A stretch of 64,000 nt of DNA from Natrinema halophilum. GTDB lineage: Archaea; Halobacteriota; Halobacteria; Halobacteriales; Natrialbaceae. How positions within the stretch are numbered: position 1 is the first letter of the stretch; every line of letters starts with the position of its first letter. The position numbers and the translations under genes are program-made. This document shows positions 1 to 64,000 of the stretch, piece by piece. The notes beneath the pieces are model-generated. The model ran no database searches. It was not told the DNA's origin and worked only from the letters and a program-made list of their open reading frames with translations. The stretch covers positions 744,001 through 808,000 of the forward strand of contig NZ_CP058601.1 in assembly GCF_013402815.2 (NCBI RefSeq). Reading direction: 5' to 3'.

Positions 1-167
1 GCGAGAAGCCAGTTAGTCGGCTCTTCACCCGTCTGTCGAAGGTCCTCTTCGGTAACGTCTACTTCCGGTATCTGATCGGTGTCTCCCTGTTCGACGATTG
101 ATTCACCCGGTTTTTCGTTCCACGGTGCGTCTTCCGGTAGTTCGACGAGATGAGATTCGTATGTCAT
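1..167 (-). CDS. PQQ-dependent dehydrogenase, N-terminal fragment (cut by window edge)
   Basis: Only the first 55 codons are inside the window; the gene continues beyond base 1. It starts MTYESHLVELPEDAPWNEK and ends ..EEPTNWLL, which matches how quinoprotein (PQQ) alcohol/glucose dehydrogenase beta-propellers of haloarchaea begin, just before their first propeller blade. No signal peptide is present in the visible part. It lies 15 bp after a Tat-type secreted protein gene on the same strand, so the two probably form an operon. The family oxidises alcohols or sugars with pyrroloquinoline quinone. The assignment rests on a short N-terminal pattern and the substrate cannot be told. Confidence 0.6.
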   Translation of the reverse strand, partial: MTYESHLVELPEDAPWNEKPGESIVEQGDTDQIPEVDVTEEDLRQTGEEPTNWLL

Positions 168-182
168 TCGTGTTCACCCTGG

Positions 183-1121
183 TTAGTTGGTTACCTGGTT
201 TCTCGGCGCCCGCTTGTCGTCCGTGATCCGGATGACATCGCCGATCAGGAACTCCTGGGCGATGATCATCAACGCGGTGCTGGCGGTCGTCAATGTCGTG
301 AGGTGATCGTCCGCGATGTCGCCGTCCGCGAGGTCGCGCGCGGCCGACCCCATCAGGTAGTAACCGCCGAGCATCGATTTGACGTCCCAGAGCCCCTGGT
401 CTATCATCTCGCCCGTGATCAGCGGTTCGCGCTGCCACAGGAAGTGGTCGAGGCCATCGATCCACAGTAACGAACCTTCCGCAGCCCGTTGGTGGAGCGG
501 CGCGACGTACTCGTGAACGACACCGTCATCGACGGCGTTCGCCGGCGGATAGTCGCCCGTCTTCATCCACCAGGAAAGTTGTTCACGTGCGTTTACGATG
601 TTCATCACCAGCGCCGTCTGCTCCTGCTCGGAGAACCCGACTTCCGATAGCGTCGCCGGGAGCGCATCGATGTGGAGCAGTTGCCGCGTCGTCTCCTCGA
701 TGTGCTCCGGCGTGAACCCCGGCAAGTTCTCCTCTGCACTCGCGAAGAACCCTACCTCAGCGAGGTGGTCGTTGATCGCCCACGCTGCCGTCGTCAGTTC
801 TTGATAGGCCGACGCGTCCTGTTCAGGAACCCCCATCGCCTCGAGTTCGGCCAACAGTCCGAAGCTACCCTCAAGGCCGGCCAGTTGCTCGCTCAGCAGC
901 GTCGCGTCGAGCGTTCCTGTCAGGTCGTTTTGCACCGCCTCTCCCATCTCGGCGAGACCCTCTGCGGTTCCGCTCGAGACCTCCGATCGGAGATCCTGTA
1001 ACGTCGCACCGGCGACGGCACCGCCGGCGACGACGCCGAGCGCTTTCAGGAATTCGCGACGGTCCTCGTCGCTTACGTCCCCGTAGCTGTATCGTTCTTC
1101 TGGATTGGTACCGTATACCAT
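183..1121 (-). CDS. Tat-exported alpha-helical protein upstream of PQQ dehydrogenase
   Basis: A 312-residue acidic protein from the ATG at 1121. A GTG at 1148 in the same frame would add nine residues and fits the TATA-like AT run at 1181-1189 (minus strand) slightly better. Residues 21-26 read RREFLK, followed by a Gly/Ala-rich hydrophobic stretch: a twin-arginine signal, so export of the folded protein is likely. The remainder is predominantly helical with no motif I recognise. It is the first gene of a presumed operon with the PQQ-type dehydrogenase 15 bp downstream, so it may be a partner subunit or chaperone of that enzyme. This role is inferred from context only. Confidence 0.6.
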   Translation of the reverse strand: MVYGTNPEERYSYGDVSDEDRREFLKALGVVAGGAVAGATLQDLRSEVSSGTAEGLAEMGEAVQNDLTGTLDATLLSEQLAGLEGSFGLLAELEAMGVPEQDASAYQELTTAAWAINDHLAEVGFFASAEENLPGFTPEHIEETTRQLLHIDALPATLSEVGFSEQEQTALVMNIVNAREQLSWWMKTGDYPPANAVDDGVVHEYVAPLHQRAAEGSLLWIDGLDHFLWQREPLITGEMIDQGLWDVKSMLGGYYLMGSAARDLADGDIADDHLTTLTTASTALMIIAQEFLIGDVIRITDDKRAPRNQVTN

Positions 1122-1180
1122 GGCACTCTCTGAGGGACGTGGTCCCACTCATTAAGATGCTTCCACCGTTTTCGATTTGA

Positions 1181-1189
1181 AATATATTT
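1181..1189 (-). promoter_or_regulatory. TATA-like box for the Tat protein/PQQ operon
   Basis: An isolated AATATATTT stretch in GC-rich DNA, about 33 nt upstream of the GTG at 1148 and 60 nt upstream of the ATG at 1121. It is placed as an archaeal TATA box would be. Confidence 0.4.
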
Positions 1190-1529
1190 CTTCAGACGAC
1201 TCGAACCGCTGGATTTGCGTGGAATGTATGCAGAACAAGGTATGTTACCACAACACGTACTTAGAACGAATTCGGTCGGATAATCGGGAATTTCCCTTGC
1301 CGATGGTAATTTTTATCGGCGTCAGGATGCTGCTCGATACGGTATTACTCTGTTAGAAGAAATTTCCGCGCGCTTCATCATGGAAAGTCACCTTCGTGAT
1401 TCGAATCGTTCCGTTGGTGGGCTCTACCACCGACTGTCATCTCGTTCCGTCAAAACGTACTCTGGCTGTGAGACTCATGTTAAGCACTGATGAAGGATGT
1501 GACGTTATATACTCATCTAGTGAGATAAT

Positions 1530-1829
1530 CTACCGAAAGTATCTCACACTCTGTACATCTACCTGCTCATTCCTGATCAGACCGTCATAGCCTGCAACTA
1601 GCAGTTCAACCTGCACGTCGGCAGAATCAGGATTCTCTTTGACAATTCTGTCGAGCGCTTCCGGATCAACGTGCTCGTAAAGTGTGAAGCCGAGATCAGC
1701 AGGGGCGTCTACGGGATCGACGTTTTCGACCGCGCAGACCGCCTGAATAATGGCGGTACTGACCGGGGTTTCGTCGTCGTACGTATGTTCAAACGTTGGA
1801 TGGGAACTGCTATCGCTATCTGATGACAT
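1530..1829 (-). CDS. HalOD1 domain protein
   Basis: A 99-residue protein starting MSSDSDSS at 1829; in-frame codons further upstream look non-coding. After a Ser/Asp-rich head it shows the HalOD1 pattern: TPVSTAIIQAVCAVENVDP, then DLGFTLYEHVDPEALDRI, then a beta-strand region ending VDVQSVRYFR. HalOD1 is a haloarchaeal domain of unknown biochemical role, often tied to two-component or regulatory proteins. It stands alone between the PQQ operon and top6B, and a second HalOD1 protein lies at 41568-41861. Confidence 0.8.
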   Translation of the reverse strand: MSSDSDSSSHPTFEHTYDDETPVSTAIIQAVCAVENVDPVDAPADLGFTLYEHVDPEALDRIVKENPDSADVQVELLVAGYDGLIRNEQVDVQSVRYFR

Positions 1830-2007
1830 GGTGGTCTCACCAGAACGTGCTAGTCGACTTCGATTGTTGAATCTATGTCCCAGGTATGTAAGAGACGTGT
1901 TCGAGAAGGTCATCGCAGTTGAGCTATAGCTGATGATCCGACTGCCGAGCACACCAGGCACCGACCGAAACCGTTCTCTGTACGGGTCCACTTTCACTCC
2001 GGTAGCA

Positions 2008-2016
2008 CACATCTTT
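2008..2016 (+). promoter_or_regulatory. TATA-like box for top6B
   Basis: The stretch CACATCTTTTAGCC lies about 30 nt upstream of the ATG at 2044. This is the distance expected for a leaderless haloarchaeal mRNA, and no Shine-Dalgarno is seen before the ATG. Confidence 0.4.
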
Positions 2017-2043
2017 TAGCCTCCCCGTTAGTAAGGGAAGACG

Positions 2044-4521
2044 ATGACGTCGTTCCAGTCGACACTCGGTGACGAGCCGGGGATCGCCGAGGAGCTGGCC
2101 GAGAGCCAGCAGGCTATCTCCATCGCCGAGTTCTTCGAGAAGAACAAGCACATGCTCGGCTTCGACAGCGGCGCTCGAGGCCTCGTCACGGCCGTCAAGG
2201 AGGCCGTCGACAACGCCTTGGACGCCGCGGAGGAAGCGGGCATTCTTCCGGACATCTACGTCGAGATTCAGGAAGCGGGTGACTACTATCGCCTGATCGT
2301 CGAAGACAACGGTCCGGGGCTGACGAAAGAATCGCTTCCGAAAGTCTTCGGGAAACTACTCTACGGATCTCGCTTTCACGCACGCGAACAATCTCGCGGC
2401 CAGCAGGGTATCGGCATCTCCGCAGCCGTCCTCTATTCACAGCTGACGAGCGGCAAACCCGCGAAGATCACCAGTCGAACCCAGGGCTCTAGCGAGGCGG
2501 AATACTTCGAGCTCATCATCGATACCGACGATAACGAACCCGAAATAAGCGTCGAGGAGACGACCACCTGGGATCGGCCCCACGGCACGCGCATCGAACT
2601 CGAGATGGAAGCCAATATGCGTGCCCGCCAGCAGCTTCACGACTATATCAAGCACACGGCGGTCGTCAACCCCCACGCCCGTCTCGAGCTTCGTGAGCCC
2701 ACGGAACACTTCAAGTTCGAACGAGCGACCGACCAGCTACCCGAAGAGACCGAGGAAATTCGCCCGCATCCTCACGGGGTCGAACTCGGCACCGTGATGA
2801 AAATGCTGACCGCGACGGATTCCCAGACAGTCTCGGGGTTCTTGCAGGGAGAGTTCACCCGCGTCGGGAAGAAGACCACTGACTCGATCATCGACGCGTT
2901 CCGCGACCGCCACTACGGCCGCGAGATGCGCTGGCGGTCCCCCGAATCCCACGAATCGGCGGACGTGGCTGTCGCGGTTGAGAGTGCGACGGCGAACAAG
3001 GGTCCGGAACCGACCAGAGCTTTCGCCGAAGCCGTCGCCGACCGCGTCGGCGACCGAGACCGAATCGCGTACCACGAACTGTTCGAAGTCGTCGAGTCTG
3101 CTGCGGACGGCGTCGAAGACGAGTACGAGGCGACGTTTGGCGACACCGTTCGAGAAAATGCCGTCGAGGCGGCCTGGCTCGAACTTATCGACGCAGCTGA
3201 AACGGACGACGAGGCGGCGCAATCTCCGGCCGACAATGGGGACGAAGCCGACGACTCACGACTCGTCGCCGACCTGTACGACCTCGCGGACGACGCGACG
3301 AGCACCCGCAAGGACGACGGGATCATCCACGCCTTTGCAGACCGGCTGGCGGCCAAGTTCGAGGACGAACGCGAGGCCGAAAACGTTCGCCACCGACTCA
3401 CACATTCGCAACTCCGAGAATACGTTGACCGCGCGGCGGACCTCACCGAGGAATACGACGACGTCTCGTTCGGGGAGACGGCCCGGGAAAACGTCGTCGA
3501 GGCCATCTGGGACGTAATGGGGACCGTCCCGGACGATCCACCCCTCGTACGAGAACTGAACGACGACCGCGACGCCACCAGTAACCTCGTCGACGCGATG
3601 CGCGCAACCGATATCATGGCGCCGCCGACGCGGTGTCTCTCGCCGATCACCGAGGAACTCATCACCGCCGGACTCGAAAAGGAGTTCGACGCCGACTTCT
3701 TCGCGTCCGCGACTCGCGACGCCGGGGTCTCCGGCGGCGACCCGTTCGTCGTCGAAGCCGGAATCGCCTACGGCGGCGACCTCGAGGCCGAGGGCAAGGG
3801 CGAGGTGCTTCGCTTTGCAAACCGGGTCCCGCTGGTCTATCAACGTGGCGCCTGTGCGACGACCGACGTGGTCAAGACCATCGGCTGGCGCAACTACGGG
3901 CTCGACCAGCCCGGCGGCTCCGGTCTCCCGAACGGACCGGTGGTGATCATGGTTCACGTCGCCTCGACGAACGTTCCGTTCACGAGCGAATCGAAAGACG
4001 CCATCGCGAACGTTCCGGAGATAGAAGACGAGATCGAACTCGCGGTTCGCGAAGCCTCTCGTGAACTCAAGAGCTACCTCAACAAGCGCCGGTCGATGCA
4101 ACAGCGGCGAAAGAAACAGAACGTCCTCGGGAAAATCCTTCCCGAGATGGCCGAGAAGGTCGCAGAGGTCACGGATCGCGACGAACCCGACATCGACGAT
4201 GCGATCGCACGCATCATGAACAACGTCCTCGTCGAGCGTCAAATCGAGGAAAACGGCGACGGGTCAGCCGTCTCCCTCGTCATCGAGAACAACTCGAGTA
4301 CGACCGAGTCCGTTGAAGTGACCGACATCGTCTCGGCCGAACCGACGAACCTCTCGGACGGCGCGACTGTCGTCGAGATGGACGGCGAATGGTTCGTCAA
4401 GTGGGAAGCCGACGTGGGAAGCGGCGACGACGCCACGCTCGAGTACGAGGTACCGGACGACGCGACGTTCGATCTGGACATCAAAGGCATCGAAAGCGAG
4501 AAACTCACGGTGTCATCATGA
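2044..4521 (+). CDS. top6B: DNA topoisomerase VI subunit B (ATPase subunit)
   Basis: An 825-residue GHKL ATPase subunit of the A2B2 type IIB topoisomerase that relaxes supercoils and decatenates chromosomes. The Bergerat fold is clear: [10 protein letters not shown] around residues 53-62 (N box), VEDNGPGL (G1) and GQQGIGIS (G2). The transducer domain follows, and the C-terminus has an Ig-like segment ending [10 protein letters not shown]. The protein is far longer than the roughly 530 residues of non-halophilic homologues. The excess is an acidic insertion at about residues 315-520 that contains a degenerate internal duplication (about 326-384 and 430-493). top6A follows through a 19-codon overlapping ORF. 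Confidence 0.97.
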
Positions 4522-4577
4522 GCATCCGATTGTTTCCTCATACCGAGCGAACTGAACGTGCGGTGAGAAACCAATGA
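4518..4577 (+). CDS. 19-codon linker ORF between top6B and top6A
   Basis: The ATG at 4518 overlaps the top6B stop as ATGA, and the TGA at 4575-4577 overlaps the top6A ATG at 4574, again as ATGA. The encoded peptide is [25 protein letters not shown] at 4562-4566 inside it is well placed as Shine-Dalgarno for top6A, and a weaker GGTG lies before the ATG at 4518. The arrangement would let ribosomes pass from top6B to top6A by termination-reinitiation, which may balance subunit synthesis. No homologue is recognised and the peptide itself may be dispensable. Confidence 0.45.
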
Positions 4578-5665
4578 GCACAGACGATACTCAGCAGGCC
4601 CGAGAGCAGTTGATCGACCTCGCAGCGCAGTTCTACGACCAGTTTGAACTGGGCGAAATACCACACATGTCCGTGCCGACGCGGACGAAAAACAACATCG
4701 AGTACGACGAAGACAAACACGTCTGGGTCTACGGCGACCGGGAGTCCACCCGATCGGCCAACTCCGTCCGCGGGGCGCGAAAGCTCCTGAAGGCAGTCTA
4801 CACGATCGAATTCCTCTCGGACCAACTCGAGGAGGACCGCTCGTCGACCCTCCGTGAACTCTACTACCTGTCGGAGAGCTGGGACAACGACGAAGCGCAG
4901 TTCTCGGATCAAGACGAATCGAACGGCCTCATCGAGGACCTGGAGATCGTTTCGGGGGTCACTCGCGAAGACTTCCACATGCGCCCGGAAGAGTCTGGCG
5001 CGACGATCATGGGGCCGCTGCACCTCCGCGAGCAAACCCGTCGCGGCGAGCGCGAGATCCACTGCCAGGAGGACGTCGGCGAAGGCGGCTACCAGATTCC
5101 GAACAATCCGGATACGATCGACTTTCTCGACTCCGATGCCGACTTTATACTCGCGGTCGAGACCGGCGGGATGCGCGACCGACTGGTCGAAAACGGATTC
5201 GATGACGAGTACAACGCGTTAATCGTCCACCTCAAGGGCCAGCCCGCGAGGGCGACCAGACGGATTACCAAGCGCCTGCACGACGAACTCGACCTGCCGG
5301 TGACCGTCTTTACCGACGGTGATCCGTGGTCGTACCGCATCTACGGCTCCGTCGCCTACGGCTCGATCAAGTCCGCCCATCTCTCGGAGTACCTCGCCAC
5401 ACCCGAGGCGCAGTTCGTCGGCATCCAGCCCGCCGACATCGTCGAGTACGAACTGCCGACCGACCCGCTCTCCGATTCGGACGTGAACGCTCTGGAGAGT
5501 GAACTGGAAGACCCGCGATTCCAGACCGACTACTGGGAGGAACAGATCGAACTCCAGCTCGACCTCGAGAAGAAGTCCGAACAACAGTCGCTGGCGTCTC
5601 ACGGCCTGGACTTCGTGACGGATACGTATCTCCCCGAACGGCTCAGCGATATGGGCGTTCTGTAG
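4574..5665 (+). CDS. top6A: DNA topoisomerase VI subunit A (cleavage subunit)
   Basis: A 363-residue Spo11/Top6A protein that makes the double-strand break. The catalytic winged-helix motif [11 protein letters not shown] carries Tyr97/Tyr98, the second being the expected nucleophile. The Toprim domain shows [10 protein letters not shown] and the acidic cluster [18 protein letters not shown]. The C-terminus ends LSDMGVL. Length is normal for the family. The start is fixed by the ATGA overlap with the preceding 19-codon ORF and by GGTGA seven bases upstream. It is cotranscribed with top6B. Confidence 0.97.
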
Positions 5666-5880
5666 CGATACGACGGGCGAGCAAGGCGGCGTAGCAGTTC
5701 GAAGGGGTTGTCATTCCGGCAAGGACGGAGAACACGACACGTCGCTCGGCTACCGGTCATTCTCGGCCGGTTCCCCGGGTCACTGACCGAATCGATCGGC
5801 CGCTCTATTTGGTTCGGCGCCCTGTGTCTGCAGGTACAACCTGTTCCTGTCTGCATCGACTTTCTTCGCCGTGATGAGAC

Positions 5881-6186
5881 ATGGCTGACGAAACAGATGA
5901 CAAACGGCCGATGCACAGCGAGCCGGACGAACAAGCCATCGAGGAACCGACGACCTCCGGTGCGCAGGAAGCGAGCGAAACCGCGTGGATGATGAAAGAA
6001 GGGGTCACGATCGGCCTCATCTCGATCATGGCCGTCCTCGTACTCGCGCTGGGGCTCATGCAGGGGACCGGACTCGTCGACTTCCTCGCGCCGTTTGCGG
6101 ACACGGGTCTCGGCCAGTGGGCGGCCTTCGCTGTCCTGGTCCTCATCGTTGTCGCGGCGTTCGTCTGGTCGCGTCGCGGCGTGTGA
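5881..6186 (+). CDS. Small two-helix membrane protein
   Basis: 101 residues: an acidic, Glu/Asp/Thr-rich cytosolic head of about 36 residues, then two hydrophobic segments (about 41-62 and 78-96) and a C-terminal WSRRGV that obeys the positive-inside rule. This is the form of a conserved haloarchaeal small membrane protein of unknown function. It follows top6A after a 215-bp gap in which I see no other gene. The role is unknown. Confidence 0.6.
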   Translation: MADETDDKRPMHSEPDEQAIEEPTTSGAQEASETAWMMKEGVTIGLISIMAVLVLALGLMQGTGLVDFLAPFADTGLGQWAAFAVLVLIVVAAFVWSRRGV

Positions 6187-6242
6187 TCGACTGCTTCAAA
6201 CCGCAAATCGACAGATTAGCACGGTGTGTTCCTCGGGGCAAC

Positions 6243-6956
6243 TCACGTTTCGTCTCTATCAAGGACGACCGGAACCCCGCTGGTCGCCACGTCGACGACG
6301 AACGACTCCGCGTCGGTTTCGATCGCTTCGAACGTATCGTAGTGAACCGGGAGAACGAGATCCGGCTCGAGCCGCGCTGCCAGCGCCGCAGCCTCGTGGC
6401 GATCCATCGTAAACGTCCCGCCAATCGGCGGGAAGAGGATATCGACGGGTACGTCGGCGTGAACCGGGAGGACGTCGGTATCGCCGGGCCAGAATGCCGT
6501 GGTACCGTCGAGGGTGACGCCGAACCCGCACCCCTGTCCCTCGGGATGGTAGGGGATGCCGTTTTCGTCGGTGTGCGGGCCATCGGAGTCGTTGTACGCC
6601 GGCGTCGTAAACAGGTCGAGCGGCCCGAGAACGAACGACTCGTCAGTGCTAACTCGCTCCACGTCGAATGGCAGCTCTTCCGGCCTCTCATCGACTCGAT
6701 CGATTTCATTCGCGTCAGTTGAATCGTGGACGACGAGCAGCGCATCCTCGTTCGCCACCCGTCGAATCGACTCGGGATCGTAGTGATGATCGTGGCTAAC
6801 GAGAATCAGATCGCCGTCTCGAGCCTCGTAACCGCTCAGCACGTCGTACGCCTCCGGACCGGGGTCGACGTAGACGACCGCGCCCGTCTGTCCCTCGAGC
6901 CGAATCGTCGCGAGGCCGAACCAGTCGATCGTCAGGGCGTCGAACGTGACGGTCAT
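6243..6956 (-). CDS. MBL-fold metal-dependent hydrolase (UPF0173/UlaG-like)
   Basis: 237 residues from the ATG at 6956. It begins with a beta-strand pair (IDWFGLATIRLEG), then VYVDPGP and the metal motif SHDHHYD, a degenerate form of HxHxDH. Later come FWPGDTD and LPVHYDTFEA, which give further metal ligands. This is the layout of the L-ascorbate-6-phosphate-lactonase-like branch of the metallo-beta-lactamase fold. The substrate is unknown. It is the last gene of a minus-strand series with the FAH-family enzyme 78 bp upstream and may belong to the same catabolic or detoxifying unit. Confidence 0.85.
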   Translation of the reverse strand: MTVTFDALTIDWFGLATIRLEGQTGAVVYVDPGPEAYDVLSGYEARDGDLILVSHDHHYDPESIRRVANEDALLVVHDSTDANEIDRVDERPEELPFDVERVSTDESFVLGPLDLFTTPAYNDSDGPHTDENGIPYHPEGQGCGFGVTLDGTTAFWPGDTDVLPVHADVPVDILFPPIGGTFTMDRHEAAALAARLEPDLVLPVHYDTFEAIETDAESFVVDVATSGVPVVLDRDET

Positions 6957-7033
6957 ACGAGACACTCCTCCGAGCCCACCGAAAAGGATTCGATTCGCGG
7001 TCGATCCGGACGGGCTCGCGTGCGAAGCGATGG

Positions 7034-7771
7034 TCAGGGAATCCGAACTGAGTGTGCCAGCGTGCCGACGCCTTCGACCTCGATTTCGACTTCGTCACCG
7101 TCGGCCAGCGGTCCGACGCCTTCTGGCGTGCCAGTTGCGATCACGTCTCCGGGCTCGAGTGTGAGATAGGTCGTAATCTCGGCGATCAGTTCGGGGATCG
7201 AAAACACGAGTTGATTGCGGGAGCCGTCCTGTCGCAGGTCGCCGTTTACGCGGGTCCGAACGGCTGCATCGTCGGGAATCTCGTCGGGTGTCGCGAGGAC
7301 GGGTCCCATCGGGGCCGCGCCGTCGAACGCCTTTCCACGGATCCAATTCTGTTCCTGGCGCTGATCGTCTCGATTCGAGAGATCGTTCACGCACGTAAAT
7401 CCCGCCACCGCATCCATGGCGTCGGCTTCGGAGACGTAACGACACTGCTCGCCGATGACGACGCCGAGTTCGGCTTCGTGATCGATGCGCTCTTTGCCTG
7501 CGGGGAGGGTGACGGTATCGTCGTGGGCTGCGAGCGCGTTCGGTGGCTTCAAAAAGAGCATCGGCCGGTCGGGAACCTCGGAGTCGAGTTCCGCTGCGTG
7601 GTCGGCGTAGTTCTTGCCGATGCACACGATCTTCGAGGGTTCCGACGGCGGCAGGACGTCGATCTCGTCGCTCTCGATCGAATAGCTCTCGGTTGCGAAG
7701 TGGACTGTTCCGTTCTCGTACTCGCCACGACGAACGGCACCGGCCGGGTCGCGAAAACGCGCGTATTTCAT
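7034..7771 (-). CDS. Fumarylacetoacetate hydrolase (FAH) family protein
   Basis: 245 residues from the ATG at 7771 (MKYARF). It has the FAH fold signature IVCIGKNYADHAAE at about 48-61, PMLFLKPPNAL, and metal ligands Glu99, Glu101 and Asp130 in DHEAELGVVIG and CVNDLSNRD. Lys147 lies in WIRGKAFDG and the C-terminal signature is GDVIATGTPEGVGPLADGD. The family hydrolyses, decarboxylates or tautomerises 2-oxo acids such as acylpyruvates or oxaloacetate. Size and layout fit the acylpyruvase/oxaloacetate-tautomerase type (FAHD1-like). The exact reaction cannot be read from sequence. Confidence 0.9.
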   Translation of the reverse strand: MKYARFRDPAGAVRRGEYENGTVHFATESYSIESDEIDVLPPSEPSKIVCIGKNYADHAAELDSEVPDRPMLFLKPPNALAAHDDTVTLPAGKERIDHEAELGVVIGEQCRYVSEADAMDAVAGFTCVNDLSNRDDQRQEQNWIRGKAFDGAAPMGPVLATPDEIPDDAAVRTRVNGDLRQDGSRNQLVFSIPELIAEITTYLTLEPGDVIATGTPEGVGPLADGDEVEIEVEGVGTLAHSVRIP

Positions 7772-7891
7772 ACCCAGTGAAATAGACACCGGCTATCAAA
7801 AACGTTGAGAAGTCGGCGAGCGCGGGCATCGTGATGTCTTGGCCGTTCGGTCCGGAGGGCGGAATCCATCGATCGGGCGGCAAGTGCTCCA

Positions 7892-8740
7892 CTATACGTA
7901 TCTTTCGAGCTCTGCGTACGCCTCGCGAGCCGCCCGGTCGGGTTCGTCGGGATAGGTATAGAGTTCCACCGTCGCGAAGCCGTCGTAACCGATATCATCG
8001 AGTGCATTGAAGATGTTCCGGAAGTCAAGGTCGCCTTCGCCGGGGATGCGATGGTAGTGTTTGCCTCTGGGGCCGCCGACGATGTCCTCGAGGTGGACGC
8101 CGGTGATGGAACCGGCGCTGGCGCGGATGCTCTCCGCGACGTCCTCCCCGTAGACCGCCGCGTGGCCGACATCGAGGTTGACGCCGAGTGAGTCTTGACC
8201 CACGTCCTCGATGAGCGCGAGTACCTCGTCGGTGTTCTCGACCAGCAGTTCGGGCTCGAACTCGATTCCTATCTCGACGTCTCCGGCCACTGCGTAATCG
8301 AGGATTTCGTCCAGCGATTTCCGGAGGGATTCGTGCGCTTCCGCGGGCAACGTGCCGGGTAGCGGGCGGCCGGTCGCCAGACAGACCGCGGGCGAGTCGA
8401 CGGTCTTGGCGAGGTCGATCGCCCGTTTCGTGTAATCCACGCGCCACTCGCGGGCTGCATCGTCTGCGCGTATCACGCTCGGTTCGAAGAACGCCGACGG
8501 CGGCGCGTCGGTGTAATACCCCATCGCCGTGTTCGCGTTGACGTTCGAAACCGCGATATCGGAGCCGTCGAGAGCCTCGAGCAACTCGTCTCGTTCGTCG
8601 TCGCCGAAGTCCGGGAAGTAGGCGTGGGGGTCGTCACCGAGCAGTTCCACGCCGGCGTAGCCGTGGTCCGCGATCCGGCGGACTGCCTCGGGGAGATCGT
8701 ATTTGGTGTACGCGTTCGTCGAGAAAGCGAGTTCGACCAT
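7892..8740 (-). CDS. Sugar-phosphate isomerase/epimerase-type TIM barrel, ebo-like cluster (paralogue 1)
   Basis: 282 residues from the ATG at 8740. It is a xylose-isomerase/AP-endonuclease-2-type TIM barrel with the expected metal ligands at Glu162 (FEPE), Asp190 and His193 (LDVGH), His216 (VHLED) and Glu259 (VELY). It is clearly paralogous to the protein at 10479-11309: both open with FSTNA, an LPEAV/LEDAI helix and a YxGVELL strand, and both end FATVELY/FVTVELY. It lies on the same strand as the UbiA-TIM-barrel-TatD set but is separated from it by about 750 bp. A role with that cluster is inferred from the paralogy and the proximity. Confidence 0.85.
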   Translation of the reverse strand: MVELAFSTNAYTKYDLPEAVRRIADHGYAGVELLGDDPHAYFPDFGDDERDELLEALDGSDIAVSNVNANTAMGYYTDAPPSAFFEPSVIRADDAAREWRVDYTKRAIDLAKTVDSPAVCLATGRPLPGTLPAEAHESLRKSLDEILDYAVAGDVEIGIEFEPELLVENTDEVLALIEDVGQDSLGVNLDVGHAAVYGEDVAESIRASAGSITGVHLEDIVGGPRGKHYHRIPGEGDLDFRNIFNALDDIGYDGFATVELYTYPDEPDRAAREAYAELERYV

Positions 8741-8770
8741 CGATCCTGGTGTCGTACATCGACGAGTCAC

Positions 8771-9493
8771 TAATTCGTTGGCCCGACGAACGCGAAGACT
8801 GGAAGACTAGGAGAACCCGCTCGTAATCGGTCAGGGGATGAGATCGGCGGACGTCGTGACCGGGACCGATCCGTATTCGGTGCGTTCGCCGTGGCGCGAT
8901 GAGTTGTATGCGATCCGGCTCAAAGTTGTGAGACGACTCCAGAACGGCAGCGCAGAGCCGATGGCTCCGGGGCTAAACGAATAAATCGACGTATATCGTA
9001 TACTGAATTACTGATCCAATCCACCTATGGCGAACTACGGCCGCTGGCTCGTCACCCGTTTCTGATGGCTGCCATAGTCACGGAGACGCTGGTCGTTCTG
9101 GGCAATCAGAGTACCCAAGCGATTGCTGTTGGAGCCGGATATCTACCGCTGGAACTGGGTACCGACGCCGCCGAAGTAGTGATCGGTGACTACGCTGGTA
9201 ACGTTCTCCTCGGTGTTGCCACATGGGTCTCGCAGGCTGGTCGGCGTGAGCCGGCGGACTGTTGCCCGCAGCATGCTTCACCGCAGTTGGCGGATGGGTT
9301 CTTCTCGATGGCAGACAGCATCTCCGGTACGGCGTCGAGCGAAGTGTTGTGGTTCGGGGCACCACTGGTGGAACCGGACCGCGTCGAGCTATTCCCCGTT
9401 TGCTCGTCGGTCGTCTCCTCGAACCGTTCCGCCTCGATCACGACGATTACTAGCGATGCCGCGGAGAGTACGCACGACAGATCCGCAAGACAA
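8771..9493. other. Intergenic region, no gene recognised
   Basis: About 720 bp between the two minus-strand parts of the ebo-like cluster. An open frame on the plus strand from 9065 with a mildly hydrophobic start runs into the antisense of the UbiA gene. I see no motif, RBS or codon bias that supports it. No RNA gene or transposon end was recognised. It may be a decayed gene. Confidence 0.5.
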
Positions 9494-10477
9494 TCACGTC
9501 ACATCGATTACTCGCGAGGAGACTACTGCCGGAACGAGGAAAGCCCCCGTAGCAACCCCCCAGCCAACCCCGGCCGCGGCGGCGAAGCCCGCATCGAGCA
9601 ACACGAGCCCGAGGACGCACGCGCCGACCGCCGGTCCGACGGTACTCGGGACGGGATCGGCGAACGCGGCTCGCAGGGGCCGCCCGACCCACCAGCAAAA
9701 CGCGGCAGCGAACGCGAGCGCGACGCCGCTCTCGAGGACGGACGGGCCCACGTTCACGAGATGCCAGCCGAGCGTGAGCACCGCCGCTGTCGCACCCGCA
9801 GCGGCGACTGCGACGGCACCCCGATTCTCTCCCTCCGTCTCTCGAGCGGCCATGAACGTGACGGCGGCGATGTAGCCGGTGACGGCTGCGGGAACGGCGA
9901 GCAGTCGGATCGGCGACTCGAACACCGATCTCCCGACAGCAGTTGTACCGAGAACCACGTTTAGTCCCCGTGTCGTCCCCATCGCGAGGAATCCAGCTGT
10001 CGTTCCCTTCAAGAGACCGTCGTAGGTGACGACTGCGACGGCGATGAGTCCGGCGGCGACTGCAGCCGGTCGGCCGGCGACGCCGAACGCGATCCCGACG
10101 GCGAGCGCCAACAGCGCGAACCCGAGTCCGAATGCGGTGTGGCGCGACACGCGGCCGGACGGGATCGGCCGGTCGGGACGGTGGCGAACGTCTACTGGGG
10201 CGTCGAAGGCGTCGTTGAGTGTCGTGCCGCCGGCGTACAATATGACCGAGCCGATCGCGAGTCCGCCGACCGTGACCGACGTCGGGTCGTGGCCAGTGAC
10301 GGCCACCAGGGCAGCCCCGAGAATCACGTCCGGCGGCGCCGTAAAGAGGTTCGGGATTCGGACCAGTTCGGCGATCGCCTCGAGCGTCGCCCGGGGACCG
10401 CGTTTGGGAGCGGCTCCACCCTCACCGTCGACCGCGTCCGTGTTTCCGTTGCGATCCGACGAGACGCCGCCGGTCAC
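9494..10477 (-). CDS. UbiA-family prenyltransferase, EboC-like
   Basis: 327 residues from a GTG at 10477, one base after the stop of the TIM-barrel gene. After an acidic N-terminal tail come about eight to nine hydrophobic helices. The first aspartate motif is clear (LNDAFDAPVD at about 87-96, then RHRPDRPIPSG). The second motif region is degenerate: YDGLLKGTTAG, then a cytoplasmic TTRGLNVVLG, with no second DxxxD. UbiA enzymes transfer prenyl chains to aromatic or phosphate acceptors within the membrane. EboC of ebo clusters is a divergent member thought to act in precursor traffic. It is tightly packed with the TIM-barrel and TatD genes. Confidence 0.88.
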   Translation of the reverse strand: MTGGVSSDRNGNTDAVDGEGGAAPKRGPRATLEAIAELVRIPNLFTAPPDVILGAALVAVTGHDPTSVTVGGLAIGSVILYAGGTTLNDAFDAPVDVRHRPDRPIPSGRVSRHTAFGLGFALLALAVGIAFGVAGRPAAVAAGLIAVAVVTYDGLLKGTTAGFLAMGTTRGLNVVLGTTAVGRSVFESPIRLLAVPAAVTGYIAAVTFMAARETEGENRGAVAVAAAGATAAVLTLGWHLVNVGPSVLESGVALAFAAAFCWWVGRPLRAAFADPVPSTVGPAVGACVLGLVLLDAGFAAAAGVGWGVATGAFLVPAVVSSRVIDVT

Positions 10478-10478
10478 C

Positions 10479-11309
10479 CTACGCCCACCCGCGTTCCTCG
10501 AGGTAGTACATCGCCTCGCGCGCGGTCTCGATCGGCGTCTCCTCGTAGGGGTAGAGTTCGACGGTGACGAAGCCCTCGTAGCCCCGGTTCTCGAGTTCAG
10601 TAAGGAAAGCATCGATCTCCATCGCGCCGTCGCCGAGCTGGGTATGTTCGTGACTCCTGTCGGCCGGAATGTCCTCGAGGTGGTAGTGACGAGTGGACTC
10701 CCAGAGCGGGTCGATCAGATCGATCGGGTTCTCGCCGACGCAGTAGAAGTGGCCGGCATCGAAGTTGCACTTGACTCGATCGGAGTCGACGCGCTCGATA
10801 AGTTCCAGAAACTCGTCTGCGGTCTCGATCAACAGATCGGGTTCGGGTTCGACGAGGAGGTCGACGCCGACGCGTTCGGCCTTCGGGATGACCGACTCGA
10901 GGCCGTCGACGAAAGTATCCATCGCCCACTCGCGCGATCTGTCGTCGGGGATCGGTCCGCCGGGTTCGATCGAAATGTAAGGGAGACCGAGGTCGGCCGC
11001 GGTATCGAGCGCCGCGAGGGTGTACTCGATTCGCTCCCGTCGATACGCCTGGTCGGGTTCGATGTACGACGGGTGATGGAAGTCCTCGATCGCGGTCAGC
11101 ATGAACGCGTTGCCGTTGCTGACGGTGATTCCGTTCCAGTCGAGGGCTTTCTCGACACGTTCGCGCTCCTCGTCCGTCGCGGTGGGCGGATAGAGGTGGG
11201 GCTCGTCGAACAGCAACTCGACACCGTCGTACCCCGCGTCGGCGATGGCTTCGATGGCGTCCTCGAGATGATACTCGCGAAAGGCGTTGGTGGAGAAACC
11301 GAACTGCAT
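10479..11309 (-). CDS. Sugar-phosphate isomerase/epimerase-type TIM barrel, EboE-like (paralogue 2)
   Basis: 276 residues. The barrel metal site can be traced: Glu154 (VEPEPD), Asp184 and His187 (FDAGH), His210 (YHLED) and Glu251 (VELY). It sits one base after the TatD gene stop and one base before the UbiA gene start, so the three form one transcription unit. In bacterial ebo clusters the TIM-barrel member (EboE) accompanies TatD, UbiA, a sugar-phosphate cyclase and a phosphatase-superfamily enzyme, and that set is present here. The substrate is unknown, most likely a sugar or cyclitol derivative. Confidence 0.88.
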   Translation of the reverse strand: MQFGFSTNAFREYHLEDAIEAIADAGYDGVELLFDEPHLYPPTATDEERERVEKALDWNGITVSNGNAFMLTAIEDFHHPSYIEPDQAYRRERIEYTLAALDTAADLGLPYISIEPGGPIPDDRSREWAMDTFVDGLESVIPKAERVGVDLLVEPEPDLLIETADEFLELIERVDSDRVKCNFDAGHFYCVGENPIDLIDPLWESTRHYHLEDIPADRSHEHTQLGDGAMEIDAFLTELENRGYEGFVTVELYPYEETPIETAREAMYYLEERGWA

Positions 11310-11310
11310 C

Positions 11311-12111
11311 TCAGGCCTCGTAGTCGAAATTCGGGGATTGGTCGAAGAACTCGTAAGGATTCTCGAAGATCACTTTGCGGACCTCCTCGCGGTCCCAGCC
11401 GCGGTCGATCATCCGGTCGCGGGCTTTCGGTACCGCAAGCGGATCCGACGGGTCCCAGTCGGCGGCGCTGTTGAAGATCATGTTGTCGGTGCCGTACTCC
11501 TCGAGGAGACCGATCGCCGAGTCGGCCTCGATCTTGCCGGGATAGAGCGTAAAGCCAATCCAGCAATCCGTTCGCGTCGAGATGTCGATCGTATTCTCGG
11601 TGTTGTGATCGATGATGATTCGCTCCTGGGTGACGCCCATCTCCTCGATGATGTCGACGATGTGCTCGGTTCCCGATGGCTTGTCAGTGTGAGGTGTGTG
11701 GACGATTACGGGGAGTTCGCGGTCCTCCGCGATTTCTAACTGGCGGCGAAACGCCCACTCTTCGTCGTCGGTGACCTGGTCGAAGCCGATCTCGCCGACG
11801 CCGACGACGGGGTCGCGGTCGAGGTACTCCGGAATCCGGTCGACGACCTTCTCGGCCATGTCGCGGTAGTTGGCTTCCTTCGGCTCGAGACCGATCGTAA
11901 CGTAATGATCCACGTTGGCGGCTCGCTCGGCGCGGTCGGTTTCGTGCTCGATGATCTGCTCGAAGTAGTCGAAGAATGCACCCGCGTGGTGTTTGTCCTG
12001 ACCGCTCCAGAACGCGGGCTCGATACAGCACTCGACTCCCGCTCGCCGCGCTCGCCGGTAGTCCTCGGCAGAGCGCGAGACCATGTGCATATGTGGATCG
12101 ATAATCCGCAT
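11311..12111 (-). CDS. TatD-family metal-dependent hydrolase, EboB-like
   Basis: 266 residues from the ATG at 12111. It is an amidohydrolase-type barrel with HxH at His7/His9 (DPHMHM), Glu107 (GVGEIGFD), His138 (IVHTPH), His169 (IIDHN) and Asp218 (SAADWD). All metal ligands are present, so it should be active. The sequence is nearer to the EboB-type TatD relatives than to the DNase TatD, judging by the TDK insertion after the first histidines of strand 5 and the unusual IGFTLYPGK segment. First gene of the minus-strand operon, divergent from the cyclase gene at 12413. Confidence 0.87.
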   Translation of the reverse strand: MRIIDPHMHMVSRSAEDYRRARRAGVECCIEPAFWSGQDKHHAGAFFDYFEQIIEHETDRAERAANVDHYVTIGLEPKEANYRDMAEKVVDRIPEYLDRDPVVGVGEIGFDQVTDDEEWAFRRQLEIAEDRELPVIVHTPHTDKPSGTEHIVDIIEEMGVTQERIIIDHNTENTIDISTRTDCWIGFTLYPGKIEADSAIGLLEEYGTDNMIFNSAADWDPSDPLAVPKARDRMIDRGWDREEVRKVIFENPYEFFDQSPNFDYEA

Positions 12112-12412
12112 ACCCGCCGTTCGACGAGTGATCGGTTTGGTGCACCGATCGTTCGAACAGCAAAGCCGACGTTGATGACGGAAAAACGATCGGGCTCGAC
12201 CGCGGAATACGTTGTTGTGACCGGTCAAACTGGTCTTACTTCTACTACGCGAGTCATAACGAAAGTCGTCGGGTCCCGAGTTTCGCGGGAATGCCAGCTA
12301 TCGAACGAGCGACGGGAGCGACACGTCGTCGTACTATCGCTTCGGCCCGCGCTGAGCGAGAACCCACGTTACGACGACAGCGCGACCAGCCGTCGAGACT
12401 CACCGATCCCAG
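12112..12412. promoter_or_regulatory. Divergent control region of the ebo-like cluster
   Basis: About 300 bp separate the divergent TatD (minus) and inositol-phosphate-synthase-type (plus) genes, so promoters for both halves of the cluster must lie here. No strong TATA box stands out. A short imperfect palindrome reading ACCGGTCAAACTGGT is seen near 12221-12235 and could be an operator. Confidence 0.35.
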
Positions 12413-13627
12413 ATGAACCGGAGCGACCACCGCTTGGCCGGCGACAGAACCGGCGTCTGGCTCGTCGGTGCGCGCGGAAACGTGGCAACGATGTCGATCG
12501 TCGGCGCTCGCGCGATCGCCGCGGGGAAGACCGACACGACCGGAATGGTCACCAAACGTGAACCGGTCTCAAGTCTCGACCTTCCGCCGATCGAGGGGCT
12601 CGTTTTCGGCGGCCACGATATCGATCCGGAGTCGCTCGTCACCCAGGCCGAACTCCAGTGCGACCGAAACGACGTGCCCGACGAAACGACGCTCGCAGCC
12701 GTCCGAGACGACCTCGCTGCGATCGACGACCGGATCGAGGTCGGAACGGCGGTCAACTGCGGTGCCGCGGTTACCGAGGAAAGCGAACGGATCGACGACT
12801 CACTCGCGATCCGAGACGTCATCGAGCAGATACGGGACGATTACGAAACATTCCGAAACCACCACGGTATCGACCGGCTCGTCGTGGTCAACGTCGCCTC
12901 GACGGAGCCCGAACCCACTGAGCCGGAGCGCTACGACGACCGCGACGGACTCGAGCGCGCAATCGACGAGAACGACCGCGAGTTGCCAGCGAGCGTTCTC
13001 TACGCCTACGCCGCGATCGATTCCGGGCATCCGTTCGTCAACTTCACGCCGAGTACGGCCAATGCGGTGGGGGGAATCCGCGACCTCGCCGCTACGGAAT
13101 CCGTCCCGCACATGGGACGTGATGCAAAGACCGGGGAGACGCTCGTCAAGTCCGCGCTCGCGCCGATGTTCGCCGGCCGCAACCTGCAGGTGTTGAGCTG
13201 GGAGGGGCACAACATTCTGGGCAACAAAGACGGCTTGGTCCTCGAGGACGACGCGAACGCGGCCGGCAAACTCGCGAGCAAAGGCGACGTGCTCGATTCG
13301 ATCCTGCCCGAAATCGGCCACAATCGGGTTCGAATCGATTACACGCCGTCGCTGGCCGACTGGAAGACCGCCTGGGACTACATCCACTTCGAAGGCTTCC
13401 TCGAGACCGAGATGACGATGCAGTTCACCTGGGAAGGATCAGACTCCGCGCTGGCCGCGCCGCTCGTCCTCGATCTGGTGCGCCTGATCGCCCATGCCGA
13501 CCGATACGGCGACGGTGGACTTCAGCCCCAACTCGCGTCGTTCTTCAAAGCCCCGATCGGAGTCGACGACCACGATTTTTCCCGCCAACTGGATCTGTTG
13601 TACGACTACGCCCGACAGGATCGCTGA
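12413..13627 (+). CDS. Inositol-3-phosphate synthase-family protein
   Basis: 404 residues. It has the NAD-binding loop GARGNVATM at 19-27, then NVASTEP, FVNFTPSTAN, GRDAKTGETLVKSALAPMF, SWEGHNILGNKDG and DYTPSLADWKTAWDYIHFEG. This order is diagnostic of myo-inositol-1-phosphate synthases, which cyclise glucose-6-phosphate by NAD-dependent oxidation, aldol closure and reduction. In archaea the product feeds inositol lipids or osmolytes. Here it opens the plus-strand half of an ebo-like cluster, where bacteria carry a dehydroquinate-synthase-like cyclase (EboD). It may therefore be a dedicated, possibly divergent cyclase rather than the housekeeping enzyme. Confidence 0.93.
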   Translation: MNRSDHRLAGDRTGVWLVGARGNVATMSIVGARAIAAGKTDTTGMVTKREPVSSLDLPPIEGLVFGGHDIDPESLVTQAELQCDRNDVPDETTLAAVRDDLAAIDDRIEVGTAVNCGAAVTEESERIDDSLAIRDVIEQIRDDYETFRNHHGIDRLVVVNVASTEPEPTEPERYDDRDGLERAIDENDRELPASVLYAYAAIDSGHPFVNFTPSTANAVGGIRDLAATESVPHMGRDAKTGETLVKSALAPMFAGRNLQVLSWEGHNILGNKDGLVLEDDANAAGKLASKGDVLDSILPEIGHNRVRIDYTPSLADWKTAWDYIHFEGFLETEMTMQFTWEGSDSALAAPLVLDLVRLIAHADRYGDGGLQPQLASFFKAPIGVDDHDFSRQLDLLYDYARQDR

Positions 13628-13797
13628 CACCCACGAACCGCTGTCCGACTCGAAAGCGACCGATCAACCCGAACGAGAACTGACCGACGCGAACGATACC
13701 CGATTGACTCGAACGCGAACGGATCGAACCGACGGTCCGACGACCCGAACCACCGCAACCGCCACGCGACTCACCCCGATACGACCTCCGAAATCCC

Positions 13798-15192
13798 ATG
13801 ACCGACCCACAGATTCCCCAGACGACGGAGACGGCTGGCCGAATAATCGTCCTCGACATCGTCGGCCTCCAGCCCCAGCATATAGACGCCGATAGAATGC
13901 CGACGCTCGAGTCGTTCTTCCCGAACGACCGCGTGACCGACCTTCGGCCACCGTTTCCGGCCGTAACCGTTCCCGCCCAGACGACGCTCGCGACGGGACA
14001 ACGGCCGGAAACCCACGGAGACGTGTCGAGCGGAGAGTACGACCGTGAACGGGAGACCGCCGAATTTTGGGAACGCGACCGCGACGGTCGCGATCGAATC
14101 TGGGAAACCGCAAGCGACGAAGCGGGGCTGACTACCGGCGTTTTGAACTTCCAACACTTGATCGGGACCAGCGCCGACGTGGCCGTCACGCCGTCGCCGA
14201 TCGAAGACGAAAACAACGACATTCTCGAGATGAACTGCTGGTCGAACCCGGATGGATTCTACGACGACCTCCGCGAGGAACTGAATCACTTTCCGCTACA
14301 CAACTACTGGGGTCCCGGTGCGAACGAAGCGGGAAGCCGATGGATTCTCGCGGCCGCTCGCGAGGCGATCGAGCGTTTCGATCCGGATATGCTCTGGATC
14401 TACGTGCCACACCTCGACTACGTCGGACAGAGCGACGGTCCGGGGAGCGACGCCTTCGAGGAGGAACTGGGGGTCGTCGACGAACTCCTCGAGGAATTCC
14501 TCACTCCCCTCACCGAGACCGACCGCTGGGACGAGACGGTTCTCGCACTCGTCAGCGAGTACGGATTTCACGACGTGGACCGGCCGGTGTTCCCGAACCG
14601 TGCGCTCCGCGAGGCCGGACTGCTCGACGTGGCTGACGACGGTGACGTAGACATCGCCGGTTCGGATGCGTTCGCGATGGTCGACCACCAGATCGCACAC
14701 GTCTACGCCGACGAGGGGTCGGTCGATGCAGCTCACAACGCACTCGAAGCGCTCGAGGGCGTCGACGACGTTCTCGGCGAATCCGGGACGGAACACCGCG
14801 GGATCGACCACCCCAATGCGGGCGAGATCGTCCTCGTCGCGGCTCCGGACGCGTGGTTCCAGTACTACTGGTGGGACGACACCGCGAACGCACCGCCGTA
14901 CGCGACCGAGATGGACATTCACGCGAAACCCGGCTTCGACCCGTGCGAACTGTTCATCGGCGACGAGGGACTCGTCTCGCTCGACGCGACGAAGGTACGC
15001 GGGTCACACGGCCGCGTCGACGGGTCGGCGTTCGGCTGTTTCGGCCTCGGAGGCCCGGCGGGGCCCGCGCTTCAGGGTGACGGTGCAGTCGACGCGACCG
15101 ACGTCACGCCGACGATCATCGACCTGCTCGGTCTCGACCTCGACTCGTCGATCCCGCTCGAGGGCTCGTCGCTCCGCAGTTCCCCGGAGTGA
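13798..15192 (+). CDS. Alkaline-phosphatase-superfamily (nucleotide pyrophosphatase/phosphodiesterase-type) protein, EboF-like
   Basis: 464 residues. Metal ligand Asp20 lies in IIVLDIVG. The nucleophile is probably Thr57 in FPAVTVPAQTTLATG, the form seen in type I phosphodiesterase/NPP enzymes. Further metal-site segments are YVPHLDYVGQ, LVSEYGFHDV and RGSHGRVDGSAFG. The C-terminal TDVTPTIIDLLGL is shared with sulfatase/AlkP relatives. There is no signal peptide, so it should act in the cytosol. It follows the cyclase gene by 170 bp on the same strand. In ebo clusters an AlkP-superfamily protein (EboF) occupies the same role. Confidence 0.88.
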   Translation: MTDPQIPQTTETAGRIIVLDIVGLQPQHIDADRMPTLESFFPNDRVTDLRPPFPAVTVPAQTTLATGQRPETHGDVSSGEYDRERETAEFWERDRDGRDRIWETASDEAGLTTGVLNFQHLIGTSADVAVTPSPIEDENNDILEMNCWSNPDGFYDDLREELNHFPLHNYWGPGANEAGSRWILAAAREAIERFDPDMLWIYVPHLDYVGQSDGPGSDAFEEELGVVDELLEEFLTPLTETDRWDETVLALVSEYGFHDVDRPVFPNRALREAGLLDVADDGDVDIAGSDAFAMVDHQIAHVYADEGSVDAAHNALEALEGVDDVLGESGTEHRGIDHPNAGEIVLVAAPDAWFQYYWWDDTANAPPYATEMDIHAKPGFDPCELFIGDEGLVSLDATKVRGSHGRVDGSAFGCFGLGGPAGPALQGDGAVDATDVTPTIIDLLGLDLDSSIPLEGSSLRSSPE

Positions 15193-15273
15193 TGCGGAAA
15201 GTGCGTGACTCCGTAGCACTCGCGGTTCGGAACGGAACGTTTTTCACTAGCCCGGGGCAACGAGTGAGTACAG

Positions 15274-15348
15274 GCTCCGTTGGTGTAGTCCGGCCAATCA
15301 TTTCGGCCTTTCGAGCCGATGACCTGGGTTCAAATCCCAGACGGAGCA
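15274..15348 (+). tRNA. trnE: tRNA-Glu (anticodon UUC)
   Basis: A full cloverleaf can be drawn. The acceptor stem is GCTCCGT/ACGGAGC with A as discriminator. The anticodon stem is TCGGC/GCCGA with loop CTTTCGA giving anticodon TTC. The T-arm is CTGGG-TTCAAAT-CCCAG, and the D-arm contains GTGTAGTCCGGCC. CCA is not encoded. The 3' end is the source of repeated copies just downstream, so the gene has served as an integration target. Confidence 0.95.
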
Positions 15349-15566
15349 CTCTTCTGAACGAACGAAGCGAGTGGAGAAGGGAGCGCACGCTCTGGGATTT
15401 GAATTAGAGAAACGCAAGCGATAGCGAGCGTTTCGCGTAGTTCAAATCCCAGACGGAGCACTACTGCGAGCGGAGAGCGAAGCGCGCACGGATGGGGTTT
15501 GACCGAGACCAGTCGGGTGCAGCGTAGCGAACACGTCTGTGTTGGGTTCAACCCCAGGACGGAGCA
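15328..15566 (+). repeat. Duplicated 3' ends of tRNA-Glu (att-like array)
   Basis: The last 23 bases of the tRNA locus (15328-15350) recur exactly at 15440-15462 and in diverged form at 15544-15566 (GGTTCAACCCCAGGACGGAGC). Before the second copy lies its inverted complement (TCTGGGATTTGAA at 15390-15402), and inside that pair is another inverted repeat (GAAACGC/GCGTTTC). Such arrays form when elements integrate repeatedly at a tRNA 3' end by tyrosine recombinases, each insertion restoring the gene. No integrase gene is visible in the window. Confidence 0.65.
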
Positions 15567-15620
15567 TACGACGGCTTCGAAGTCATGCGATTTTCACTTC
15601 GCTCTCAACTGGGATAGGCG

Positions 15621-16107
15621 AAGCCGTCAAAGGACACGGTTAACGAAACCGCTATCAAAATCAACAGCGGGTACTCTTGGCTGTACGCTGCAATCGACCT
15701 CGATACAAAGCTGATTCTCGACGTGGAATTGTTCGGACGACACGGAACCGATCCGGCGGTTGCGTTTCTGCATGGACCCCGTGAGGACCACGATCTCTCA
15801 AAGGCAATGTTTCTCGTCGGTCAGCTTGGCTACAGGGCTGCTCTTGCTCGATTAGGATTGAACGGTCGGGTAGACTGACCGAAACCGCATCGGAAAGTGG
15901 TTTCACACGCTCAAAATGCGCATCGACCGTTTCCACAACCCGTGGATGGGCAGTCGGGCGAGTGCACGCGAATGGTTTGAACAGTTCGTGCAGTACTACA
16001 ACCATCAAAGACCACATCAATCGCTCGACGAACGAACGCCAGTTGACGAGGTGCCAAACGAGACAATGCCAGTCACCACATCCTGTCCGACGCCATATAT
16101 GTGTTAA
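15621..16107 (+). pseudogene. IS6-family (ISH15/ISH29-like) transposase remnant
   Basis: Two frames together read like a DDE transposase of the IS6 group. The first has VNETAIKIN, YSWLYAAIDLDTKLILD, GRHGTDPA and ALARLGLNGRVD, then stops near 15877. A frameshift leads to TDRNRIGKWFHTLKMRIDRF, EWFEQFVQYYNHQRPHQSLDERTP and DEV. The N-terminal helix-turn-helix region is missing, and the catalytic triad is split over both frames. I see no intact terminal inverted repeats. It lies directly behind the tRNA-Glu repeats. Confidence 0.85.
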
Positions 16108-16128
16108 CAATCATATTATGGGGCCGGA

Positions 16129-16635
16129 TTAGAGTGGTTTCTCATAGACGTACTCCGTGACCTCCGGTTTCAGGTCGCTATCCTGGGTTCCGGTCCGTTC
16201 GAAGCCGGCCGATTCGTAGAACGAGACACCCACCTCATTGTCCGCGAGGACGGCAAGGTACAGCCGATCGTACTCACTGTGGAGGGTGTCCTGGACTCGC
16301 TTGAGCAGCGCCGTACCGATTCCCTCTCCCCACCAGTCGGGACGGACATAGATCCGGTTCAGCGACGCGACCGCAGGTCGCTCGCGGTGTGGGCCGGTAT
16401 GCGCGAAGCCGACAGGTTCGTCCGCTTCCTCGGCGATCAGGAAGACGGCATCTTCACGGGCACGTGCCTCAACAATTGACGCCTCGAGGTCCTCAAGTGT
16501 GTACCACCGGTCTATCGTCTCAGTGACGGTCTCCTCCCCGATGATCGGGTCGTAGGCGGCGTGCCAGCTCTCGCGAGCGATGTCGCGGATTGCCGTCGCG
16601 TCGTCCGGGACTGCACATCGAACGTCCGGAGACAC
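16129..16635 (-). CDS. GNAT-family N-acetyltransferase
   Basis: 168 residues with the GNAT order: N-terminal VRCAVPDDATAIRDIARESW, central LIAEEADEPVGFAHTGP, acetyl-CoA pyrophosphate loop RPDWWGEGIGTALL (motif A, the Q/RxxGxG/A form) and C-terminal LADNEVGVSFYESAGFERTG. It should transfer an acetyl group from acetyl-CoA to an amine. The acceptor is unknown. It is intact but sits between a dead transposase and a dead MaoC gene, so it may be part of transferred or decaying DNA. Confidence 0.9.
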   Translation of the reverse strand: MSPDVRCAVPDDATAIRDIARESWHAAYDPIIGEETVTETIDRWYTLEDLEASIVEARAREDAVFLIAEEADEPVGFAHTGPHRERPAVASLNRIYVRPDWWGEGIGTALLKRVQDTLHSEYDRLYLAVLADNEVGVSFYESAGFERTGTQDSDLKPEVTEYVYEKPL

Positions 16636-17105
16636 GTTCCGTTGTTTGACACCCTGGGAATAAGCTGTTTCTCTGCTTCACTGATTGGTCATAGGAATCC
16701 TCAATAGACACCCCCTCGCTGAACAATGAGTACTGTTAGTTATCTGGCGAAGCGCATTTCTCAGTAGTCATCCCTCTATTCGTGTTATACTCCTACTCTC
16801 TATTCAGCAAAGACTGCATGAGTAGTGAGTAGCCTGTTAGTTAGCGATGATGCGCTTATCGGAGTGCATCTGGGGTCGCTGATCCGAAAATCCGGATATA
16901 TTTTTGGGGTGTTGCGAGATTGTTCCACCCCATAAGACTCGAAGCGGGACTGGCACAACTCCCTGATACGCGTGATAGCTTGCAGCTGTTGCTCGCAAAC
17001 AGTGTGGCACTTTGGGTGCCGCCGGTCATCTACTGCCTCGTCCTAGCCGTTAGGTTGGTCTGCCGTAATAGCTACGGACCGGAGTGTGGTGTGCGAGGTC
17101 ACCCG
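16636..17105. other. Intergenic, probably degraded DNA
   Basis: About 470 bp with more A+T than its surroundings (for example GGATATATTTTTGGGG near 16900) and no coherent open frame on either strand. Lying between two broken genes, it is best read as decayed sequence. I recognise no RNA gene. Confidence 0.4.
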
Positions 17106-17560
17106 TTACACTTGGGGCGCTTCGCGTTTCTCGACGAGGCCCAGTCCGTACATCGTTAAGACTGCGTCGTCACTCTGGTTCGTTGTCGTGACTGGTAATC
17201 GCGTGTGGCCATACGCGGGGTTGTCACCGGCGCGCTTTTCCACCAGTTCGGTCGTTACCGAGAGGATGTCTCTAGCATACACTGGTTGGTGCCACCGGAC
17301 TCCATCCATCCCCCGACCGCCGAGGGTAGCATTGTCGTTCATGTATCCTGTGACGAGCAACCGGGCTGACAGCGCGCAGGGTAACCACCCGCTGGCGATC
17401 AGGTCGCCGAACAGCGACTCCGTCGCAGCGTCCTCGTCAACGTGGATCGGCTGGGGGCGTAGCGCTCTGCGAATTCCAGCATCTATTCCTCAGTCATCTC
17501 GATGCTCCCGCACTCATAGGTCGTTCCTTCCTCTAGGTCCTCGAAGTAGCGCTTGTCATC
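17106..17560 (-). pseudogene. MaoC-family dehydratase pseudogene
   Basis: Read on the minus strand from about 17560: DDKRYFEDLEEGTTYECGSIEMTEE, then an in-frame TAG where family members have an acidic or similar residue. MLEFAERYAP follows, then a one-base slip into QPIHVDEDAATESLFGDLIASGW. After that the last 84 codons are open: LLVTGYMNDNATLGG, GVRWHQPVYARD, GHTRLPVTTTNQ and LTMYGLGLVEKRE. This is the hot-dog fold MaoC / R-specific enoyl-CoA hydratase pattern, including the hydratase signature HVDEDAA. One stop and one frameshift make it a recent pseudogene. No start codon is clear. Confidence 0.85.
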
Positions 17561-17774
17561 GTCTGTTATTGCTCTATGTGCTGAGAACAGGTGCTACTGG
17601 ATATAGCTGACCGGATCTAGTGGCGATTGAACCGAGTTCACAGTCAGCGGAGAAGAAGATCACACAGCAACAACATCTGCACCGTACGGTTTCAACACCC
17701 CTGCTCTGGAATGTGTATCGTGTGGGATTCGCGCTGTGTATTCCGCGCGGCTCTGCCTATCGGGCGCTGATCCG
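17561..17774. other. Intergenic, no gene recognised
   Basis: This stretch lies between the MaoC relic and dsrE. A short minus-strand frame ending in RAGVLKPYGADVVAV (stop near 17660) resembles the tail of a protein but cannot be linked to any family. Confidence 0.3.
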
Positions 17775-18131
17775 CTAGTACGTGATAATCTCGTAGCCGT
17801 CGTCGACCAGCGATCGGATACTCGGGTGGCCGCCGTTTTCGTCGACCGTCTCGACGCCGGTATCGGCGACAGCCTCGTCGACGCCGAAGGCGTTAGCACA
17901 GTAGTCACAGACCGCAACCTCCTCGCTGAGTGACCGATAGAGCTCGTGGTAATCGTGATCTTCATCTTCCAGTTCCGGAACCCACTCCGTCCCGGCACTG
18001 TCGAATATCACCTCCAGCTCGTCGTCGGGATTTTCGTCGAACTCTCGCGCCGCCTCGAGGCCGTTTACGAGTCGGCCGAGGTCGCTGTGCGATTCGGTGC
18101 CCGCCAGAATGACGATCGCTGTCTCTGCCAT
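17775..18131 (-). CDS. DsrE-family protein
   Basis: 118 residues, alpha/beta. It starts AIVILAGTESHSDLGRLVNGLEAAREF and has the conserved cysteine region EEVAVCDYCANAFG at about 71-84, followed by the C-terminal RSLVDDGYEIITY. DsrE/DsrF-like proteins handle persulfide sulfur or act as small sulfur carriers. The Cys pair CDYC here could serve that purpose. It is downstream of, and on the same strand as, the dihydrolipoyl-dehydrogenase-like gene, about 100 bp away, which suggests a thiol or sulfur redox context. Confidence 0.85.
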   Translation of the reverse strand: MAETAIVILAGTESHSDLGRLVNGLEAAREFDENPDDELEVIFDSAGTEWVPELEDEDHDYHELYRSLSEEVAVCDYCANAFGVDEAVADTGVETVDENGGHPSIRSLVDDGYEIITY

Positions 18132-18228
18132 TGCGGCCGAAACTGAGATCCGGTATTACAAAAGCCGACGCCGGTTGTGTACGTTGCGCACGGATCCGGC
18201 GAATACGCCAGGAAAGCCGAGTCTGCGG

Positions 18229-19719
18229 TCACTCTTCGGGCGCGTGATCGTGACCGTGGTCGTGGGTGTGACCGGGGTCGTCATTGTGATGATGGTCGTG
18301 GTCGTGCCCATCGCCGAGCGTGAACTGCCCCGAGAATGCGCGCTGGACGACCTCCGGGAGCGCCGGGTGAATGTGGACCGATTGGCGGATGTCGTGAACC
18401 GTCCCGGTGCCGGCCGTCATCGCGACGACGACCTCCTGGATCAGGCTCGAGGCGCCGGGGCCGATGATGTGACAGCCGAGGATCTTTCCCTCGGTGTCGA
18501 TGAGCGGTTTGACGAATCCCTCTGCGTGCATCGCGCTCCCGCGAGCCGTCTCCTCGTAGGGGTAGACGCGTTTCGCGTACTCGCGGTCGGTTGCGCGCAA
18601 CTCTTGTTCGGTCAGCCCGACCCCCGCGACCTCCGGCGAGGCGAAGACGGCGAACGGCATCGCCGAATAGTCGGCCGGCACGAGGTCGTCACCGAAGAGG
18701 TTACGTGTGACGGTCCGCGCCTCGTGGTTGGCGTTGTGTTTCAGCAAGTACTCGCCGACGATGTCGCCGAGTGCCCAGACGCCGTCCGCGGTCGTCCGAA
18801 GGTACTCATCCGTTTGGATGAAGCCGTCTGCGTCCGTTTCGACGCCGGCAGCCTCGAGATTCAGCGTATCGGTGTTGGGGATTCGTCCGGCAGCGACGAG
18901 GAGTTCGTCTCCAGTGACAGTGAGACGCTCGTCTCCCCTCGTCCCACCGCCGTCGGAGTACGTATAGGAGCGTGCCTCGACGGTGATCGAGCCGCCGTCT
19001 CTGGAAACGGCCGCGGCCTCGTAGCCGGCGTGGACGTCGAACCGATCGGCGTACCGTTCGGTAAACGCCGCGCTCACTTCCTCGTCGGCGTCCGGGAGCA
19101 TGTTCGGTCGGCGGCTGACGATCGACACGTCGCTGTCGAACGTTCCGAAGAACTGGGCGAGTTCGGCCGCGATGTAGCCGCCGCCGACGATGACGAGACG
19201 GTCCGGCGGCGTTTGCAACTGGAGTGCCTCGGTACTGGTGAGGTAGTCGACATCGTCGATGCCGTCCATGTTGGGAACCGCCGGTCGGGTTCCCGCTGCG
19301 ACGAGGACGGTGTCCGCGCGGAGACGCGACTCGTCGGCCTCACCGCCGGAAAGTTCGAGCGTTCGCTCGTCGACGAAATGCGCTTTTGCTTCGTACAGGT
19401 CGATGCGATCCGACGAGTGGAGACCACGCCTGATCGAGTCCGAACTGCCGTGTACATCTTCGGTGACGTCGCGAACGATGTCCGCGAACGCGACATCGTC
19501 GACTGTTGCATCGATTCCGAATTCGTCCGCACGCTCGATCGTTTCGACAACGTCGGCGTGATACAGGAGTTTCTTCGACGGAATACAGCCCCGATTGAGG
19601 CAGGTACCGCCGAGTCTCCCTTTTTCGACGACTGCGACCGATTGGCCCTGATTCGCCGCCGCGTTCGCTACGTCGAGACCGGAACCAGAACCGATGACGA
19701 GAAAGTCGTACTCCTCCAT
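18229..19719 (-). CDS. Dihydrolipoyl dehydrogenase / mercuric reductase-type flavoprotein with His-rich tail
   Basis: 496 residues from the ATG at 19719 (GTG at 19725 possible). It has an FAD dinucleotide fold (FLVIGSGSGLDVANAAA), redox-active pair GGTCLNRGCIPSKK, NAD(P) fold IVGGGYIAAELAQFF, FAD motif GVWALGDIVGEY and catalytic dyad HIHPALPEVV. These are all the parts of a class I pyridine-nucleotide disulfide oxidoreductase. The last 28 residues carry ten histidines mixed with Asp and Gly, which looks metal-binding and is not part of the fold. No lipoyl-enzyme complex genes are nearby, so it is not the E3 of a local 2-oxoacid dehydrogenase operon. Confidence 0.88.
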   Translation of the reverse strand: MEEYDFLVIGSGSGLDVANAAANQGQSVAVVEKGRLGGTCLNRGCIPSKKLLYHADVVETIERADEFGIDATVDDVAFADIVRDVTEDVHGSSDSIRRGLHSSDRIDLYEAKAHFVDERTLELSGGEADESRLRADTVLVAAGTRPAVPNMDGIDDVDYLTSTEALQLQTPPDRLVIVGGGYIAAELAQFFGTFDSDVSIVSRRPNMLPDADEEVSAAFTERYADRFDVHAGYEAAAVSRDGGSITVEARSYTYSDGGGTRGDERLTVTGDELLVAAGRIPNTDTLNLEAAGVETDADGFIQTDEYLRTTADGVWALGDIVGEYLLKHNANHEARTVTRNLFGDDLVPADYSAMPFAVFASPEVAGVGLTEQELRATDREYAKRVYPYEETARGSAMHAEGFVKPLIDTEGKILGCHIIGPGASSLIQEVVVAMTAGTGTVHDIRQSVHIHPALPEVVQRAFSGQFTLGDGHDHDHHHNDDPGHTHDHGHDHAPEE

Positions 19720-19855
19720 GGACACAACAGGACCTCCATGATCATGAACGTCGGGCCAGCTCAGTATAATCGGTCTCCCAACTCGCCTCTCGACCGGCCG
19801 GGCCAGATCGGCCGGCCCGCCGAGTACCCGCCCAGTCGACGAACGCCGGATCGAC

Positions 19856-20854
19856 TCACTCCTCGAGCGGAGGCCACTCCCACGCGTCGCTTTCGACGAC
19901 GCCGAGCAAACGCCTGCGTCGTTCGGTCAACCCGGCGAGTGCGGTTGCGAACTCCTCGTCTGCAACCGTCGGGATGCCGTCTTCCCGAAGGCGCTCGAGA
20001 TTCGGCGACCGCGCGACCGCGGGAGCGGGTTCGATGAACGACTCGTCGAGCGTCTCGAGGTAACTGTGGGTGCCCGCACGGGCCGTTTCGACGACGGCAG
20101 GATCGGGGCTGTACTCGTCCGGAATGCCGTGTCGAAAGATGGTGAGCGACTCGTCGAGGATGGGGACAGCCACGGCAGAGGCGCGCTCGCTCTGCTCACT
20201 GTGATAGTAGTGGAGGATCGGGTAGGACTCGTGTTGCTCGGCGAGGGTGCTCAGTTCCGACGCGAGGGACTCGAGTGTCAACTCGAGCCCGGAGAAATCC
20301 TCCCCGTTCCAGCCCGCACGGACGAATTCCTCGCTCCGACCGCCCAGTCCCGTGACGGTGCTGGCGAACGAGCGTTTATCCGAGACGGCGCCGAGCACGG
20401 TGAGGATGTAGGAAACGCCGAGTGTGACGAATGCCATCCCCGAGGCGGTCGTCAAGGCGCTCGCGATTTCCCATACATCCCCCAGCGGGGTGTAGTCGCC
20501 GTTGCCGTCCGTAAACATCGTATAGGCGACGTAGTAGAACCGGCCCGCCCAGTCGGCGACCGCGCCGGTTCGGGTGCTGACGATGGACGTCGGGTGGCTC
20601 GCGAAGATAAACGTCCACCCGGTCCAGATGAGGGCGATCCACAGCACGAGCGTGGCGGTGAGAGTAAGCGGACCGGCGAGACTGAGCGCTTTGTTGTGGT
20701 CACCCGTCGCAATCCGAAGACCGCGCCAGATCCCGGTCGTGAGTCGGCCCGAAATGGGGCCGGAGCCGCCGTCGACCCAGAGGGTCGTCCAGAGAATGTC
20801 AACGATCCCACCGACGAGCAACGCAATCCCACCGACGAGGTAGAACGAATTCAT
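19856..20854 (-). CDS. Channel-like membrane protein (ion-channel pore variant)
   Basis: 332 residues. The N-terminal half holds about four hydrophobic segments, and between the last two lies FYYVAYTMFTDGNGDYTPLGD. This resembles the pore helix and filter of two-helix potassium channels (T-x-GYGD-x-x-P), but with GNGD. The C-terminal half is soluble and acidic, with a helical region (ELTLESLASELSTLAEQH). The gene starts inside the stop of the SGNH-type gene (ATGA), so the two are translationally coupled. Ion selectivity, if it conducts at all, is unknown. Confidence 0.6.
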   Translation of the reverse strand: MNSFYLVGGIALLVGGIVDILWTTLWVDGGSGPISGRLTTGIWRGLRIATGDHNKALSLAGPLTLTATLVLWIALIWTGWTFIFASHPTSIVSTRTGAVADWAGRFYYVAYTMFTDGNGDYTPLGDVWEIASALTTASGMAFVTLGVSYILTVLGAVSDKRSFASTVTGLGGRSEEFVRAGWNGEDFSGLELTLESLASELSTLAEQHESYPILHYYHSEQSERASAVAVPILDESLTIFRHGIPDEYSPDPAVVETARAGTHSYLETLDESFIEPAPAVARSPNLERLREDGIPTVADEEFATALAGLTERRRRLLGVVESDAWEWPPLEE

Positions 20855-22110
20855 TTCGCGGCGGTTTTCACTTCGATGGCGTCGGCTAGGACCGCTGCGA
20901 TCTCCGCATTCGTCTCGGGACTGTAGTGGCCGCCTTCCCCACGCTCGACGTACAGGGACTCGACGTCGCCGTCGTCAGGCGAGAGGTGCGTCGCCATATC
21001 GATCGTCTTCAGCTCATCGTATCGATCGTCGAGACGGGTCATCAGATCGCCGTAGATAGGCCCGTGTTCGGACTCGTACGTCGCGTACCGAAGCTGCTGA
21101 ACCATGACGAAAACCGGCTCGAAATCCCGTTCGTCCGCGTAGTCTACGAACTCCTCGATGAGCGCGTCGAACAGCGGCTCGTGGGTCTCAAATAGCCGTT
21201 CGTGGTACAGAACGCGGGGCCGTTCCAACCGCAGGGCGGAACGGGTCTGGGCCTGGTCGAAGTCGATCCCGAGGATCGATCGCCCCGCTCGGCGCTCGAG
21301 TTCCTTGCCGGCCGTGGCGCCGGCGTACCTGAGGTGGTCGCGCTTCTCTAGGAAGTCGGCGGTATAGGGGATCGACGCCAAGTGCGGTTCGAACCAGTGG
21401 TCGTAGTGGAAATCGAACTCGTGTAGAAAGTCCGATTTCGACTCGAGATCGAGCAGCTCTTCCTTTTCGTCGATCGGGCTCTCGATGCGTTCGAGGCGGT
21501 CGTCCTCGAGGACGTACCGGGGTTTGACTGCGAGGATGTTGCCGAACTCCTGGTAGTGTTTCCAGACGCTCAGGATACGCGCGATCGAGGATGCGGTGAC
21601 GACCATGAAGACGTAATCAGTCGGATCATCGGGATACGTGCGCTTGAGCCGCATGAGCGCTTGATCGAGGCCGTAGTTGCCGCCGCCGTAGTTTCCGACG
21701 TGGGTGTCAAGTTCCTGTGCGAGGTAGTGCTGGAAGGTTTCGTCGTTGTCCACTTCCCGGCAGAAACAGTAGGAGTCGCCGTACGTGGAGACCGTTACGG
21801 CGGACTCTTCGTCTCGGTCCTTCGCCGGACAGACTCGACTCGCGTACTCGTCAGTCGAGTAGGTCACGACGCTCCGGACCTCCTCGCCTGGAAGGTGATC
21901 GCCCGTATCCTTCTGTTTCTCTCGGTTCGACTGGGGAACCCACCCGAGTTCCGGATCGAAACTGCTGAACTTCCCCAGTAATTCCCGGTCGATTTCCGGG
22001 AATTCTTCGGTCGCGACCGAGGGAATCCGCTCGAGCGATCGGTACGAGACGAGTTCCAGTGTCACCACGCCACCGACGACAGCGAGCGCTATCGCGACGA
22101 ACGGAAGCAT
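20851..22110 (-). CDS. Membrane-anchored SGNH-hydrolase-like protein
   Basis: 419 residues: one N-terminal membrane anchor (about 3-22), then a soluble domain. TVSTYGDSYCFCRE at about 106-119 gives a GDS box with Ser113. VGNYGGGNYGLDQALMRL is the block II glycine region and contains the conserved G-N-YG. Near the C-terminus GGHYSPETNAEIA supplies the catalytic His block. The fold is therefore SGNH/GDSL-type, known for esterases and for O-acetylation or deacetylation of glycans. Substrate unknown. It is followed by a channel-like gene in ATGA overlap. Confidence 0.72.
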   Translation of the reverse strand: MLPFVAIALAVVGGVVTLELVSYRSLERIPSVATEEFPEIDRELLGKFSSFDPELGWVPQSNREKQKDTGDHLPGEEVRSVVTYSTDEYASRVCPAKDRDEESAVTVSTYGDSYCFCREVDNDETFQHYLAQELDTHVGNYGGGNYGLDQALMRLKRTYPDDPTDYVFMVVTASSIARILSVWKHYQEFGNILAVKPRYVLEDDRLERIESPIDEKEELLDLESKSDFLHEFDFHYDHWFEPHLASIPYTADFLEKRDHLRYAGATAGKELERRAGRSILGIDFDQAQTRSALRLERPRVLYHERLFETHEPLFDALIEEFVDYADERDFEPVFVMVQQLRYATYESEHGPIYGDLMTRLDDRYDELKTIDMATHLSPDDGDVESLYVERGEGGHYSPETNAEIAAVLADAIEVKTAAK

Positions 22111-22308
22111 CGGATTTCCCTTACAGAAGGGAGACCAAGGGGGTTATGCCGGAATCTGCCATTTTCCAAGTGACCGAATCAGATCCCGCCTCGCACGGGT
22201 GTCGTAGTTGCCAACGCGCTCTTTTATTTTGAGTGGCGGTCGAAACGACACTTCCTGGTTCGGTACCGACAACTGCGAATCGATCGTACAAACAGCGGCA
22301 GCGACCGA

Positions 22309-22318
22309 AAATATTTAC
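22309..22318 (+). promoter_or_regulatory. TATA box of the lipoprotein gene
   Basis: AAATATTTAC is centred about 28 nt upstream of the ATG at 22343. This supports that start and a leaderless transcript. Confidence 0.5.
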
Positions 22319-22342
22319 TTCGTTATGATAAATGGCGAGATC

Positions 22343-22780
22343 ATGACCGTATTCTCGGCAGCACCTCCTGTGCTTACGGAAAGTGTTTCTCGGCGAAACG
22401 TGTTTGCGTTGCTAGGAGTGGTCGCTTCGATCCTTGTATCTGGATGTAGTGATTTCCTCATATCCGCTGGTTCGGAGGGTGAAGATGACACAATCGAGAT
22501 TATGGTTGAAAACCGAACGGAGGAGTTCGCGAGAATGGGTGTCCGGGTAGAGAATGAGGAAGAAGAAATGATGTTTAGTCGCGTGTACGAACTCGACCCC
22601 GGTCACCTCGATTCCTCTGCTGGTATCGAAGCGACACCGTCAACTGTGACAGTTTTCACTCCCGACGGTCCCTCCGCGACGTGGAAGTATGCACCTGATC
22701 TGGATATAGACTGTGACGGCGAGGACATCGGAATTGCGTTACAACCTGACGGTTCGATCGATTCGTGGTATGCCTGTTAA
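22343..22780 (+). CDS. Tat-type lipoprotein of unknown function
   Basis: 145 residues from the ATG at 22343 (ATG at 22325 is in frame but falls before the likely transcript start). SVSRRNVFALLGVVASILVSGC combines a twin-arginine signal with a lipobox, so Cys35 should be lipidated after export, as is common in haloarchaea. The mature part has an Ig-like beta pattern: IEIMVENRTEEFARMGVRVENEEEE, then VYELDPGHLD and TVTVFTPDG. A Cys near the C-terminus (IDCDGED and WYAC) could form a disulfide. No enzymatic motif is seen. Confidence 0.75.
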   Translation: MTVFSAAPPVLTESVSRRNVFALLGVVASILVSGCSDFLISAGSEGEDDTIEIMVENRTEEFARMGVRVENEEEEMMFSRVYELDPGHLDSSAGIEATPSTVTVFTPDGPSATWKYAPDLDIDCDGEDIGIALQPDGSIDSWYAC

Positions 22781-22933
22781 GGACACTCGCGGGACTCACA
22801 GCGACTTTTACGGCCACCTCCGAACGACGACACTCAGCCACTATCGACCGTTCAGACGGCCATCATCGTCCGTTTCGCTGCTGCGCTGACTGCGCCCACC
22901 CGGCGAATGACGGCGCCGATCGGGACCGTCGGA

Positions 22934-23458
22934 TCAGGTCGCCGTCTCACGAGGGGTAGCTTCTCTTCGTCGAACGCGGATTCCGTACGCACTGTACCCG
23001 CCGAGGCCAACCGCAAGCAGTCCGACGATGACCTCGACCCAGAAGTCGAGACCTACCGCAATCTCGGCGATACTTACCGTGGTCCCGGTACCGAGCAGGA
23101 ACGGTGATGCGACGAGCCAGAGGCCGAGAAGGACGACGAGGGCAGCGACACCCAAACTTCCGAACTCCTCGTTCGAGCGTTTGACGTAGTTGTACCCCCC
23201 CGCAGCGACCAACGTCGCGCCGACGAGCACGACGTTCCAGAACTGGCTCGCCACGAGTTCGAGGAGAGCTGCCTCGACCAGCAACGCACACCCAACCAAA
23301 CTGACCACCGCCGAGATGACCGTCCCTCGTCGGTTCGGGTTGGGTTCGAACTCGGTCCTGTCGCGGCCGGTCAGCTCGTCATCACCGCGGTTGTCGTTCT
23401 CGCTCGTTCCGTCCTCCCGCCACGGCGTCGTCGGATTGTCCGTCCCGTCGTATTCGCT
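22934..23458 (-). CDS. Four-helix membrane protein (SPW-repeat-like)
   Basis: 174 residues from the ATG at 23458 (MSEYDG). The hydrophilic acidic N-terminus of about 45 residues is followed by four hydrophobic helices: VISAVVSLVGCALLVEAALLEL, SQFWNVVLVGATLVAAGGYNYV, GVAALVVLLGLWLVASPFLL and FWVEVIVGLLAVGLGGYSAYGI. The SQFWN and LWLVASPFLL segments resemble SPW repeat proteins. Function unknown. Confidence 0.65.
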   Translation of the reverse strand, partial: SEYDGTDNPTTPWREDGTSENDNRGDDELTGRDRTEFEPNPNRRGTVISAVVSLVGCALLVEAALLELVASQFWNVVLVGATLVAAGGYNYVKRSNEEFGSLGVAALVVLLGLWLVASPFLLGTGTTVSIAEIAVGLDFWVEVIVGLLAVGLGGYSAYGIRVRRREATPRETAT

Positions 23459-23579
23459 CATCGTTCGTGCGATCGAGGCCACGAGCGGAAGAATCCGTTG
23501 CCCGTCAATGCAGGGGCGTATCGGCCGCTATCGCAGGTCATCGGGACAGACCGGCGTGCCACTCGGCTCGAACGAACGG

Positions 23580-24008
23580 TTAGCGAACCACTGTGACGGG
23601 AACTGGCGAATTCCTGACGACGACTTCGGCGACGCTCCCCAGTAGAATCCGTGCGACGCCGGACCGTCCGTGGCTGCCGATCACGACGTGATCGATCGGT
23701 TCCGCCTCGGCGTACTCGAGGATTTCTTGCGCCGGCGTTCCCGTTCTCGATTCCGTCTCGACGTCGATCCCGCGCTCGGCAACGAGTGTTTCGGCCGTGT
23801 CGAGCCGGTCGGCGGCGTTGGCGAGTAACTCCCCGGCTTCGTCAGTCCCGGTGCCGTCGTCGGCCGTGTTCGGAATGTACGGGATGGAGGTGGGGTCGAG
23901 GATCGCCAGAACGACGAACTCACCGCGTGGAAACAGTTCGGTGGCGTACTCGAGGGCGTCGCGAGCTGGTTCCGAGTCATCGAACGGAACGAGGATCCGG
24001 GGTGACAT
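23580..24008 (-). CDS. Universal stress protein UspA family
   Basis: 142 residues, a single Usp domain. It starts ILVPFDDSEPARDALEYA and ends with the ATP-binding motif GSHGRSGVARILLGSVAEVVVRNS followed by VPVTVV. The intact G-2x-G-9x-G(S) loop suggests an ATP-binding type. Usp proteins act in stress signalling. It stands between a membrane protein gene and a TauE/SafE permease on the same strand, separated from the permease by a hairpin. Confidence 0.93.
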   Translation of the reverse strand: MSPRILVPFDDSEPARDALEYATELFPRGEFVVLAILDPTSIPYIPNTADDGTGTDEAGELLANAADRLDTAETLVAERGIDVETESRTGTPAQEILEYAEAEPIDHVVIGSHGRSGVARILLGSVAEVVVRNSPVPVTVVR

Positions 24009-24059
24009 GAGGACATGTTTTGCTATACGCGCGTCGACTTCAGTCTAATTCCGGCACAG

Positions 24060-24101
24060 TGTGACATCCTCCCCGCCGTAAACGGAGAGGAGGATGTCAC
24101 A
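24060..24101. repeat. 13-bp perfect inverted repeat (hairpin)
   Basis: TGTGACATCCTCC at 24060-24072 pairs exactly with GGAGGATGTCACA at 24089-24101. The 16-nt loop contains a second short pairing, CCGT/ACGG. It lies just after the TauE/SafE gene stop and upstream of uspA. It may terminate the permease transcript. The core ACATCCTCC..CCGTAAACGG is also like palindromes found beside IS200/IS605-type elements in haloarchaea, which I recall but cannot check here. Confidence 0.6.
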
Positions 24102-24107
24102 ATTCGG

Positions 24108-24953
24108 TCACAGCGCGATAACGGGGCCGACGCCGAGCAGAACGAACCCGAGTGCGGTTTTCAACTTTTCGGGATCGATGATGTACGCGACCTGCCAGCC
24201 GACGACGACGCCCAGTAGCAGCGGAGCGCCGATGATGACTGCAAGCGATACGAGAACGTTCCCCTGCAGGAAGTATCCGGATGCTGCGAACGTCGCGATG
24301 AAGATCGACTGAACCTGCGCGACGGCGACGGCGAGCAGCATCGGCACGCCGACTAATACGAGCGCTGGCACGGCCAGTACCGGCCCGCCGATTCCCAAGA
24401 GACCGCTGCAGACGCCAAGGGTGAAGCCGAGTCCGAGAAGGATCAGTTGTCCGTCTCGAGTCAGGGGCTCGAGGTCGTAGATCGGGCTGAATCCGCGGCG
24501 CTCTCGATACAGGATGGTCGCGCCGACGGCCATCGCGACGCCACCGAGCAGGAATCCGAACAGTGATCGGGGAACGAACGTATTGACGTGCGCGCCGACC
24601 AGCGCACCGAGGATGCTCGCGACGCTGAGGATGACCGCGATCGCGCGGCTCTGGCCCGTGTTCATTTCCCCCGAGTGAATGTAGGCGACGCTGCCGACGA
24701 GCCCGGTGAAAACGAAGGTTGCGTGGGCAGTGCCGGCGACCTGACTCGATGGAATCGATGTCATCGAATACAGCGCGATCGTCACGAAGATTCCGCCGGG
24801 ACCGATGGTCGTGATTCCGATGCCGGAGAAGAAGGCGATCGAAGCGAGTAACAGGACGAGCGAAAGACCAATGGATAGATCGAACATATCGCTGTAATCA
24901 TCTGCGTCTCTGTTTCGTTCATTGTTACTCTTCCTTTCTGTGTCGTCACTCAT
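24108..24953 (-). CDS. TauE/SafE (TSUP) family permease
   Basis: 281 residues. After an acidic 20-residue head come about eight hydrophobic helices. The family marks are duplicated: the first half has FFSGIGITTIGPGGIFVTIALY and the second GVCSGLLGIGGPVLAVPALVLVG, the inverted-repeat glycine/proline motifs of TSUP transporters. Members export sulfite, sulfoacetate or other organic anions, or import them. The substrate is unknown. The DsrE protein upstream hints at sulfur traffic but is 6 kb away. Confidence 0.9.
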   Translation of the reverse strand: MSDDTERKSNNERNRDADDYSDMFDLSIGLSLVLLLASIAFFSGIGITTIGPGGIFVTIALYSMTSIPSSQVAGTAHATFVFTGLVGSVAYIHSGEMNTGQSRAIAVILSVASILGALVGAHVNTFVPRSLFGFLLGGVAMAVGATILYRERRGFSPIYDLEPLTRDGQLILLGLGFTLGVCSGLLGIGGPVLAVPALVLVGVPMLLAVAVAQVQSIFIATFAASGYFLQGNVLVSLAVIIGAPLLLGVVVGWQVAYIIDPEKLKTALGFVLLGVGPVIAL

Positions 24954-25044
24954 CTGTCGGTGTTGGGTCGGCCGGCGACCGAGATCAGTACGGCAGTCCT
25001 CTCAGATCGAAGTCGCTTCTTCGCGTCTCTGCCTGCTCAGGCCG

Positions 25045-26301
25045 TTAGAGGAGGGCGACGATCGTCTCGTACAGTGACTGAACGGTCAGTAGGCTGCCGA
25101 CTAGGAGAACGGTCCCAGCGGCGATGAACGCCACGTTCTCGTACCACTCGACGTCGTGAAACTTGTTTACGGCGCCGATGAGCGCGAAGACGGTTACCGG
25201 AAGCCCGATCGCGCCGTTGACGGCCGGCATGACGATCGCCATTTCCACAGGCCCGAAGCCTGTATAGGTGAGCATCGGCAGAGCAGTGACTGCTGCGAGC
25301 ACGATCAACGCGACGACCGTGCGCCGGAAGGCGGTGTCGCCGAAGACCGTGTCCCGACCGAGTGCCTGTGGCACCATAAAGCCGGCACCGAATAACGTCC
25401 CGGTTGCCGAGGAAATGGAGGCCAGAAACGCGGCGAAGATGAACACCACGAGCGCGTAATCGCCGAGGATTCCCGCGAGTGGTTCTCCGGGTGTCGTCAA
25501 CGTCATTGCTCCCGCAGAGAGGGTGACCGCCGAGACGATCATCACGAAACTGCCGATGACGAGCGTCGTCGCGATTCCGGCGGCGTTGTCCCGTCGGTAT
25601 TCCCAGATGTCGGTCCACTCTTTGGTCGGCCGGATGCTCGACTGGATGAAGAAGTTCGGCCAGTAGACCGTCGTCCCAAGCAAAGCGATGATCGCAGTAA
25701 GGTACCCGATTTCGGTCTCGAGAAGCGGCTGCAAACCGGCGGCGACCGATTGCCACGGCACGTCGAGGCCGAGCAACAACAGACCGTAGGAACTGAACAC
25801 GGCGAACACCATCGCCGCGATCGCTGCTTCGATTCGGTCGTACACCTTCATTTGTACGATGGCGATCCCGATTCCGGCCGCGAGGACGATGCCGACGAGA
25901 ACGTTATCGATGCCGGGAACGAGCCAGGCCAGCGCCGCGCCGGCGACTGCGTAGTTCGAGACGGCCCACAGACCGGACATCAGCGAGATACCGATCAGTA
26001 GCATCGACCCGCCGATCGGGAGAGCGTCGACGATATAGTCGGCGAGCGGTTCATCCGCAACGGCGAGTCGCGCGCTCATATCGTGCAACGCGATGTCGAC
26101 GAGGAACGCGAGGGGCAACACCCACAGCAGGGAGAACGCGTAGTTCGCACCCGTATCGGCCAGGATGTAGACCGATCCGGCACCAAAAACGTTTGCAGCG
26201 AACAGGACGCCGAGGCCGTAGTCGTAGAGAAGACCGTGGATCGCTTCGCCGCCGGGGACAGCGTCGGCGACTGCCGAGGCCGATGCGGACCGTTCGCTCA
26301 C
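25045..26301 (-). CDS. Nramp-family divalent metal transporter-like protein
   Basis: 418 residues with about eleven helices. Helix 1 contains FGAGSVYILADTGANYAFSLLW, where classical Nramp proteins have DPGN, so the metal site is altered as in Nramp-related transporters of prokaryotes. Helix 6 region: LGTTVYWPNFFIQSSIR, similar to Nramp's MPHN(x)FLHS stretch but without the exact methionine ligand. A Mg, Mn or other substrate cannot be fixed. A DtxR/MntR-type regulator is encoded 8 kb away. A TATA-like ATATTTTAAT lies at about 26350-26358. Confidence 0.82.
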   Translation of the reverse strand: MSERSASASAVADAVPGGEAIHGLLYDYGLGVLFAANVFGAGSVYILADTGANYAFSLLWVLPLAFLVDIALHDMSARLAVADEPLADYIVDALPIGGSMLLIGISLMSGLWAVSNYAVAGAALAWLVPGIDNVLVGIVLAAGIGIAIVQMKVYDRIEAAIAAMVFAVFSSYGLLLLGLDVPWQSVAAGLQPLLETEIGYLTAIIALLGTTVYWPNFFIQSSIRPTKEWTDIWEYRRDNAAGIATTLVIGSFVMIVSAVTLSAGAMTLTTPGEPLAGILGDYALVVFIFAAFLASISSATGTLFGAGFMVPQALGRDTVFGDTAFRRTVVALIVLAAVTALPMLTYTGFGPVEMAIVMPAVNGAIGLPVTVFALIGAVNKFHDVEWYENVAFIAAGTVLLVGSLLTVQSLYETIVALL

Positions 26302-26873
26302 GAGAGTGCACCCCCGAACCCGTGCTCGAATCCGGCCGCGACTGTGGGATTAAAATATGTCGAGACGGAGACGGACTCGGGCCCATGTTTGGCTGCTGCG
26401 GGGAGTAATCCGAGCCCGCGTCGTCGAATTGTCTCGACTGCCGGTACGACGGACGCACATGCCGCGATACGATGATCGTGCATTTATGTGAGGGAAGAAG
26501 GGGTTGTCCCCGGTTGAGACCGCAACCGACCGGGGAGAGCGACGCAACCCGTGAACCGATTTACGGAATGCTGTACTACAATCAACGGCGAGGATTTGTT
26601 TGAGCACCAAGCTTGAGATGGCAAACGAGCGGCAGCTGCCGACCTGAGAGTGCCGACAGATCGTCGGTTAACGTGGACAGCCACGGACGTCGTTTAACTC
26701 CCGACGGCCTCGGTCGTCCTCGAGCGACGGACGAACCTAGACCTACTAATTCTCCGACCCAGAGCGACAACCAGCAGGGGCGCACGACGAAGCAGCCGAC
26801 GTTGCCTCCAAAAGAAGGCCTTTAAATTATTATCCATTACCCAAGGTGAAGGTCGACGTGACCTGATTCAGCA
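26302..26873. other. Divergent intergenic region with promoters for the Nramp gene and psmA
   Basis: About 570 bp. On the minus strand a TATA-like element at 26350-26358 serves the Nramp gene. On the plus strand TTTAAATTAT at 26821-26830 lies 44 nt upstream of the psmA ATG. The middle has short open frames only, without recognisable motifs. Confidence 0.5.
26821..26830 (+). promoter_or_regulatory. TATA box of psmA-psmB
   Basis: TTTAAATTAT in GC-rich surroundings. Transcription would start near 26850, giving a leader of about 24 nt before the ATG at 26874. Confidence 0.6.
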
Positions 26874-27614
26874 ATGCAAGGACAATCTCAGCAGCAGGCC
26901 TACGACCGAGGAAATACGATCTTCTCCCCGGACGGCCGGCTCTACCAGGTCGAATATGCCCGCGAGGCCGTCAAACGAGGGACCGCAAGCGTCGGTCTCC
27001 TCACGCCCGATGGCGTCGTCCTCGCAGCGAACCGTCAGGTTAGTTCGTCGCTCATGGAACGTTCGAGCGTCGAGAAAATTCACACCGTCGACGACCACAT
27101 CGGTATCGCAAGCGCCGGCCACGTCGCCGACGCGCGCCAGTTGGTCGATCTCGCCCGCCGGCGCGCCCAGGGCGAACAACTCCGCTACGGCCAGCGCATC
27201 GGTGTCGAGACGTTGACTCGATCGATCACCGACCACATTCAGGAGTATACTCAGACTGGTGGCGCGCGCCCGTTCGGCGTTGCGTTGCTCGTCGGCGGTA
27301 TCGAAAACGGCGAGCCTCGACTGTTCGAGACCGACCCTTCGGGGACGGACTACGAATGGCAAGCCGCGGCGGTCGGTGGTGACCGCGACGTCATTCAGGA
27401 CTACCTGGAAGAAAACTATCGCACCGATTTCGACGTCGACGGAGGCATCGAACTTGCCGTAAGCGCGCTCAGCGCACCCACCGACGGAGTCGTCGCCGCA
27501 GAGGACGTCGACGTCGCGACGATTACGACCGACGACGAGTCGCTTCAATCGGTTTCGAACGACCGACTCGAGTCGATCCTCGCGGATGTCGACGAGGATG
27601 GGGCGGATGAATAA
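26874..27614 (+). CDS. psmA: Proteasome subunit alpha
   Basis: 246 residues. The alpha-type N-terminus is intact: AYDRGNTIFSPDGRLYQVEYAREAVKRGT, the family signature that forms helix H0 and the gate. Conserved DHIGIASAGHVADARQLVDLAR follows, and there is no processed Thr. The acidic C-terminus ends EDGADE and lacks an obvious HbYX-binding peculiarity. Alpha rings gate the 20S core and dock PAN/Cdc48-type ATPases. Its 3' end overlaps psmB, an arrangement not usual for haloarchaea, where alpha and beta genes are commonly apart. Confidence 0.96.
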   Translation: MQGQSQQQAYDRGNTIFSPDGRLYQVEYAREAVKRGTASVGLLTPDGVVLAANRQVSSSLMERSSVEKIHTVDDHIGIASAGHVADARQLVDLARRRAQGEQLRYGQRIGVETLTRSITDHIQEYTQTGGARPFGVALLVGGIENGEPRLFETDPSGTDYEWQAAAVGGDRDVIQDYLEENYRTDFDVDGGIELAVSALSAPTDGVVAAEDVDVATITTDDESLQSVSNDRLESILADVDEDGADE

Positions 27615-28326
27615 CGGGAACGCGCCGTCGACGTCACACCGTCGCAACGAATCGTCGCCGTACGCACCGGAACTGGGGGACGTCCCCGCCGGTACTCGTA
27701 CAGGTGACGATCACGGGGACACAGTCAATCGTACGGGGACGACTACCGTCGGTATCACGACCGACGACGGCGTCGTCGTCGCGACGGACATGCGCGCGAG
27801 TCTTGGTGGTCGGTTCGTCTCGAACAAGGACGTCCAGAAGGTCGAACAGATCCACCCAACGGCAGCAGTGACGCTCGTCGGCTCCGTCGGCGGTGCCCAG
27901 TCGTTCATTCGAACGCTGCGATCCGAAGTGAATCTCTACGAGTCCCGTCGTGGCGAGACGATGCCGATCGATGCAGTAGCAACGCTTGCGGGGAATTTCG
28001 CCCGTGGTGGTCCGTTCCGGGCGATCCATCCTATTCTCGGCGGCGTCGACGAAGCCGGGAGCCACGTTTACAGCATCGACCCCGCCGGCGGTGTGATGGC
28101 AGACGATTACACCGTCACCGGCAGCGGGATGCAACTGGCCTACGGTGTCCTCGAAAACGAGTACGAAGACGACCTCACACTTCCCGACGCGCGGTCGGCA
28201 GCAGTCCGCGCTGTCAAAAGCGCCGTCGAACGCGATACTGGCTCGGGCAACGGCGTTTTCCTCGCCGAAATCACCGGCGGCGGCGTCGACATCCAGGGCC
28301 ACGAGTCGTTCGACGCGCTCCTGTAG
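27607..28326 (+). CDS. psmB: Proteasome subunit beta
   Basis: 239 residues if started at the ATG at 27607, which overlaps the psmA stop by eight bases. ATGs at 27598 and 27586 are also in frame. A propeptide of about 44 residues precedes RTG-TTTVGI, so cleavage after Gly exposes the N-terminal Thr nucleophile. Catalytic Asp and Lys are in ATDMRASLGG and the region after it (NKDVQKV). GSGMQLAYGVLE and DIQGHESFDALL complete the beta fold. Together with psmA this one transcript could make a full 20S core. Confidence 0.95.
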   Translation: MNNGNAPSTSHRRNESSPYAPELGDVPAGTRTGDDHGDTVNRTGTTTVGITTDDGVVVATDMRASLGGRFVSNKDVQKVEQIHPTAAVTLVGSVGGAQSFIRTLRSEVNLYESRRGETMPIDAVATLAGNFARGGPFRAIHPILGGVDEAGSHVYSIDPAGGVMADDYTVTGSGMQLAYGVLENEYEDDLTLPDARSAAVRAVKSAVERDTGSGNGVFLAEITGGGVDIQGHESFDALL

Positions 28327-28450
28327 TCGACGACCGCCTTTCCGAATGGGTAAGGAGAGTAATACGAGCGGACAGAACGTCAGCGATACAGTAAGTGCAC
28401 GGCGAAACAGCGACCAGAGTGGAGTAGACGATCCTCACGGAATCCGATAC

Positions 28451-28522
28451 TGGTCATAACCATCGGTTCGAGCAGGCGAAATGGACTGGCCATAACCATC
28501 AGTTCGAGCAGGCGAAATAGAT
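28451..28522. repeat. Tandem 36-bp direct repeat upstream of gyrB
   Basis: Copies at 28451-28486 and 28487-28522 differ at four positions. Each carries ATAACCATC followed by GTTCGAGCAGGCGAAAT. They end about 30 bp before the gyrB TATA box, where regulators of gyrase expression might bind. A simple slippage duplication is the other reading. Confidence 0.75.
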
Positions 28523-28553
28523 GTTGGTTCGCGCTCGCGCGCGTACACGTGAC

Positions 28554-28561
28554 TTTTATTA
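28554..28561 (+). promoter_or_regulatory. TATA box of gyrB-gyrA
   Basis: TTTTATTA is centred about 36 nt upstream of the ATG at 28594, giving a leaderless or nearly leaderless mRNA. Confidence 0.6.
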
Positions 28562-28593
28562 GTACCCGGGCGCTATCCGAAACCAGGTTTTAC

Positions 28594-30528
28594 ATGTCCC
28601 AGGAAAGCGAGTACGGCGCCGGTCAGATTCAGGTTCTCGAAGGCCTGGAGGCTGTACGAAAGCGACCGGCGATGTACATCGGCTCTACCGATTCTCGAGG
28701 TCTCCACCACCTCGTCTACGAAGTGGTTGATAACTCGATTGACGAGGCATTGGCCGGGCACTGCGACGACATCACCGTCACGATCCACGAGGATGCCTCG
28801 GTGAGTGTTGCCGACGACGGACGCGGCATTCCGGTCGATACCCACGAAGAGTACGACCGCCCTGCACTCGAGGTCATCCTCACAGTCCTCCACGCCGGCG
28901 GGAAGTTCGACAACAAATCGTATCAGGTTTCAGGCGGTCTTCACGGCGTCGGTGTTTCCGTTGTCAACGCTCTCTCCGAGCGTCTCGAAGCCGAGGTCAA
29001 ACGCGACGGTGGCGTCTTTCACCACACGTTCGAAGCAGGTGAACCTGTCGGAGATATGGAACGCGTGCGCGACATGGAATCGGACGAGGAAACAGGTACT
29101 GAAATCCGATTCTGGTCCGATACTGATATCTTCGAAACGGATGAATTCTCGTTTTCGACCCTCTCCAACCGGCTTCGAGAACTCGCGTTCTTGAACTCCG
29201 GCGTCCGCATCACGCTCCGCGACGAGCGCCCGGATACGACCGACGAGGAAGGACCCGTCGCCGAGACCTACGAGTACGAAGGCGGCATCCGGGAGTTCGT
29301 CGAGTACCTGAACGAAACGCGCTCGGCGATGCACGACGACATCATCTACTTCGAGGACGAAGATCAGAACATCCAGATCGAAGTAGCGATGCAGGCCACT
29401 GAAGAACTGCAGGGATCGATCCATGCCTTCGCGAACAACATAAACACTCGCGAGGGAGGAACCCACTTGACCGGATTCAAGACCGCGCTGACACGGACCG
29501 TCAACGATTACGCCAACGAAAACGACCTACTCTCCGACCTCGAGGACAACCTCAAAGGTGAGGACATCCGCGAGGGACTCACGGCGGTCATTTCGGTCAA
29601 ACACCCCGACCCGCAGTTCGAGGGCCAAACGAAGACGAAACTCGGCAACAGCGAAGTCCGCGGAATCGTCGAAAGCGCCATGCACGAGGGGCTTGGCACC
29701 TATTTCGAAGAACATCCCGACACCGCCCAGGCGATCGTGATGAAAGCCGTCGAGGCCGCAAAGGCCCGCATGGCCGCCCAGAAGGCCGAGGAACTGACAC
29801 GCCGAAAGTCGGCCCTCGAGTCCACGTCGTTGCCCGGTAAACTCGCGGACTGCCAGACGAAAGATCCGGAAGAGGCCGAACTGTTCATCGCCGAGGGTGA
29901 CTCCGCGGGCGGGAGCGCAAAACAGGCCAGAAACCCCGAGTTCCAGGCCGTCCTCCCGATCAAAGGGAAGATCCTGAACGTCGAGAAACATCGGCTCGAT
30001 CGGATCCTCGAGAACGACGAGATCCGGAACATGATCACCGCGATCGGCGCGGGGATCGGCGACGAATTCGACGTCGACGACATCCGCTACAAGAAGATCA
30101 TCATGGCGACCGACGCCGACGTCGACGGCGCTCACATACGAACGTTGCTTTTGACGTTCTTCTACCGGCACATGCGCCCGCTGCTCGAGGGCGGCTACGT
30201 GTACGCGACGCAGCCGCCGCTGTACCGCATCCGCTATCGCGGCGAAACCTACGACGCGATGACCGACGCCGAGCGCGACGAGATCGTCGCCGACAAGTGC
30301 GATGGAAACCCGTCGCAGGTCCAGCGGTTCAAGGGGCTCGGCGAGATGAACCCTGAACAGCTCTGGGAGACGACGATGAACCCCGACAACCGCATTCTCA
30401 AACAGATTACGGTCGAGGATGCCGCTGCAGCGGACAAGATGTTTTCAGTCCTGATGGGCGACGCCGTCGAACCCCGAAAACAGTTCATCAAAGATCACGC
30501 GCCGGAAGCGGAGTGGATCGACATATAG
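28594..30528 (+). CDS. gyrB: DNA gyrase subunit B
   Basis: 644 residues from the ATG at 28594 (MSQESEYGAGQIQVLEG). GHKL ATPase motifs: EVVDNSIDEALAGHCD, DDGRGIPV and GGLHGVGVSVVNALS. The Toprim domain has EGDSAGGSAKQARN, PIKGKILNVEK and the DxDxD in MATDADVDGAHIRTLLLTFFYRHM. The C-terminal tail region QRFKGLGEMNPEQLWETTM is standard. The subunit hydrolyses ATP to drive negative supercoiling; it is the target of novobiocin in haloarchaea. gyrA begins 18 bp downstream. Confidence 0.97.
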   Translation: MSQESEYGAGQIQVLEGLEAVRKRPAMYIGSTDSRGLHHLVYEVVDNSIDEALAGHCDDITVTIHEDASVSVADDGRGIPVDTHEEYDRPALEVILTVLHAGGKFDNKSYQVSGGLHGVGVSVVNALSERLEAEVKRDGGVFHHTFEAGEPVGDMERVRDMESDEETGTEIRFWSDTDIFETDEFSFSTLSNRLRELAFLNSGVRITLRDERPDTTDEEGPVAETYEYEGGIREFVEYLNETRSAMHDDIIYFEDEDQNIQIEVAMQATEELQGSIHAFANNINTREGGTHLTGFKTALTRTVNDYANENDLLSDLEDNLKGEDIREGLTAVISVKHPDPQFEGQTKTKLGNSEVRGIVESAMHEGLGTYFEEHPDTAQAIVMKAVEAAKARMAAQKAEELTRRKSALESTSLPGKLADCQTKDPEEAELFIAEGDSAGGSAKQARNPEFQAVLPIKGKILNVEKHRLDRILENDEIRNMITAIGAGIGDEFDVDDIRYKKIIMATDADVDGAHIRTLLLTFFYRHMRPLLEGGYVYATQPPLYRIRYRGETYDAMTDAERDEIVADKCDGNPSQVQRFKGLGEMNPEQLWETTMNPDNRILKQITVEDAAAADKMFSVLMGDAVEPRKQFIKDHAPEAEWIDI

Positions 30529-30546
30529 CGTATTAGAGGTGACTAC

Positions 30547-33033
30547 ATGAGTTCAGATGTACCCGACCCGACGGACGTAGAGGCAAGAGCGGTCGAAAAC
30601 GTCCGTATCGAAGACGAGATGGAGCAAAGTTACATTGACTACGCGATGAGCGTCATCGCCGGTCGAGCCCTTCCGGACGTCCGCGACGGGCTCAAGCCCG
30701 TCCATCGGCGCATCCTGTATGCAATGCACGAGATGGGCGTCTCGAGCGGTTCGTCCCATCGGAAATCTTCCTCGATCGTCGGGGAAACGATGGGTGACTA
30801 TCACCCACACGGTGACAGTGCGATCTACGACACCCTGGTCCGGATGGCACAGGACTTCTCGATGCGCTATCCCCTCGTAGACGGGCAGGGGAATTTCGGC
30901 TCGATGGACGGCGACCCAGCCGCCGCGCCCCGATACACGGAGGCTCGGATGGCTTCCGTCGCCGAGGAGTTGCTCGAGGACATCGAGAAGGATACGGTCG
31001 ACTTCTCGTCGAACTACGACGACCGGCTACAGGAGCCGGACGTATTGCCGGCGGCCTTTCCGAACCTGCTCGTAAACGGTTCCTCGGGGATCGCGGTGGG
31101 GATGTCGACGAACATTCCGCCTCACAACCTCGGCGAGGTAATCGATGCGACGATCGAGTTGATCGACAATCCCGACGCGACCGTCGACGAGCTGATGAAC
31201 CACGTGAAGGCGCCAGACTTCCCGACGGGTGCGAACATCGTCGGTCGGGACGCAATTTATTCCGCGTACAAGACCGGCCGCGGCCGCATTCGCGTCCGCG
31301 CCGAGTTCGAGGTCGAGGAGTGGAAATCCGGACGCGAACGGATCGTCGTCACCGAACTTCCGTACCAGGCAAACAAGGCCCGCCTCGTCGAGCGCATCGC
31401 CGAGGACGTCAACGAGGGCGAGATAGACGGCATCTCCGATCTCCGCGACGAGTCCGACCGCGATGGAGTCCGCATCGTCATCGAACTCAAGCGCGGAGCC
31501 AACGCCGAGGTCGTCAAGAACAAGTTGCTCGAGAATCACCTCGAGCGAACCTTCGGCGTCATCAACCTGTCTCTGGTCGACGGCCAGCCAAAGGTACTGT
31601 CGCTCAAAGAAACCCTAGAGGAATACGTCGCACACCGCCGCGAGGTCGTCCGTCGACGCAGCGAATACGACCTCGAGCAAGCCGAAGATCGAGCGCACAT
31701 TCTGGAGGGGCGGCTCACGGCCGTCGAGAACGCCGAAGATGTCGTCGAACTCATCCGCAACAGCAAGGATCGGTCTGCCGCCAAAGCGGCGCTTCAGGAG
31801 AGCTACGACTTCTCCGAGGACCAGGCAACCCACATCGTCAGGATGCAACTGGGGAGTCTCACCTCGATGGAAGCCGCCGAGATCGAAGACGAGTACGAGG
31901 AGGTACAGGCCGAAATCGAGCGACTCACCGAAATATTAGAGAGCGAACAGGAATTGTTCGGAGTGATCAAGGATGAACTCCGTGACATCAAAGACGAGTA
32001 CGCTGACGAACGCCGAACGTCGATCGTAGAGGACCAGGGGACGGTTACCCACGAGGACCTCATTCCAGAAGAGGAAGTGTTCGTAGTCATGACCGAAGAC
32101 GACTACGTCAAGCGGATGCCGATCGACGAGTTCGATCCGCAGGGCCGCGGTGGCAAAGGCATCATCGGTGCGGACGTCAAAGAAGACGACCGCGTCGCAG
32201 CGGTGTTTCGAGCCAACACCCACGACTATCTGCTCTGCTTTACGAATCATGGTGAGGTCTACCGTCTCAAGACCTACGAGATCCCCGAAATGGGACGGAC
32301 TGCACGCGGGAAGTCCGCAGTCAACATCCTCGATCTCGATCCCGGCGAGGACATCACAGCCATCGTCGACACCGACGCGTTCGGCGACGACGAGTACGTG
32401 ACGATGGTCACCCGCAACGGCTACGTAAAGCGCACTGCTGGCGAAGAGTTCGACAACATCCTCTCGACGGGCATCATCGCCGCCGACCTCGAGGAGGGCG
32501 ACGAACTCGTCGACGTCGAAGTGACCGACGGATCGAAGGATCTCGTCGTCGCGACCGAAGGCGGTATGACGATTCGCTTCGACGAGGACGAGGTTCGAGC
32601 GATGGGACGCAACGCCCGCGGTGTCAACGGCATCAAACTGCAAGACGGCGACGCAGTCGCCGGATTGGTTGCAACCGACGAAGCTGACGAACGCGCGCTG
32701 CTTACAGTTACGGAAAACGGCTACGGCAAGCGCACGTTACTCTCGGAATACCGGACGCAGTCACGATACGGCAAAGGGTTAATCGACATCAAGACCGGCG
32801 AGCGAAATAGCTCCGTAACCGCCGTGAAAGCGGTCGCAGCGAACGACCAGCTCGTGATGATGAGCGAACGCGGCCAGATCGTTCGGACGCGTGTCGACGA
32901 GATTTCGACCGTCGGTCGAAACACGATGGGTGTAATAGTCATGGAAGTCGGCGACGGTGACGCGGTCGCGAGTGTCGACGTGATTCCGGCCTCGGCAGCC
33001 GATGCGGGAGACGATACGGACGCGGCGACCTGA
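30547..33033 (+). CDS. gyrA: DNA gyrase subunit A
   Basis: 828 residues. N-terminal [32 protein letters not shown], catalytic Tyr130 in [11 protein letters not shown], and the quinolone-region sequence [13 protein letters not shown] with Ser91 and Asp95, the residues of sensitive enzymes. The C-terminal beta-pinwheel has the GyrA box QGRGGKG at about 540, so it can wrap DNA and supercoil rather than only decatenate as ParC does. The last 15 residues are acidic. It is cotranscribed with gyrB. Confidence 0.97.
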
Positions 33034-33162
33034 CCGCGTCGACTACAATTTTCCCGCGGGAATGACGAACCACGCGAGTCTCGACGATCGTCCGTGGACG
33101 AATCAACGAAAGCAAGGGCGACCGCTGCAAAGAAATCGAGGAGAACGCGGGTAAATAGTGGG

Positions 33163-33702
33163 TCAGTGTGCCGGCTCTTCGGCGGGCGCAATCATGTCAT
33201 CTATCCGCAAGATAAGGATGTTGTTCGTATCGTCTTTCCCATCGACGGAGCCTTCGATGACGAGTTTCGAAAGCGGCGTCGGACCGACCGTGACCGCGTC
33301 GTTTTCATGGATGTCGCTCAGGGTTCCCTGAATGTGGATCTCTGCGCGACAGAGTTCCGGATGATGGACGCTCGAGAGGTCGATTTCTTCGATGATGGTG
33401 TCGCTTACGGGTTCGCCTTCGTGTTGTAACGGGACCGCTGCTGGCTCGTCCATCTGCTGGATTTCGAGGGCCTCGTAGGCCGAGGCCGTTGGTTTGTAGC
33501 CGCCCTTTGGCCCGGGTACGCCTTCTACTAACTGCAGGGCTTTGAGGCTCTGCATCTGGTTTCGAATCGTTCCCGGATTGCGGTCGACCTGTTCGGCGAT
33601 GTCCTCGCCTTTGATAGCATCTTCGGACTCCTTGTGGAGATTCGTCAGCGCGCGGAGTATTTTCTTCTGGCTCGGTGTGAGTTCGATTGATGACATAGTC
33701 AT
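33163..33702 (-). CDS. Winged-helix transcription regulator with C-terminal sensor-like domain
   Basis: 179 residues (or 177 from the ATG at 33696). The N-terminal third is a winged helix: LTPSQKKILRALTNLHKE, EDIAEQVDRNPGTIRNQMQSLKALQLVEGVPGPKGGYKPTASAYEAL, close to Rrf2-like or haloarchaeal HTH regulators. The remainder is a beta-rich domain (AEIHIQGTLSDIHENDAVTVGPTPLSKLVIEGSV) without cysteines, so no Fe-S cluster. Convergent with gyrA. Target unknown. Confidence 0.82.
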   Translation of the reverse strand: MTMSSIELTPSQKKILRALTNLHKESEDAIKGEDIAEQVDRNPGTIRNQMQSLKALQLVEGVPGPKGGYKPTASAYEALEIQQMDEPAAVPLQHEGEPVSDTIIEEIDLSSVHHPELCRAEIHIQGTLSDIHENDAVTVGPTPLSKLVIEGSVDGKDDTNNILILRIDDMIAPAEEPAH

Positions 33703-33885
33703 ATATTGGTAGTTGCATTCCTTAAACCCGGTGGGTCACCAGGCGTTTCGCCGATATTGGGGGGATTGAATCGAGAGTGAGCCACTAGTCCTGTCCGGAT
33801 CGTCGGAAGAGAGTACAGTTCGTCAAGATCAGGTCCGATCCGCTCGGACGGCTACTGTGACCTACGTTTCGAACGATGGATTCGC

Positions 33886-34566
33886 TTACGGTTTTGGCTC
33901 CGTCGGTTTCGCAACTCGAACGTGGTGAGCGACTGATTCCGGCAACGAAACGGGTTCGTCGGCTTCGCTCGAGCGAGCGGTCACCATTCCAAACGGCGCG
34001 ATCTCGAGAATTTTGAGTTCGACACCGGGTTCGACGCCGTGCTCGGCGAGATACGAGAGAACCGCCGGATCGTGATCGGCGACTTCCGCCACCGTGACGT
34101 CGGCTCCCTCCTCGTATTCGATGATCGACTTGCTGTCGGGTCGTGACGGCGGCTCGAGATCGGCGCTTGGAATCGGTGATCCGTGTGGATCGACGGAGGG
34201 TTCGCCGAGCGCGGCGGCGACGCGGGCTTCGAAATCTTCGCTGATGTGGTGTTCGAGTCGATCCGCCTCTGCGTGGACTTCCGACCAGTCGTAATCGAGG
34301 TGCTCCGTCAGATAGGCTTCGAGCAGGCGGTGGTGGCGGACGATCTCGAGGGCGACGGTCTCACCCTCGTCGGTTAAGGTGACCCCGCGGTACTTCTCGC
34401 GGTCGACTAGTTCTCGTTCCTCGAGTTTGTCGAGCATGCTGGTAACCGTCGGCGACGTGACGTCCAGTTCATCTGCGATCTCGGAGGTCTTGATCCGATC
34501 GTCGGTCTCGCGCTGGAGCTGGTAGATGGCTTTGAGATAATCTTCCATCACGTCGCTCAGCATCAT
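33886..34566 (-). CDS. DtxR/MntR-family metal-dependent regulator with FeoA-like domain
   Basis: 226 residues in three parts. The winged helix reads DVMEDYLKAIYQLQRE, IKTSEIADELDVTSPTVTSMLDKLEERELVDREKYRGVTLTDEG. The dimerisation/metal domain reads EIVRHHRLLEAYLTEHL and HAEADRLEHHISEDFEARV, whose His and Glu residues bind Fe or Mn. A FeoA/SH3-like C-terminal domain spans about 150-225 (GADVTVAEVADHDPAVLSYL). It should repress or activate Fe/Mn uptake genes, possibly including the Nramp gene at 25-26 kb. It is divergent from the arginase gene. Confidence 0.93.
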   Translation of the reverse strand: MMLSDVMEDYLKAIYQLQRETDDRIKTSEIADELDVTSPTVTSMLDKLEERELVDREKYRGVTLTDEGETVALEIVRHHRLLEAYLTEHLDYDWSEVHAEADRLEHHISEDFEARVAAALGEPSVDPHGSPIPSADLEPPSRPDSKSIIEYEEGADVTVAEVADHDPAVLSYLAEHGVEPGVELKILEIAPFGMVTARSSEADEPVSLPESVAHHVRVAKPTEPKP

Positions 34567-34592
34567 ACTATCGCGGTTTAAGAGTCGTCTAT

Positions 34593-34601
34593 CCCTAAAA
34601 C
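34593..34601 (-). promoter_or_regulatory. TATA-like box of the DtxR-type gene
   Basis: On the minus strand GTTTTAGGG lies about 30 nt upstream of the ATG at 34566, consistent with a leaderless transcript. The AT-rich TTAAAC between it and the start could overlap an operator for autoregulation. Confidence 0.4.
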
Positions 34602-34690
34602 TATCGCCAGCGCTGTACCGGGTTGACCGACGAGGTCGCGCCCGTTCACGGAATCGTCACGACCAAGCCCGTCTATGCCGAAGGACGCGT

Positions 34691-35611
34691 ATGGATCGGA
34701 CCGTCAGGATAATCGGTGCCCCAATGGACTACGGAGCGAACCGTCGCGGCGTCGATATGGGTCCGTCAGCGATCAGATATGCCGATCTTGCGGATGGGCT
34801 CGAGCAAGCAGGCGCTGTGCCCGTTGACGATGGCGACCTGTCGATGCCGCGGGCAGAAGAGCGCGATCCTGACGCTGACCAACCTAGCCGCGGAAACGCA
34901 AAATTCCTCAGGGAGATCGAAGACGTCTGTCGACTGCTGAGCGATCGGGTTGCATCGACGCTTGCAGACGGCGAATTTCCGCTCGTATTGGGCGGCGATC
35001 ACTCGGTCGCGATCGGTTCATTGACCGGATCTGCAAGAGCAGCAGAGCTCGGCGTGCTCTGGTTCGACGCCCACGCGGACTGTAACACACCCGAAACCTC
35101 GCCGACCGGCAACGTTCACGGAATGCCGTTAGCTGCGGTCCTCGGTCGCGGTACGTTCGGCGATACGGAATGGGCGCCTGCGACCGGACTGTGCGAGTCG
35201 GCGATCGTCTACGTCGGCCTTCGGAGTATCGACGAACGCGAGCGCACGCTGATCCGCGATAGCGAGATGACCGCCTTTACTATGTCCGACATCGACCGAC
35301 GAGGTATCTCGGCGGTGATCGAGGATGCTCTTACGATTGCGACCGACGGCACCGACGGCGTCCACGTTAGCCTCGACCTCGACTGGCTCGACCCCAGGAC
35401 TGCTCCAGGAGTCGGCACTCCTGTCCGTGGCGGCGTCACCTATCGGGAAGCTCACGCTGCTCTCGAGGCGATTTCCCGGAGGGACGAAGCAGACGACATC
35501 CTCCGATCGATGGACGTCGTCGAAGTGAATCCGATTCTAGACGAGGGGAACGAAACGGCGACGTTGGCGTCAGAACTGACCGCGAGCACGTTTGGGAAAC
35601 GTATTTTGTGA
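34691..35611 (+). CDS. Arginase family protein (arginase)
   Basis: 306 residues. The binuclear Mn site is complete: His104 in LGGDHSVAIGS, Asp126, His128 and Asp130 in WFDAHADCN, and Asp229 and Asp231 in SLDLDWLDP. The substrate loop CNTPETSPTGNVHGMPLA (with His143) is the arginase form, not that of agmatinase, so L-arginine to ornithine and urea is expected. The N-terminal DYGANRRGVDMGPSAIRYA is also arginase-like. It stands alone, divergent from the DtxR-type gene. Confidence 0.92.
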   Translation: MDRTVRIIGAPMDYGANRRGVDMGPSAIRYADLADGLEQAGAVPVDDGDLSMPRAEERDPDADQPSRGNAKFLREIEDVCRLLSDRVASTLADGEFPLVLGGDHSVAIGSLTGSARAAELGVLWFDAHADCNTPETSPTGNVHGMPLAAVLGRGTFGDTEWAPATGLCESAIVYVGLRSIDERERTLIRDSEMTAFTMSDIDRRGISAVIEDALTIATDGTDGVHVSLDLDWLDPRTAPGVGTPVRGGVTYREAHAALEAISRRDEADDILRSMDVVEVNPILDEGNETATLASELTASTFGKRIL

Positions 35612-35726
35612 GCGCACGTTGTCGCTCTGGAATTTGTGAATATCACTGAATAAGGCTCTTGAGAACACAGAACACACGGACTCTCGTTCCAACACCTTTG
35701 TATCATAGTGATTCGCAGTGTGGTAT

Positions 35727-36896
35727 ATGAGTGAGAACGTTGTTGTACTCGGTGCCGGATATGCAGGCGCCGGTGCGGTCAATACACTTCAGGCGGAACT
35801 CGGTAGCAACGCCCGACTAACGTGGATCGCGGACGTCGACTATCATCTTGTTCTACACGAATCCCACCGCGTCATTCGGGACCCGGACGTCCGCTCGGAC
35901 ATCACTTTCTCCGTCGATCGCATCGCAGATCCATCGACACGGTTCATCCAGGACGAAGTCACCGGCCTCGACGTCGACGACCAGGTCGTCGAACTCGAGG
36001 AGGGTGAGGACGTCGAATACGATTACGTCCTCGTCGGTCTGGGCAGCCAAACCGCCTACTACGGGATTCCCGGCCTCGAGAAACACTCGCTGACGCTTAA
36101 AAGCCTCGACGATGCACTCGAGATCAACGAGGCTGTCACCGAGGCCAGTCAAAACGCGACTCGCGGTGACCCTGCACAGGTCGTCATCGGCGGCGCAGGA
36201 CTCTCGGGTATCCAGGTAGCCGGGGAAATCGCCGAATTCCGCGACAACCACCGCGCCCCCATCGAAATTCACCTCGTCGAAGCGCTCGATGAAATCTTTC
36301 CCGGTAACGATCCGGAGATTCAGCAAGCACTGCGAGACCTGCTCGAGGAAGCCAACGTCACGATCCACACCGACGATCCGATCACTGAAGCGACCGACGA
36401 CGCCATCGAATTCGATGTGGGTGAACCCCTCGAGTACGATGTCCTCGTCTGGACCGGCGGGATAACGGGCCGAGACGCACTCGACGACGTGGATCTCGAG
36501 AACGAACACAACCGAGTGAAGACCGAAGCGAATTTCCAGACATCCGACGACCGCGTGTTTGCGATCGGCGACTCGGCGATTATCGACCAGGGCGACCAGC
36601 CCGCCCCGCCGACGGCGCAGGCCGCCTGGCAGGCTGCAGAAGTGGTCGGCGAGAACATCGCCCGCGCTATCGAGAACCGTCCACTCCTGACCTGGGAATT
36701 GGAGGACAAGGGCACCGTCATCTCGGTCGGGGAGAAAGCTGTCGCCCACGATGTCAAGCCGGCGTTCGGAATCTCGCTTCCCGTCGATACGTTCGGGGGC
36801 TTCCCGGCGCAGAACTTGAAGAAGATGATCGCTGCCCGCTGGATCGCCGACATTACGTCCTGGAACGAAGCCCGGAAATCCTGGTCGTCGCTGTAG
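35727..36896 (+). CDS. NADH dehydrogenase II-like NAD(P)/FAD oxidoreductase
   Basis: 389 residues from the ATG at 35727 (MSENVVVLGAGYAGAGAV). Two Rossmann folds are visible: the N-terminal FAD fold and VVIGGAGLSGIQVAGEIAEF around 155. The FAD-phosphate motif VFAIGDSAIID and the following PPTAQAAWQAAEVVGENI are typical of NDH-2 and sulfide:quinone-reductase relatives. It lacks the paired cysteines of the SQR active site, so NADH:quinone oxidoreductase is favoured. The C-terminus is amphipathic and could touch the membrane. Confidence 0.87.
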   Translation: MSENVVVLGAGYAGAGAVNTLQAELGSNARLTWIADVDYHLVLHESHRVIRDPDVRSDITFSVDRIADPSTRFIQDEVTGLDVDDQVVELEEGEDVEYDYVLVGLGSQTAYYGIPGLEKHSLTLKSLDDALEINEAVTEASQNATRGDPAQVVIGGAGLSGIQVAGEIAEFRDNHRAPIEIHLVEALDEIFPGNDPEIQQALRDLLEEANVTIHTDDPITEATDDAIEFDVGEPLEYDVLVWTGGITGRDALDDVDLENEHNRVKTEANFQTSDDRVFAIGDSAIIDQGDQPAPPTAQAAWQAAEVVGENIARAIENRPLLTWELEDKGTVISVGEKAVAHDVKPAFGISLPVDTFGGFPAQNLKKMIAARWIADITSWNEARKSWSSL

Positions 36897-37069
36897 GATT
36901 TCCCTCATCATCCACGACGTTTTCGATGCACTTCGAATTCGCGTCCGAGGGGACACCGCAGCAGTTCTGTGTGGTTGCCCTGTCAAAGCCGAACCAGTGC
37001 TCATAGCGGTCGGCACCAGAGCGCCCGGCCCGCGTCGGCGAGTGCTCAAGCATCGCACCGAATTGTCGG

Positions 37070-38023
37070 TCAGTATTCGAATCCGAGGGGATCGTCCTGG
37101 TCGACGGGCGGAACGGCGCCTGCGTCTGCCGCTTCGTTGTAAATGCGCCCCCACAACGTAAACTGCATTTCCATCGCATATGCACACATCAGGGGGACGA
37201 GCACGATTAGGAGGGGCATTCCGATGACTGTTAAAAAGAGAATGGACGCGATGATCCCGAAAGCGATGTACAAAACGCTTCCGAATACGAAAAGTAGCAG
37301 TGCCCCCTTGAGATAATGCAACGAAAACGCAAAGGTGAGAACCCGTCGGTCGGAAAACGTTTTCCTGAGGCTTCCCGTCCCAATCATGACTGGTATGGTT
37401 GCATGAGCGACGTAGGAGATACCAACGAGAGCGAGCATTCCGGTCCCAAGAATCGGGAGCCAGAGCGGTGAAGACACGCCAACCGCACCGAGCGCGACGG
37501 CTATCAGTATGATCACAACGAGGAACGGAAGTGCCATCACGAGGCTACCGACTAGAATTAGAAGCCCATCCATCGTCATTTCTCCCCAGTCGTCGAACGG
37601 CGGTGGGTCATCGTCCCCCCGCGCTGCAGCGCGACCGACCCGATACGTATACCCACTACTGGTAAGTAATGGAACTACAAGCCAGAAGAAAAAGATGAAA
37701 GCAGAATTGAGTGCAAGCGGTTTCCCGTTTTTCCCGAGGGGAAACGAAAACGGAAAGCTGACTACGTCGTCCGTTCGTGTTCTCGAATTCGATGGATCAG
37801 TTGATCCTTGCCCCGACTCTTCTGAAATCGGGTTTTCGCACCGATCGGTTGACTCGCTGTCACACGTCTGGTCGAACGTATCGCCGTCGTCCCCCGGGTC
37901 GCCACTCGACCAGTCCGAGGTCACCTCCCCTTCCTCCCGGTTCGCTGCCAGTTCCGAGCCGCATTCTGGACAGAACATCGGCCCCCGTTCGACCTCCATT
38001 TCGCAGTCGTGACAGTACTGCAT
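37070..38023 (-). CDS. DUF4013 membrane protein with N-terminal zinc ribbon
   Basis: 317 residues. The N-terminal zinc ribbon has two CxxC pairs (YCHDCEME..FCPECGSEL, Cys4/Cys7 and Cys18/Cys21). An acidic Ser/Asp-rich linker of about 80 residues follows, then a DUF4013 domain with five or six helices. Its marks are GYTYRVGRAAARGDDDPPPFDDWGEMTMDGL and a Gly/Ile-rich tail. DUF4013 proteins are common in haloarchaea and methanogens, of unknown role. The AT-rich stretch just upstream (38040-38110) should carry its promoter. Confidence 0.85.
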   Translation of the reverse strand: MQYCHDCEMEVERGPMFCPECGSELAANREEGEVTSDWSSGDPGDDGDTFDQTCDSESTDRCENPISEESGQGSTDPSNSRTRTDDVVSFPFSFPLGKNGKPLALNSAFIFFFWLVVPLLTSSGYTYRVGRAAARGDDDPPPFDDWGEMTMDGLLILVGSLVMALPFLVVIILIAVALGAVGVSSPLWLPILGTGMLALVGISYVAHATIPVMIGTGSLRKTFSDRRVLTFAFSLHYLKGALLLFVFGSVLYIAFGIIASILFLTVIGMPLLIVLVPLMCAYAMEMQFTLWGRIYNEAADAGAVPPVDQDDPLGFEY

Positions 38024-38136
38024 GTCACAGAAATCCGACCGATGGCCTTTATTTATCTATAGGGTTAAAATCATTTAATTATCGCCAACGTAGATACCAT
38101 CGGATTAAATAACCCAGACGGACGGGTCCCCTGCTG

Positions 38137-38703
38137 TTACTCGGTGAACGGCGAACTATCTTCCTCACTGCTTTCGTCCCCCATCGGTACCGCCGGTACG
38201 CCCGCGACCGTCGCTCCGGACGGAACGTCACGGGTTACGAGCGAATTCGCCGCAACGCGCGCCTCCGCACCGATTTCGACTCCCGGTAGAATAATCGCCC
38301 CTGCTCCGATCATCGCTCGTTCGCCGACGACGACCTCGCCGGTTCGGTACTCGTCTTGGAGGAACTCGTGACAGAGGATCGTCGCGTCGTAACCGACAAT
38401 AGCATTCGCTCGGACGGTGATGAGATCGGGCCAGAAGACGTCCGGCGTTGCCTCGAGTCCCCAGGAGACACCCTCACCGACGGTAACACCGATCCGGCGC
38501 AAAAGCCACCGTTTGAGCCGAAGGCTGGGAGAGATCCTCACGAGCCAGATGACGACGTAATTGAGCGCAACCCGGATCGGATTGCGAGCAGTTGTCCAGT
38601 GAGCCAGCGAGTTACCCGGCCCGGGTGTCGCGTGGCGCTCGACGCGCGCGTGGCGGGGCGTCGTTTCGTCGGACGATGTCACTGCCAATACTGTTGGAGC
38701 CAT
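38137..38703 (-). CDS. Hexapeptide-repeat acyltransferase (LbH type)
   Basis: 188 residues. An amphipathic or membrane-touching N-terminal segment (VALNYVVIWLVRISPSLRLKRWLLRRIG) precedes the left-handed beta-helix: VGYDATILCHEFLQDEYRTGEVVVGERAMIGAGAIILPGVEIGAEARVAANSLVTRDVPSGATVAGVPAVP. His in ILCHEF is the likely catalytic base. It resembles maltose/galactoside O-acetyltransferase relatives; the acceptor is unknown. Confidence 0.88.
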   Translation of the reverse strand: MAPTVLAVTSSDETTPRHARVERHATPGPGNSLAHWTTARNPIRVALNYVVIWLVRISPSLRLKRWLLRRIGVTVGEGVSWGLEATPDVFWPDLITVRANAIVGYDATILCHEFLQDEYRTGEVVVGERAMIGAGAIILPGVEIGAEARVAANSLVTRDVPSGATVAGVPAVPMGDESSEEDSSPFTE

Positions 38704-38749
38704 CGTTATATGAAACCGATCGATTTGGCATCGAGACGCGCAAGCACTG

Positions 38750-39664
38750 TTACTGCATGGAAGTCATCGTTGGAAGCGTTAGTCGGACCGTCGTCCCTCG
38801 CGGATCGTTGTCTTCGATCGCGATCGTCCCTTCGAGTTGGGAGAGGATCGTTTGCGTAATCCACAGGCCGACACCTTCCGAATGAGCCATCGGCGATTCG
38901 ACCCCATCTTCGAAAACTGTCCGTTCGATGTCGGGTAATCCAGGGCCCGTATCGCTGACGTCGATCGTCACTTGCCCATCGTCGGTCTCCTGCATCATCA
39001 CCTCCACGACAGGGTCGTCGGTGTCATCGTGTTCGATTGCGTTCTCTAGCAACTCGTCGATAGCCGTCTCTAGCCGTGGATCCGTTTCACGGACGATATC
39101 GGCGGCGATATCGGTCCGAATCGTCGCCTTCGGGTACCGATTGCGCGCCTTTCTGACGCGCAATTCGAGGAGTTGAGAGAGATCGATCTGTCGCAGCGTA
39201 CTCGAGTCTTCGAGGACTGCGTCTCTGAGCAAATGAGTCTTTTCGCTCAGTTCGACGAGTCGGTCCGTTTGGGTCGTGATCGTCTCAACGCGTTCCGCCT
39301 GCTCGCCCTCGGCAGGGAAATCGTCGGCGAGAAGTTCTGCATTCCCCCGAATGATGTTACAGGTATTTCTCAAATTGTGACGAATAATTCGCTGGAGGAT
39401 GCTCGTTTGCTGGAGTGCCCGGTCGAGTTGGTCGTTCGCTCGCTCGAGATCACGCTGGCTGTACGACACGAGCCCGTAGAGGACGATGGACGAACCAACG
39501 ACGAATATCCACCCTTTGAGTACCTCTACAGAGATTGCAACACCAAGATTCGAGACGACCGCGTAAAGCAAAAAATCAGACGTGAGTATCCAGATCGTAC
39601 CGACCACTGCATAGCTTACAGCAATGGCTAATGGTGATCGAGCGACCACCAATCTGTCAACCAC
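38750..39664 (-). CDS. Membrane sensor histidine kinase
   Basis: 304 residues with two membrane helices (about 10-40 and 46-68) and almost no extracytoplasmic domain. A short coiled coil leads to the phospho-acceptor His96 in RIIRHNLRN. ATPase boxes: N in ELLENAIEHDD, G1 in DTGPGLP, G2 in EGVGLWI, and a final RGTTVRLTLP. The RHNLRN form is the typical haloarchaeal HisKA variant. No response regulator is adjacent. It presumably senses a membrane or cytosolic cue. Confidence 0.93.
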   Translation of the reverse strand: MVDRLVVARSPLAIAVSYAVVGTIWILTSDFLLYAVVSNLGVAISVEVLKGWIFVVGSSIVLYGLVSYSQRDLERANDQLDRALQQTSILQRIIRHNLRNTCNIIRGNAELLADDFPAEGEQAERVETITTQTDRLVELSEKTHLLRDAVLEDSSTLRQIDLSQLLELRVRKARNRYPKATIRTDIAADIVRETDPRLETAIDELLENAIEHDDTDDPVVEVMMQETDDGQVTIDVSDTGPGLPDIERTVFEDGVESPMAHSEGVGLWITQTILSQLEGTIAIEDNDPRGTTVRLTLPTMTSMQ

Positions 39665-39883
39665 GTTTGGTCACAGGTCTGACGGTCGAATCCGATACGT
39701 ATCAAACTTCGGGCCACTTCGTAAGAACGACGCTGGAGACTGGATCGGTATGCGGCCGTTTCTGCGGAGGTTCCTCGAGGGGAAACGGTTCACTGTATGA
39801 CCGTCAACTGCAGCAGGTCGTAGACGGATGTACCACACTAGTTAGGCAATGTTCACGTTACCCTGGGCGGCCGACGAGCTGAT

Positions 39884-40219
39884 ATGTCACACCCCAAATC
39901 AGAACGCTTGGAGATCGACACGGTCTATACGCTCCTCTCGAATGCGACGCGCAGGGCAGTCTTGTGTCGTTTACACGCTGTCGAGCGTACGACGACCCGA
40001 GAGCTGGTTCGGTATCTCACGGACTCCGAACGGGGCGACGCGAGCAGTGACATCGACGGACCCGGATGGGTCGCGAGTAGGCTTATTCACGATCACCTTC
40101 CGCGACTCGATGACCTCGACGTCATCGACTACGGTGGCCCCGATGGTGAGGTAGCAGTCGGCCCAGCCTTCGACGGCGTCGAACCGTTCGTCGCCCGACT
40201 TGAGCGGGCCGAACCCTAG
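39884..40219 (+). CDS. DUF7344-type winged-helix protein
   Basis: 111 residues. Starts MSHPKSERLEIDTVYTLLSNATRRAVLCRLH, then TTTRELVRYLTD and WVASRLIHDHLPRLDDLDVIDY, and ends with an acidic tail. This LxNxxRRxxLxxL pattern followed by a wing is the haloarchaea-specific DUF7344 winged helix, thought to bind DNA. It is located downstream of, and divergent from, the histidine kinase gene. They could work together, though that is only a guess. Confidence 0.85.
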   Translation: MSHPKSERLEIDTVYTLLSNATRRAVLCRLHAVERTTTRELVRYLTDSERGDASSDIDGPGWVASRLIHDHLPRLDDLDVIDYGGPDGEVAVGPAFDGVEPFVARLERAEP

Positions 40220-40315
40220 CATCGTCACGCAGATGTCAGTCGAAATCGCGTACCCTGCCGCGGGATAGTACACCACTACACAGGGATATTGCTGGTTTCG
40301 AGAGGTGCCCCTCGG

Positions 40316-41125
40316 TTACGCGACGCTTTGGCCGCCCATCGGTCGGTCACCAGGAATGCCGATCAGCTTTCTAAATTCGCTACCCGACAGATCGCAGCGG
40401 TAGGCCGGCTTATACATCATATTCTCGCCGCCGGCCTGGACGTTCCACTCCGCCGCAATGTCCTCACGCAGATAGTACTGCGGTCGCTCGTTACCGTCTT
40501 TGACGTAGTAGTCGCTGAGTCGAATCGGATCTCGGTTGAAGAGACCACCGGGTTCACGACCGTCGACGATCACAATCGTCTTCTCGAGGAACAAGGTATC
40601 ATCCCGAGCGCGTTTCGCGTGGGCATTTTCCGAATGTGCAGCGAGGAGTGTTTTGCGATCGGCTGGCGGTGTCTCGGGACCGATGACGACCACGTCGTCG
40701 ACGGTGAGGTAGCCGATCAGATACCGGTGGGCGCGGTCACCGTTCGGTCGGCGCAGCCCTGCGTAAAAACCGACGACGTCACCCGACTCGAGCGCTCGCA
40801 GTCGCGAAACGTACCCGCTGGTCCGATGTTCGCCGTACGTCATCGCCTCGAAATTGGGATCGTGATGGAGAGGCCACGATTCGAGCTCGTCGTCGGTCAC
40901 AGATTCAGTCCCGTCGTGGACGGGTTGGGGGGTGATACGGGTCGTCAAATCAGCAGCGACGCCATTTCCGACCCGAAGTTTCCACGTTCCGAGGGTTTCT
41001 GGTTCCGACGTCGACCTGGTTTTCTCTGGAATCGGGACGTACTCGAATCGTCCGTCGTCATAGAGGGGGCCCAATGCGCCGAAATTCGTGCTATCGGCAC
41101 CGACACCAGCGAGAACAACCGTCAT
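40316..41125 (-). CDS. Nmad3-like putative nucleotide-modification-associated protein
   Basis: 269 residues from the ATG at 41125 (MTVVLAGVGADSTNFGALGP). The opening V-L-x-G-x-G-x-DS-x-N pattern, then FEYVPIPEKT, and later ESGDVVGFYAGLR, YLIGYLTVDDVVVIG and LFLEKTIVIVDGRE match my memory of Nmad3 domain proteins. That family was predicted from genome context to act in modified-nucleotide metabolism in phage and defence settings. No other modification gene is adjacent. I also see no membrane segment. The family assignment is tentative. Confidence 0.5.
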   Translation of the reverse strand: MTVVLAGVGADSTNFGALGPLYDDGRFEYVPIPEKTRSTSEPETLGTWKLRVGNGVAADLTTRITPQPVHDGTESVTDDELESWPLHHDPNFEAMTYGEHRTSGYVSRLRALESGDVVGFYAGLRRPNGDRAHRYLIGYLTVDDVVVIGPETPPADRKTLLAAHSENAHAKRARDDTLFLEKTIVIVDGREPGGLFNRDPIRLSDYYVKDGNERPQYYLREDIAAEWNVQAGGENMMYKPAYRCDLSGSEFRKLIGIPGDRPMGGQSVA

Positions 41126-41567
41126 AGTTACTACCTGTTCGTTGGACGAATCTGAGACGCGAAAAAACCCCCGAAACACCGTGAACGTTCGATCGTATGG
41201 AGTTCCACCGATACCAACGGTGTAGGTCTCTCGTGGTTGGTAAGCCGGTACTGAGACCGCGACCGGTAATCCCGTGAAATCCTCAAATCGGGCCCCAAAG
41301 TACGTCTAGTACGACATCCGATCCTCGTCGAGTGGTCACGTAGTCACGCGTTGTCGCTCGAGATTGTACTCCGAACGTGTCGGGTGCTGGTCTCCGAGAC
41401 AACGGTTACCCACGAGCAGTGTACGACTCGGCACCGACGATCGCTGGGATTCGCGATTAACTCGTCGAGTCGTCGTGCGGACGAACCCAGTAAGCGCGAC
41501 TGTCCCACGCCCACGACGAACCCAGTAAGCGCGACTACCCCACGCCCACGAACGAGTGAGTCTGGGA
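41126..41567. other. Intergenic region with a tandem 35-bp repeat
   Basis: About 440 bp between the Nmad3-like and HalOD1 genes. The only clear structure is a tandem duplication at 41481-41515 and 41516-41550 (ACGAACCCAGTAAGCGCGAC... then CCCACGCCCACG), with two mismatches. No gene is supported. Confidence 0.55.
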
Positions 41568-41861
41568 CTAATTACAGTTAGGTTCCGAGCAAGCCTTCGC
41601 GATGTCGATTTCACCGTCACTACGAACGTCGACGTCGTACCCGCAATACGTAAACGAGATCCGATTCACCGTTTGTCGTGGCTTCGTAGCCGAAGACTGA
41701 ACGAGGGTGTCGAGAGCATCCGGATCGATAGCGGCGTACAGCGGTGGTGTTAGCTCTGCCGGGTTCGTTTCCTCGAGATCTGCAATCCGCTCGACGACTG
41801 TCAGACTTGGTTTCGTAGCAAACCGAGAATCAGGAGATGATTTAGTCCCATTTTCCATCAC
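41568..41861 (-). CDS. HalOD1 domain protein
   Basis: 97 residues (the second ATG at 41858 is equally good). HalOD1 pattern: TVVERIADLEETNPAELTPPLYAAIDPDALDTLV, then a beta strand region ISFTYCGYDVDVRSDGEIDI. It ends with a Cys-containing tail (KACSEPNCN). The function of the domain is unknown. It lies next to an HTH_10 regulator on the same strand, about 100 bp away. Confidence 0.85.
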   Translation of the reverse strand: MMENGTKSSPDSRFATKPSLTVVERIADLEETNPAELTPPLYAAIDPDALDTLVQSSATKPRQTVNRISFTYCGYDVDVRSDGEIDIAKACSEPNCN

Positions 41862-41966
41862 GTGATGGTTTTATCGGAACGGCCTCAAATCTACCGTCGT
41901 ATTCTTCCACGGTTTATTTCGAGGGTGATATTCTCCTGCTTCGTTTCCTGGGGAGGTCCTATCGGA

Positions 41967-42647
41967 CTACGAACCGAAAACGTGGCTGAACAGTTTCGCC
42001 GTTATCCGTCGAAGGTGCGTCGACAGCGTCGAGGGCGAAATATCGAGTTCGGCTGCGACCTCTGCCGCACTCGAACCATCCGATTCGTAATAGCCCATTC
42101 TGGTTGCAGTACGAGCGACCTCTTGCTGGCGTTCGGTGAGATGTGCTTGGAGATGATTACCGACGTCGGTCTGTGCGCTGGTCCCGGTGCTATACAATTT
42201 CTCGAGGGTGAACTGGATGTCTTCGTCGCGACAATACTGCCAATACGCACCGAGGCGTTCCTTGTCCGATGCCTGCAGTTGGAACTGCCACCCCTCGCCG
42301 GAGGAACGGATCGAGAGGATTCGAACGCCGAGCGTCGATATCTCCGGTGCCGTTAACTTTGCGTGCTGACTCAATATGATCTTATATATACGACAGTCCT
42401 CGAATTCGAGTTCCGATTGCCACTCGTTTACCGTGTGATCGCGGGCAAGGGCGGACTCGAACGTACGAACGCAACGATCGTCTGCGTCTCGGAGGGAGAA
42501 AAAGACCGTCGGGCCGGTCCCGTTTCCCGGAGCCGTTAGCGGTTGTGCATCTACTTCGATCGTCCCGGTGGAAATCGATTCGATAGTCGGGGTTAACGGT
42601 AGATCTGGATGAGAGAGGTGCAACTCGGCGATGAAACTCAGGGTCAT
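41967..42647 (-). CDS. HTH_10 (Bat-type) transcription regulator
   Basis: 226 residues from the ATG at 42647 (MTLSFIAELHL). The N-terminal beta-rich domain (PTIESISTGTIEVDA..) is the one of bacterio-opsin-activator-like proteins. The C-terminus carries the HTH_10 helix-turn-helix: LTERQQEVARTATRMGYYESDGSSAAEVAAELDISPSTLSTHLRRITAKLF. No PAS, GAF or receiver domain is present. Target unknown. It is upstream of the HalOD1 gene. Confidence 0.92.
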   Translation of the reverse strand: MTLSFIAELHLSHPDLPLTPTIESISTGTIEVDAQPLTAPGNGTGPTVFFSLRDADDRCVRTFESALARDHTVNEWQSELEFEDCRIYKIILSQHAKLTAPEISTLGVRILSIRSSGEGWQFQLQASDKERLGAYWQYCRDEDIQFTLEKLYSTGTSAQTDVGNHLQAHLTERQQEVARTATRMGYYESDGSSAAEVAAELDISPSTLSTHLRRITAKLFSHVFGS

Positions 42648-42757
42648 GAGTTTCGACACTGAGAAGGGCGCGACTAGCAAGGAAAGTCTTCCGAAATTCG
42701 ACGACGATCACCCGAACCGATCACCCCGTCGATGAGCCCTGCTTTGAACGCGAGTCA

Positions 42758-43018
42758 TCAGCGTTCGTTCGACCGAGCGGCGTAATAGAGCGGGATCAAC
42801 AGGATCAGGAAGATCGAACCCATCGTCGCAATCCCGATCCAGACGGTCGATAACCACCGTCCGGGAAGAAGCCCTGCTATCTCGAGTATCCACAGGAGAC
42901 TGTAGACGCCGACGACGAGTAAGCTGGCAACGTACAGTCGCAACAGCCAGCCGACCACGCGGTACAGCATCGTTCTGGTGACCGAAGGCGGGAACGAGTT
43001 CTCGAGGCGGCCAATCAT
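42758..43018 (-). CDS. Small two-helix membrane protein
   Basis: 86 residues from the ATG at 43018 (MIGRLENSF). Two hydrophobic helices (VVGWLLRLYVASLLVVGVYSLLWIL and STVWIGIATMGSIFLILLIPLYY) are followed by AARSNER. Upstream in-frame codons look non-coding. No family is recognised. It is placed between the HTH_10 gene and the divergent RNase-Z-like gene. Confidence 0.55.
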   Translation of the reverse strand: MIGRLENSFPPSVTRTMLYRVVGWLLRLYVASLLVVGVYSLLWILEIAGLLPGRWLSTVWIGIATMGSIFLILLIPLYYAARSNER

Positions 43019-43230
43019 TTCGCCCCCGTTCGGATAGCAAAGCGGCTCGCATGCACGACGGTGTCGGCGATGGATTGGCGATTGTAGGTCGAAAGGCGGA
43101 CTCCGCCATGGTCGATCAGAGGCGATACCATCGATACGGTATCCCACGATGGAGAGTCCATCTGCTTGAATCTTTGTGCCGGTCGGGTGCGAGGAGTATC
43201 CTTATCGGTACGGCCGTTCCACAACCGCGT

Positions 43231-43965
43231 ATGCGAATTACGTTTCTCGGCACGGGCAGTGCGTTGCCCACCGGCGAACGATTTCAGGCGGGAATTCTCG
43301 TTCAGGACGACGGACGAACGCTGTTACTCGACTGCGGAGCCGGATCACTTCAGCGACTGCAGCAGTCAGGAGTCGGTTACGAAACCGTTTCGACGATCCT
43401 CCTCTCTCACCACCACCTCGATCATGTTGCCGACCTGTTACCGCTGATGAAGGCTCGCTGGCTCGCCGGCGAGGAGCACCTCGAGATAGTCGGCCCACAG
43501 GGAACGAAGGCGCTGGTCGACGACTTGCTTTCAGTCTACGAGTACATGCAGGGAAAACTCGAGTTACAGGTCAGAGAGGTCGTTCCCGGGGAGTTTTCCG
43601 TCGCGGGATTCGACGTATCGGCCTACGAAACGCGACATTCGGTACCGTGTCTGGCGTATCGATTCGGCGATCTATTTACGTTCAGCGGAGACAGCGAAGC
43701 GTTCGCAGGGCTGGCGAACTTCGCGGACGGGTCGGGGATTCTCGCCCACGATTGTTCGTTTCCTGACGACGTCGACGTTTCAAATCACCCGACGCCCGAT
43801 GCGCTGGGTCGCGAACTGACCGGCCGAGACATTGGCCGGGTCTACCTCACCCATCTCTATCCCCACACAAACGGTCGTCACGAGGAAATGCTCGAATCGA
43901 TTGGCACCCACTACGACGGTGAGGTCCGATTCGCCGAGGACCTGCAGACGGTTTCGATCGAGTAA
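43231..43965 (+). CDS. RNase Z-like MBL-fold hydrolase
   Basis: 244 residues from the ATG at 43231 (MRITFLGTGSALPTGER). Metal motif LSHHHLDH (His60, His62, Asp64, His65), then MKARW, a His in YETRHSVPCLAYRF, Asp in FTFSGDSE and a final THLYPH. The opening FLGTGSA..R and the R-H-S-x-x-x-x-A-Y-R stretch are RNase Z-like, but the protein is shorter than canonical tRNase Z and lacks a long exosite arm. It could therefore act on another phosphodiester or ester. Confidence 0.87.
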   Translation: MRITFLGTGSALPTGERFQAGILVQDDGRTLLLDCGAGSLQRLQQSGVGYETVSTILLSHHHLDHVADLLPLMKARWLAGEEHLEIVGPQGTKALVDDLLSVYEYMQGKLELQVREVVPGEFSVAGFDVSAYETRHSVPCLAYRFGDLFTFSGDSEAFAGLANFADGSGILAHDCSFPDDVDVSNHPTPDALGRELTGRDIGRVYLTHLYPHTNGRHEEMLESIGTHYDGEVRFAEDLQTVSIE

Positions 43966-44195
43966 TCGGTTCGACCTCGACCTGTTGCGTCTCGTTTTCG
44001 GACTTCCACACAACAGACGCGCTGCCGCGTCTGAATCGTCTTCACATCCATGTCTGAAATCGTCTCTTTCCCCGTCTGGCGACTATCGATTGCGCTGACA
44101 CGAATTCCGAACACGTATATATGGTTGAGTTTGTAGGATCATAACAACAGAATGGTCCCGCCCGACATCCTTTTCATGGACCGAGAGGTGAACGG

Positions 44196-47100
44196 ATGAG
44201 CGTGCCTGAACGGCTCGCGAACGGTATTGCTACTCACACGCGGATCGTCCTGGTTGTACTCTTGCTTTCGACGGCAGTCGTCGGAGCGGGGATGCCACGG
44301 GTCGAGGACGACTCCTCGCTCTCCCAGTTCGAGGGAGACTCGCCCGAAGCGAAGGCCCTCGAGCGTAGCGTCGGCAACGATAGTAAAGAGGGGTACTTCA
44401 CGAGCGAGCAAGAGAAAAATACGACCCGCGTTCAACTAATTACCCGCGGCGATAACGTTCTTACCAGGGAGTCGTTGATTTCGTCCCTCGAATTCCAGCA
44501 GGAACTCCGAGCGAACGAATCGATCAATTCGACGCTCGCCGAGAATCAATCGATCATCGGCGTCGAGAACCTCGTCGCGGTCACGACGATCAGAAACGAA
44601 CGAGCCGCAGAATTGAACGAGACGAGCTCGCAGCTCCAGGACGGACTCAATCAGACGGTTGGACTCCAGCGCCAGTACGAGCAACTCAACGAATCGTACG
44701 AGAACGGTGCGATCAACCAGTCGCAGTATCAGACACAATCGGCCGAACTCGAAGCGCAGTTCGATTCCGTCTTCGAGACCGCAACAGAAGAGCTCGACGA
44801 GAACCAGACGGCTCAGTACGAATCGGCCGTCCAGCAGGCGCGAACGATCGAATCGCAGCGCTACGAGATCCGTTCACAGACGGAGAACCCGAGCGAAAGC
44901 ACAGAGTACCAGCAGCTTTCCGAAGAACTCGAGGGCGTCTATCGGGCCGGAACGGCCGGTGTTCTCGAGGCGGAGTATGCGGCACTGCAAAGCGAGGAGC
45001 AACCACCGCTCGACGAACAGATCGCGGCGCTCGAGGAACTGAGTGACGACGAATACGAGCGAATCCTCAAACAGACGCTCTCGTCGGACGGCTCGGACGA
45101 CGACTTCGCGATCGCGTTGATGCCGACGTCGTACGATCCGGGGACGGTGCAAGCCGACGCCCGGATGACGCTACTTTCCCAGTCGACTACCAGCGACGCC
45201 ACCGGTGGAATGGGCGGCGGTGCGGTTAGCGAACGGATCGTCGATAGCCAACTCGACATCCGTCAGCTAGCGGAGACACAGGAGCAAGACTACCTCATTT
45301 TCGGCGGCGGCGTCATGACCGACGAGATCGAGCGGTCTATGGGTGACAGTCTCGCCATCGTCGGCCCGCTCGCACTCCTGTTCGTCGTGATCGCGCTGTT
45401 GATTGCCTACCGTGACCTGCTCGACATCGTTCTCGGCATCGTCGGCATCGTCGCCGTCCTCGTCTGGACGTTCGGCTTCATGGGCTGGGCGGGAATCGCG
45501 TTCAACCAGATGTTCGTCGCGGTCCCAGTCCTGTTGATCGGGCTCTCGATCGACTACGCAATCCACGTCTTCATGCGCCACCGGGAACAGCGCGAGGAGA
45601 CCGGCACCACCGATAGCGTTCGCGGATCGATGTCGATTGCGCTCGCCGGTGTCGGCGTCGCCCTCGTCTGGGTGACCGCAACGACCGTCATCGGGTTCCT
45701 CTCGAACCTCGTCAGCCCGATCGGTCCCATTCGGGAGTTCGGCATCGTCAGTTCCGTCGGGATCGTTGCGGCGTTGATCGTCTTCGGTGCGCTGATCCCC
45801 GCGATCAAGATCGAAGGCGACGAATTCCTCGAGAAACACGGCTTCGACCGACAGAAACGCGCGTTCGGGACCGGTGATGGTCGGTTCAGCGACGCGCTCG
45901 CCGTCGGCTCGGTCGCCGCTCGAAAAGCGCCCATTATCGTCCTCATCGGCGCACTCGTCCTCTCCGCTGGCGGCGTCTACGGCGCGACACAGGTCGACAC
46001 CAGCTTCCAGCAGGAGGACTTCATCGCGGACACCCCGCCCGAGTGGACCAACAACCTTCCCGGATCGCTCCAGCCCGGCGAGTACCAGGTCAAAAACGAT
46101 CTCGACTACGTCAACGATCGCTTCCAGCGAGAGGATAGTCAGGCACAGATCCTCGTGGAAGGTGACGTCGCCAATCCCGACGTACTCGAGGAAATCGATA
46201 CTGCCCGGTCAGATGCCGCCGACAGCGACGTCGCCTACACGCTCGCGACCGGCGAAGCCGACGTGCAGGACCCGCTGTCGACCATGGAATCGGTCGCCGC
46301 ACGCAACGAGTCGTTCAACGAATCCTTTACCGCAGCCGACACTGACGACGACGGCGTCCCCGACGAGAACGTCTCCGCGCTGTACGATCAGCTGTTCGAA
46401 ATCGACGGGGAGGCTGCGAGTCAGGTCCTCCATCAGACCGACGGCGGGGAGTACGAGGCGACGCGACTCGTCATCGCCGTTCAGGGCAGCGCCTCGAGCA
46501 GCGAGTTGACCGAGGAGATGCGCGACATCGCGGGCGGCATCGAAGACGGGAGCGACGGTCGATGGAGCACGATCGCAACCGGCGATCCGATCGTGTTCTA
46601 CATCGTCGAGCAGGACCTGCTCGATACCGTCCTTGAAAGTCTCTTGATCACGCTCGTAGCCGTGTTCGCGTTCCTGACCGTCGCCTACCGATTGACGGGC
46701 AGTAGTGCGACGCTTGGAATCGTAACCCTGCTGCCGGTGGCGTTCTCGGTCAGTTGGATTCTCGGGACGATGTACCTCATCGGCATGCCCTTTAACGTGC
46801 TTACGGGGATGATCACGAGTCTCACGATCGGTCTCGGCGTCGCCTACAGCATTCACGTCAGCGATCGCTACTCGCTCGAACTCGAGCGACAGGGCAACGT
46901 CTGGTCTGCACTCCGGACCACGGTGACCGGAACCGGTGGGGCGCTGCTCGGAAGTGCAGCGACAACCGTCGGCGGGTTCGGAACGCTCGCGTTTGCAATC
47001 CTGCCGGCGCTCCAGCAGTTCGGCATCATTACCGCGCTTACCATCACCTACGCGTTCCTCTCGAGCGTCGTCGTCCTCCCAGCGCTGCTCGTGCTATGGA

Positions 47101-47225
47101 CGCGGTACTTCGGGCCGGACGTCTCCTTCGATCCGTCGGGTACCGCCCACCCGGCCACGGCAGCTAGCGACGGCGGCGTACCGCCCGCTGGTGACGACCG
47201 AACGACAGACGGTGACGAAGGGTGA
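44196..47225 (+). CDS. RND/MMPL-family exporter
   Basis: 1009 residues in two RND halves. Helix 1 is at about 14-33. A large outer loop to about 385 contains a Gln/Glu/Asn-rich, heptad-like region (about 130-290, LQRQYEQLNESY, QYQTQSAELEAQFD). Helices at about 388-545 include FVAVPVLLIGLSIDYAIHVFMRHR. A second outer loop (about 590-800) follows, then the last helices with TSLTIGLGVAYSIHVSDRY and VGGFGTLAFAILPALQQFG. The Asp residues in DYAIH and on the second half suit proton or cation coupling. The substrate may be a lipid or hydrophobic compound. It ends in overlap with a TrmB-type gene. Confidence 0.93.
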   Translation: MSVPERLANGIATHTRIVLVVLLLSTAVVGAGMPRVEDDSSLSQFEGDSPEAKALERSVGNDSKEGYFTSEQEKNTTRVQLITRGDNVLTRESLISSLEFQQELRANESINSTLAENQSIIGVENLVAVTTIRNERAAELNETSSQLQDGLNQTVGLQRQYEQLNESYENGAINQSQYQTQSAELEAQFDSVFETATEELDENQTAQYESAVQQARTIESQRYEIRSQTENPSESTEYQQLSEELEGVYRAGTAGVLEAEYAALQSEEQPPLDEQIAALEELSDDEYERILKQTLSSDGSDDDFAIALMPTSYDPGTVQADARMTLLSQSTTSDATGGMGGGAVSERIVDSQLDIRQLAETQEQDYLIFGGGVMTDEIERSMGDSLAIVGPLALLFVVIALLIAYRDLLDIVLGIVGIVAVLVWTFGFMGWAGIAFNQMFVAVPVLLIGLSIDYAIHVFMRHREQREETGTTDSVRGSMSIALAGVGVALVWVTATTVIGFLSNLVSPIGPIREFGIVSSVGIVAALIVFGALIPAIKIEGDEFLEKHGFDRQKRAFGTGDGRFSDALAVGSVAARKAPIIVLIGALVLSAGGVYGATQVDTSFQQEDFIADTPPEWTNNLPGSLQPGEYQVKNDLDYVNDRFQREDSQAQILVEGDVANPDVLEEIDTARSDAADSDVAYTLATGEADVQDPLSTMESVAARNESFNESFTAADTDDDGVPDENVSALYDQLFEIDGEAASQVLHQTDGGEYEATRLVIAVQGSASSSELTEEMRDIAGGIEDGSDGRWSTIATGDPIVFYIVEQDLLDTVLESLLITLVAVFAFLTVAYRLTGSSATLGIVTLLPVAFSVSWILGTMYLIGMPFNVLTGMITSLTIGLGVAYSIHVSDRYSLELERQGNVWSALRTTVTGTGGALLGSAATTVGGFGTLAFAILPALQQFGIITALTITYAFLSSVVVLPALLVLWTRYFGPDVSFDPSGTAHPATAASDGGVPPAGDDRTTDGDEG

Positions 47226-47995
47226 CCGACGACGAAAACGCGGCCGTCGACGCGTTCGAGGGTCTCGGACTGACCAGCTACGAGGCCAAGGTGTTCATCG
47301 CGCTTCACAGACTCGGCGCGGGGACGGCACGAGACGTCGCCGACGTTACCGACGTTCCCCGATCACAGGTATACAGCGTCGCAGAGAGCTTAGAAGAGCA
47401 CGGGCTGCTCGAGGTCCAGCAATCGAATCCGATCCGTTACCGGCCGGTCAGCGTCGACGAGGCACGCGAGACCCTCCGGGACCGATTCGAACGCGAGCAA
47501 GATCGCGCCTTCGAGTACGTCGATACCGTTAAAGACGAACCCGGGGGCGAGGAAACGCAGGAGGACATCTGGACGGTTCGCGGTCGCGATCGCATCGACG
47601 ATCGAATCGTCGATATCCTCTCGCAAGCGGAGGAACGGATCGTCTTCGGCACGCGGCTCCCGGAGTTGATCACGGACTCGATCGAACGGACGCTCGCCAA
47701 GCGGGCGGCGGCCGGCGTTAACGTCGCCGTCGTTAGTCGGGTGGACGGGGTCCGGAATCGGTTTGAGGATGTCGAAGGCGTTTCCGTCGACACCCCACCG
47801 GCCCACCGGGCAGACGAGCAACGGTCGGGACGGATCGTCGTCTGTGACGACGATGCCATCCTCCTGAGCGTTCTCGGAACCGAACGCAGCGAGACGGCGA
47901 TCTGGAGTTCCGGCTCGCTGTTCGCGTCCGTCCTGATTCAGCTGATCGAGGCCAGCGACGAAGTACCGGTCGAAACCGATACGCACGGACGCTGA
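47222..47995 (+). CDS. TrmB-family transcription regulator
   Basis: 257 residues from a GTG at 47222 that overlaps the exporter stop (GTGA). N-terminal winged helix: AFEGLGLTSYEAKVFIALHRLGAGTARDVADVTDVPRSQVYSVAESLEEHGLLEVQQ. The C-terminal part (about 115-245) has a phospholipase-D-like regulator fold: DIWTVRGRDRIDDRIVDILSQAEERIVFG and SGRIVVCDDDAILLSVLG. It is short compared with sugar-binding TrmB proteins. Coupled to the exporter, it probably controls that gene in response to the exported compound. Confidence 0.92.
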   Translation: MTDDENAAVDAFEGLGLTSYEAKVFIALHRLGAGTARDVADVTDVPRSQVYSVAESLEEHGLLEVQQSNPIRYRPVSVDEARETLRDRFEREQDRAFEYVDTVKDEPGGEETQEDIWTVRGRDRIDDRIVDILSQAEERIVFGTRLPELITDSIERTLAKRAAAGVNVAVVSRVDGVRNRFEDVEGVSVDTPPAHRADEQRSGRIVVCDDDAILLSVLGTERSETAIWSSGSLFASVLIQLIEASDEVPVETDTHGR

Positions 47996-48004
47996 GCGGC
48001 GCGC

Positions 48005-49072
48005 TCAATCGAGCCGGTACCGCAACAGCGCCGCGATACCGCCGAGATTCGACAGTTGCTGTCCGGGCGGGAACTCGCTCGAGAAGACGGTCACCTCGCC
48101 GCCTTTTTGCTCGGTCGTTCGGACGATGTCGTCTACGTCGACCGCCCACTCGCCGTCGGGACCGCGTTCCTGCCGAAGCCGGTCGTCGAGGACGAGCAAG
48201 CGCTCGATCGCGCCGAACTCCGCGGCCTGCTGGACCGATTCGGGACCGTAGGATGCTTTCGCTCCATCTGCGATACGGCGGGTGAGTTCGTCGATGTACT
48301 CCGCTTCGCTCTCGATTCGAGTTTCCTCCTGTACGTCTGCAACGGCGCCTCGTTTGAGCACCTCGTGAACGCCGCGGTCGCCGACGGCGGACGTATCGAC
48401 CATCGTAATCAACTCGGCAACCTCGGGCTCGTTCTTCTCGAGATACTTGCGGGCATCCTGTTTCGTGAAGCCGGGGCCTGCGAGAATGATCGCGTCGACT
48501 TCGAGCCGTTTCAGGACGGCCGCGAGTTCGGCGAACAGTTCGGAGCGCTCACGGGCATACTCTCCCTTCCCGGTCGGACCCGTAATCGTCGCCCGCTCCT
48601 CGGTCCCGTACTGGGCTACGGTGTGAACGTGTGCCTGACCTTCCTCGACGGTGGCGATCGCGACGTCCGGGTTTTCAGTCGCTTCCTCGGCCTCCTCGAG
48701 TCGCGCTTCCTGATCGGGTTTGAACCACTTCTCGATCGAGATCTCGTCACGTTCCTCGACGTTCAGCGTGTGGTGAAAACCGAGCTGATCTTCCCGTGAG
48801 CAGGCGACGATCTCACCGCCGACCCGTAGCCGATTGGCGAACTTGTGGAACTCGATGTCCTCGACGGCGATTGCGACCCACATGTGTTCGCGCTCGCCGC
48901 CGGTATCCCGCATCTGGTCGTCGTTGCGCTGGATGCGACGGGTCGTATCGCCGGCGACGCGATCGCCGGGCTCGAGGACGTACTGGAGGTGCCAGAGGTC
49001 GTCGACGCTCTCGGGAACGACGGTAACCCGCTCGCGGCCGCCCTCGATCTCCTCCCGGTCTTTGATCTGCAT
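48005..49072 (-). CDS. pelA: mRNA surveillance protein Pelota
   Basis: 355 residues with three eRF1-like domains. The N-terminal Sm-like domain contains [20 protein letters not shown] and the [25 protein letters not shown] strand set. The middle domain has [11 protein letters not shown] and [25 protein letters not shown], and there is no GGQ, as expected for Pelota. The C-terminal domain reads [43 protein letters not shown]. It binds the empty A site of stalled ribosomes with aEF1A to split them. RqcH is encoded 3 kb away. Confidence 0.97.
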
Positions 49073-49268
49073 GGACAGACGTTATCGGGGTGTCGGTAAG
49101 TGGACTGCGGTCGGCGGATACCGGTGTGGTCGCTCGGTCGCTACTGACGCGTCGATTTCCGTTGGACGACTCTGTGGCACTGCCAGTAAAACACGGATAG
49201 TTTGCTATTCGTTCACGTTTGACACAGTTAGGGCGCACCGTCATTGCCGCTCGTCGCCTCTTTGGCGT

Positions 49269-49856
49269 ATGGACAATAAATACGGCACACGCCTCGAAGA
49301 CTTCGGCGTCCGTTCGCTCGTGACTCACGCTATCATGGCGGTGGCATTTGGCGGGGCAATCGCGACCGGGCTACTCGTCGATGGGCGAATCGGGCTCGTC
49401 TCGTTCGTCGCGTTACTCAACTTCACTGCAGGACTGTGGGTCGCACAGTCGGTTCACTCCCTGGGGAACGCACGGACCGACGATTCGTACAACGGAATCG
49501 TGTCGGTGTTACTCGATACGTCCGGCGAGAAGACGTACCACGGATTCGATGCCGGTCGATTGGGCCGTTTGCTCGGGTTGATCGCCGCCGTGACCGCAGT
49601 TTCGCTGCTGACCGCCGGTCAGGTTCTCTCGGGACCAGTGGCAGCAATCGGCGTCGTCGCGATCGGAAGCGTCGCACTCGTAACTGCGATGGTCGGTTTC
49701 CTGATCGCCCTCGGTTCGTCCTACGATGAGTCCGAACGGTACGTGAATCGGGAAACGGGCGATACCATGACGAAATCACCCACTCAACGGCAGACTGGGG
49801 CCGTGACGGGTTCCCAACGGCAAACCGGAACTGAACCGGACGTCGCCGACGAGTAG
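49269..49856 (+). CDS. Membrane protein, haloarchaeal family
   Basis: 195 residues from the ATG at 49269 (MDNKYGTRLEDFGVRSLV). Four hydrophobic helices lie at about 18-38, 41-60, 100-118 and 124-147, with a Tyr/Asp-rich loop NARTDDSYNGIVSVLLDTSGEKTYHGFD between helices 2 and 3. The hydrophilic Gln/Thr-rich tail contains a small repeat (QRQTGAVTGSQRQTG). No family recognised. It is divergent from pelA. Confidence 0.6.
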   Translation: MDNKYGTRLEDFGVRSLVTHAIMAVAFGGAIATGLLVDGRIGLVSFVALLNFTAGLWVAQSVHSLGNARTDDSYNGIVSVLLDTSGEKTYHGFDAGRLGRLLGLIAAVTAVSLLTAGQVLSGPVAAIGVVAIGSVALVTAMVGFLIALGSSYDESERYVNRETGDTMTKSPTQRQTGAVTGSQRQTGTEPDVADE

Positions 49857-50046
49857 CGTGCGCCGTCCGATGGACGGTTTTCGAGTGTACCGATAACCGA
49901 CACGGCTCGTTTTTCTTCGAACGTCGCATCGAACTGGTCCGCTGCTCTGAGAGTCGATGCCGCTCATACGTTGTTAGGTTTAAGTTGGTGAGGGTGGCCG
50001 CGACGAGTAGAGGCGCAGGCAGAGACGGCTCACCGTAACACACATA

Positions 50047-50592
50047 ATGACTGACTCAGCCACAGACTCGTCGCGAACGATCCGGATAGAACTCTTTCTC
50101 CGGAAGCGCGTCTCAGCCGATACCGTGGAGGTGCTCAGAGAGACAGTCGACCGGTCGCGTCGTCTCAAGGAGCAAGACGGAAACGTCGACGTGCACGTCG
50201 AGACGTGGTCGTCGACGCTGCCTGCGATCGAGTCGCTGGGGGACTCCGAGCGTTCGGTTACCCTGACGGTCGATGCGTTCCAGGACTGGGCTGACCGGGA
50301 AGGATATACACTTCGACCCGCGTTCGAACGGCGCGAAACTCCCTCTCGACTCGGTCACGACCCGGTGACGGAAATCCGGGTACCGGTCGTGTGCGTCGCC
50401 GTTTACGTGAACGACGATCTTACGTACGTTGCGCCTTGTTCAGACGGTGACCGAACGTACAGCGTCGACCAGTGTCTCGCAGCGCTTGAACGTGACGAGA
50501 CCGCCCCCTTTTTCGCCCGTGGTGACCCGCACGTCTCATCTCGAGACTGGTCCGGCGACTGCGTCGAGAACGCCGTTCAGGAATCGGAGTAG
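50047..50592 (+). CDS. Conserved haloarchaeal cytosolic protein (HTH-domain-annotated type)
   Basis: 181 residues, acidic. Starts SSRTIRIELFLRKRVSADTVEVLRETVDRSRRL, then FQDWADREGYTLRPAFERRE, EIRVPVVCVAVYVNDDLTYVAPCSDGDRTYSVDQCLAALE. This order (IRIELFVR.., W..R, PVLALAVYED.LVFVTPCSDG..TVED.L.AL) recurs in many haloarchaeal proteins, sometimes annotated as HTH-domain proteins; the biochemical role is unknown. It stands alone. Confidence 0.65.
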   Translation: MTDSATDSSRTIRIELFLRKRVSADTVEVLRETVDRSRRLKEQDGNVDVHVETWSSTLPAIESLGDSERSVTLTVDAFQDWADREGYTLRPAFERRETPSRLGHDPVTEIRVPVVCVAVYVNDDLTYVAPCSDGDRTYSVDQCLAALERDETAPFFARGDPHVSSRDWSGDCVENAVQESE

Positions 50593-50664
50593 CGACGGGA
50601 GGTCGCATCACTGTCGGTTCGTTCGCGTCGAACTCGGTATCTCCTCGATGCTCCGCGCCGGACG

Positions 50665-50706
50665 ATTAGTTACGAATGTCGTCTAATTAGTTACGAATGT
50701 CGTCTA
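50665..50706. repeat. Exact tandem 21-bp duplication over a stop codon
   Basis: ATTAGTTACGAATGTCGTCTA occurs at 50665-50685 and again at 50686-50706. The unit holds the last codons and stop of the minus-strand gene that ends at 50687, so a second in-frame copy DDIRN plus stop follows the first. Confidence 0.85.
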
Positions 50707-50980
50707 TTTTCTCCTTGGCTTTCTCGAGACCAGACTCGAACGTCTCCTCGATTTCTTCGACGGATCGTTCGACGTAGTGCACCCGAGCCCTGGGTATTCG
50801 ACGAACGACGTCGTTTCCGTCGTCGTCGGTCCCGTACTCGAACAACCAGTGATCCTGAAAGTAGGCGATGCGATCGTTGTCGACGGTCACTCGCTCGACG
50901 CCATCGTCTGGCGTTTCGTAGACGATGGTCGCGGTCCCGACCTCGAGATCCGATTCGGTGTCGGTGTTGATTTCCACCAT
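50687..50980 (-). CDS. Small conserved haloarchaeal protein
   Basis: 97 residues, acidic. It is beta-rich at first (GTATIVYETPDDGVERVTVDNDRIAYFQDHWLFEYG) and ends in a helix (VEEIEETFESGLEKAKEKIDDIRN) that could be a coiled coil. No family name recalled. Its last codons are duplicated in tandem just beyond the stop. Confidence 0.65.
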   Translation of the reverse strand: MVEINTDTESDLEVGTATIVYETPDDGVERVTVDNDRIAYFQDHWLFEYGTDDDGNDVVRRIPRARVHYVERSVEEIEETFESGLEKAKEKIDDIRN

Positions 50981-51050
50981 GGTCGGTTATCGGTGGTCGA
51001 TCGTGTAATCGTGAGCCCAGCAGGTGCGTGGAGCGAAACCGTGAACCAAG

Positions 51051-51191
51051 TCATTGTACGGGATTGAACGCGAGGAACACGAAGAAACCGACCACGAGAG
51101 CCAGTGAGACGACGACTGCGGCGATGATACCTGCACTCACGAACTGTCCGCCGCCGAGAAGCGCGGGTGCGAGTTCACGGGATACTGTCAT
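51051..51191 (-). CDS. 46-residue single-helix membrane protein
   Basis: The minus-strand frame from the ATG at 51191 to the TGA at 51051-51053 encodes MTVSRELAPALLGGGQF, one hydrophobic helix (AGIIAAVVVSLALVVGFFVFLAF) and NPVQ. The coherent membrane segment and haloarchaeal codon choice support a real small gene despite its size. Function unknown. Confidence 0.5.
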   Translation of the reverse strand: MTVSRELAPALLGGGQFVSAGIIAAVVVSLALVVGFFVFLAFNPVQ

Positions 51192-51710
51192 CGGCGATGC
51201 TAGTTCGGTCGCGAGCTATCACCGTTGCCCCGACTATATCGTGCTCCCGATTTCCTGGTTGAGCGTCGATCCGATCCGATCCATCAGTTCGTAGCACAGT
51301 TTTCTATCCGGCTACCGCCGTTGATTCGAAGAACCCGGTGCGTACAGACGACGGAGACACGACCGTGCGTCTGGCGAGGATGGATCGTCTCGAACTGATG
51401 ACCAGAGGCAATGTCTGGCGAGGTCTACGCCTCGAGCCGACGGTGGACCAGGCACTATAAATCTCGCACCGCTTTCAGCCACTTCATTGTGGGATGGGAA
51501 AGGTATTAATAATGGATATAATTATATAGAATTATTTATGGGAATGGCAAGAAGACAGTAGAATGGTTTTCCGAGTATAGGTCAAACTGCTGATCTGGGG
51601 TTTGAAGCACAAACTATCTATTTAAATGTAATACTTGTGATTAAGTTTTTTATTTGATGTATATGCGATACAGTAAAATAGGAGGATTACGTTAGAATGA
51701 TTGAACACCA
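51192..51710. other. Intergenic region including an AT-rich island
   Basis: About 520 bp. The first half is ordinary GC-rich DNA without a recognised gene. From about 51495 to 51696 the DNA becomes strongly AT-rich (ATTAATAATGGATATAATTAT, TTTTTTATTTG), unlike the rest of the window. It must contain the promoter of the DUF4870 gene. A GGAGG at 51681-51685 precedes an ATG at 51697 that opens a 12-codon frame overlapping the start of that gene. Confidence 0.6.
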
Positions 51711-51735
51711 ATGTCTGCACAAAATGAAGCGATAA
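51697..51735 (+). CDS. 12-codon ORF overlapping the start of the DUF4870 gene
   Basis: The ATG at 51697 is 11 nt after a GGAGG Shine-Dalgarno. It encodes MIEHQCLHKMKR and a TAA at 51733-51735, in another frame than the DUF4870 gene, whose ATG at 51711 lies inside it. The SD is too far (25 nt) to serve the ATG at 51711 directly, so this small frame may recruit ribosomes. Speculative. Confidence 0.3.
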   Translation: MIEHQCLHKMKR

Positions 51736-52130
51736 GTAGCCCGGAATCTGCCGCATCGACAGCGACGAGCGTGGGTCCGGATGGAAACGTCTTGGGTGCG
51801 TTATCGTACATCCTCTCTCCAATAGGGGGGATACTCGTATATCTCCTCGAGGAGGAAAACGAGTTCGCCCGCTTCCACGCCGCCCAGAGCATCGTCTTCG
51901 GAGTCGCTGCGTTGGCGATCTCCACCACGGTCTGGGTGTTCTCCACCGTCTTTTCGCTGCTCATGCCCGACCTTCTCGGCTTTCTGGTCTGGCTGATTTC
52001 GTTCCTGGCCCAGGGTGGTATTGGCCTCGTCCTGTTCGTCATGTGGGCGTACCTCTTCATCATGGCGTTCCAGGGAAAGCGGACGAGCCTCCCGGTAGTG
52101 GGTTCGATCGCCGAATCGTACCTCCTCTAA
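51711..52130 (+). CDS. DUF4870 membrane protein
   Basis: 139 residues. After a Ser/Ala-rich tail the DUF4870/Tic20-like pattern appears: GALSYILSPIGGILVYLLEEENEFARFHAAQSIVFGVAALAIS, then two further helices and a final MAFQGKRTSLPVVGSIAESYLL. Four helices in all. The family is widespread in bacteria and archaea, of unknown role. The preceding AT-rich island suggests strong or special control. Confidence 0.9.
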   Translation: MSAQNEAISSPESAASTATSVGPDGNVLGALSYILSPIGGILVYLLEEENEFARFHAAQSIVFGVAALAISTTVWVFSTVFSLLMPDLLGFLVWLISFLAQGGIGLVLFVMWAYLFIMAFQGKRTSLPVVGSIAESYLL

Positions 52131-52223
52131 CGCGACCACCGATTCCTCCGCACAGTCAGCCCTCCGTCCGACTTTGACGCGAAGATGGAGTGATACCGAA
52201 CTGCAGTCGGCTGTGGGCCGTCG

Positions 52224-54383
52224 TTAGTCGTCCGCCAGTCGACTACCGCCCGGCGGCATGAAGTGTTGTATTTTGTCCGGACTCGCGATTTTCCGGACGA
52301 ACGACTCGTCAGCAAACCGCTCTCGAAGCCGCCGATAGAGTCGTTTCGCCGCGTCGGCCTGCGCGTACCGACCGGGTTCGATTTCGATCGTCGTCTCCGC
52401 CTGACCTTCGATCGCCGACGGCGGCCCACCGATGACCCGAGTATACGGTTCACACTGGATACCGACCGCAACACCGACCGGAGTATCGCGGAAGTAAGTC
52501 CGGTCGCCTCGGATCGCGAAACCGCCTTTTTCGAGGTATTCGCCGCTTTCGGGCGTCTTCGAGACCTGTTCTTCGTCCACGGCGTAGACGTCCCCCGCAT
52601 ACCGTCCGTCCTTCCAGACCGACGAGTAAGACACCGCGAACATTGCTGCCTCTTCGATGCTCGAGTCCGGTAGTTCGATATCCGAAGACGACGCCTCGCT
52701 GGGATCGGTCGCTTTCAGGACCGTGACGGGACCGCCGTGGGCCTGCGTGTGGAGGACCTTGTCTCCGGGCTCGAGATACTTTTTGACGAGTTCCTCGTTT
52801 TGATCGGCGTTTCGGCCGCCGATCACGAGGTAGTCGTCGCTGGTGTGAAACCACCGGAACTGGTCGAACCAGGGTTCGTTTTCCCGGATTGGAACGGACG
52901 GCTCGTCGAGCCAGTCGCGCTGATCGTCTTCGTCGTCATCCGTCTCGTCGACTTCACTCTCGTCGGCTTCCCATTCGTCGCGGCGTCGCTTTGCGTCCTC
53001 TAGGTCCTCACGGGTATCTTCGATCGCCGCCAGCGCACCGTCTTTCTTCTCTTCGACGCGTTTTGCCTCCGTGTAGAGGCGATCAGCGTTCTGCTCGACG
53101 CCCTGTTCGGCCACGAGATCGATTCGCTGATCGTCTATTTCGACGGTGACAGTCCCTTCGCTCTCGTCGATGCCGACGACCGCCTCGGCGGCCTCGATCC
53201 CGCGATCGGCCCCCTCGGCGAAGCGCTCTTCGATCTCGTCCCACGAACGATCCTGCTCGCGGGCCGTTTGAACCGTCGAGAGAATCTCGTCGACCAGTCC
53301 GTACTCGGCGTACAGCAATTCCGCTTTATCTCGAAGTGAATCGGCCTCCTGTTCGAATCCCTCGATCGCGCCCTGTTGTTGCTCGATTATGCGCTCGTGT
53401 TTGGCGATCTCCGATTCGAAGTCCGGCCGCTGGTCGGTCGCATCCGGTTCCCCCTCCTCGTCGAGTTCGAGTCTGAAAAAGTAGTCGTCGAGCGCGGTCA
53501 AGAACGATTCGTACGGCTCCGCGGGCAGTGTAACGCGTTCCTCGAGCGGAAACGGGGTCACGTCGATCACGCGGCCCTCGTCGGTATCGTTCCCCTCTTC
53601 GTCGGCCGCGTCATCGGTCTCATCTTCGTCGGCGCTTTCGAGATACACCCGTGGATCGAAGTTCCCGTTTCGAATATCGAGTGCGAGTCGTTCGATCGCC
53701 TGGTAGACGCGATCGTACACGTCTTGGTCGGCTTCGTCGATGTCGAGGCCTTTCTCGACGCCGGCGCGTGTACACAGTTCCTCGGCGTAGAGCCCACCGA
53801 AATTGAGCTGGGTGGCGAGCGTTCGGACGACGTCCGTGTCCGAATCGTCCATCTCGTGATCGAAGACGTCGCGAGAAATTGAAAGCGGGTTCGTCCGCGA
53901 ATCGGGGAACTCATATCTCGAGCCCGGAACGACGGTTCGGGACTTCAACCGGACAGTTTCGAGACAGTCGATCACCTCGTACTCGCCGTCCGTGACCGCG
54001 ACGTTACCCTGTCCGAACAGTTCGACGATGATTCTGGTCGTGCCGTCGTCGCGTTCGAACGTGAACTCGAGGATGCGGTCGAACTCGTACTGTTCGACGC
54101 CTGCGAAATCGGCTCCCGACAGCCGGTTGCGGAGCATCATCGCGAACTGTGGCGGTCGACCGGGAGCATCGGGCACCCGCTCTGGCGAAACCGTATGCGC
54201 TCGTTTGACCTCGCCAACTTCGATGATCAGTTCGAGGCGGCCCCGATCGAAGTCTCGCATCTTGAGTCGGACGAGATCGTCGCCGTAGAGGTAGGCTTTG
54301 TCGACCTTCGCTCCCTCGTAGGCCCCGAATTCCCCGACGAGAGCAGCGAGGTCGACGCTGGTGAGTTCCCGCTTTGGATCCAT
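52224..54383 (-). CDS. rqcH: Ribosome rescue protein RqcH (NFACT family)
   Basis: 719 residues from the ATG at 54383 (MDPKRELTSVDLAALVGEFGAYEGAKVDKAYLYGDDLVRLKMRD). It has NFACT-N, then HhH region (LCTRAGVEKGLDIDE), a long charged coiled coil (about 320-480, EIAKHERIIEQQQGAIEGFEQEADSL) and the NFACT-R domain (WFDQFRWFHTSDDYLVIGGRNADQNEELVKKYL, LHTQAHGGPVTVLK). A C-terminal half-domain ends PPGGSRLADD. RqcH binds the obstructed 50S subunit and drives C-terminal Ala tailing of stalled nascent chains. Same broad region as pelA and elp3. Confidence 0.95.
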   Translation of the reverse strand: MDPKRELTSVDLAALVGEFGAYEGAKVDKAYLYGDDLVRLKMRDFDRGRLELIIEVGEVKRAHTVSPERVPDAPGRPPQFAMMLRNRLSGADFAGVEQYEFDRILEFTFERDDGTTRIIVELFGQGNVAVTDGEYEVIDCLETVRLKSRTVVPGSRYEFPDSRTNPLSISRDVFDHEMDDSDTDVVRTLATQLNFGGLYAEELCTRAGVEKGLDIDEADQDVYDRVYQAIERLALDIRNGNFDPRVYLESADEDETDDAADEEGNDTDEGRVIDVTPFPLEERVTLPAEPYESFLTALDDYFFRLELDEEGEPDATDQRPDFESEIAKHERIIEQQQGAIEGFEQEADSLRDKAELLYAEYGLVDEILSTVQTAREQDRSWDEIEERFAEGADRGIEAAEAVVGIDESEGTVTVEIDDQRIDLVAEQGVEQNADRLYTEAKRVEEKKDGALAAIEDTREDLEDAKRRRDEWEADESEVDETDDDEDDQRDWLDEPSVPIRENEPWFDQFRWFHTSDDYLVIGGRNADQNEELVKKYLEPGDKVLHTQAHGGPVTVLKATDPSEASSSDIELPDSSIEEAAMFAVSYSSVWKDGRYAGDVYAVDEEQVSKTPESGEYLEKGGFAIRGDRTYFRDTPVGVAVGIQCEPYTRVIGGPPSAIEGQAETTIEIEPGRYAQADAAKRLYRRLRERFADESFVRKIASPDKIQHFMPPGGSRLADD

Positions 54384-54476
54384 ACCGTACACTGGCCGGC
54401 CCGGTCAAAAAGGCGTGTCGCTCCACCGCCAGTGCCGGTTTTGCGTCATCTGTCGGTCGGAGCCTCTCTGATAGTG

Positions 54477-54725
54477 CTAGCCGAGTTGGTCCGTGATTTC
54501 CCACCGGGATGCAGTCCCAGAGGATCGCCTCCCACTACCGGAGACGGTGTTCCGCCACTGCCGATCGATTCTGCTCTTCCACGCGACGACCACACCGCTA
54601 CTGAACGTTGCTCCAGTCCAGAGGGCGGCAGCTACGGCGCCACACCCGAGTTCCTGCTCCGGCCGGTACCGCCGAAGGGGCTCGACGGGTCCGGTAGCCG
54701 AGGTCGGAAAGCATAATCCATGCAA
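54477..54725 (-). CDS. Possible small membrane protein upstream of rqcH
   Basis: An 82-residue frame with one hydrophobic stretch (GCGAVAAALWTGATFSSGVVVAW) flanked by basic residues, ending ASRWEITDQLG. It is on the rqcH strand, about 90 bp upstream of it. There is no convincing RBS or homologue; it may be chance. Confidence 0.3.
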   Translation of the reverse strand: MHGLCFPTSATGPVEPLRRYRPEQELGCGAVAAALWTGATFSSGVVVAWKSRIDRQWRNTVSGSGRRSSGTASRWEITDQLG

Positions 54726-54791
54726 GCACCCAGTACGATGTATGCACGACGTTGTCGGCTGCCGTACTCGCGATCAGGAGGGTCCAGAGCC

Positions 54792-55436
54792 ATGAGTGCT
54801 GGCGATGAACCGCCCTGGAACGACGTCTCACGATTTCCGGACTTCCTCGAGCATCTCGAGTCCGAAGGTGGCGCTACCGTCCGCGGCATCGTCGATCGGA
54901 TCGACGCCGATATCGATGCCGACGGGGTCGTCTACCACGACCGCGGAATCCGGGTCCCGGGGTACGATGTCACCTTTGTCCCGGAACCGGAGGGGTCACG
55001 GATGGTCCCTTCGTTCAGCGTCGAGGTTCAGACCATCGGCCCGCGGAGCACGTGGGCGGTGTTCGACGCGACGCTGTCCTGGGATTTCTATCTTCTCCAG
55101 GCAGAAGGTATCGCGGCGATCGCCTGGGTGAGCGACGAGGAGTACAACGCCGAAGAAGCCGGTTTGTTCCTGTCGAAACAGGACGCGCTCGCCGCAGGCC
55201 GGTTCTCGTTCGGTACCTTCATTTACTCCGACGAGGAGTGGGCCGACCAACTCGATCTAATCGACGGAACAGACACACCAGCGTTCCTCCAGCGCGACGA
55301 CGGTAGCGTTCTGGTACCGAACGATCAGACCGAGTTCTACGACATCGTCAACTCCACACCCGCTGAGTTCCGATCGAACGGCGGGCGCGCTCCCTCTCAT
55401 CTGGGCTTGCTCGAACTCGAGGTTACTATCGACTGA
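54792..55436 (+). CDS. Conserved hypothetical protein
   Basis: 214 residues from the ATG at 54792 (MSAGDEPPWNDVSRFPDFLEHLESEGGATVRGIVDRI). The beta-rich centre reads VPSFSVEVQTIGPRSTWAVFDATLSWDFYLLQAEGIAAIAWVSDEEYNAEEAGLFLSKQDALAAG, and the end is LGLLELEVTID. No membrane segment, signal or catalytic motif is evident. No family recognised. Confidence 0.55.
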   Translation: MSAGDEPPWNDVSRFPDFLEHLESEGGATVRGIVDRIDADIDADGVVYHDRGIRVPGYDVTFVPEPEGSRMVPSFSVEVQTIGPRSTWAVFDATLSWDFYLLQAEGIAAIAWVSDEEYNAEEAGLFLSKQDALAAGRFSFGTFIYSDEEWADQLDLIDGTDTPAFLQRDDGSVLVPNDQTEFYDIVNSTPAEFRSNGGRAPSHLGLLELEVTID

Positions 55437-56089
55437 CGAAACAGTGGACGGTTCCTCTCATCCCTGACCTGTCCTAACCTGATCGCTACAGTGCGACAGG
55501 TGCCACGCCGACTTGAGTGAAACCGTTCCGATTGCACCTGCCGAATCCCGTTCGACCGGAAAGAGGTTCGACGACTACGCCGTATCGTTCCATTCCACAG
55601 AAACGAGCGCGACCGAACGGAACGATGCCATCGGAGACCCGCTGATCGGACGCAGACCGATGATCGCTGTCTCGTTTGTAAAGCAGTGAACGAAACCACT
55701 TCCTCGAGATTTCTGCAGTAGGCTCGAAAGGGGGTCGGGCGCCGAGCGCGCCGTAATCGCCCCAGGGGGGAGAGCGATTCGGTGGAATTAGCGCGCTCGA
55801 GCAAGCGGCGACGGTGTGTCGCTGTCAGGGTGGGGGGAACTGACAACGGTGCCGACGATCGTCGGCACGTGAATATCCAATGCCAATTACTATAAATTTT
55901 GTGCAATAGGTGATGTGTGAAATCAGGCCGTTCGTCTACGTTCTCACCGCCCGATGAGAGGAAACGATAAGAAGGGGTCTCTTTCCCGGTGGTTGCTGCG
56001 GAACCGATCCACGTCGGCGGGTCGGCAGCGGTCGTTGTGGCGTTCGACTCAGTGGAAGAATGGGTACGCTCGCCGCGCGGTCGGATCGC
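55437..56089. other. Convergent intergenic region, no gene recognised
   Basis: About 650 bp between the plus-strand hypothetical gene and the 3' end of elp3. A short AT-rich patch (TTACTATAAATTTTG at about 55886-55900) is the only notable composition change. Open frames in it lack coding character. Confidence 0.5.
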
Positions 56090-57802
56090 TCACAGCCGTT
56101 TGCTGACGTACGGACCGTCCTGATGATAGCCGAGTTTGTTTCGATAGTACTCTCGGGCACCGATACCGGAAATTACGCTTACCTTGTCGTAGCCTGCATC
56201 GGTGGCGATTGCCTCGGCGCGTTCCATTAGCCGACGGCCGTACCCCTGGTGCTGGTGCTGGGTGCTCGTGTGTTCGTTCGCTCCCTGACTCGTTTCGCCT
56301 GCGTTATTCACGCCGCCACTCGGTTTGCTCCCCACCGAAACTTCGGAGCCGTAGACGTGGAGTTCGCGTATCAGTGCCGTGTTCTCGAGTTCCGGCCGAA
56401 CCGGTTCGTTCGGAAACCGGAGTCGACAAAAGCCGACGAGCAGATCCTTCTCGAAGTCTTCGAACGAGATGAAGTGTTCCGTACCGCCGCAGGCCTCGTA
56501 GGTCAGTACGCTGAGTTCGATGTCCTCGGGATCCTCGTCGTTCATCCCGGCTTCGCGACACCGAATGCACTCACACTCCCAGCCGTGTTCGTCCATCCGC
56601 TGTCGGGCCAGTTGTCGCAGATTCGACTTCCAGACGCCGGCATCGATGAAGTCCGCCGGAATGTCGCGCTGGACGCGCTGGAGACGGGTGTAGCGGGGAA
56701 TCATCGACTTGATCTCGGCGATCAGGTCTGCGGCTTCCTCGTTCGAAAGCGGTTCGTACTCGTCTTTGTGCCACCAGTCGTAGGTCGCGGTGCCTCGCAC
56801 GACGAGCGTCGGATAGATTTTCAGGTAATCCGGCTTCCACTGCTCGGTTTCGAAGAGCCGCCTGAAGTCCTCGAGACACATCTCCGTCGACATCCCGGGT
56901 TGGCCAGGCATCATGTGGAAGCCGACTTTGAACGCCGAATCGCGCAATCTGCGGTTCGCGTCGATCGACTCCTGAACTCCGTGGCCCCGATGCATGTCGC
57001 GGTTTATACGCTCGTACGTCGTCTGCACGCCGACTTCGACTTTCGTCCCGCCGAGATCGAGCATCCGATCGATCTGCTCCGGATCGCACCAGTCCGGCTT
57101 GGTCTCGAACGTCGTCCCGATGTTTCGGACGTCAGCTGTTTCGTTTTCTTCAATGACGTCCTCGAGGTAGCGCCACTCGTATTCCGACGGATCTTCGGCG
57201 AAGCTGACGCCCTCGGCCGGTTCGGGTTCTTTCTCGACGTCGTAGTCGTTCATCGCCTCGAGCGCCCGTTTGACGAACCATTCCTGATAGTCGTGGCTTC
57301 GGGCAGTCATCGTTCCGCCCATCAGGATCAGTTCGACCTTGTCGACGGGGTGGCCGATCTGGCGCAGTTGCTCGAGTCTGAGCGTTACCTGTCCGTAGGG
57401 GTCGTAGTCGTTCTGGACGCCGCGAGCCGCGGCCGGCTCCTCGCCCGTATAGCTTTGTGACGACGAAAACTCCGAGTCGGGGCCGCCGGGACAGTAGAGA
57501 CACTTCCCATGGGGACATCGTTCTGGCGACGTCATGATCGCCACCGGCGAGACGCCAGAGGCCGTCCGAACGGGCTTTCGCTGGAGTACGACCTCGAGGG
57601 TTTCGCGGTGCTCTTCGGACGCATAATCCAATAACTCGGAGTTTTTCGGCACCTTCGGGGCGGAATGTTCCGAGCAGGCCTCGAGCTTGGCTTTTTCGAC
57701 CTCGTCGCGCTCGATTTCGCCGGCGAGAATCCGGTCGACGAGCGTCTCACAGACCCGCTCGAACGCTTCGGTTTCGGTCGGTTCGGGCGTCTCGGTACTC
57801 AC
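56090..57802 (-). CDS. elp3: tRNA uridine(34) acetyltransferase Elp3 (radical SAM / GNAT)
   Basis: 570 residues from a GTG at 57802. The N-terminal helical region (ILAGEIERDEVEKAKLEACSE) is followed by the radical SAM cluster Cys96, Cys101 and Cys104 (CPHGKCLYC). ILMGGTMTARSHDYQEWFVK, IGTTFETKPDWC, GVQTTYERINRDMHRGHGVQ, KVGFHMMPGQPGM, YPTLVVRGT and CIRCRE (zinc) are conserved Elp3 segments. The C-terminal GNAT domain has HQGYGRRLMERAEAIATDAGYDKVSVISGIGAREYYRNKLGY. It forms the acetyl/carboxymethyl group on wobble uridine of tRNAs. Archaeal Elp3 acts alone. Confidence 0.96.
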   Translation of the reverse strand: MSTETPEPTETEAFERVCETLVDRILAGEIERDEVEKAKLEACSEHSAPKVPKNSELLDYASEEHRETLEVVLQRKPVRTASGVSPVAIMTSPERCPHGKCLYCPGGPDSEFSSSQSYTGEEPAAARGVQNDYDPYGQVTLRLEQLRQIGHPVDKVELILMGGTMTARSHDYQEWFVKRALEAMNDYDVEKEPEPAEGVSFAEDPSEYEWRYLEDVIEENETADVRNIGTTFETKPDWCDPEQIDRMLDLGGTKVEVGVQTTYERINRDMHRGHGVQESIDANRRLRDSAFKVGFHMMPGQPGMSTEMCLEDFRRLFETEQWKPDYLKIYPTLVVRGTATYDWWHKDEYEPLSNEEAADLIAEIKSMIPRYTRLQRVQRDIPADFIDAGVWKSNLRQLARQRMDEHGWECECIRCREAGMNDEDPEDIELSVLTYEACGGTEHFISFEDFEKDLLVGFCRLRFPNEPVRPELENTALIRELHVYGSEVSVGSKPSGGVNNAGETSQGANEHTSTQHQHQGYGRRLMERAEAIATDAGYDKVSVISGIGAREYYRNKLGYHQDGPYVSKRL

Positions 57803-58025
57803 TGTGTTTGATTCGTCGCCGTTCGCGAATAAGCGTGTCGGACTCGCCGATGGCAAACTGCACGTCTCGCTCTTCTCTCGGTGAGAGCCGGACCGTCGCC
57901 GTCCGGTCCGTCGTCGTCACACTGATCGCGCCCGTCGTCGGTCCGACGAAGCCGAGATCCCTCCGTTCCTGCGATCCGAATGCCAACCGTTTAAGGGTGG
58001 TCTCGCCCTATCCCCGGCGTAGCGA
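57803..58025. promoter_or_regulatory. Divergent promoter region of elp3 and the mnh operon
   Basis: On the plus strand GTTTAAGGG at about 57989-57997 lies 30 nt before the mnhA ATG at 58026, a TATA box for a leaderless transcript of the antiporter operon. The elp3 promoter must lie in the same 220 bp but has no obvious AT-rich box. Confidence 0.5.
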
Positions 58026-60557
58026 ATGTCTCCTGACCAGGCGGTGATTGTCGCCGCGGTCGCGCTCCCGTTTGCCGCTGCAGCACTCACGCCGTTCGTC
58101 TTCCGTATCCTCGGGGAAGAAACTGGAATCGTGGGTGTCCTCGTTGCACTGTCGTCGTTCGCTCTACTGCTAACCCAGTACGGTGCCGAAGGGACCGTCG
58201 CGCTCCAGTGGATTCCGTCCCTCGACATCGCACTCCGGTTTTACGTAGACGGGTGGGCACTACTGTTCGCGTTGCTCGCGAGCGGTATCGGTGCGCTCGT
58301 TTTCGCTTACTCGCCCGCGTACATGCACGGTCAGTCGGGTCTCGTCAGGTACTACGCAGCAATGCTCGCGTTCATGGGTTCGATCGTCGGGGTCGCACTC
58401 GCATCCGATCTGATCGCAATCTTCCTGTTCTGGGAGCTTACGAGCCTCTGTTCGTTCGTCCTGATCGGTTTCTACACCGCCGACGATTCGTCGCAGTACG
58501 CCGCTCGGATGGCCATGCTCATCACCGTGGGCGGCGGCCTCTTCCTGCTCGTGGGGCTCCTCTTGCTGTCAGTCATGGCCGGTGACGTCGTCGGTCCCGC
58601 ATCCGCGTTCGACCTCGCTGCGATGCTCGAGAATTCCGACGCGATGCAGTCGGCGCTTCGGGATCGAGGACTGTTCGTTCCGGTTATGGGATTGCTCGCG
58701 ATCGGCGCAGCGACGAAATCCGCACAGGTGCCGTTGCACTTCTGGCTGCCCAACGCTATGGCTGCGCCGACGCCCGTCTCGGCGTTTCTCCACTCCGCGA
58801 CGATGGTCAAAGTGGGCGTGTACTTCGTCGGACGGGTTCGCCCCATGTTCCTCGGATCGGAGTGGCTGTTGCTGTTCGTGACACTCGGGTTGACGACCAT
58901 GACCGTCTGTGCGATCATGGCCGTCGCGGCGACGGATATCAAAGAACTGCTCGCGTACTCGACGGCGAGCCACCTCGGTCTGATGATCGCCGGATTCGGT
59001 TTTACGTCGGTTTACGGCGCGGAGGCGGGAGTCTTCCATCTATTCAATCACGCCCTCTTCAAGGCTCCGTTGTTCCTCGTAGCCGGAATCATCGCTCACG
59101 AGACTGGAACCCGGCAGATCGACTCACTCGGCGGACTCCGACGCGATCTGCCGGTGACGGCGGCGATCACGACGATCGTCGCGCTTAGCATGGCCGGGAT
59201 TCCGCCGTTCAACGGCTTTTATTCGAAAGAATTACTCTACGAGGCCGCCGTTGAGGCGAGCCACCATCACGATATCGGTGCCCTCGGCCGGCTCTATCCC
59301 GCCGTCGCCGTCTTCGGGAGTATCTTCACCGTCCTCTACTCCCTTCGATTTCTGTCTCTCTTCTTCGGGGACCGACCGGACGAACTCGGCCCCGTCCAGA
59401 GCCCGCCTCTCACGATGCTCGTCCCGCCAGCCTTGCTGGCGCTGCTCGCCGCGGTCGTCAGCGTCGATCCCCAACTCGCCGTAGACGCCATCGTCCAATC
59501 CGGCCTCGAGGCGACGGCGATCGATCCCCACGAGATGCACGTCGGAATTCCGACGTCGTACTCGCTTCCGGTCGGGATGAGCGCCGTCACGATCGGCGTC
59601 GGCCTCGCCGCGTTTCCGTTTTACGGGCGGCTCAACGGTAGCATTCGCGCGATTTCGCGAGCCGTTCCGCAGATCAGACCGAACTGGTGGTACGACGCAA
59701 TCGTCGACGGCCTCACCGACGAAGGGAGATGGCTCGCCGATCGCGTCCACAACGGGCTCCTTCGAACGTACGCGACGTGGACGCTGAGTGGGACCTGCGT
59801 TCTCGCCCTCGTCGGCTTCGTCGCGGCAGGTGCGATCGAGCCAGCCGAACTCGGAGTCGAAGCCACGCTCTCCATCGCACTCGTGTTGCTCGTAGCCGCC
59901 ACCGGTGCGCTCGCCGTGGCTCTCTCCGACTCGCACGTCGCGGGCGTCCTCACGCTCTCGATTCTCGGCTTTATGATCGCCATCTTCTACATCCTCGCGA
60001 GCTCACCCGACCTCGCGTTGACACAGCTCGTCGTCGAAACGCTCGTTCTGTTGATCTTCCTGCTCGTGATCGAAGAGATTCCCGAGTCGTACGCAATCGG
60101 GCTTCGACGTAGCATCCGCGACGTCGTCCTTTCGCTGGCAGTCGGTACGACTGCGTTCGTTACGGTTCTCGTTACGACCAGCGCACGTCCCGGCGGCTCG
60201 ACCTATATCGCTCGTCAATTCGCAGAACGAGCGGTGCCCGAAGGCGGCGGGTCCAACATCGTCAACGTCACTCTCGTCGACTTCCGCGGCTTCGATACCC
60301 TCGGCGAACTCGTCGTGATCGCCCTCGCTGCGATTTCGATCCTGACGCTGATCGTCATGCGCGGCAGCGGCGACGGTGGGCTGATCGATACGCGAGCCGG
60401 AAACGAACTACTCGACAACGAATCGTCCGATGATGAACGCCTCGAGGGCGGACTCTCGGAAGAGAACCCTCTCGAGGGCGGTCCATCCGGAACGCCTCCC
60501 GATGGCGGGAATTCGGACGATGCCGATACCGGGATCGAAGGAGGTGACACGCAGTGA
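58026..60557 (+). CDS. mnhA: Na+/H+ antiporter subunit MnhA/MrpA
   Basis: 843 residues. It resembles complex I subunit NuoL: glutamate in FLFWELTSLCSFVLIGFY (TM5), lysines in ATKSAQVPLHFWLPNAMAAPTPVSAFLHSATMVKVGVY and in DIKELLAYSTASHLGLM. The C-terminal MrpA-specific part follows (LVLLVAATGALAVALSDSHVAGVLTLSILGF and LVIEEIPESYAIGLRRS) plus helices of the MrpB-like type. The last about 45 residues are an acidic Gly-rich tail. The complex exchanges cytosolic Na+ for H+, needed in haloalkaline media. mnhB starts within the last codons. Confidence 0.95.
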   Translation: MSPDQAVIVAAVALPFAAAALTPFVFRILGEETGIVGVLVALSSFALLLTQYGAEGTVALQWIPSLDIALRFYVDGWALLFALLASGIGALVFAYSPAYMHGQSGLVRYYAAMLAFMGSIVGVALASDLIAIFLFWELTSLCSFVLIGFYTADDSSQYAARMAMLITVGGGLFLLVGLLLLSVMAGDVVGPASAFDLAAMLENSDAMQSALRDRGLFVPVMGLLAIGAATKSAQVPLHFWLPNAMAAPTPVSAFLHSATMVKVGVYFVGRVRPMFLGSEWLLLFVTLGLTTMTVCAIMAVAATDIKELLAYSTASHLGLMIAGFGFTSVYGAEAGVFHLFNHALFKAPLFLVAGIIAHETGTRQIDSLGGLRRDLPVTAAITTIVALSMAGIPPFNGFYSKELLYEAAVEASHHHDIGALGRLYPAVAVFGSIFTVLYSLRFLSLFFGDRPDELGPVQSPPLTMLVPPALLALLAAVVSVDPQLAVDAIVQSGLEATAIDPHEMHVGIPTSYSLPVGMSAVTIGVGLAAFPFYGRLNGSIRAISRAVPQIRPNWWYDAIVDGLTDEGRWLADRVHNGLLRTYATWTLSGTCVLALVGFVAAGAIEPAELGVEATLSIALVLLVAATGALAVALSDSHVAGVLTLSILGFMIAIFYILASSPDLALTQLVVETLVLLIFLLVIEEIPESYAIGLRRSIRDVVLSLAVGTTAFVTVLVTTSARPGGSTYIARQFAERAVPEGGGSNIVNVTLVDFRGFDTLGELVVIALAAISILTLIVMRGSGDGGLIDTRAGNELLDNESSDDERLEGGLSEENPLEGGPSGTPPDGGNSDDADTGIEGGDTQ

Positions 60558-61018
60558 CGACTGTCATCATGCGCACGACCGCTCGAGTGATCGTTCCGAT
60601 CGTCCTGGTCGTCGCGATATCGCTGTTCATCGAGGGCCACAACCTTCCCGGGGGCGGGTTCATCGGCGGCGTCCTCACGACGACGGCGTTTGCGATCATC
60701 TACATGGCCTTCGGCCTGGACTTCCTCGAGCGGGGAATCCTCGGACGTGACGTCGACCCCGGTAAGGAACCGTCTCGGGACCGCGTCGTCGTGGCCTACC
60801 GCCGGCTGTTCGCGTACGGGTTCGCGATCGCAGTCGCGAGCGGCCTCGCTCCGCTGCTTTACGACCAGCCGTTTCTCTCACAGACGTTCGTCATACTCGA
60901 GGGGATTCCGATCTACGATCATCTCGAGGTGGCGAGCGCGCTGGCGTTTGATTTCGGCGTCTACTGCGTGGTCGTCGGCGGCCTGCTTACGATTCTGTCG
61001 GTGGTGGGAGCCGAATGA
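60554..61018 (+). CDS. mnhB: Na+/H+ antiporter subunit MnhB
   Basis: 154 residues from a GTG at 60554 that overlaps the mnhA stop (GTGA), with a strong Shine-Dalgarno GGAGGTGA at 60540-60547. Four helices; family mark IEGHNLPGGGFIGGVLTTTAFAIIYM, then FLERGILGRDVDPG and YDHLEVASALAFDFGVYCVVVGGLLTIL. Part of the membrane complex with MnhA and C to G. Confidence 0.94.
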   Translation: MTTVIMRTTARVIVPIVLVVAISLFIEGHNLPGGGFIGGVLTTTAFAIIYMAFGLDFLERGILGRDVDPGKEPSRDRVVVAYRRLFAYGFAIAVASGLAPLLYDQPFLSQTFVILEGIPIYDHLEVASALAFDFGVYCVVVGGLLTILSVVGAE

Positions 61019-61368
61019 CGGCGGTCGTGCTCGCGGCGACGATCGGCGCGCTGTTCGCACTCGGAACGTTCCTGCTGCTACGACGAGACCTCATCCGCGT
61101 CGTCTGGGGACTGACGATCATCAGTCAGGCTGCGAACCTCTATCTCCTGACGATGGGTGGTATCGCGCCGGCAACTGCCGAGTCGGTACCGGTCCTGGCC
61201 GGCCACGGGGATCACGTCCCGGAAACAGCCGATCCGCTGGTCCAGGCGCTCGTGTTGACCGCGATCGTCATCGGCTTCGGCATGACTGCATTCGCGCTCG
61301 TACTGTCGTATCGGGTTTACGAAGAACACGACACGCTGGACGTGACGAATCTTGGTGATCACAAATGA
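61015..61368 (+). CDS. mnhC: Na+/H+ antiporter subunit MnhC
   Basis: 117 residues, NuoK-like. The ATGA overlap with mnhB sets the start. Three helices: VVLAATIGALFALGTFLLLRRDLIRVVWGLTIISQAANLYLLTM, then DPLVQALVLTAIVIGFGMTAFALVLSYRVYE. The final codons contain GGTGATC (61354-61360), a Shine-Dalgarno for the following micro-ORF at 61365. Confidence 0.94.
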   Translation: MTAVVLAATIGALFALGTFLLLRRDLIRVVWGLTIISQAANLYLLTMGGIAPATAESVPVLAGHGDHVPETADPLVQALVLTAIVIGFGMTAFALVLSYRVYEEHDTLDVTNLGDHK

Positions 61369-61415
61369 GTGGACCAGTGCGGGCTGACCGGATTGTGACG
61401 GGTGATCGACGATGA
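61365..61415 (+). CDS. Micro-ORF 1 of the mnhC-mnhD relay
   Basis: 16 codons (MSGPVRADRIVTGDRR). The ATG overlaps the mnhC stop (ATGA) and the TGA overlaps the ATG of micro-ORF 2. Shine-Dalgarno GGTGATC at 61354-61360, four nt before the ATG. It ends in GDRR, as micro-ORFs 2 and 3 do. Confidence 0.45.
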   Translation: MSGPVRADRIVTGDRR

Positions 61416-61462
61416 CGACACTGCGACGACGACGAACGAAGCCGGCGGGTGATCGACGATGA
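61412..61462 (+). CDS. Micro-ORF 2 of the mnhC-mnhD relay
   Basis: 16 codons (MTTLRRRRTKPAGDRR), very basic. SD GGTGATC at 61401-61407, spacing four nt. Both ends overlap neighbours as ATGA. Confidence 0.45.
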   Translation: MTTLRRRRTKPAGDRR

Positions 61463-61506
61463 CGACACTGCGACGACGAACGAAGCCGGCGGGTGATCGA
61501 CGATGA
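61459..61506 (+). CDS. Micro-ORF 3 of the mnhC-mnhD relay
   Basis: 15 codons (MTTLRRRTKPAGDRR), one Arg shorter than micro-ORF 2. SD GGTGATC at 61448-61454, spacing four nt. Both ends overlap neighbours as ATGA. Confidence 0.45.
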   Translation: MTTLRRRTKPAGDRR

Positions 61507-61583
61507 CGACACTGCGACGACGACAAACGAAGTCGGCGGGTGATCGACGGGGACAGACGATGACGACTGGTGATCAACGGTGA
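61503..61583 (+). CDS. Micro-ORF 4 of the mnhC-mnhD relay
   Basis: 26 codons, starting MTTLRRRQTKSAGDRRG and ending MTTGDQR. SD GGTGATC at 61492-61498, spacing four nt. Its TGA at 61581-61583 overlaps the GTG start of mnhD (GTGA). Confidence 0.45.
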   Translation: MTTLRRRQTKSAGDRRGQTMTTGDQR

Positions 61584-63238
61584 CGACTATGGCGACGACT
61601 CCGATCGGCACGAACTCACAGCTCGTGATCGCACCGATGCTGATCGTTCTCGTCACAGCCGTCGCAACGCTGTTGCTCGGACGTCGACCGCAAGCTCGAG
61701 CGGCGGTCAGTCTCGGCGGCGGCGCGGCGTATGCAGTCGCGGTGGCGGCGATCGACTGGTACGTCGTCCTCGCTCCGAACGCGCCCGGAATCGCGACCTA
61801 TCAGGTCGGCGACTGGCCTGCCCCCATCGGAATCACGCTCGTCGCGGACGGCCTGTCGGCGTTTATGCTGACTATGGTCGCCGTTCTGGGCGTCGCATCG
61901 CTTGTCTTCTCGACCCGTCACCTTCCCGGCGATGAGGGCCGAAGCTACTACTTCCCGCTCTTTCACTTCCTGGCGCTTGGAGTTACCGGCGCGTTTCTTA
62001 CTGGCGACCTCTTTAACCTCTTCGTCTGGTTCGAGGTGATGTTGATGGCCAGCTACGTATTCGTCGCGTATTCCGGCGGTCCCGAACACACACGCGCCGC
62101 ATTCTGGTACGTCTCACTCAACTTGCTGGCCAGCGCCGTTTTCTTGCTCGGCGTCGGTGGCATTTACGCGTCCACGGGAACGCTAAATATGGCGGACCTT
62201 GCCCGACGTCTCGCCGAGCCGGCGGCGTACGGACTCGACCCGGTCCCGGTCGTCGGGCTGCTCGGCCTCCTCCTGTCGGTGTTCGCTATCAAAGCCGGAC
62301 TCGTCCCCTTCCAGTTCTGGATTCCGAGCGCGTACCGGGCCGCACCGCCCCAGATTACCGCGTTGCTGGCTGGCGCAACGAAAAAGGTCGGCATCTACGC
62401 TATTATCCGACTGTCGTTTACGGTCTTCGCCGGTGCCGAAATCGCCGTAGATCTCGGGGTTCCGGGAACCGGATTTGCGATCGACTCGCCGCTTTCGTTC
62501 GTGGGCGTCGCACTGTTCCTCATGGCCGGTGCCAGCATCCTCGTCGGCGGCATCGGTGCCGTCGGCCGAGACTCCCTCGAAGGGGTGTTCGCGTACTCGA
62601 GCATCGGTCAGGTCGGCTTCATCGCGATCCCGGTGGCGATCGCGGCGACGACGACGAGTCCGGAACTCCGCCAGCTGGGCATCGTCGCCGCGCTGGTGTA
62701 CGCGCTCAATCATACGCTCGCGAAGGGCCTTCTCTTCCTCGCCGTCGGGGCGGTCAGGTCGGCAACGGGAACCAGCAGCTTCGCCGACCTCGGCGGACTG
62801 GCAAAGCGGTCACCTGCCCTTGCTATCGCGGTGTTCATCGGTTCCTTAGCGCTCGTCGGTATTCCGCCGCTCTCTGGCTTTTTCGGCAAATTCCTCGTGT
62901 TCGACGCCGCGGCTCGCTCCGCGTCGGCGGGCCCCGCGCTCGTCCTCCTCCTCGTCGGCTCGTTACTGACGATAGCCTATTCGACCCGCATGTGGAATCG
63001 GAGCTTCTGGGGGGCCCAGACAGACGCGGTGGAAACTGCGGCGATCGACCCGTTGCAGGTGGCGGTCCTCGTCGTCCTCGCAACGGCGATCCTCGCAGTC
63101 GGCGTGGGATTCGAACCCGTCTACGAGTTCGCAGGAGCCGCAGCGGACGCCGCGCTCGACACTGAGGGGTACGTCGATGCAGTCGATCCCGCCGACGCCA
63201 GCGATCTGGCCGACTCGAGCGGCGGTGATCACACGTGA
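61580..63238 (+). CDS. mnhD: Na+/H+ antiporter subunit MnhD
   Basis: 552 residues from the GTG at 61580. That start is chosen because GGTGATC lies four nt upstream (61569-61575), exactly as before each micro-ORF, and because it overlaps the previous stop; the ATG at 61589 is the alternative. NuoM/NuoN-like helices: FNLFVWFEVMLMASYVFVAYSG (TM5 Glu), AIKAGLVPFQFWIPSAYRAAPPQITALLAGATKKVGIYAI, and GVFAYSSIGQVGFI. Acidic end DPADASDLADSSGGDHT. It pumps or conducts ions within the Mnh complex. Confidence 0.94.
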   Translation: MTTMATTPIGTNSQLVIAPMLIVLVTAVATLLLGRRPQARAAVSLGGGAAYAVAVAAIDWYVVLAPNAPGIATYQVGDWPAPIGITLVADGLSAFMLTMVAVLGVASLVFSTRHLPGDEGRSYYFPLFHFLALGVTGAFLTGDLFNLFVWFEVMLMASYVFVAYSGGPEHTRAAFWYVSLNLLASAVFLLGVGGIYASTGTLNMADLARRLAEPAAYGLDPVPVVGLLGLLLSVFAIKAGLVPFQFWIPSAYRAAPPQITALLAGATKKVGIYAIIRLSFTVFAGAEIAVDLGVPGTGFAIDSPLSFVGVALFLMAGASILVGGIGAVGRDSLEGVFAYSSIGQVGFIAIPVAIAATTTSPELRQLGIVAALVYALNHTLAKGLLFLAVGAVRSATGTSSFADLGGLAKRSPALAIAVFIGSLALVGIPPLSGFFGKFLVFDAAARSASAGPALVLLLVGSLLTIAYSTRMWNRSFWGAQTDAVETAAIDPLQVAVLVVLATAILAVGVGFEPVYEFAGAAADAALDTEGYVDAVDPADASDLADSSGGDHT

Positions 63239-63840
63239 GAGTTCGTACCTGGCCGGTCGTCGGCGTCGTCTTCGCCGCGCTGTGGGTGTTCGTCCGCGGA
63301 CTGGCGCTTACGCCCTCGACGCTCTTTGGTGGGTTCCTCGCAGGCCTGATCGTTGGTCTGCCGGTCGCGTTCATTTTCCGGCGACTGTACAGCAAACACC
63401 TCGATATCGGGCGTGGGATTCGAGCGCTTCCTTACGCCGGACTCTACCTCGCCGCGTTCGGCTGGGAGCTCCTGCGGGCGAACGTCGATGTCTCCTATCG
63501 AGTTCTCTCGCCCGGCATGCCGATCGAACCGGAGGTGATTCTGGTTCCCCTGCGGGTCGAATCCGATGTGGCGATCACTGTCATCGCCAATAGTATCACG
63601 ATCACACCCGGGACGGTCACGCTCGACTACGACGAAGACACGAACGCGCTGTACGTACACGGCGTCAACGGCCGCGACCCACAGGCGATCGCTGAACCCA
63701 TCCACACCTGGGAGGACTACGCACTCGAGATGTTCGACGAAGACGCGTCGCCGTCCGATCCGCCGCCGGAAATCGTCGTCTCGGGTGGCACAAGAGACAG
63801 GGGTCCTGACCGCCAAGACGGAGGTGTCGACGATGACTGA
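63235..63840 (+). CDS. mnhE: Na+/H+ antiporter subunit MnhE
   Basis: 201 residues from a GTG at 63235 overlapping the mnhD stop (GTGA). MnhE signature: LTPSTLFGGFLAGLIVGLPVAF, IRALPYAGLYLAAFGWELLRANVDVSYRVLSPGMPIEPEVI, then ITVIANSITITPGTVTLDYDEDTNALYVHGVN. An acidic tail extends about 40 residues beyond bacterial MnhE. Its end overlaps mnhF by eight bases. Confidence 0.93.
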   Translation: MRVRTWPVVGVVFAALWVFVRGLALTPSTLFGGFLAGLIVGLPVAFIFRRLYSKHLDIGRGIRALPYAGLYLAAFGWELLRANVDVSYRVLSPGMPIEPEVILVPLRVESDVAITVIANSITITPGTVTLDYDEDTNALYVHGVNGRDPQAIAEPIHTWEDYALEMFDEDASPSDPPPEIVVSGGTRDRGPDRQDGGVDDD

Positions 63841-64000
63841 AGCCGACCCGGCGGTCCTCGAGACGGCGATCCGTGCCGCGTTGGTCCTCGTCAGCGGTCT
63901 CTGCGTCCTCTGTGGATACCGCGTGATTCGCGGGCCGACGAACCCCGACCGAGTCGTCGCGCTGGATGCCATCGCGACGAACGTGGTCGCGATTGCGATC
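63833..64000 (+). CDS. mnhF: Na+/H+ antiporter subunit MnhF, N-terminal part (cut by window edge)
   Basis: The first 56 codons are present, from the ATG at 63833: one hydrophobic helix (AALVLVSGLCVLCGYRVI), then RGPTNPDRVVALDAIATNVVAIAI. The RGP-x-x-x-DRVVALD motif is diagnostic of MnhF/MrpF. The gene continues past the window and mnhG probably follows. Confidence 0.92.
   Translation, partial: MTEADPAVLETAIRAALVLVSGLCVLCGYRVIRGPTNPDRVVALDAIATNVVAIAI

Follow-up and report, generated by a model that had tools for sequence, protein, structure and literature searches.

A six-gene cassette in the haloarchaeon Natrinema halophilum is a variant of the bacterial ebo cluster that matches half of the ebo pathway and has inositol-3-phosphate synthase (MIPS) in the position of EboD. 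It lies in a 64,000-nucleotide stretch of the genome (the window). The best explanation, to which we give a probability of about two in three, is that this MIPS-type variant would use glucose 6-phosphate to make an isoprenoid-cyclitol membrane compound. In bacteria, ebo genes are common; they act in the export of metabolites by Nostoc and in the resistance of Pseudomonas to nematodes (PMC6282210).

Layout and distribution of the cassette in Halobacteria

The cassette has the order TIM1-UbiA-TIM2-TatD, divergent from MIPS-NPP (Table 1). Genes are tightly packed: TIM2 closes with its stop codon at 10479, one base from the probable GTG start of UbiA at 10477, and one base likewise separates the end of TatD (11311) from the TIM2 ATG (11309). 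An initial annotation of this region had described the one-base packing and the divergence from MIPS-NPP, both of which we see in the window. The five genes that it named are present in the interval that it gave, but it left unnamed a second short TIM barrel inside that interval, TIM1, which belongs to the cassette. The spacer between UbiA and TIM1 is shorter than 205 bp in most relatives; in N. halophilum, a search of it for repeats alone revealed no evident mobile element. A short stretch of the divergent intergenic region, at about 12236 to 12264, is conserved in Natrialbaceae. In genome G028, a tRNA-Glu lies downstream of a cassette remnant.

Table 1. Features of the cassette region, in positions of the window
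Feature	Position	Strand	Remark
TIM1, short xylose-isomerase-like TIM barrel (PF01261)	7892..8740	-	Sixth cassette gene; alternative start 8770
Spacer between UbiA and TIM1	8741..9493	.	Without recognized gene
UbiA-superfamily prenyltransferase, EboC/SCO3242 group	9494..10477	-	Asp motif NDxxDxxxD intact
TIM2, second short xylose-isomerase-like TIM barrel	10479..11309	-	
TatD-family hydrolase, EboB type	11311..12111	-	
Divergent intergenic region between two transcription units	12112..12412	.	
MIPS, inositol-3-phosphate synthase	12413..13627	+	Position of EboD
NPP/AlkP, EboF-type, NPP/alkaline phosphatase superfamily	13798..15192	+	
tRNA-Glu	15274..15349	+	Flanking landmark outside cassette

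Of 194 Halobacteria genomes, 23 have the ebo-type MIPS, UbiA, and TatD, always all three, and the remaining 171 have none of them. The full set of six genes is linked within about 20 kb in 22 of the 23 positives, namely, in the window and in 21 of the 22 other genomes. Given the identical distribution of the genes and this linkage, the association is far beyond chance. The initial annotation had proposed a co-inherited metabolite cluster related to ebo, to be refuted if the genes were unlinked in relatives or did not co-occur; neither proved to be so, and the shared genomes, the linkage, and the Ebo homologues described below support the proposal. Haladaptatus has five cassette genes with MIPS not nearby, and Halorussus and Halomarina each have a solitary MIPS. 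A phylum-wide search with NPP as the query, covering 392 genomes, gave a match of any kind in 30 and a match of at least 140 bits in 7, all of them Halobacteria and one a remnant; matches outside Halobacteria did not exceed 25 bits.

Cassette proteins compared with Ebo families

EboD is a dehydroquinate-synthase-type (DHQS-type) sugar-phosphate cyclase (PF01761). Judged by its domains, PF07994 (158 bits) and PF01658 (112 bits), the cassette cyclase is a MIPS, unrelated to EboD. This genome encodes no other PF01658 protein. The cassette MIPS matches that of Archaeoglobus fulgidus (1u1i) with 274 bits over nearly its full length; the catalytic lysines K286, K290, K318, and K379 align with 1u1i and are invariant in 12 MIPS sequences. 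In a MIPS tree that does not include A. fulgidus, the haloarchaeal proteins sit among planctomycete and gammaproteobacterial MIPS. The earlier assignment of the cyclase to the MIPS family thus stands, but its equation with EboD does not, and the "same five activities" ascribed to the cassette and to bacterial ebo clusters are not literally the same because the two cyclases belong to different families.

From profile matches and alignments, TatD and NPP are homologous to EboB and EboF, respectively, and UbiA is probably homologous to EboC, as had been suggested. The best NCBIfam matches of UbiA are EboC (175 bits) and SCO3242 (165 bits), with the next family at 69 bits; both scores are below the curated cut-offs of 250 and 260 bits, and for comparison the UbiA encoded in an ebo cluster of Azospirillum reaches only 89 bits. 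TatD is 41 to 44% identical over its full length to the TatD proteins of bacterial ebo clusters, and the metal-binding positions H6, H8, E106, H137, H168, and D217 (numbered by the first alignment row) are invariant in 12 aligned sequences. NPP is 32 to 38% identical to bacterial EboF-type proteins, a subgroup of PF01663, and shares with them the motifs SEYG, DHQxxH, and HxKPGxDP, which are present in all 11 sequences aligned. The metal site is remodeled in every member aligned, with SEYG replacing SDHG. The two-metal site of Xanthomonas NPP is not reproduced: its ligands, which we take to be D54, H214, D257, and H258, correspond to V, Q (or L), E, and Y. The cassette NPP keeps the nucleophile Thr57, Asp207, and His404.

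The remaining Ebo proteins were not found. EboA is absent from all 23 cassette genomes (positive control, 158 bits), in agreement with the initial annotation, and EboG had no match in the haloarchaeal loci scanned. PF01761 is absent from genome G000, with 11 of 14 control genomes matching, and gave only two weak matches (25.5 and 21.1 bits) across the 23 cassette genomes. EboE, a TIM barrel of about 390 residues, was seen in no haloarchaeal locus scanned. One cassette TIM barrel had been called EboE-like, a label that we do not retain: both score 20 bits where the cut-off is 250, and for the barrel so labeled several epimerase families rank higher. In the TIM-barrel tree, TIM1 and TIM2 each have bacterial orthologues other than EboE. 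TIM1 groups (92/89) with barrels encoded in EboA-EboB-EboE-EboF clusters of gammaproteobacteria (loci L187 and L190); since these clusters also hold EboE, the idea that TIM1 is a mere stand-in for it was dropped. TIM2 orthologues adjoin MIPS in planctomycetes (loci L104 and L107).

The cassette shares with the ebo cluster (eboA to eboF, of which the EDB cluster in Pseudomonas fluorescens is one example; PMC5133447, PMC6282210) an EboB-type TatD, a UbiA probably of the EboC group, an EboF-type NPP, tight packing, and a sugar-phosphate cyclase; it differs in lacking EboA, EboD, and EboE, in having MIPS and two short TIM barrels, and in being archaeal. Because EboA, EboD, and EboE were tested for and not found, we rejected a canonical ebo cluster; with EboA and EboD absent, TIM barrels that are not EboE, and MIPS as the cyclase, this is a MIPS-type variant.

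Exchange of EboD and MIPS in bacteria

The TatD query matched 55 records of a plasmid collection; 19 of these were examined, and in every one TatD is flanked by one or more other ebo-type genes. Among complete bacterial clusters, the EboD-type clusters examined (8 of 8) contain EboD and EboE without MIPS, whereas the MIPS-type clusters (5 of 5) contain MIPS and EboE, lack EboD, and have an additional short TIM barrel; that barrel is in none of the eight EboD-type clusters. MIPS takes the place of EboD in clusters of Streptomyces (with an SCO3242-family prenyltransferase) and Gemmatirosa. These clusters and those of Embleya and Nonomuraea have in common with the cassette MIPS, UbiA, TatD, and NPP, together with one short TIM barrel; they retain EboE, some also have EboA or an EboG-like protein, and the short barrel falls in another subfamily. 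The gene sets of the planctomycete Adhaeretor mobilis (L201 and L105) and of Desulfobacula (L116, L203, and L224) are nearly identical in complement: MIPS, UbiA, NPP, and TatD are present, as are two short TIM barrels, one of them orthologous to TIM2. Their genes are scattered or only partly linked, the second barrel belongs to the sTIM and not the TIM1 subfamily, and Desulfobacula has an additional EboD-like protein.

In 50 non-haloarchaeal genomes with MIPS, mostly planctomycete, EboB was present in 44, EboF in 40, and a true EboD in 1; the genomes were selected by MIPS, so the sample tests the partners and EboD, not the frequency of MIPS in EboD genomes. In a tree of the partner proteins, Gemmatirosa, which has MIPS, and Deinococcus, which has EboD, are sisters with 100/100 support; Gemmatirosa is separate from the actinobacterial MIPS clade, and the cyclase type changed at least twice. 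A single swap behind all MIPS-type clusters is not supported, as Gemmatirosa and the actinobacteria are separate on both this tree and the MIPS tree.

Proposed pathway and its alternatives

We infer the order of steps, the chemical product, and an export role of the archaeal genes as follows. MIPS would convert glucose 6-phosphate to an inositol phosphate, in the role of the non-homologous EboD. The short TIM barrels, whose occurrence follows that of MIPS, may process the cyclitol by isomerization, epimerization, or dehydration; the EboC-type UbiA would add a prenyl chain in the membrane; and the EboB-type hydrolase and EboF-type enzyme would tailor or release the product. The resulting isoprenoid-cyclitol membrane compound may be the carrier of a metabolite or assist in its export, a role that accords with the export defect of Nostoc ebo mutants, in which the scytonemin monomer stays in the cytoplasm (PMC6282210). 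A prenylated cyclitol, which the initial annotation suggested alongside a phosphorylated one, is plausible, and an isoprenoid-cyclitol ebo product has been proposed before (PMC5133447). An EboC homologue is an active farnesyltransferase (PMC9235831); it prenylates quinolines, and the acceptors tested were aromatic, so a cyclitol acceptor is a prediction that these results do not support. Against the pathway proposed here also stand the missing half of the defining ebo set, the UbiA score under the EboC cut-off, the lack in the cassette of a dehydrogenase to oxidize inositol, the irregular placement of MIPS in Haladaptatus, Halorussus, and Halomarina, and the coexistence of MIPS and an EboD-like protein in Desulfobacula.

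Ordinary polar-lipid synthesis, in which MIPS would provide haloarchaeal phospholipids with their myo-inositol headgroup and the remaining genes would be accessory to membrane lipids, would fit a genome with one PF01658 protein, and Haloferax volcanii HVO_B0213 (43% to AF_1794) is listed under myo-inositol lipid headgroups (PMC8305020). Judged from its relatives L075 and L076, HVO_B0213 probably belongs to a cassette of the present kind. We consider it improbable, however, since MIPS is confined to 23 of 194 Halobacteria, always with the ebo-type UbiA and TatD, its neighbors are Ebo homologues, and in other phyla these partners are found together with a DHQS-type cyclase. A carbohydrate or cyclitol utilization island, in which the TIM barrels would be isomerases, TatD a lactonase-like hydrolase, and UbiA carried along, would account for the fumarylacetoacetate hydrolase adjoining most Natrialbaceae copies and for the Gfo/Idh/MocA oxidoreductases, mannonate dehydratase, IclR regulators, or BMP-type ABC transporters beside some copies. 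These catabolic neighbors vary by genus while the six genes stay, the ebo-type UbiA co-occurs in 23 of 23 genomes, and MIPS is anabolic and consumes glucose 6-phosphate, making such an island very improbable.

It is also conceivable, if rather unlikely, that the rings made by EboD and MIPS are not equivalent and that a shared prenylation and export machinery serves chemically different products. EboD-type enzymes release phosphate on cyclization and MIPS keeps it, and the extra short TIM barrel is restricted to MIPS-type bacterial clusters; yet the EboB, EboC, and EboF partners persist across the swap, and the sisters Gemmatirosa and Deinococcus differ in cyclase.

The recurrent exchange would tie the ebo product to glucose 6-phosphate and hints that it is built on an inositol-like ring. 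Tentatively, and at somewhat less than even odds, we extend this to a general proposal: the ebo product would be an inositol-type cyclitol joined to an isoprenoid, made by archaea too, with MIPS (together with a short TIM barrel) and EboD as interchangeable, repeatedly exchanged sources of one ring. Haloarchaea, and perhaps planctomycetes, would then use MIPS mainly for this pathway rather than for phospholipid headgroups.

We found no paper on an ebo-inositol link in the open literature searched, and a search with SCO locus tags returned none titled on this cluster; where the passages found in PMC5133447 and PMC6282210 bring up Archaea, they do so only in connection with relatives of UbiA and the lipids of these. 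In PMC5133447, eboD was lacking in two of the three planctomycetes studied, with a caution on draft quality, and the MIPS swap offers a cause for that absence. For haloarchaea, we predict that MIPS, now filed under lipid-headgroup synthesis, serves an ebo-like pathway, which calls its current placing into question. The finding also makes the pathway accessible in Haloferax, which is experimentally tractable, with clean deletions and lipidomics in routine use.

Cassette layout and linkage in Halobacteria

An ebo-like cluster had been proposed for the window in the initial annotation. Its ORFs and domains agree with gene calls and domain searches, and the one-base gaps that it reported between TatD and TIM2 and between TIM2 and UbiA are borne out by the ORF boundaries. 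The cassette consists of six genes in two divergent arms, including an inositol-3-phosphate synthase (MIPS), the only PF01658 protein in this 4.84-Mb, three-contig genome, and two short xylose-isomerase-like TIM barrels, TIM1 and TIM2. The UbiA-TIM1 spacer is ∼750 bases long and contains no recognised gene, as against fewer than 205 bases in most relatives. In the concatenated tree, the closest relative with a name is Natrinema salsiterrestre, at 83% identity, which places the host in Natrialbaceae. A short stretch of the divergent intergenic region (TTAC, CTACG, CATAAC) is conserved in nine Natrialbaceae loci and is possibly a shared promoter or operator.

Coordinates of features in the window and in other loci
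Locus	Position	Strand	Feature
Window	7892-15192		Cassette
Window	Downward from 12111	Minus	TatD, TIM2, UbiA, TIM1, in that order
Window	12236-12264		Conserved stretch
Window	From 12413	Plus	MIPS, then NPP/AlkP-superfamily protein
L227 (G028:C1:1316000-1335000)	9533-9934		Deletion scar with C-terminal NPP remnant
L056	7686-8888		ScyD/ScyE-family or PQQ-dependent sugar dehydrogenase protein
L057	906-3881		Same, unannotated; likeness judged by eye
L061	13595-16258		ScyD/ScyE-family or PQQ-dependent sugar dehydrogenase protein

The survey across 194 Halobacteria genomes upheld the co-occurrence of the gene set. MIPS matched in 24 genomes (23 at ≥517 bits, one at 31.8), UbiA in 151 (only 23 at ≥162 bits, next best 51), and TatD in 63 (only 23 at ≥406 bits, next best 46); the three high-scoring lists name the identical 23 genomes. 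The probability of hitting one given set of 23 genomes among the 194 is ∼2e-30, shared ancestry ignored. Excluding the window's genome, all six genes lie within ∼20 kb in 21 of 22 positive genomes, with divergent arms in 20 of these 21 and all six genes in one direction in the other (L048). TIM1 is 2.5 to 4.9 kb from the other cassette genes in three loci (L029, L034, and L035) and on the opposite side of the cassette in L036. The unlinked exception, G020, has TatD-TIM2-UbiA together, MIPS 240 kb off, and a divergent NPP on another contig. Fifteen named haloarchaeal loci from a MIPS scan, some probably the same strains as in the survey, comprise 12 with all six genes, one truncated where its contig stops, and two with a lone MIPS. 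Cassette genera include Natrialba, Natrinema, Halopiger, Halococcus, Halorubrum, Halorussus, Halogeometricum, Haloferax, Salinigranum, and Halobellus; cassette genes are also found on plasmids of Natronococcus and Halocatena, and a Haladaptatus plasmid carries five of them, with no MIPS nearby. The Halorussus aquaticus chromosome has two MIPS genes, one inside the cassette and one alone (L070, L071).

In the window and in Natrialbaceae loci L027 to L034, NPP is followed by a tRNA-Glu gene. A genome of the same genus, G028, keeps three upstream neighbours (96%, 79%, and 85% identity) and only the last ∼133 residues of NPP, followed by tRNA-Glu. The cassette was lost there by deletion and the remnant is the scar, which fits the patchy spread of the cassette.

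Cyclase exchange and partners outside Halobacteria

Bacterial clusters opened from a plasmid collection fall into two types. Eight complete clusters (Mycetohabitans, Ketogulonicigenium, two from Deinococcus, Aureibacter, Salipiger, Azospirillum, and Roseivivax) have EboE and EboD, a DHQS-type cyclase unrelated to MIPS, without MIPS. The other type, with MIPS, EboE, and a short TIM barrel but without EboD, comprises five clusters (Streptomyces camelliae, Streptomyces NBC_01450, Embleya, Nonomuraea, and Gemmatirosa). Gloeothece has TatD and EboD only, and two Streptomyces plasmids (L158, L159) have ebo-type TatD, EboE, and NPP, with no cyclase or UbiA within 8 kb. In a tree of NPP, TatD, and UbiA, whose root is not known and in which Aureibacter is a long branch, haloarchaea form a single clade (100/100), and Gemmatirosa (MIPS) is the sister of Deinococcus (EboD) (100/100), apart from the actinobacterial MIPS clade. 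On this partner tree, the cyclase type switched at least twice. ScyD/ScyE-family or PQQ-dependent sugar dehydrogenase proteins lie near some MIPS-type clusters, which may be chance.

The MIPS scan also returned 65 non-haloarchaeal loci, mostly from planctomycetes, where MIPS generally stands alone. If MIPS serves an ebo pathway there, partners should occur elsewhere in the same genome and EboD should be absent. EboB-type TatD was present in 44 and EboF-type NPP in 40 of the 50 such genomes searched, many of them incomplete metagenome assemblies, so that misses are soft. True EboD occurred in one, Desulfobacula (475 bits, against 552 to 651 for controls); of the rest, 44 matched only in part, at 118 to 205 bits, as ordinary AroB would, and five had no match. 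Local sets agree with this genome-wide search: MIPS-UbiA pairs (L132, L137), MIPS-TIM2 pairs (L104, L107), UbiA-sTIM-NPP sets, sTIM being another short TIM barrel subfamily (Blastopirellula L222, and L221), and TIM2-UbiA-sTIM-NPP adjoining TatD in Adhaeretor (L201). Desulfobacula (G537; L116, L203, L224) carries MIPS, TatD, TIM2, UbiA, NPP, and sTIM within ∼17 kb, its EboD-like protein being on a different contig. Elsewhere in planctomycetes, NPP and TatD genes mostly had no recognised partners around them. Planctomycete ebo genes are described as unclustered, with eboD missing in two of three species, in PMC5133447.

Protein families and proposed pathway

The best NCBIfam models for UbiA were EboC (175 bits) and SCO3242 (165), followed by one at 69; it falls below both curated cut-offs, and the UbiA of the Azospirillum ebo cluster scores just 89. 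All 11 aligned sequences keep its NDxxDxxxD motif unchanged. TatD is 41 to 44% identical to bacterial EboB-type proteins and keeps, across 12 sequences, six metal-binding positions. MIPS scores 274 bits to A. fulgidus MIPS versus 46 to five-membered-cyclitol-phosphate synthase; its four catalytic lysines are invariant in 12 sequences, and the alignments show two of them changed to alanine in the 3qvx and 3qvw chains. In the short TIM barrels, E156, D184, and E251 are retained and H210 hardly varies. Eleven NPP sequences from haloarchaea and bacteria have V, Q (L in some haloarchaea), E, and Y in place of the XaNPP metal ligands D54, H214, D257, and H258, respectively; T57, D207, and H404 are retained, and D296, H297, Q298, H301, H338, and H375 are invariant. 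By these sequences, NPP belongs to the EboF subgroup, and an ordinary zinc phosphodiesterase role should not be assumed.

Homology and residue conservation make it likely that MIPS converts glucose 6-phosphate to an inositol phosphate. The short TIM barrels would process this product, as MIPS is also accompanied by the sTIM subfamily in clusters that carry YcaO and oxidoreductase genes. Such a separate conserved bacterial cluster (L058, L059, L063) is annotated with YcaO-like, Gfo/Idh/MocA, and PIG-L genes in Hymenobacter and Roseomonas; the Methylobacterium copy is unannotated. UbiA would then prenylate; in vitro farnesylation of quinolines is reported for an EboC homologue (PMC9235831). With putative tailoring by TatD and NPP, the product may be a membrane isoprenoid-cyclitol, perhaps a carrier; in earlier ebo work, such a membrane product (PMC5133447) and a carrier role (PMC6282210) were each proposed.

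Searches of the open literature, most subscription journals lying outside that coverage, turned up neither an archaeal nor a MIPS-type ebo pathway. The bacterial arrangement can already be seen in databases, since NCBI annotation of Streptomyces names a prenyltransferase of the SCO3242 family next to EboA and MIPS. In the HVO_B0213 row of the table in PMC8305020, AF_1794 is called an adenylate kinase and the papers cited concern inositol-1-phosphate synthase, which looks like a copying slip. The same source places Haloferax volcanii MIPS under lipid headgroup synthesis; the strict pairing of MIPS with ebo-type genes argues for a role other than lipid headgroups.

Follow-up and report, generated by a model that had tools for sequence, protein, structure and literature searches.

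Overlapping micro-ORFs between mnhC and mnhD of Natrinema halophilum: a putative termination-reinitiation relay derived from junction repeats

How does a ribosome that has finished mnhC reach mnhD in Natrinema halophilum? Both genes encode subunits of an Mrp-type antiporter operon (a sodium pump), and mnhC is conserved in 72 of 125 genomes of the family. In the window, the 64,000-nt stretch of DNA that was analyzed, mnhA/mnhB, mnhB/mnhC and mnhD/mnhE overlap by 4 nt and mnhE/mnhF by 8 nt, so that the micro-ORFs lying between mnhC and mnhD are the sole break in a continuous chain of overlaps (Table 1). At this break, the GTG start of mnhD (61580) is found 211 nt past the mnhC stop codon (61366-61368).

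The interval is filled by four micro-ORFs, every one of which starts inside the ATGA that holds the preceding stop. ATGA is found at four of the five joins of the chain and GTGA at the last one, into mnhD, and GGTGATC is placed 4 nt ahead of all five starts. This Shine-Dalgarno (SD) motif is complementary to the 3′ end of archaeal 16S rRNA (GGAUCACCUCCU-3′). The exact 18-mer expected there, GCGGCTGGATCACCTCCT, has no match in the genome assembly, in which the rRNA may be masked or slightly different. The four micro-ORFs, their codon counts, the joins and the GGTGATC spacing had all been described in the initial annotation of this DNA and were confirmed in every detail. Coupled gene pairs are characterized by a −4 or −1 nt overlap of stop and start and by an SD within the upstream ORF's tail. 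Both traits are seen at all five joins and also in the micro-ORFs of relatives, where GGTG(A) or GGAGG precedes the receiving gene.

Table 1. Features of the Mrp operon in the window and, in the last three lines, loci in other haloarchaeal genomes (prefixed by locus)
Feature	Coordinates	Strand	Description
mnhA (MrpA-like)	58026..60557	+	Upstream operon gene; ORF; GTGA overlap with mnhB
mnhB	60554..61018	+	ORF; ATGA overlap with mnhC
mnhC	61015..61368	+	Gene delivering ribosomes to the proposed relay; Pfam PF00420 (Oxidored_q2), E=1.7e-24
SD 1, GGTGATC	61354..61360	+	Within the mnhC tail, 4 nt 5′ of micro-ORF 1
Micro-ORF 1	61365..61415	+	16 codons, MSGPVRADRIVTGDRR; ATGA at each end
SD 2, GGTGATC	61401..61407	+	Precedes micro-ORF 2
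Micro-ORF 2	61412..61462	+	16 codons, MTTLRRRRTKPAGDRR; repeat unit
SD 3, GGTGATC	61448..61454	+	Precedes micro-ORF 3
Micro-ORF 3	61459..61506	+	15 codons, MTTLRRRTKPAGDRR; repeat unit, one codon shorter
SD 4, GGTGATC	61492..61498	+	Precedes micro-ORF 4
Micro-ORF 4	61503..61583	+	26 codons, MTTLRRRQTKSAGDRRGQTMTTGDQR; unit fused in frame across a decayed junction
Orphan SD, GGTGATC (sixth copy)	61539..61545	+	Decayed junction inside micro-ORF 4; no ATGA behind
SD 5, GGTGATC	61569..61575	+	Serves mnhD
Tandem array	61399..61549	+	44/47-nt junction repeats; Tandem Repeats Finder (TRF)
mnhD	61580..63238	+	Receiving gene; Pfam PF00361 (Proton_antipo_M), E=5.2e-47; GTG start overlaps micro-ORF 4 stop by 4 nt
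mnhE	63235..63840	+	ORF; tight 4-nt overlap with mnhD
mnhF start	63833..64000	+	8-nt overlap with mnhE (ATGACTGA)
Relay ORFs ahead of SSF symporter gene	L316:1500-1606		Four tandem 8-codon relay ORFs; other haloarchaeal family; independent parallel to the window array
Relay ORF, rpl2 to rps19	L311:1500-1574		20 codons (MSSVAHRARDNLIITGGDDG); one haloarchaeal genome
Very short ORFs, rsmA/ksgA-like gene to MscS-type channel gene	L284:1440-1550		Mixed −8, −4 and −1 joins

The array formed by these units has a TRF score of 267, by far the top of the window, and its repeats are about 92% identical. Other near-perfect tandem repeats detected in the window by TRF are those at 28449-28518, 41480-41551 and 50665-50706, with 36, 35 and 21 nt, respectively. 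Micro-ORF 4 passes through the decayed junction in frame and still terminates on the mnhD start. In the whole 4.84-Mb genome, the repeat is found, with up to three mismatches allowed, only at mnhC-mnhD, in three copies. Pairs of GGTGA-N6-RTGA sites 20–50 nt apart occur seven times in 29 Natrinema genomes, six of them at mnhC-mnhD, compared with none for a reversed control pattern, which indicates that the arrangement in the window is not due to chance. Three loci that match the pattern (L188, L197 and L202) have no gene pair joined by a relay and seem to be chance hits.

The most likely explanation is that the micro-ORFs serve as translational stepping stones, namely a tandemly duplicated stop/SD/start junction held in frame by selection for termination-reinitiation. 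A ribosome terminating on mnhC would reinitiate on micro-ORF 1, then on micro-ORF 2, and so onward into mnhD and the overlapping genes downstream of it. In Haloferax volcanii, the downstream gene of an overlapping pair is strictly dependent on translation of the upstream gene (PMC6728339), a 22-nt gap is enough to abolish coupling (PMC10666635), and de novo initiation is not SD-driven (PMC6728339). Without its micro-ORFs, mnhD, 211 nt beyond the mnhC stop, is expected to be uncoupled, and the relay is thus the most economical reading. Selection would then retain phase, SD and stop/start overlap, because internal genes of haloarchaea need termination-reinitiation and this fails over a gap of about 20 nt, while neither the peptides nor the number of units would be retained.

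Related genomes were compared on this point. Sixty junctions of Natrialbaceae, 28 from Natrinema and 32 from other genomes, were gathered through mnhC homology and not through a search for relays. In one more Natrinema genome (G006, locus L032), frame breaks interrupt both mnhB and mnhC, which may be pseudogenes or affected by assembly errors, and this locus was omitted. At mnhC-mnhD, 41 of the 60 junctions are tight overlaps, and the remaining 19 have spacers of 40–211 nt with one, two or four micro-ORFs. All of the 19 relays are intact: none of their 23 micro-ORFs is broken, and no open spacer was found among the 60 junctions. Start-to-start distances in the single-unit junctions (44, 50, 53, 59, 74, 77, 80, 83, 92 and 101 nt) equal 2 mod 3 without exception, the two-unit and four-unit junctions match the phase expected for their own number of units, and sister species differ in length by multiples of three. 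In all 60 genomes sampled from other families, mnhD has an in-frame start that overlaps the mnhC stop or is no more than 5 nt away.

In a tree of mnhC plus mnhD with 60 tips, presence of the relay shifts at least eight times by Fitch parsimony and is patchy among close relatives. In three genomes (L028, L030 and L031), mnhC ends in GDRR, as does the micro-ORF of their sister L029; it is suggestive only, but these three may have lost a unit through recombination between repeats. Copy numbers of 0, 1, 2 and 4, which slippage between repeats could alter quickly, together with the finding that reinitiation efficiency differs from gene to gene (PMC6728339), would also suit a dosage tuner, in which each stop/start passage sheds ribosomes and an adaptive number of units sets the output of mnhD-G relative to mnhA-C. 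We regard such tuning as unlikely. It is not needed to explain the data, both copy number and presence are patchy in close relatives, and most members of the family, as well as every one of the 60 genomes sampled from other families, manage without micro-ORFs. Besides, Mrp is a multi-subunit complex, and we know of no requirement for reduced MrpD in it.

The same arrangement is found at a second junction of the operon. Between mnhA and mnhB, which are tightly joined in Natrinema, a single micro-ORF of 11–44 codons is present in 13 of 20 sampled Natrialbaceae from outside this genus; it is intact in all 13, the other seven junctions are tight, and none of the 20 has an open spacer. Four genomes (G045, G100, G104 and G108) bear relays at both mnhA-mnhB and mnhC-mnhD. 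As for the remaining joins, mnhD-mnhE is tight in 20 of 20 genomes, and mnhE-mnhF is tight too, except for some pairs in which homology stops short of the start. Decayed SDs or stops in relatives, the result that the initial annotation had named as refuting its reading, were sought and seen in none of the 19 species at mnhC-mnhD and none of the 13 at mnhA-mnhB. Comparison therefore supports the proposal, made in the initial annotation and predicted from sequence, that terminating ribosomes are relayed into mnhD.

These data bear on a second alternative, that the units are neutral tandem repeats forming an untranslated spacer, with mnhD translated from an SD of its own and the frames intact as a by-product of recent duplication. 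Indeed, the window units are so similar to each other that some of their intactness may be merely inherited from copying. The micro-ORFs of other lineages, however, are highly diverged and yet all are in phase with SD and overlap; moreover, open spacers are lacking at both junctions and sister species differ by whole codons. When 17 lineages are taken with one representative each, the probability of having the correct phase and no stop by chance is about 1e-11, and that of phase alone is 1e-8, figures that are indicative only, as they assume an otherwise random interior and independent lineages, and the lineages are not fully independent. The neutral explanation further demands de novo initiation by an SD, which fails in Haloferax (PMC6728339). 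This result may not carry over to Natrinema, where SD-driven internal initiation at mnhD may operate, but in all we consider a neutral spacer very improbable.

What is kept in the relay can be distinguished from what is not. Between sister species, pN/pS of the micro-ORFs is 1.10 at mnhC-mnhD, 0.82 at mnhA-mnhB and 0.96 when pooled, compared with 0.05 for mnhC in the mnhC-mnhD pairs. At the level of sequence, then, the peptides evolve without visible constraint, and the properties kept are phase, absence of stops, overlap and SD. The GDRR ending that recurs in the units is the SD read in frame and not a peptide motif. The region folds no more strongly than shuffled sequences (z=+1.09), which argues against a structural switch and is no proof of a relay, and a search of Rfam gave no family match.

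Short ORFs ahead of genes can act as attenuators, and the window units contain runs of CGA, but it is hardly credible that these micro-ORFs encode micropeptides with a function or act as a regulatory leader, such as a sensor of arginine or of translation rate. A pN/pS near 1 speaks against a peptide function, and the conserved regulatory codons or peptide and the RNA switch of a leader-peptide attenuator are missing, with arginine runs unconserved and a fold that is not unusual. The arginine sensing once suggested for this locus is not borne out: only the window repeats have runs of CGA, and CGA is the commonest arginine codon of the neighboring Mrp genes (21 of 74).

If the micro-ORFs are relay stations, how might they have arisen? 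A junction such as mnhC/mnhD, comprising the SD in the mnhC tail, the ATGA stop/start overlap and the mnhD head, would be duplicated in tandem. With a duplication of 2 mod 3 in length, the downstream head would read into the copied upstream tail and stop at the copied ATGA, so that a single mutation would complete a relay ORF equipped with an SD. The clearest cases have this composition, in which a unit consists of the head of the downstream gene and the tail of the upstream gene, the product expected of a tandem duplication over the junction; the event itself we infer from the sequences. For example, the micro-ORF at one locus (L070) begins with 26 nt identical to the mnhD head of a sister species (L067); the second junction of L070 (GGTGATCGCGAATGACG) copies the first. 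In an unrelated operon (L286), a glycosyltransferase with the tail GESG is followed by a methyltransferase with the head MTP, and the units between them are MTLAGKLRGESE and MTPASNPWGESG, with a 35-nt period. At the symporter locus (L316), a short upstream ORF is followed by three copies of MTLGGDRR and one of MTLGGDRP with a 23-nt period, and then by a sodium:solute symporter starting with VTLG. In the window, micro-ORF 1 resembles an mnhD head only slightly. The initial annotation had read the unit as a duplicate of the mnhD start region that stays functional. This view is upheld and can be sharpened, as those origins that are readable point to duplication of the whole stop/SD/start junction.

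Such elements are not confined to Mrp genes. A frame-blind search for two GGTGA-N6-ATGA sites 16–46 nt apart found matches in 16 of 391 genomes of the class, compared with one for the reversed control. Besides those in Mrp operons, the gene-embedded matches are intact relays: one with two units leads from a polysaccharide deacetylase to an LPG synthase TM protein, two species have one between the genes for a helicase-like protein and Cgi121, and a gene pair that includes an Fe-S CCG-domain protein is joined, also in two species, via an 8-nt overlap. The single unit between rpl2 and rps19 and the four units ahead of the SSF symporter gene (Table 1) are intact as well. At L284, the chain can be traced while its intended path is ambiguous. 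At another locus (L314:1461-1553), a 39-nt SD-ATGA tandem repeat lies off any gene junction and out of relay phase and forms no relay; a related match is found at L315. On balance, we lean toward a broader view, in which junction duplication would be a recurrent one-step route to a distinct expression element of haloarchaea, with arrays selected only for phase, SD and overlap, up to five serial reinitiations without scanning, and independent origins in many operons (both Mrp junctions, rpl2-rps19, helicase-Cgi121, deacetylase-LPG synthase TM, SSF symporter and glycosyltransferase-methyltransferase).

Several known systems share parts of this organization. ATGA termination-reinitiation in H. 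volcanii and Escherichia coli (PMC6728339; PMC10666635) has the same 4-nt overlap, the SD in the upstream tail, the strict dependence on distance and the association with complex subunits, and the Haloferax case also shares the haloarchaeal host. Those systems, however, have one junction between two ordinary genes, whereas here the junction is multiplied into a serial chain of short ORFs with unconstrained peptides. The nearest precedent is the mycobacterial MIRU, a short repeat at gene starts whose ORF is joined by a −4 nt overlap, so that, according to a review, the insertion does little harm to expression (Supply 1997, via PMC12548453). Both kinds of unit contain a short ORF that meets the gene in a −4 nt overlap. 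The MIRU is seemingly mobile and occupies many loci, whereas the archaeal units are local copies of a junction with their own sequence in each operon, those of the window being present at mnhC-mnhD only. In mycobacterial RTGA-coupled small ORFs, too, linkage is conserved over sequence, and the short ORF is thought to deliver ribosomes (PMC4633059). There as here coupling is kept and the peptide is not; those ORFs are leaderless, lie in the 5′-leader and feed the first gene, unlike the tandem, intra-operon ORFs of the present case. In the open-access papers searched, no description of tandem junction duplication as a source of relay ORFs was found.

The relays amount to a natural experiment on how ribosomes pass from a finished gene to the following one, by scanning to its start or only through an overlap. 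In the inserts at both Mrp gene pairs, overlaps at intervals of a few dozen nucleotides are all that has been kept, as a no-scanning model predicts. Caution in the annotation of small proteins is also called for, since a single step can give rise to short ORFs that have no peptide function and yet persist. Finally, related species with 0, 1, 2 and 4 units provide a ready system for measuring serial reinitiation.
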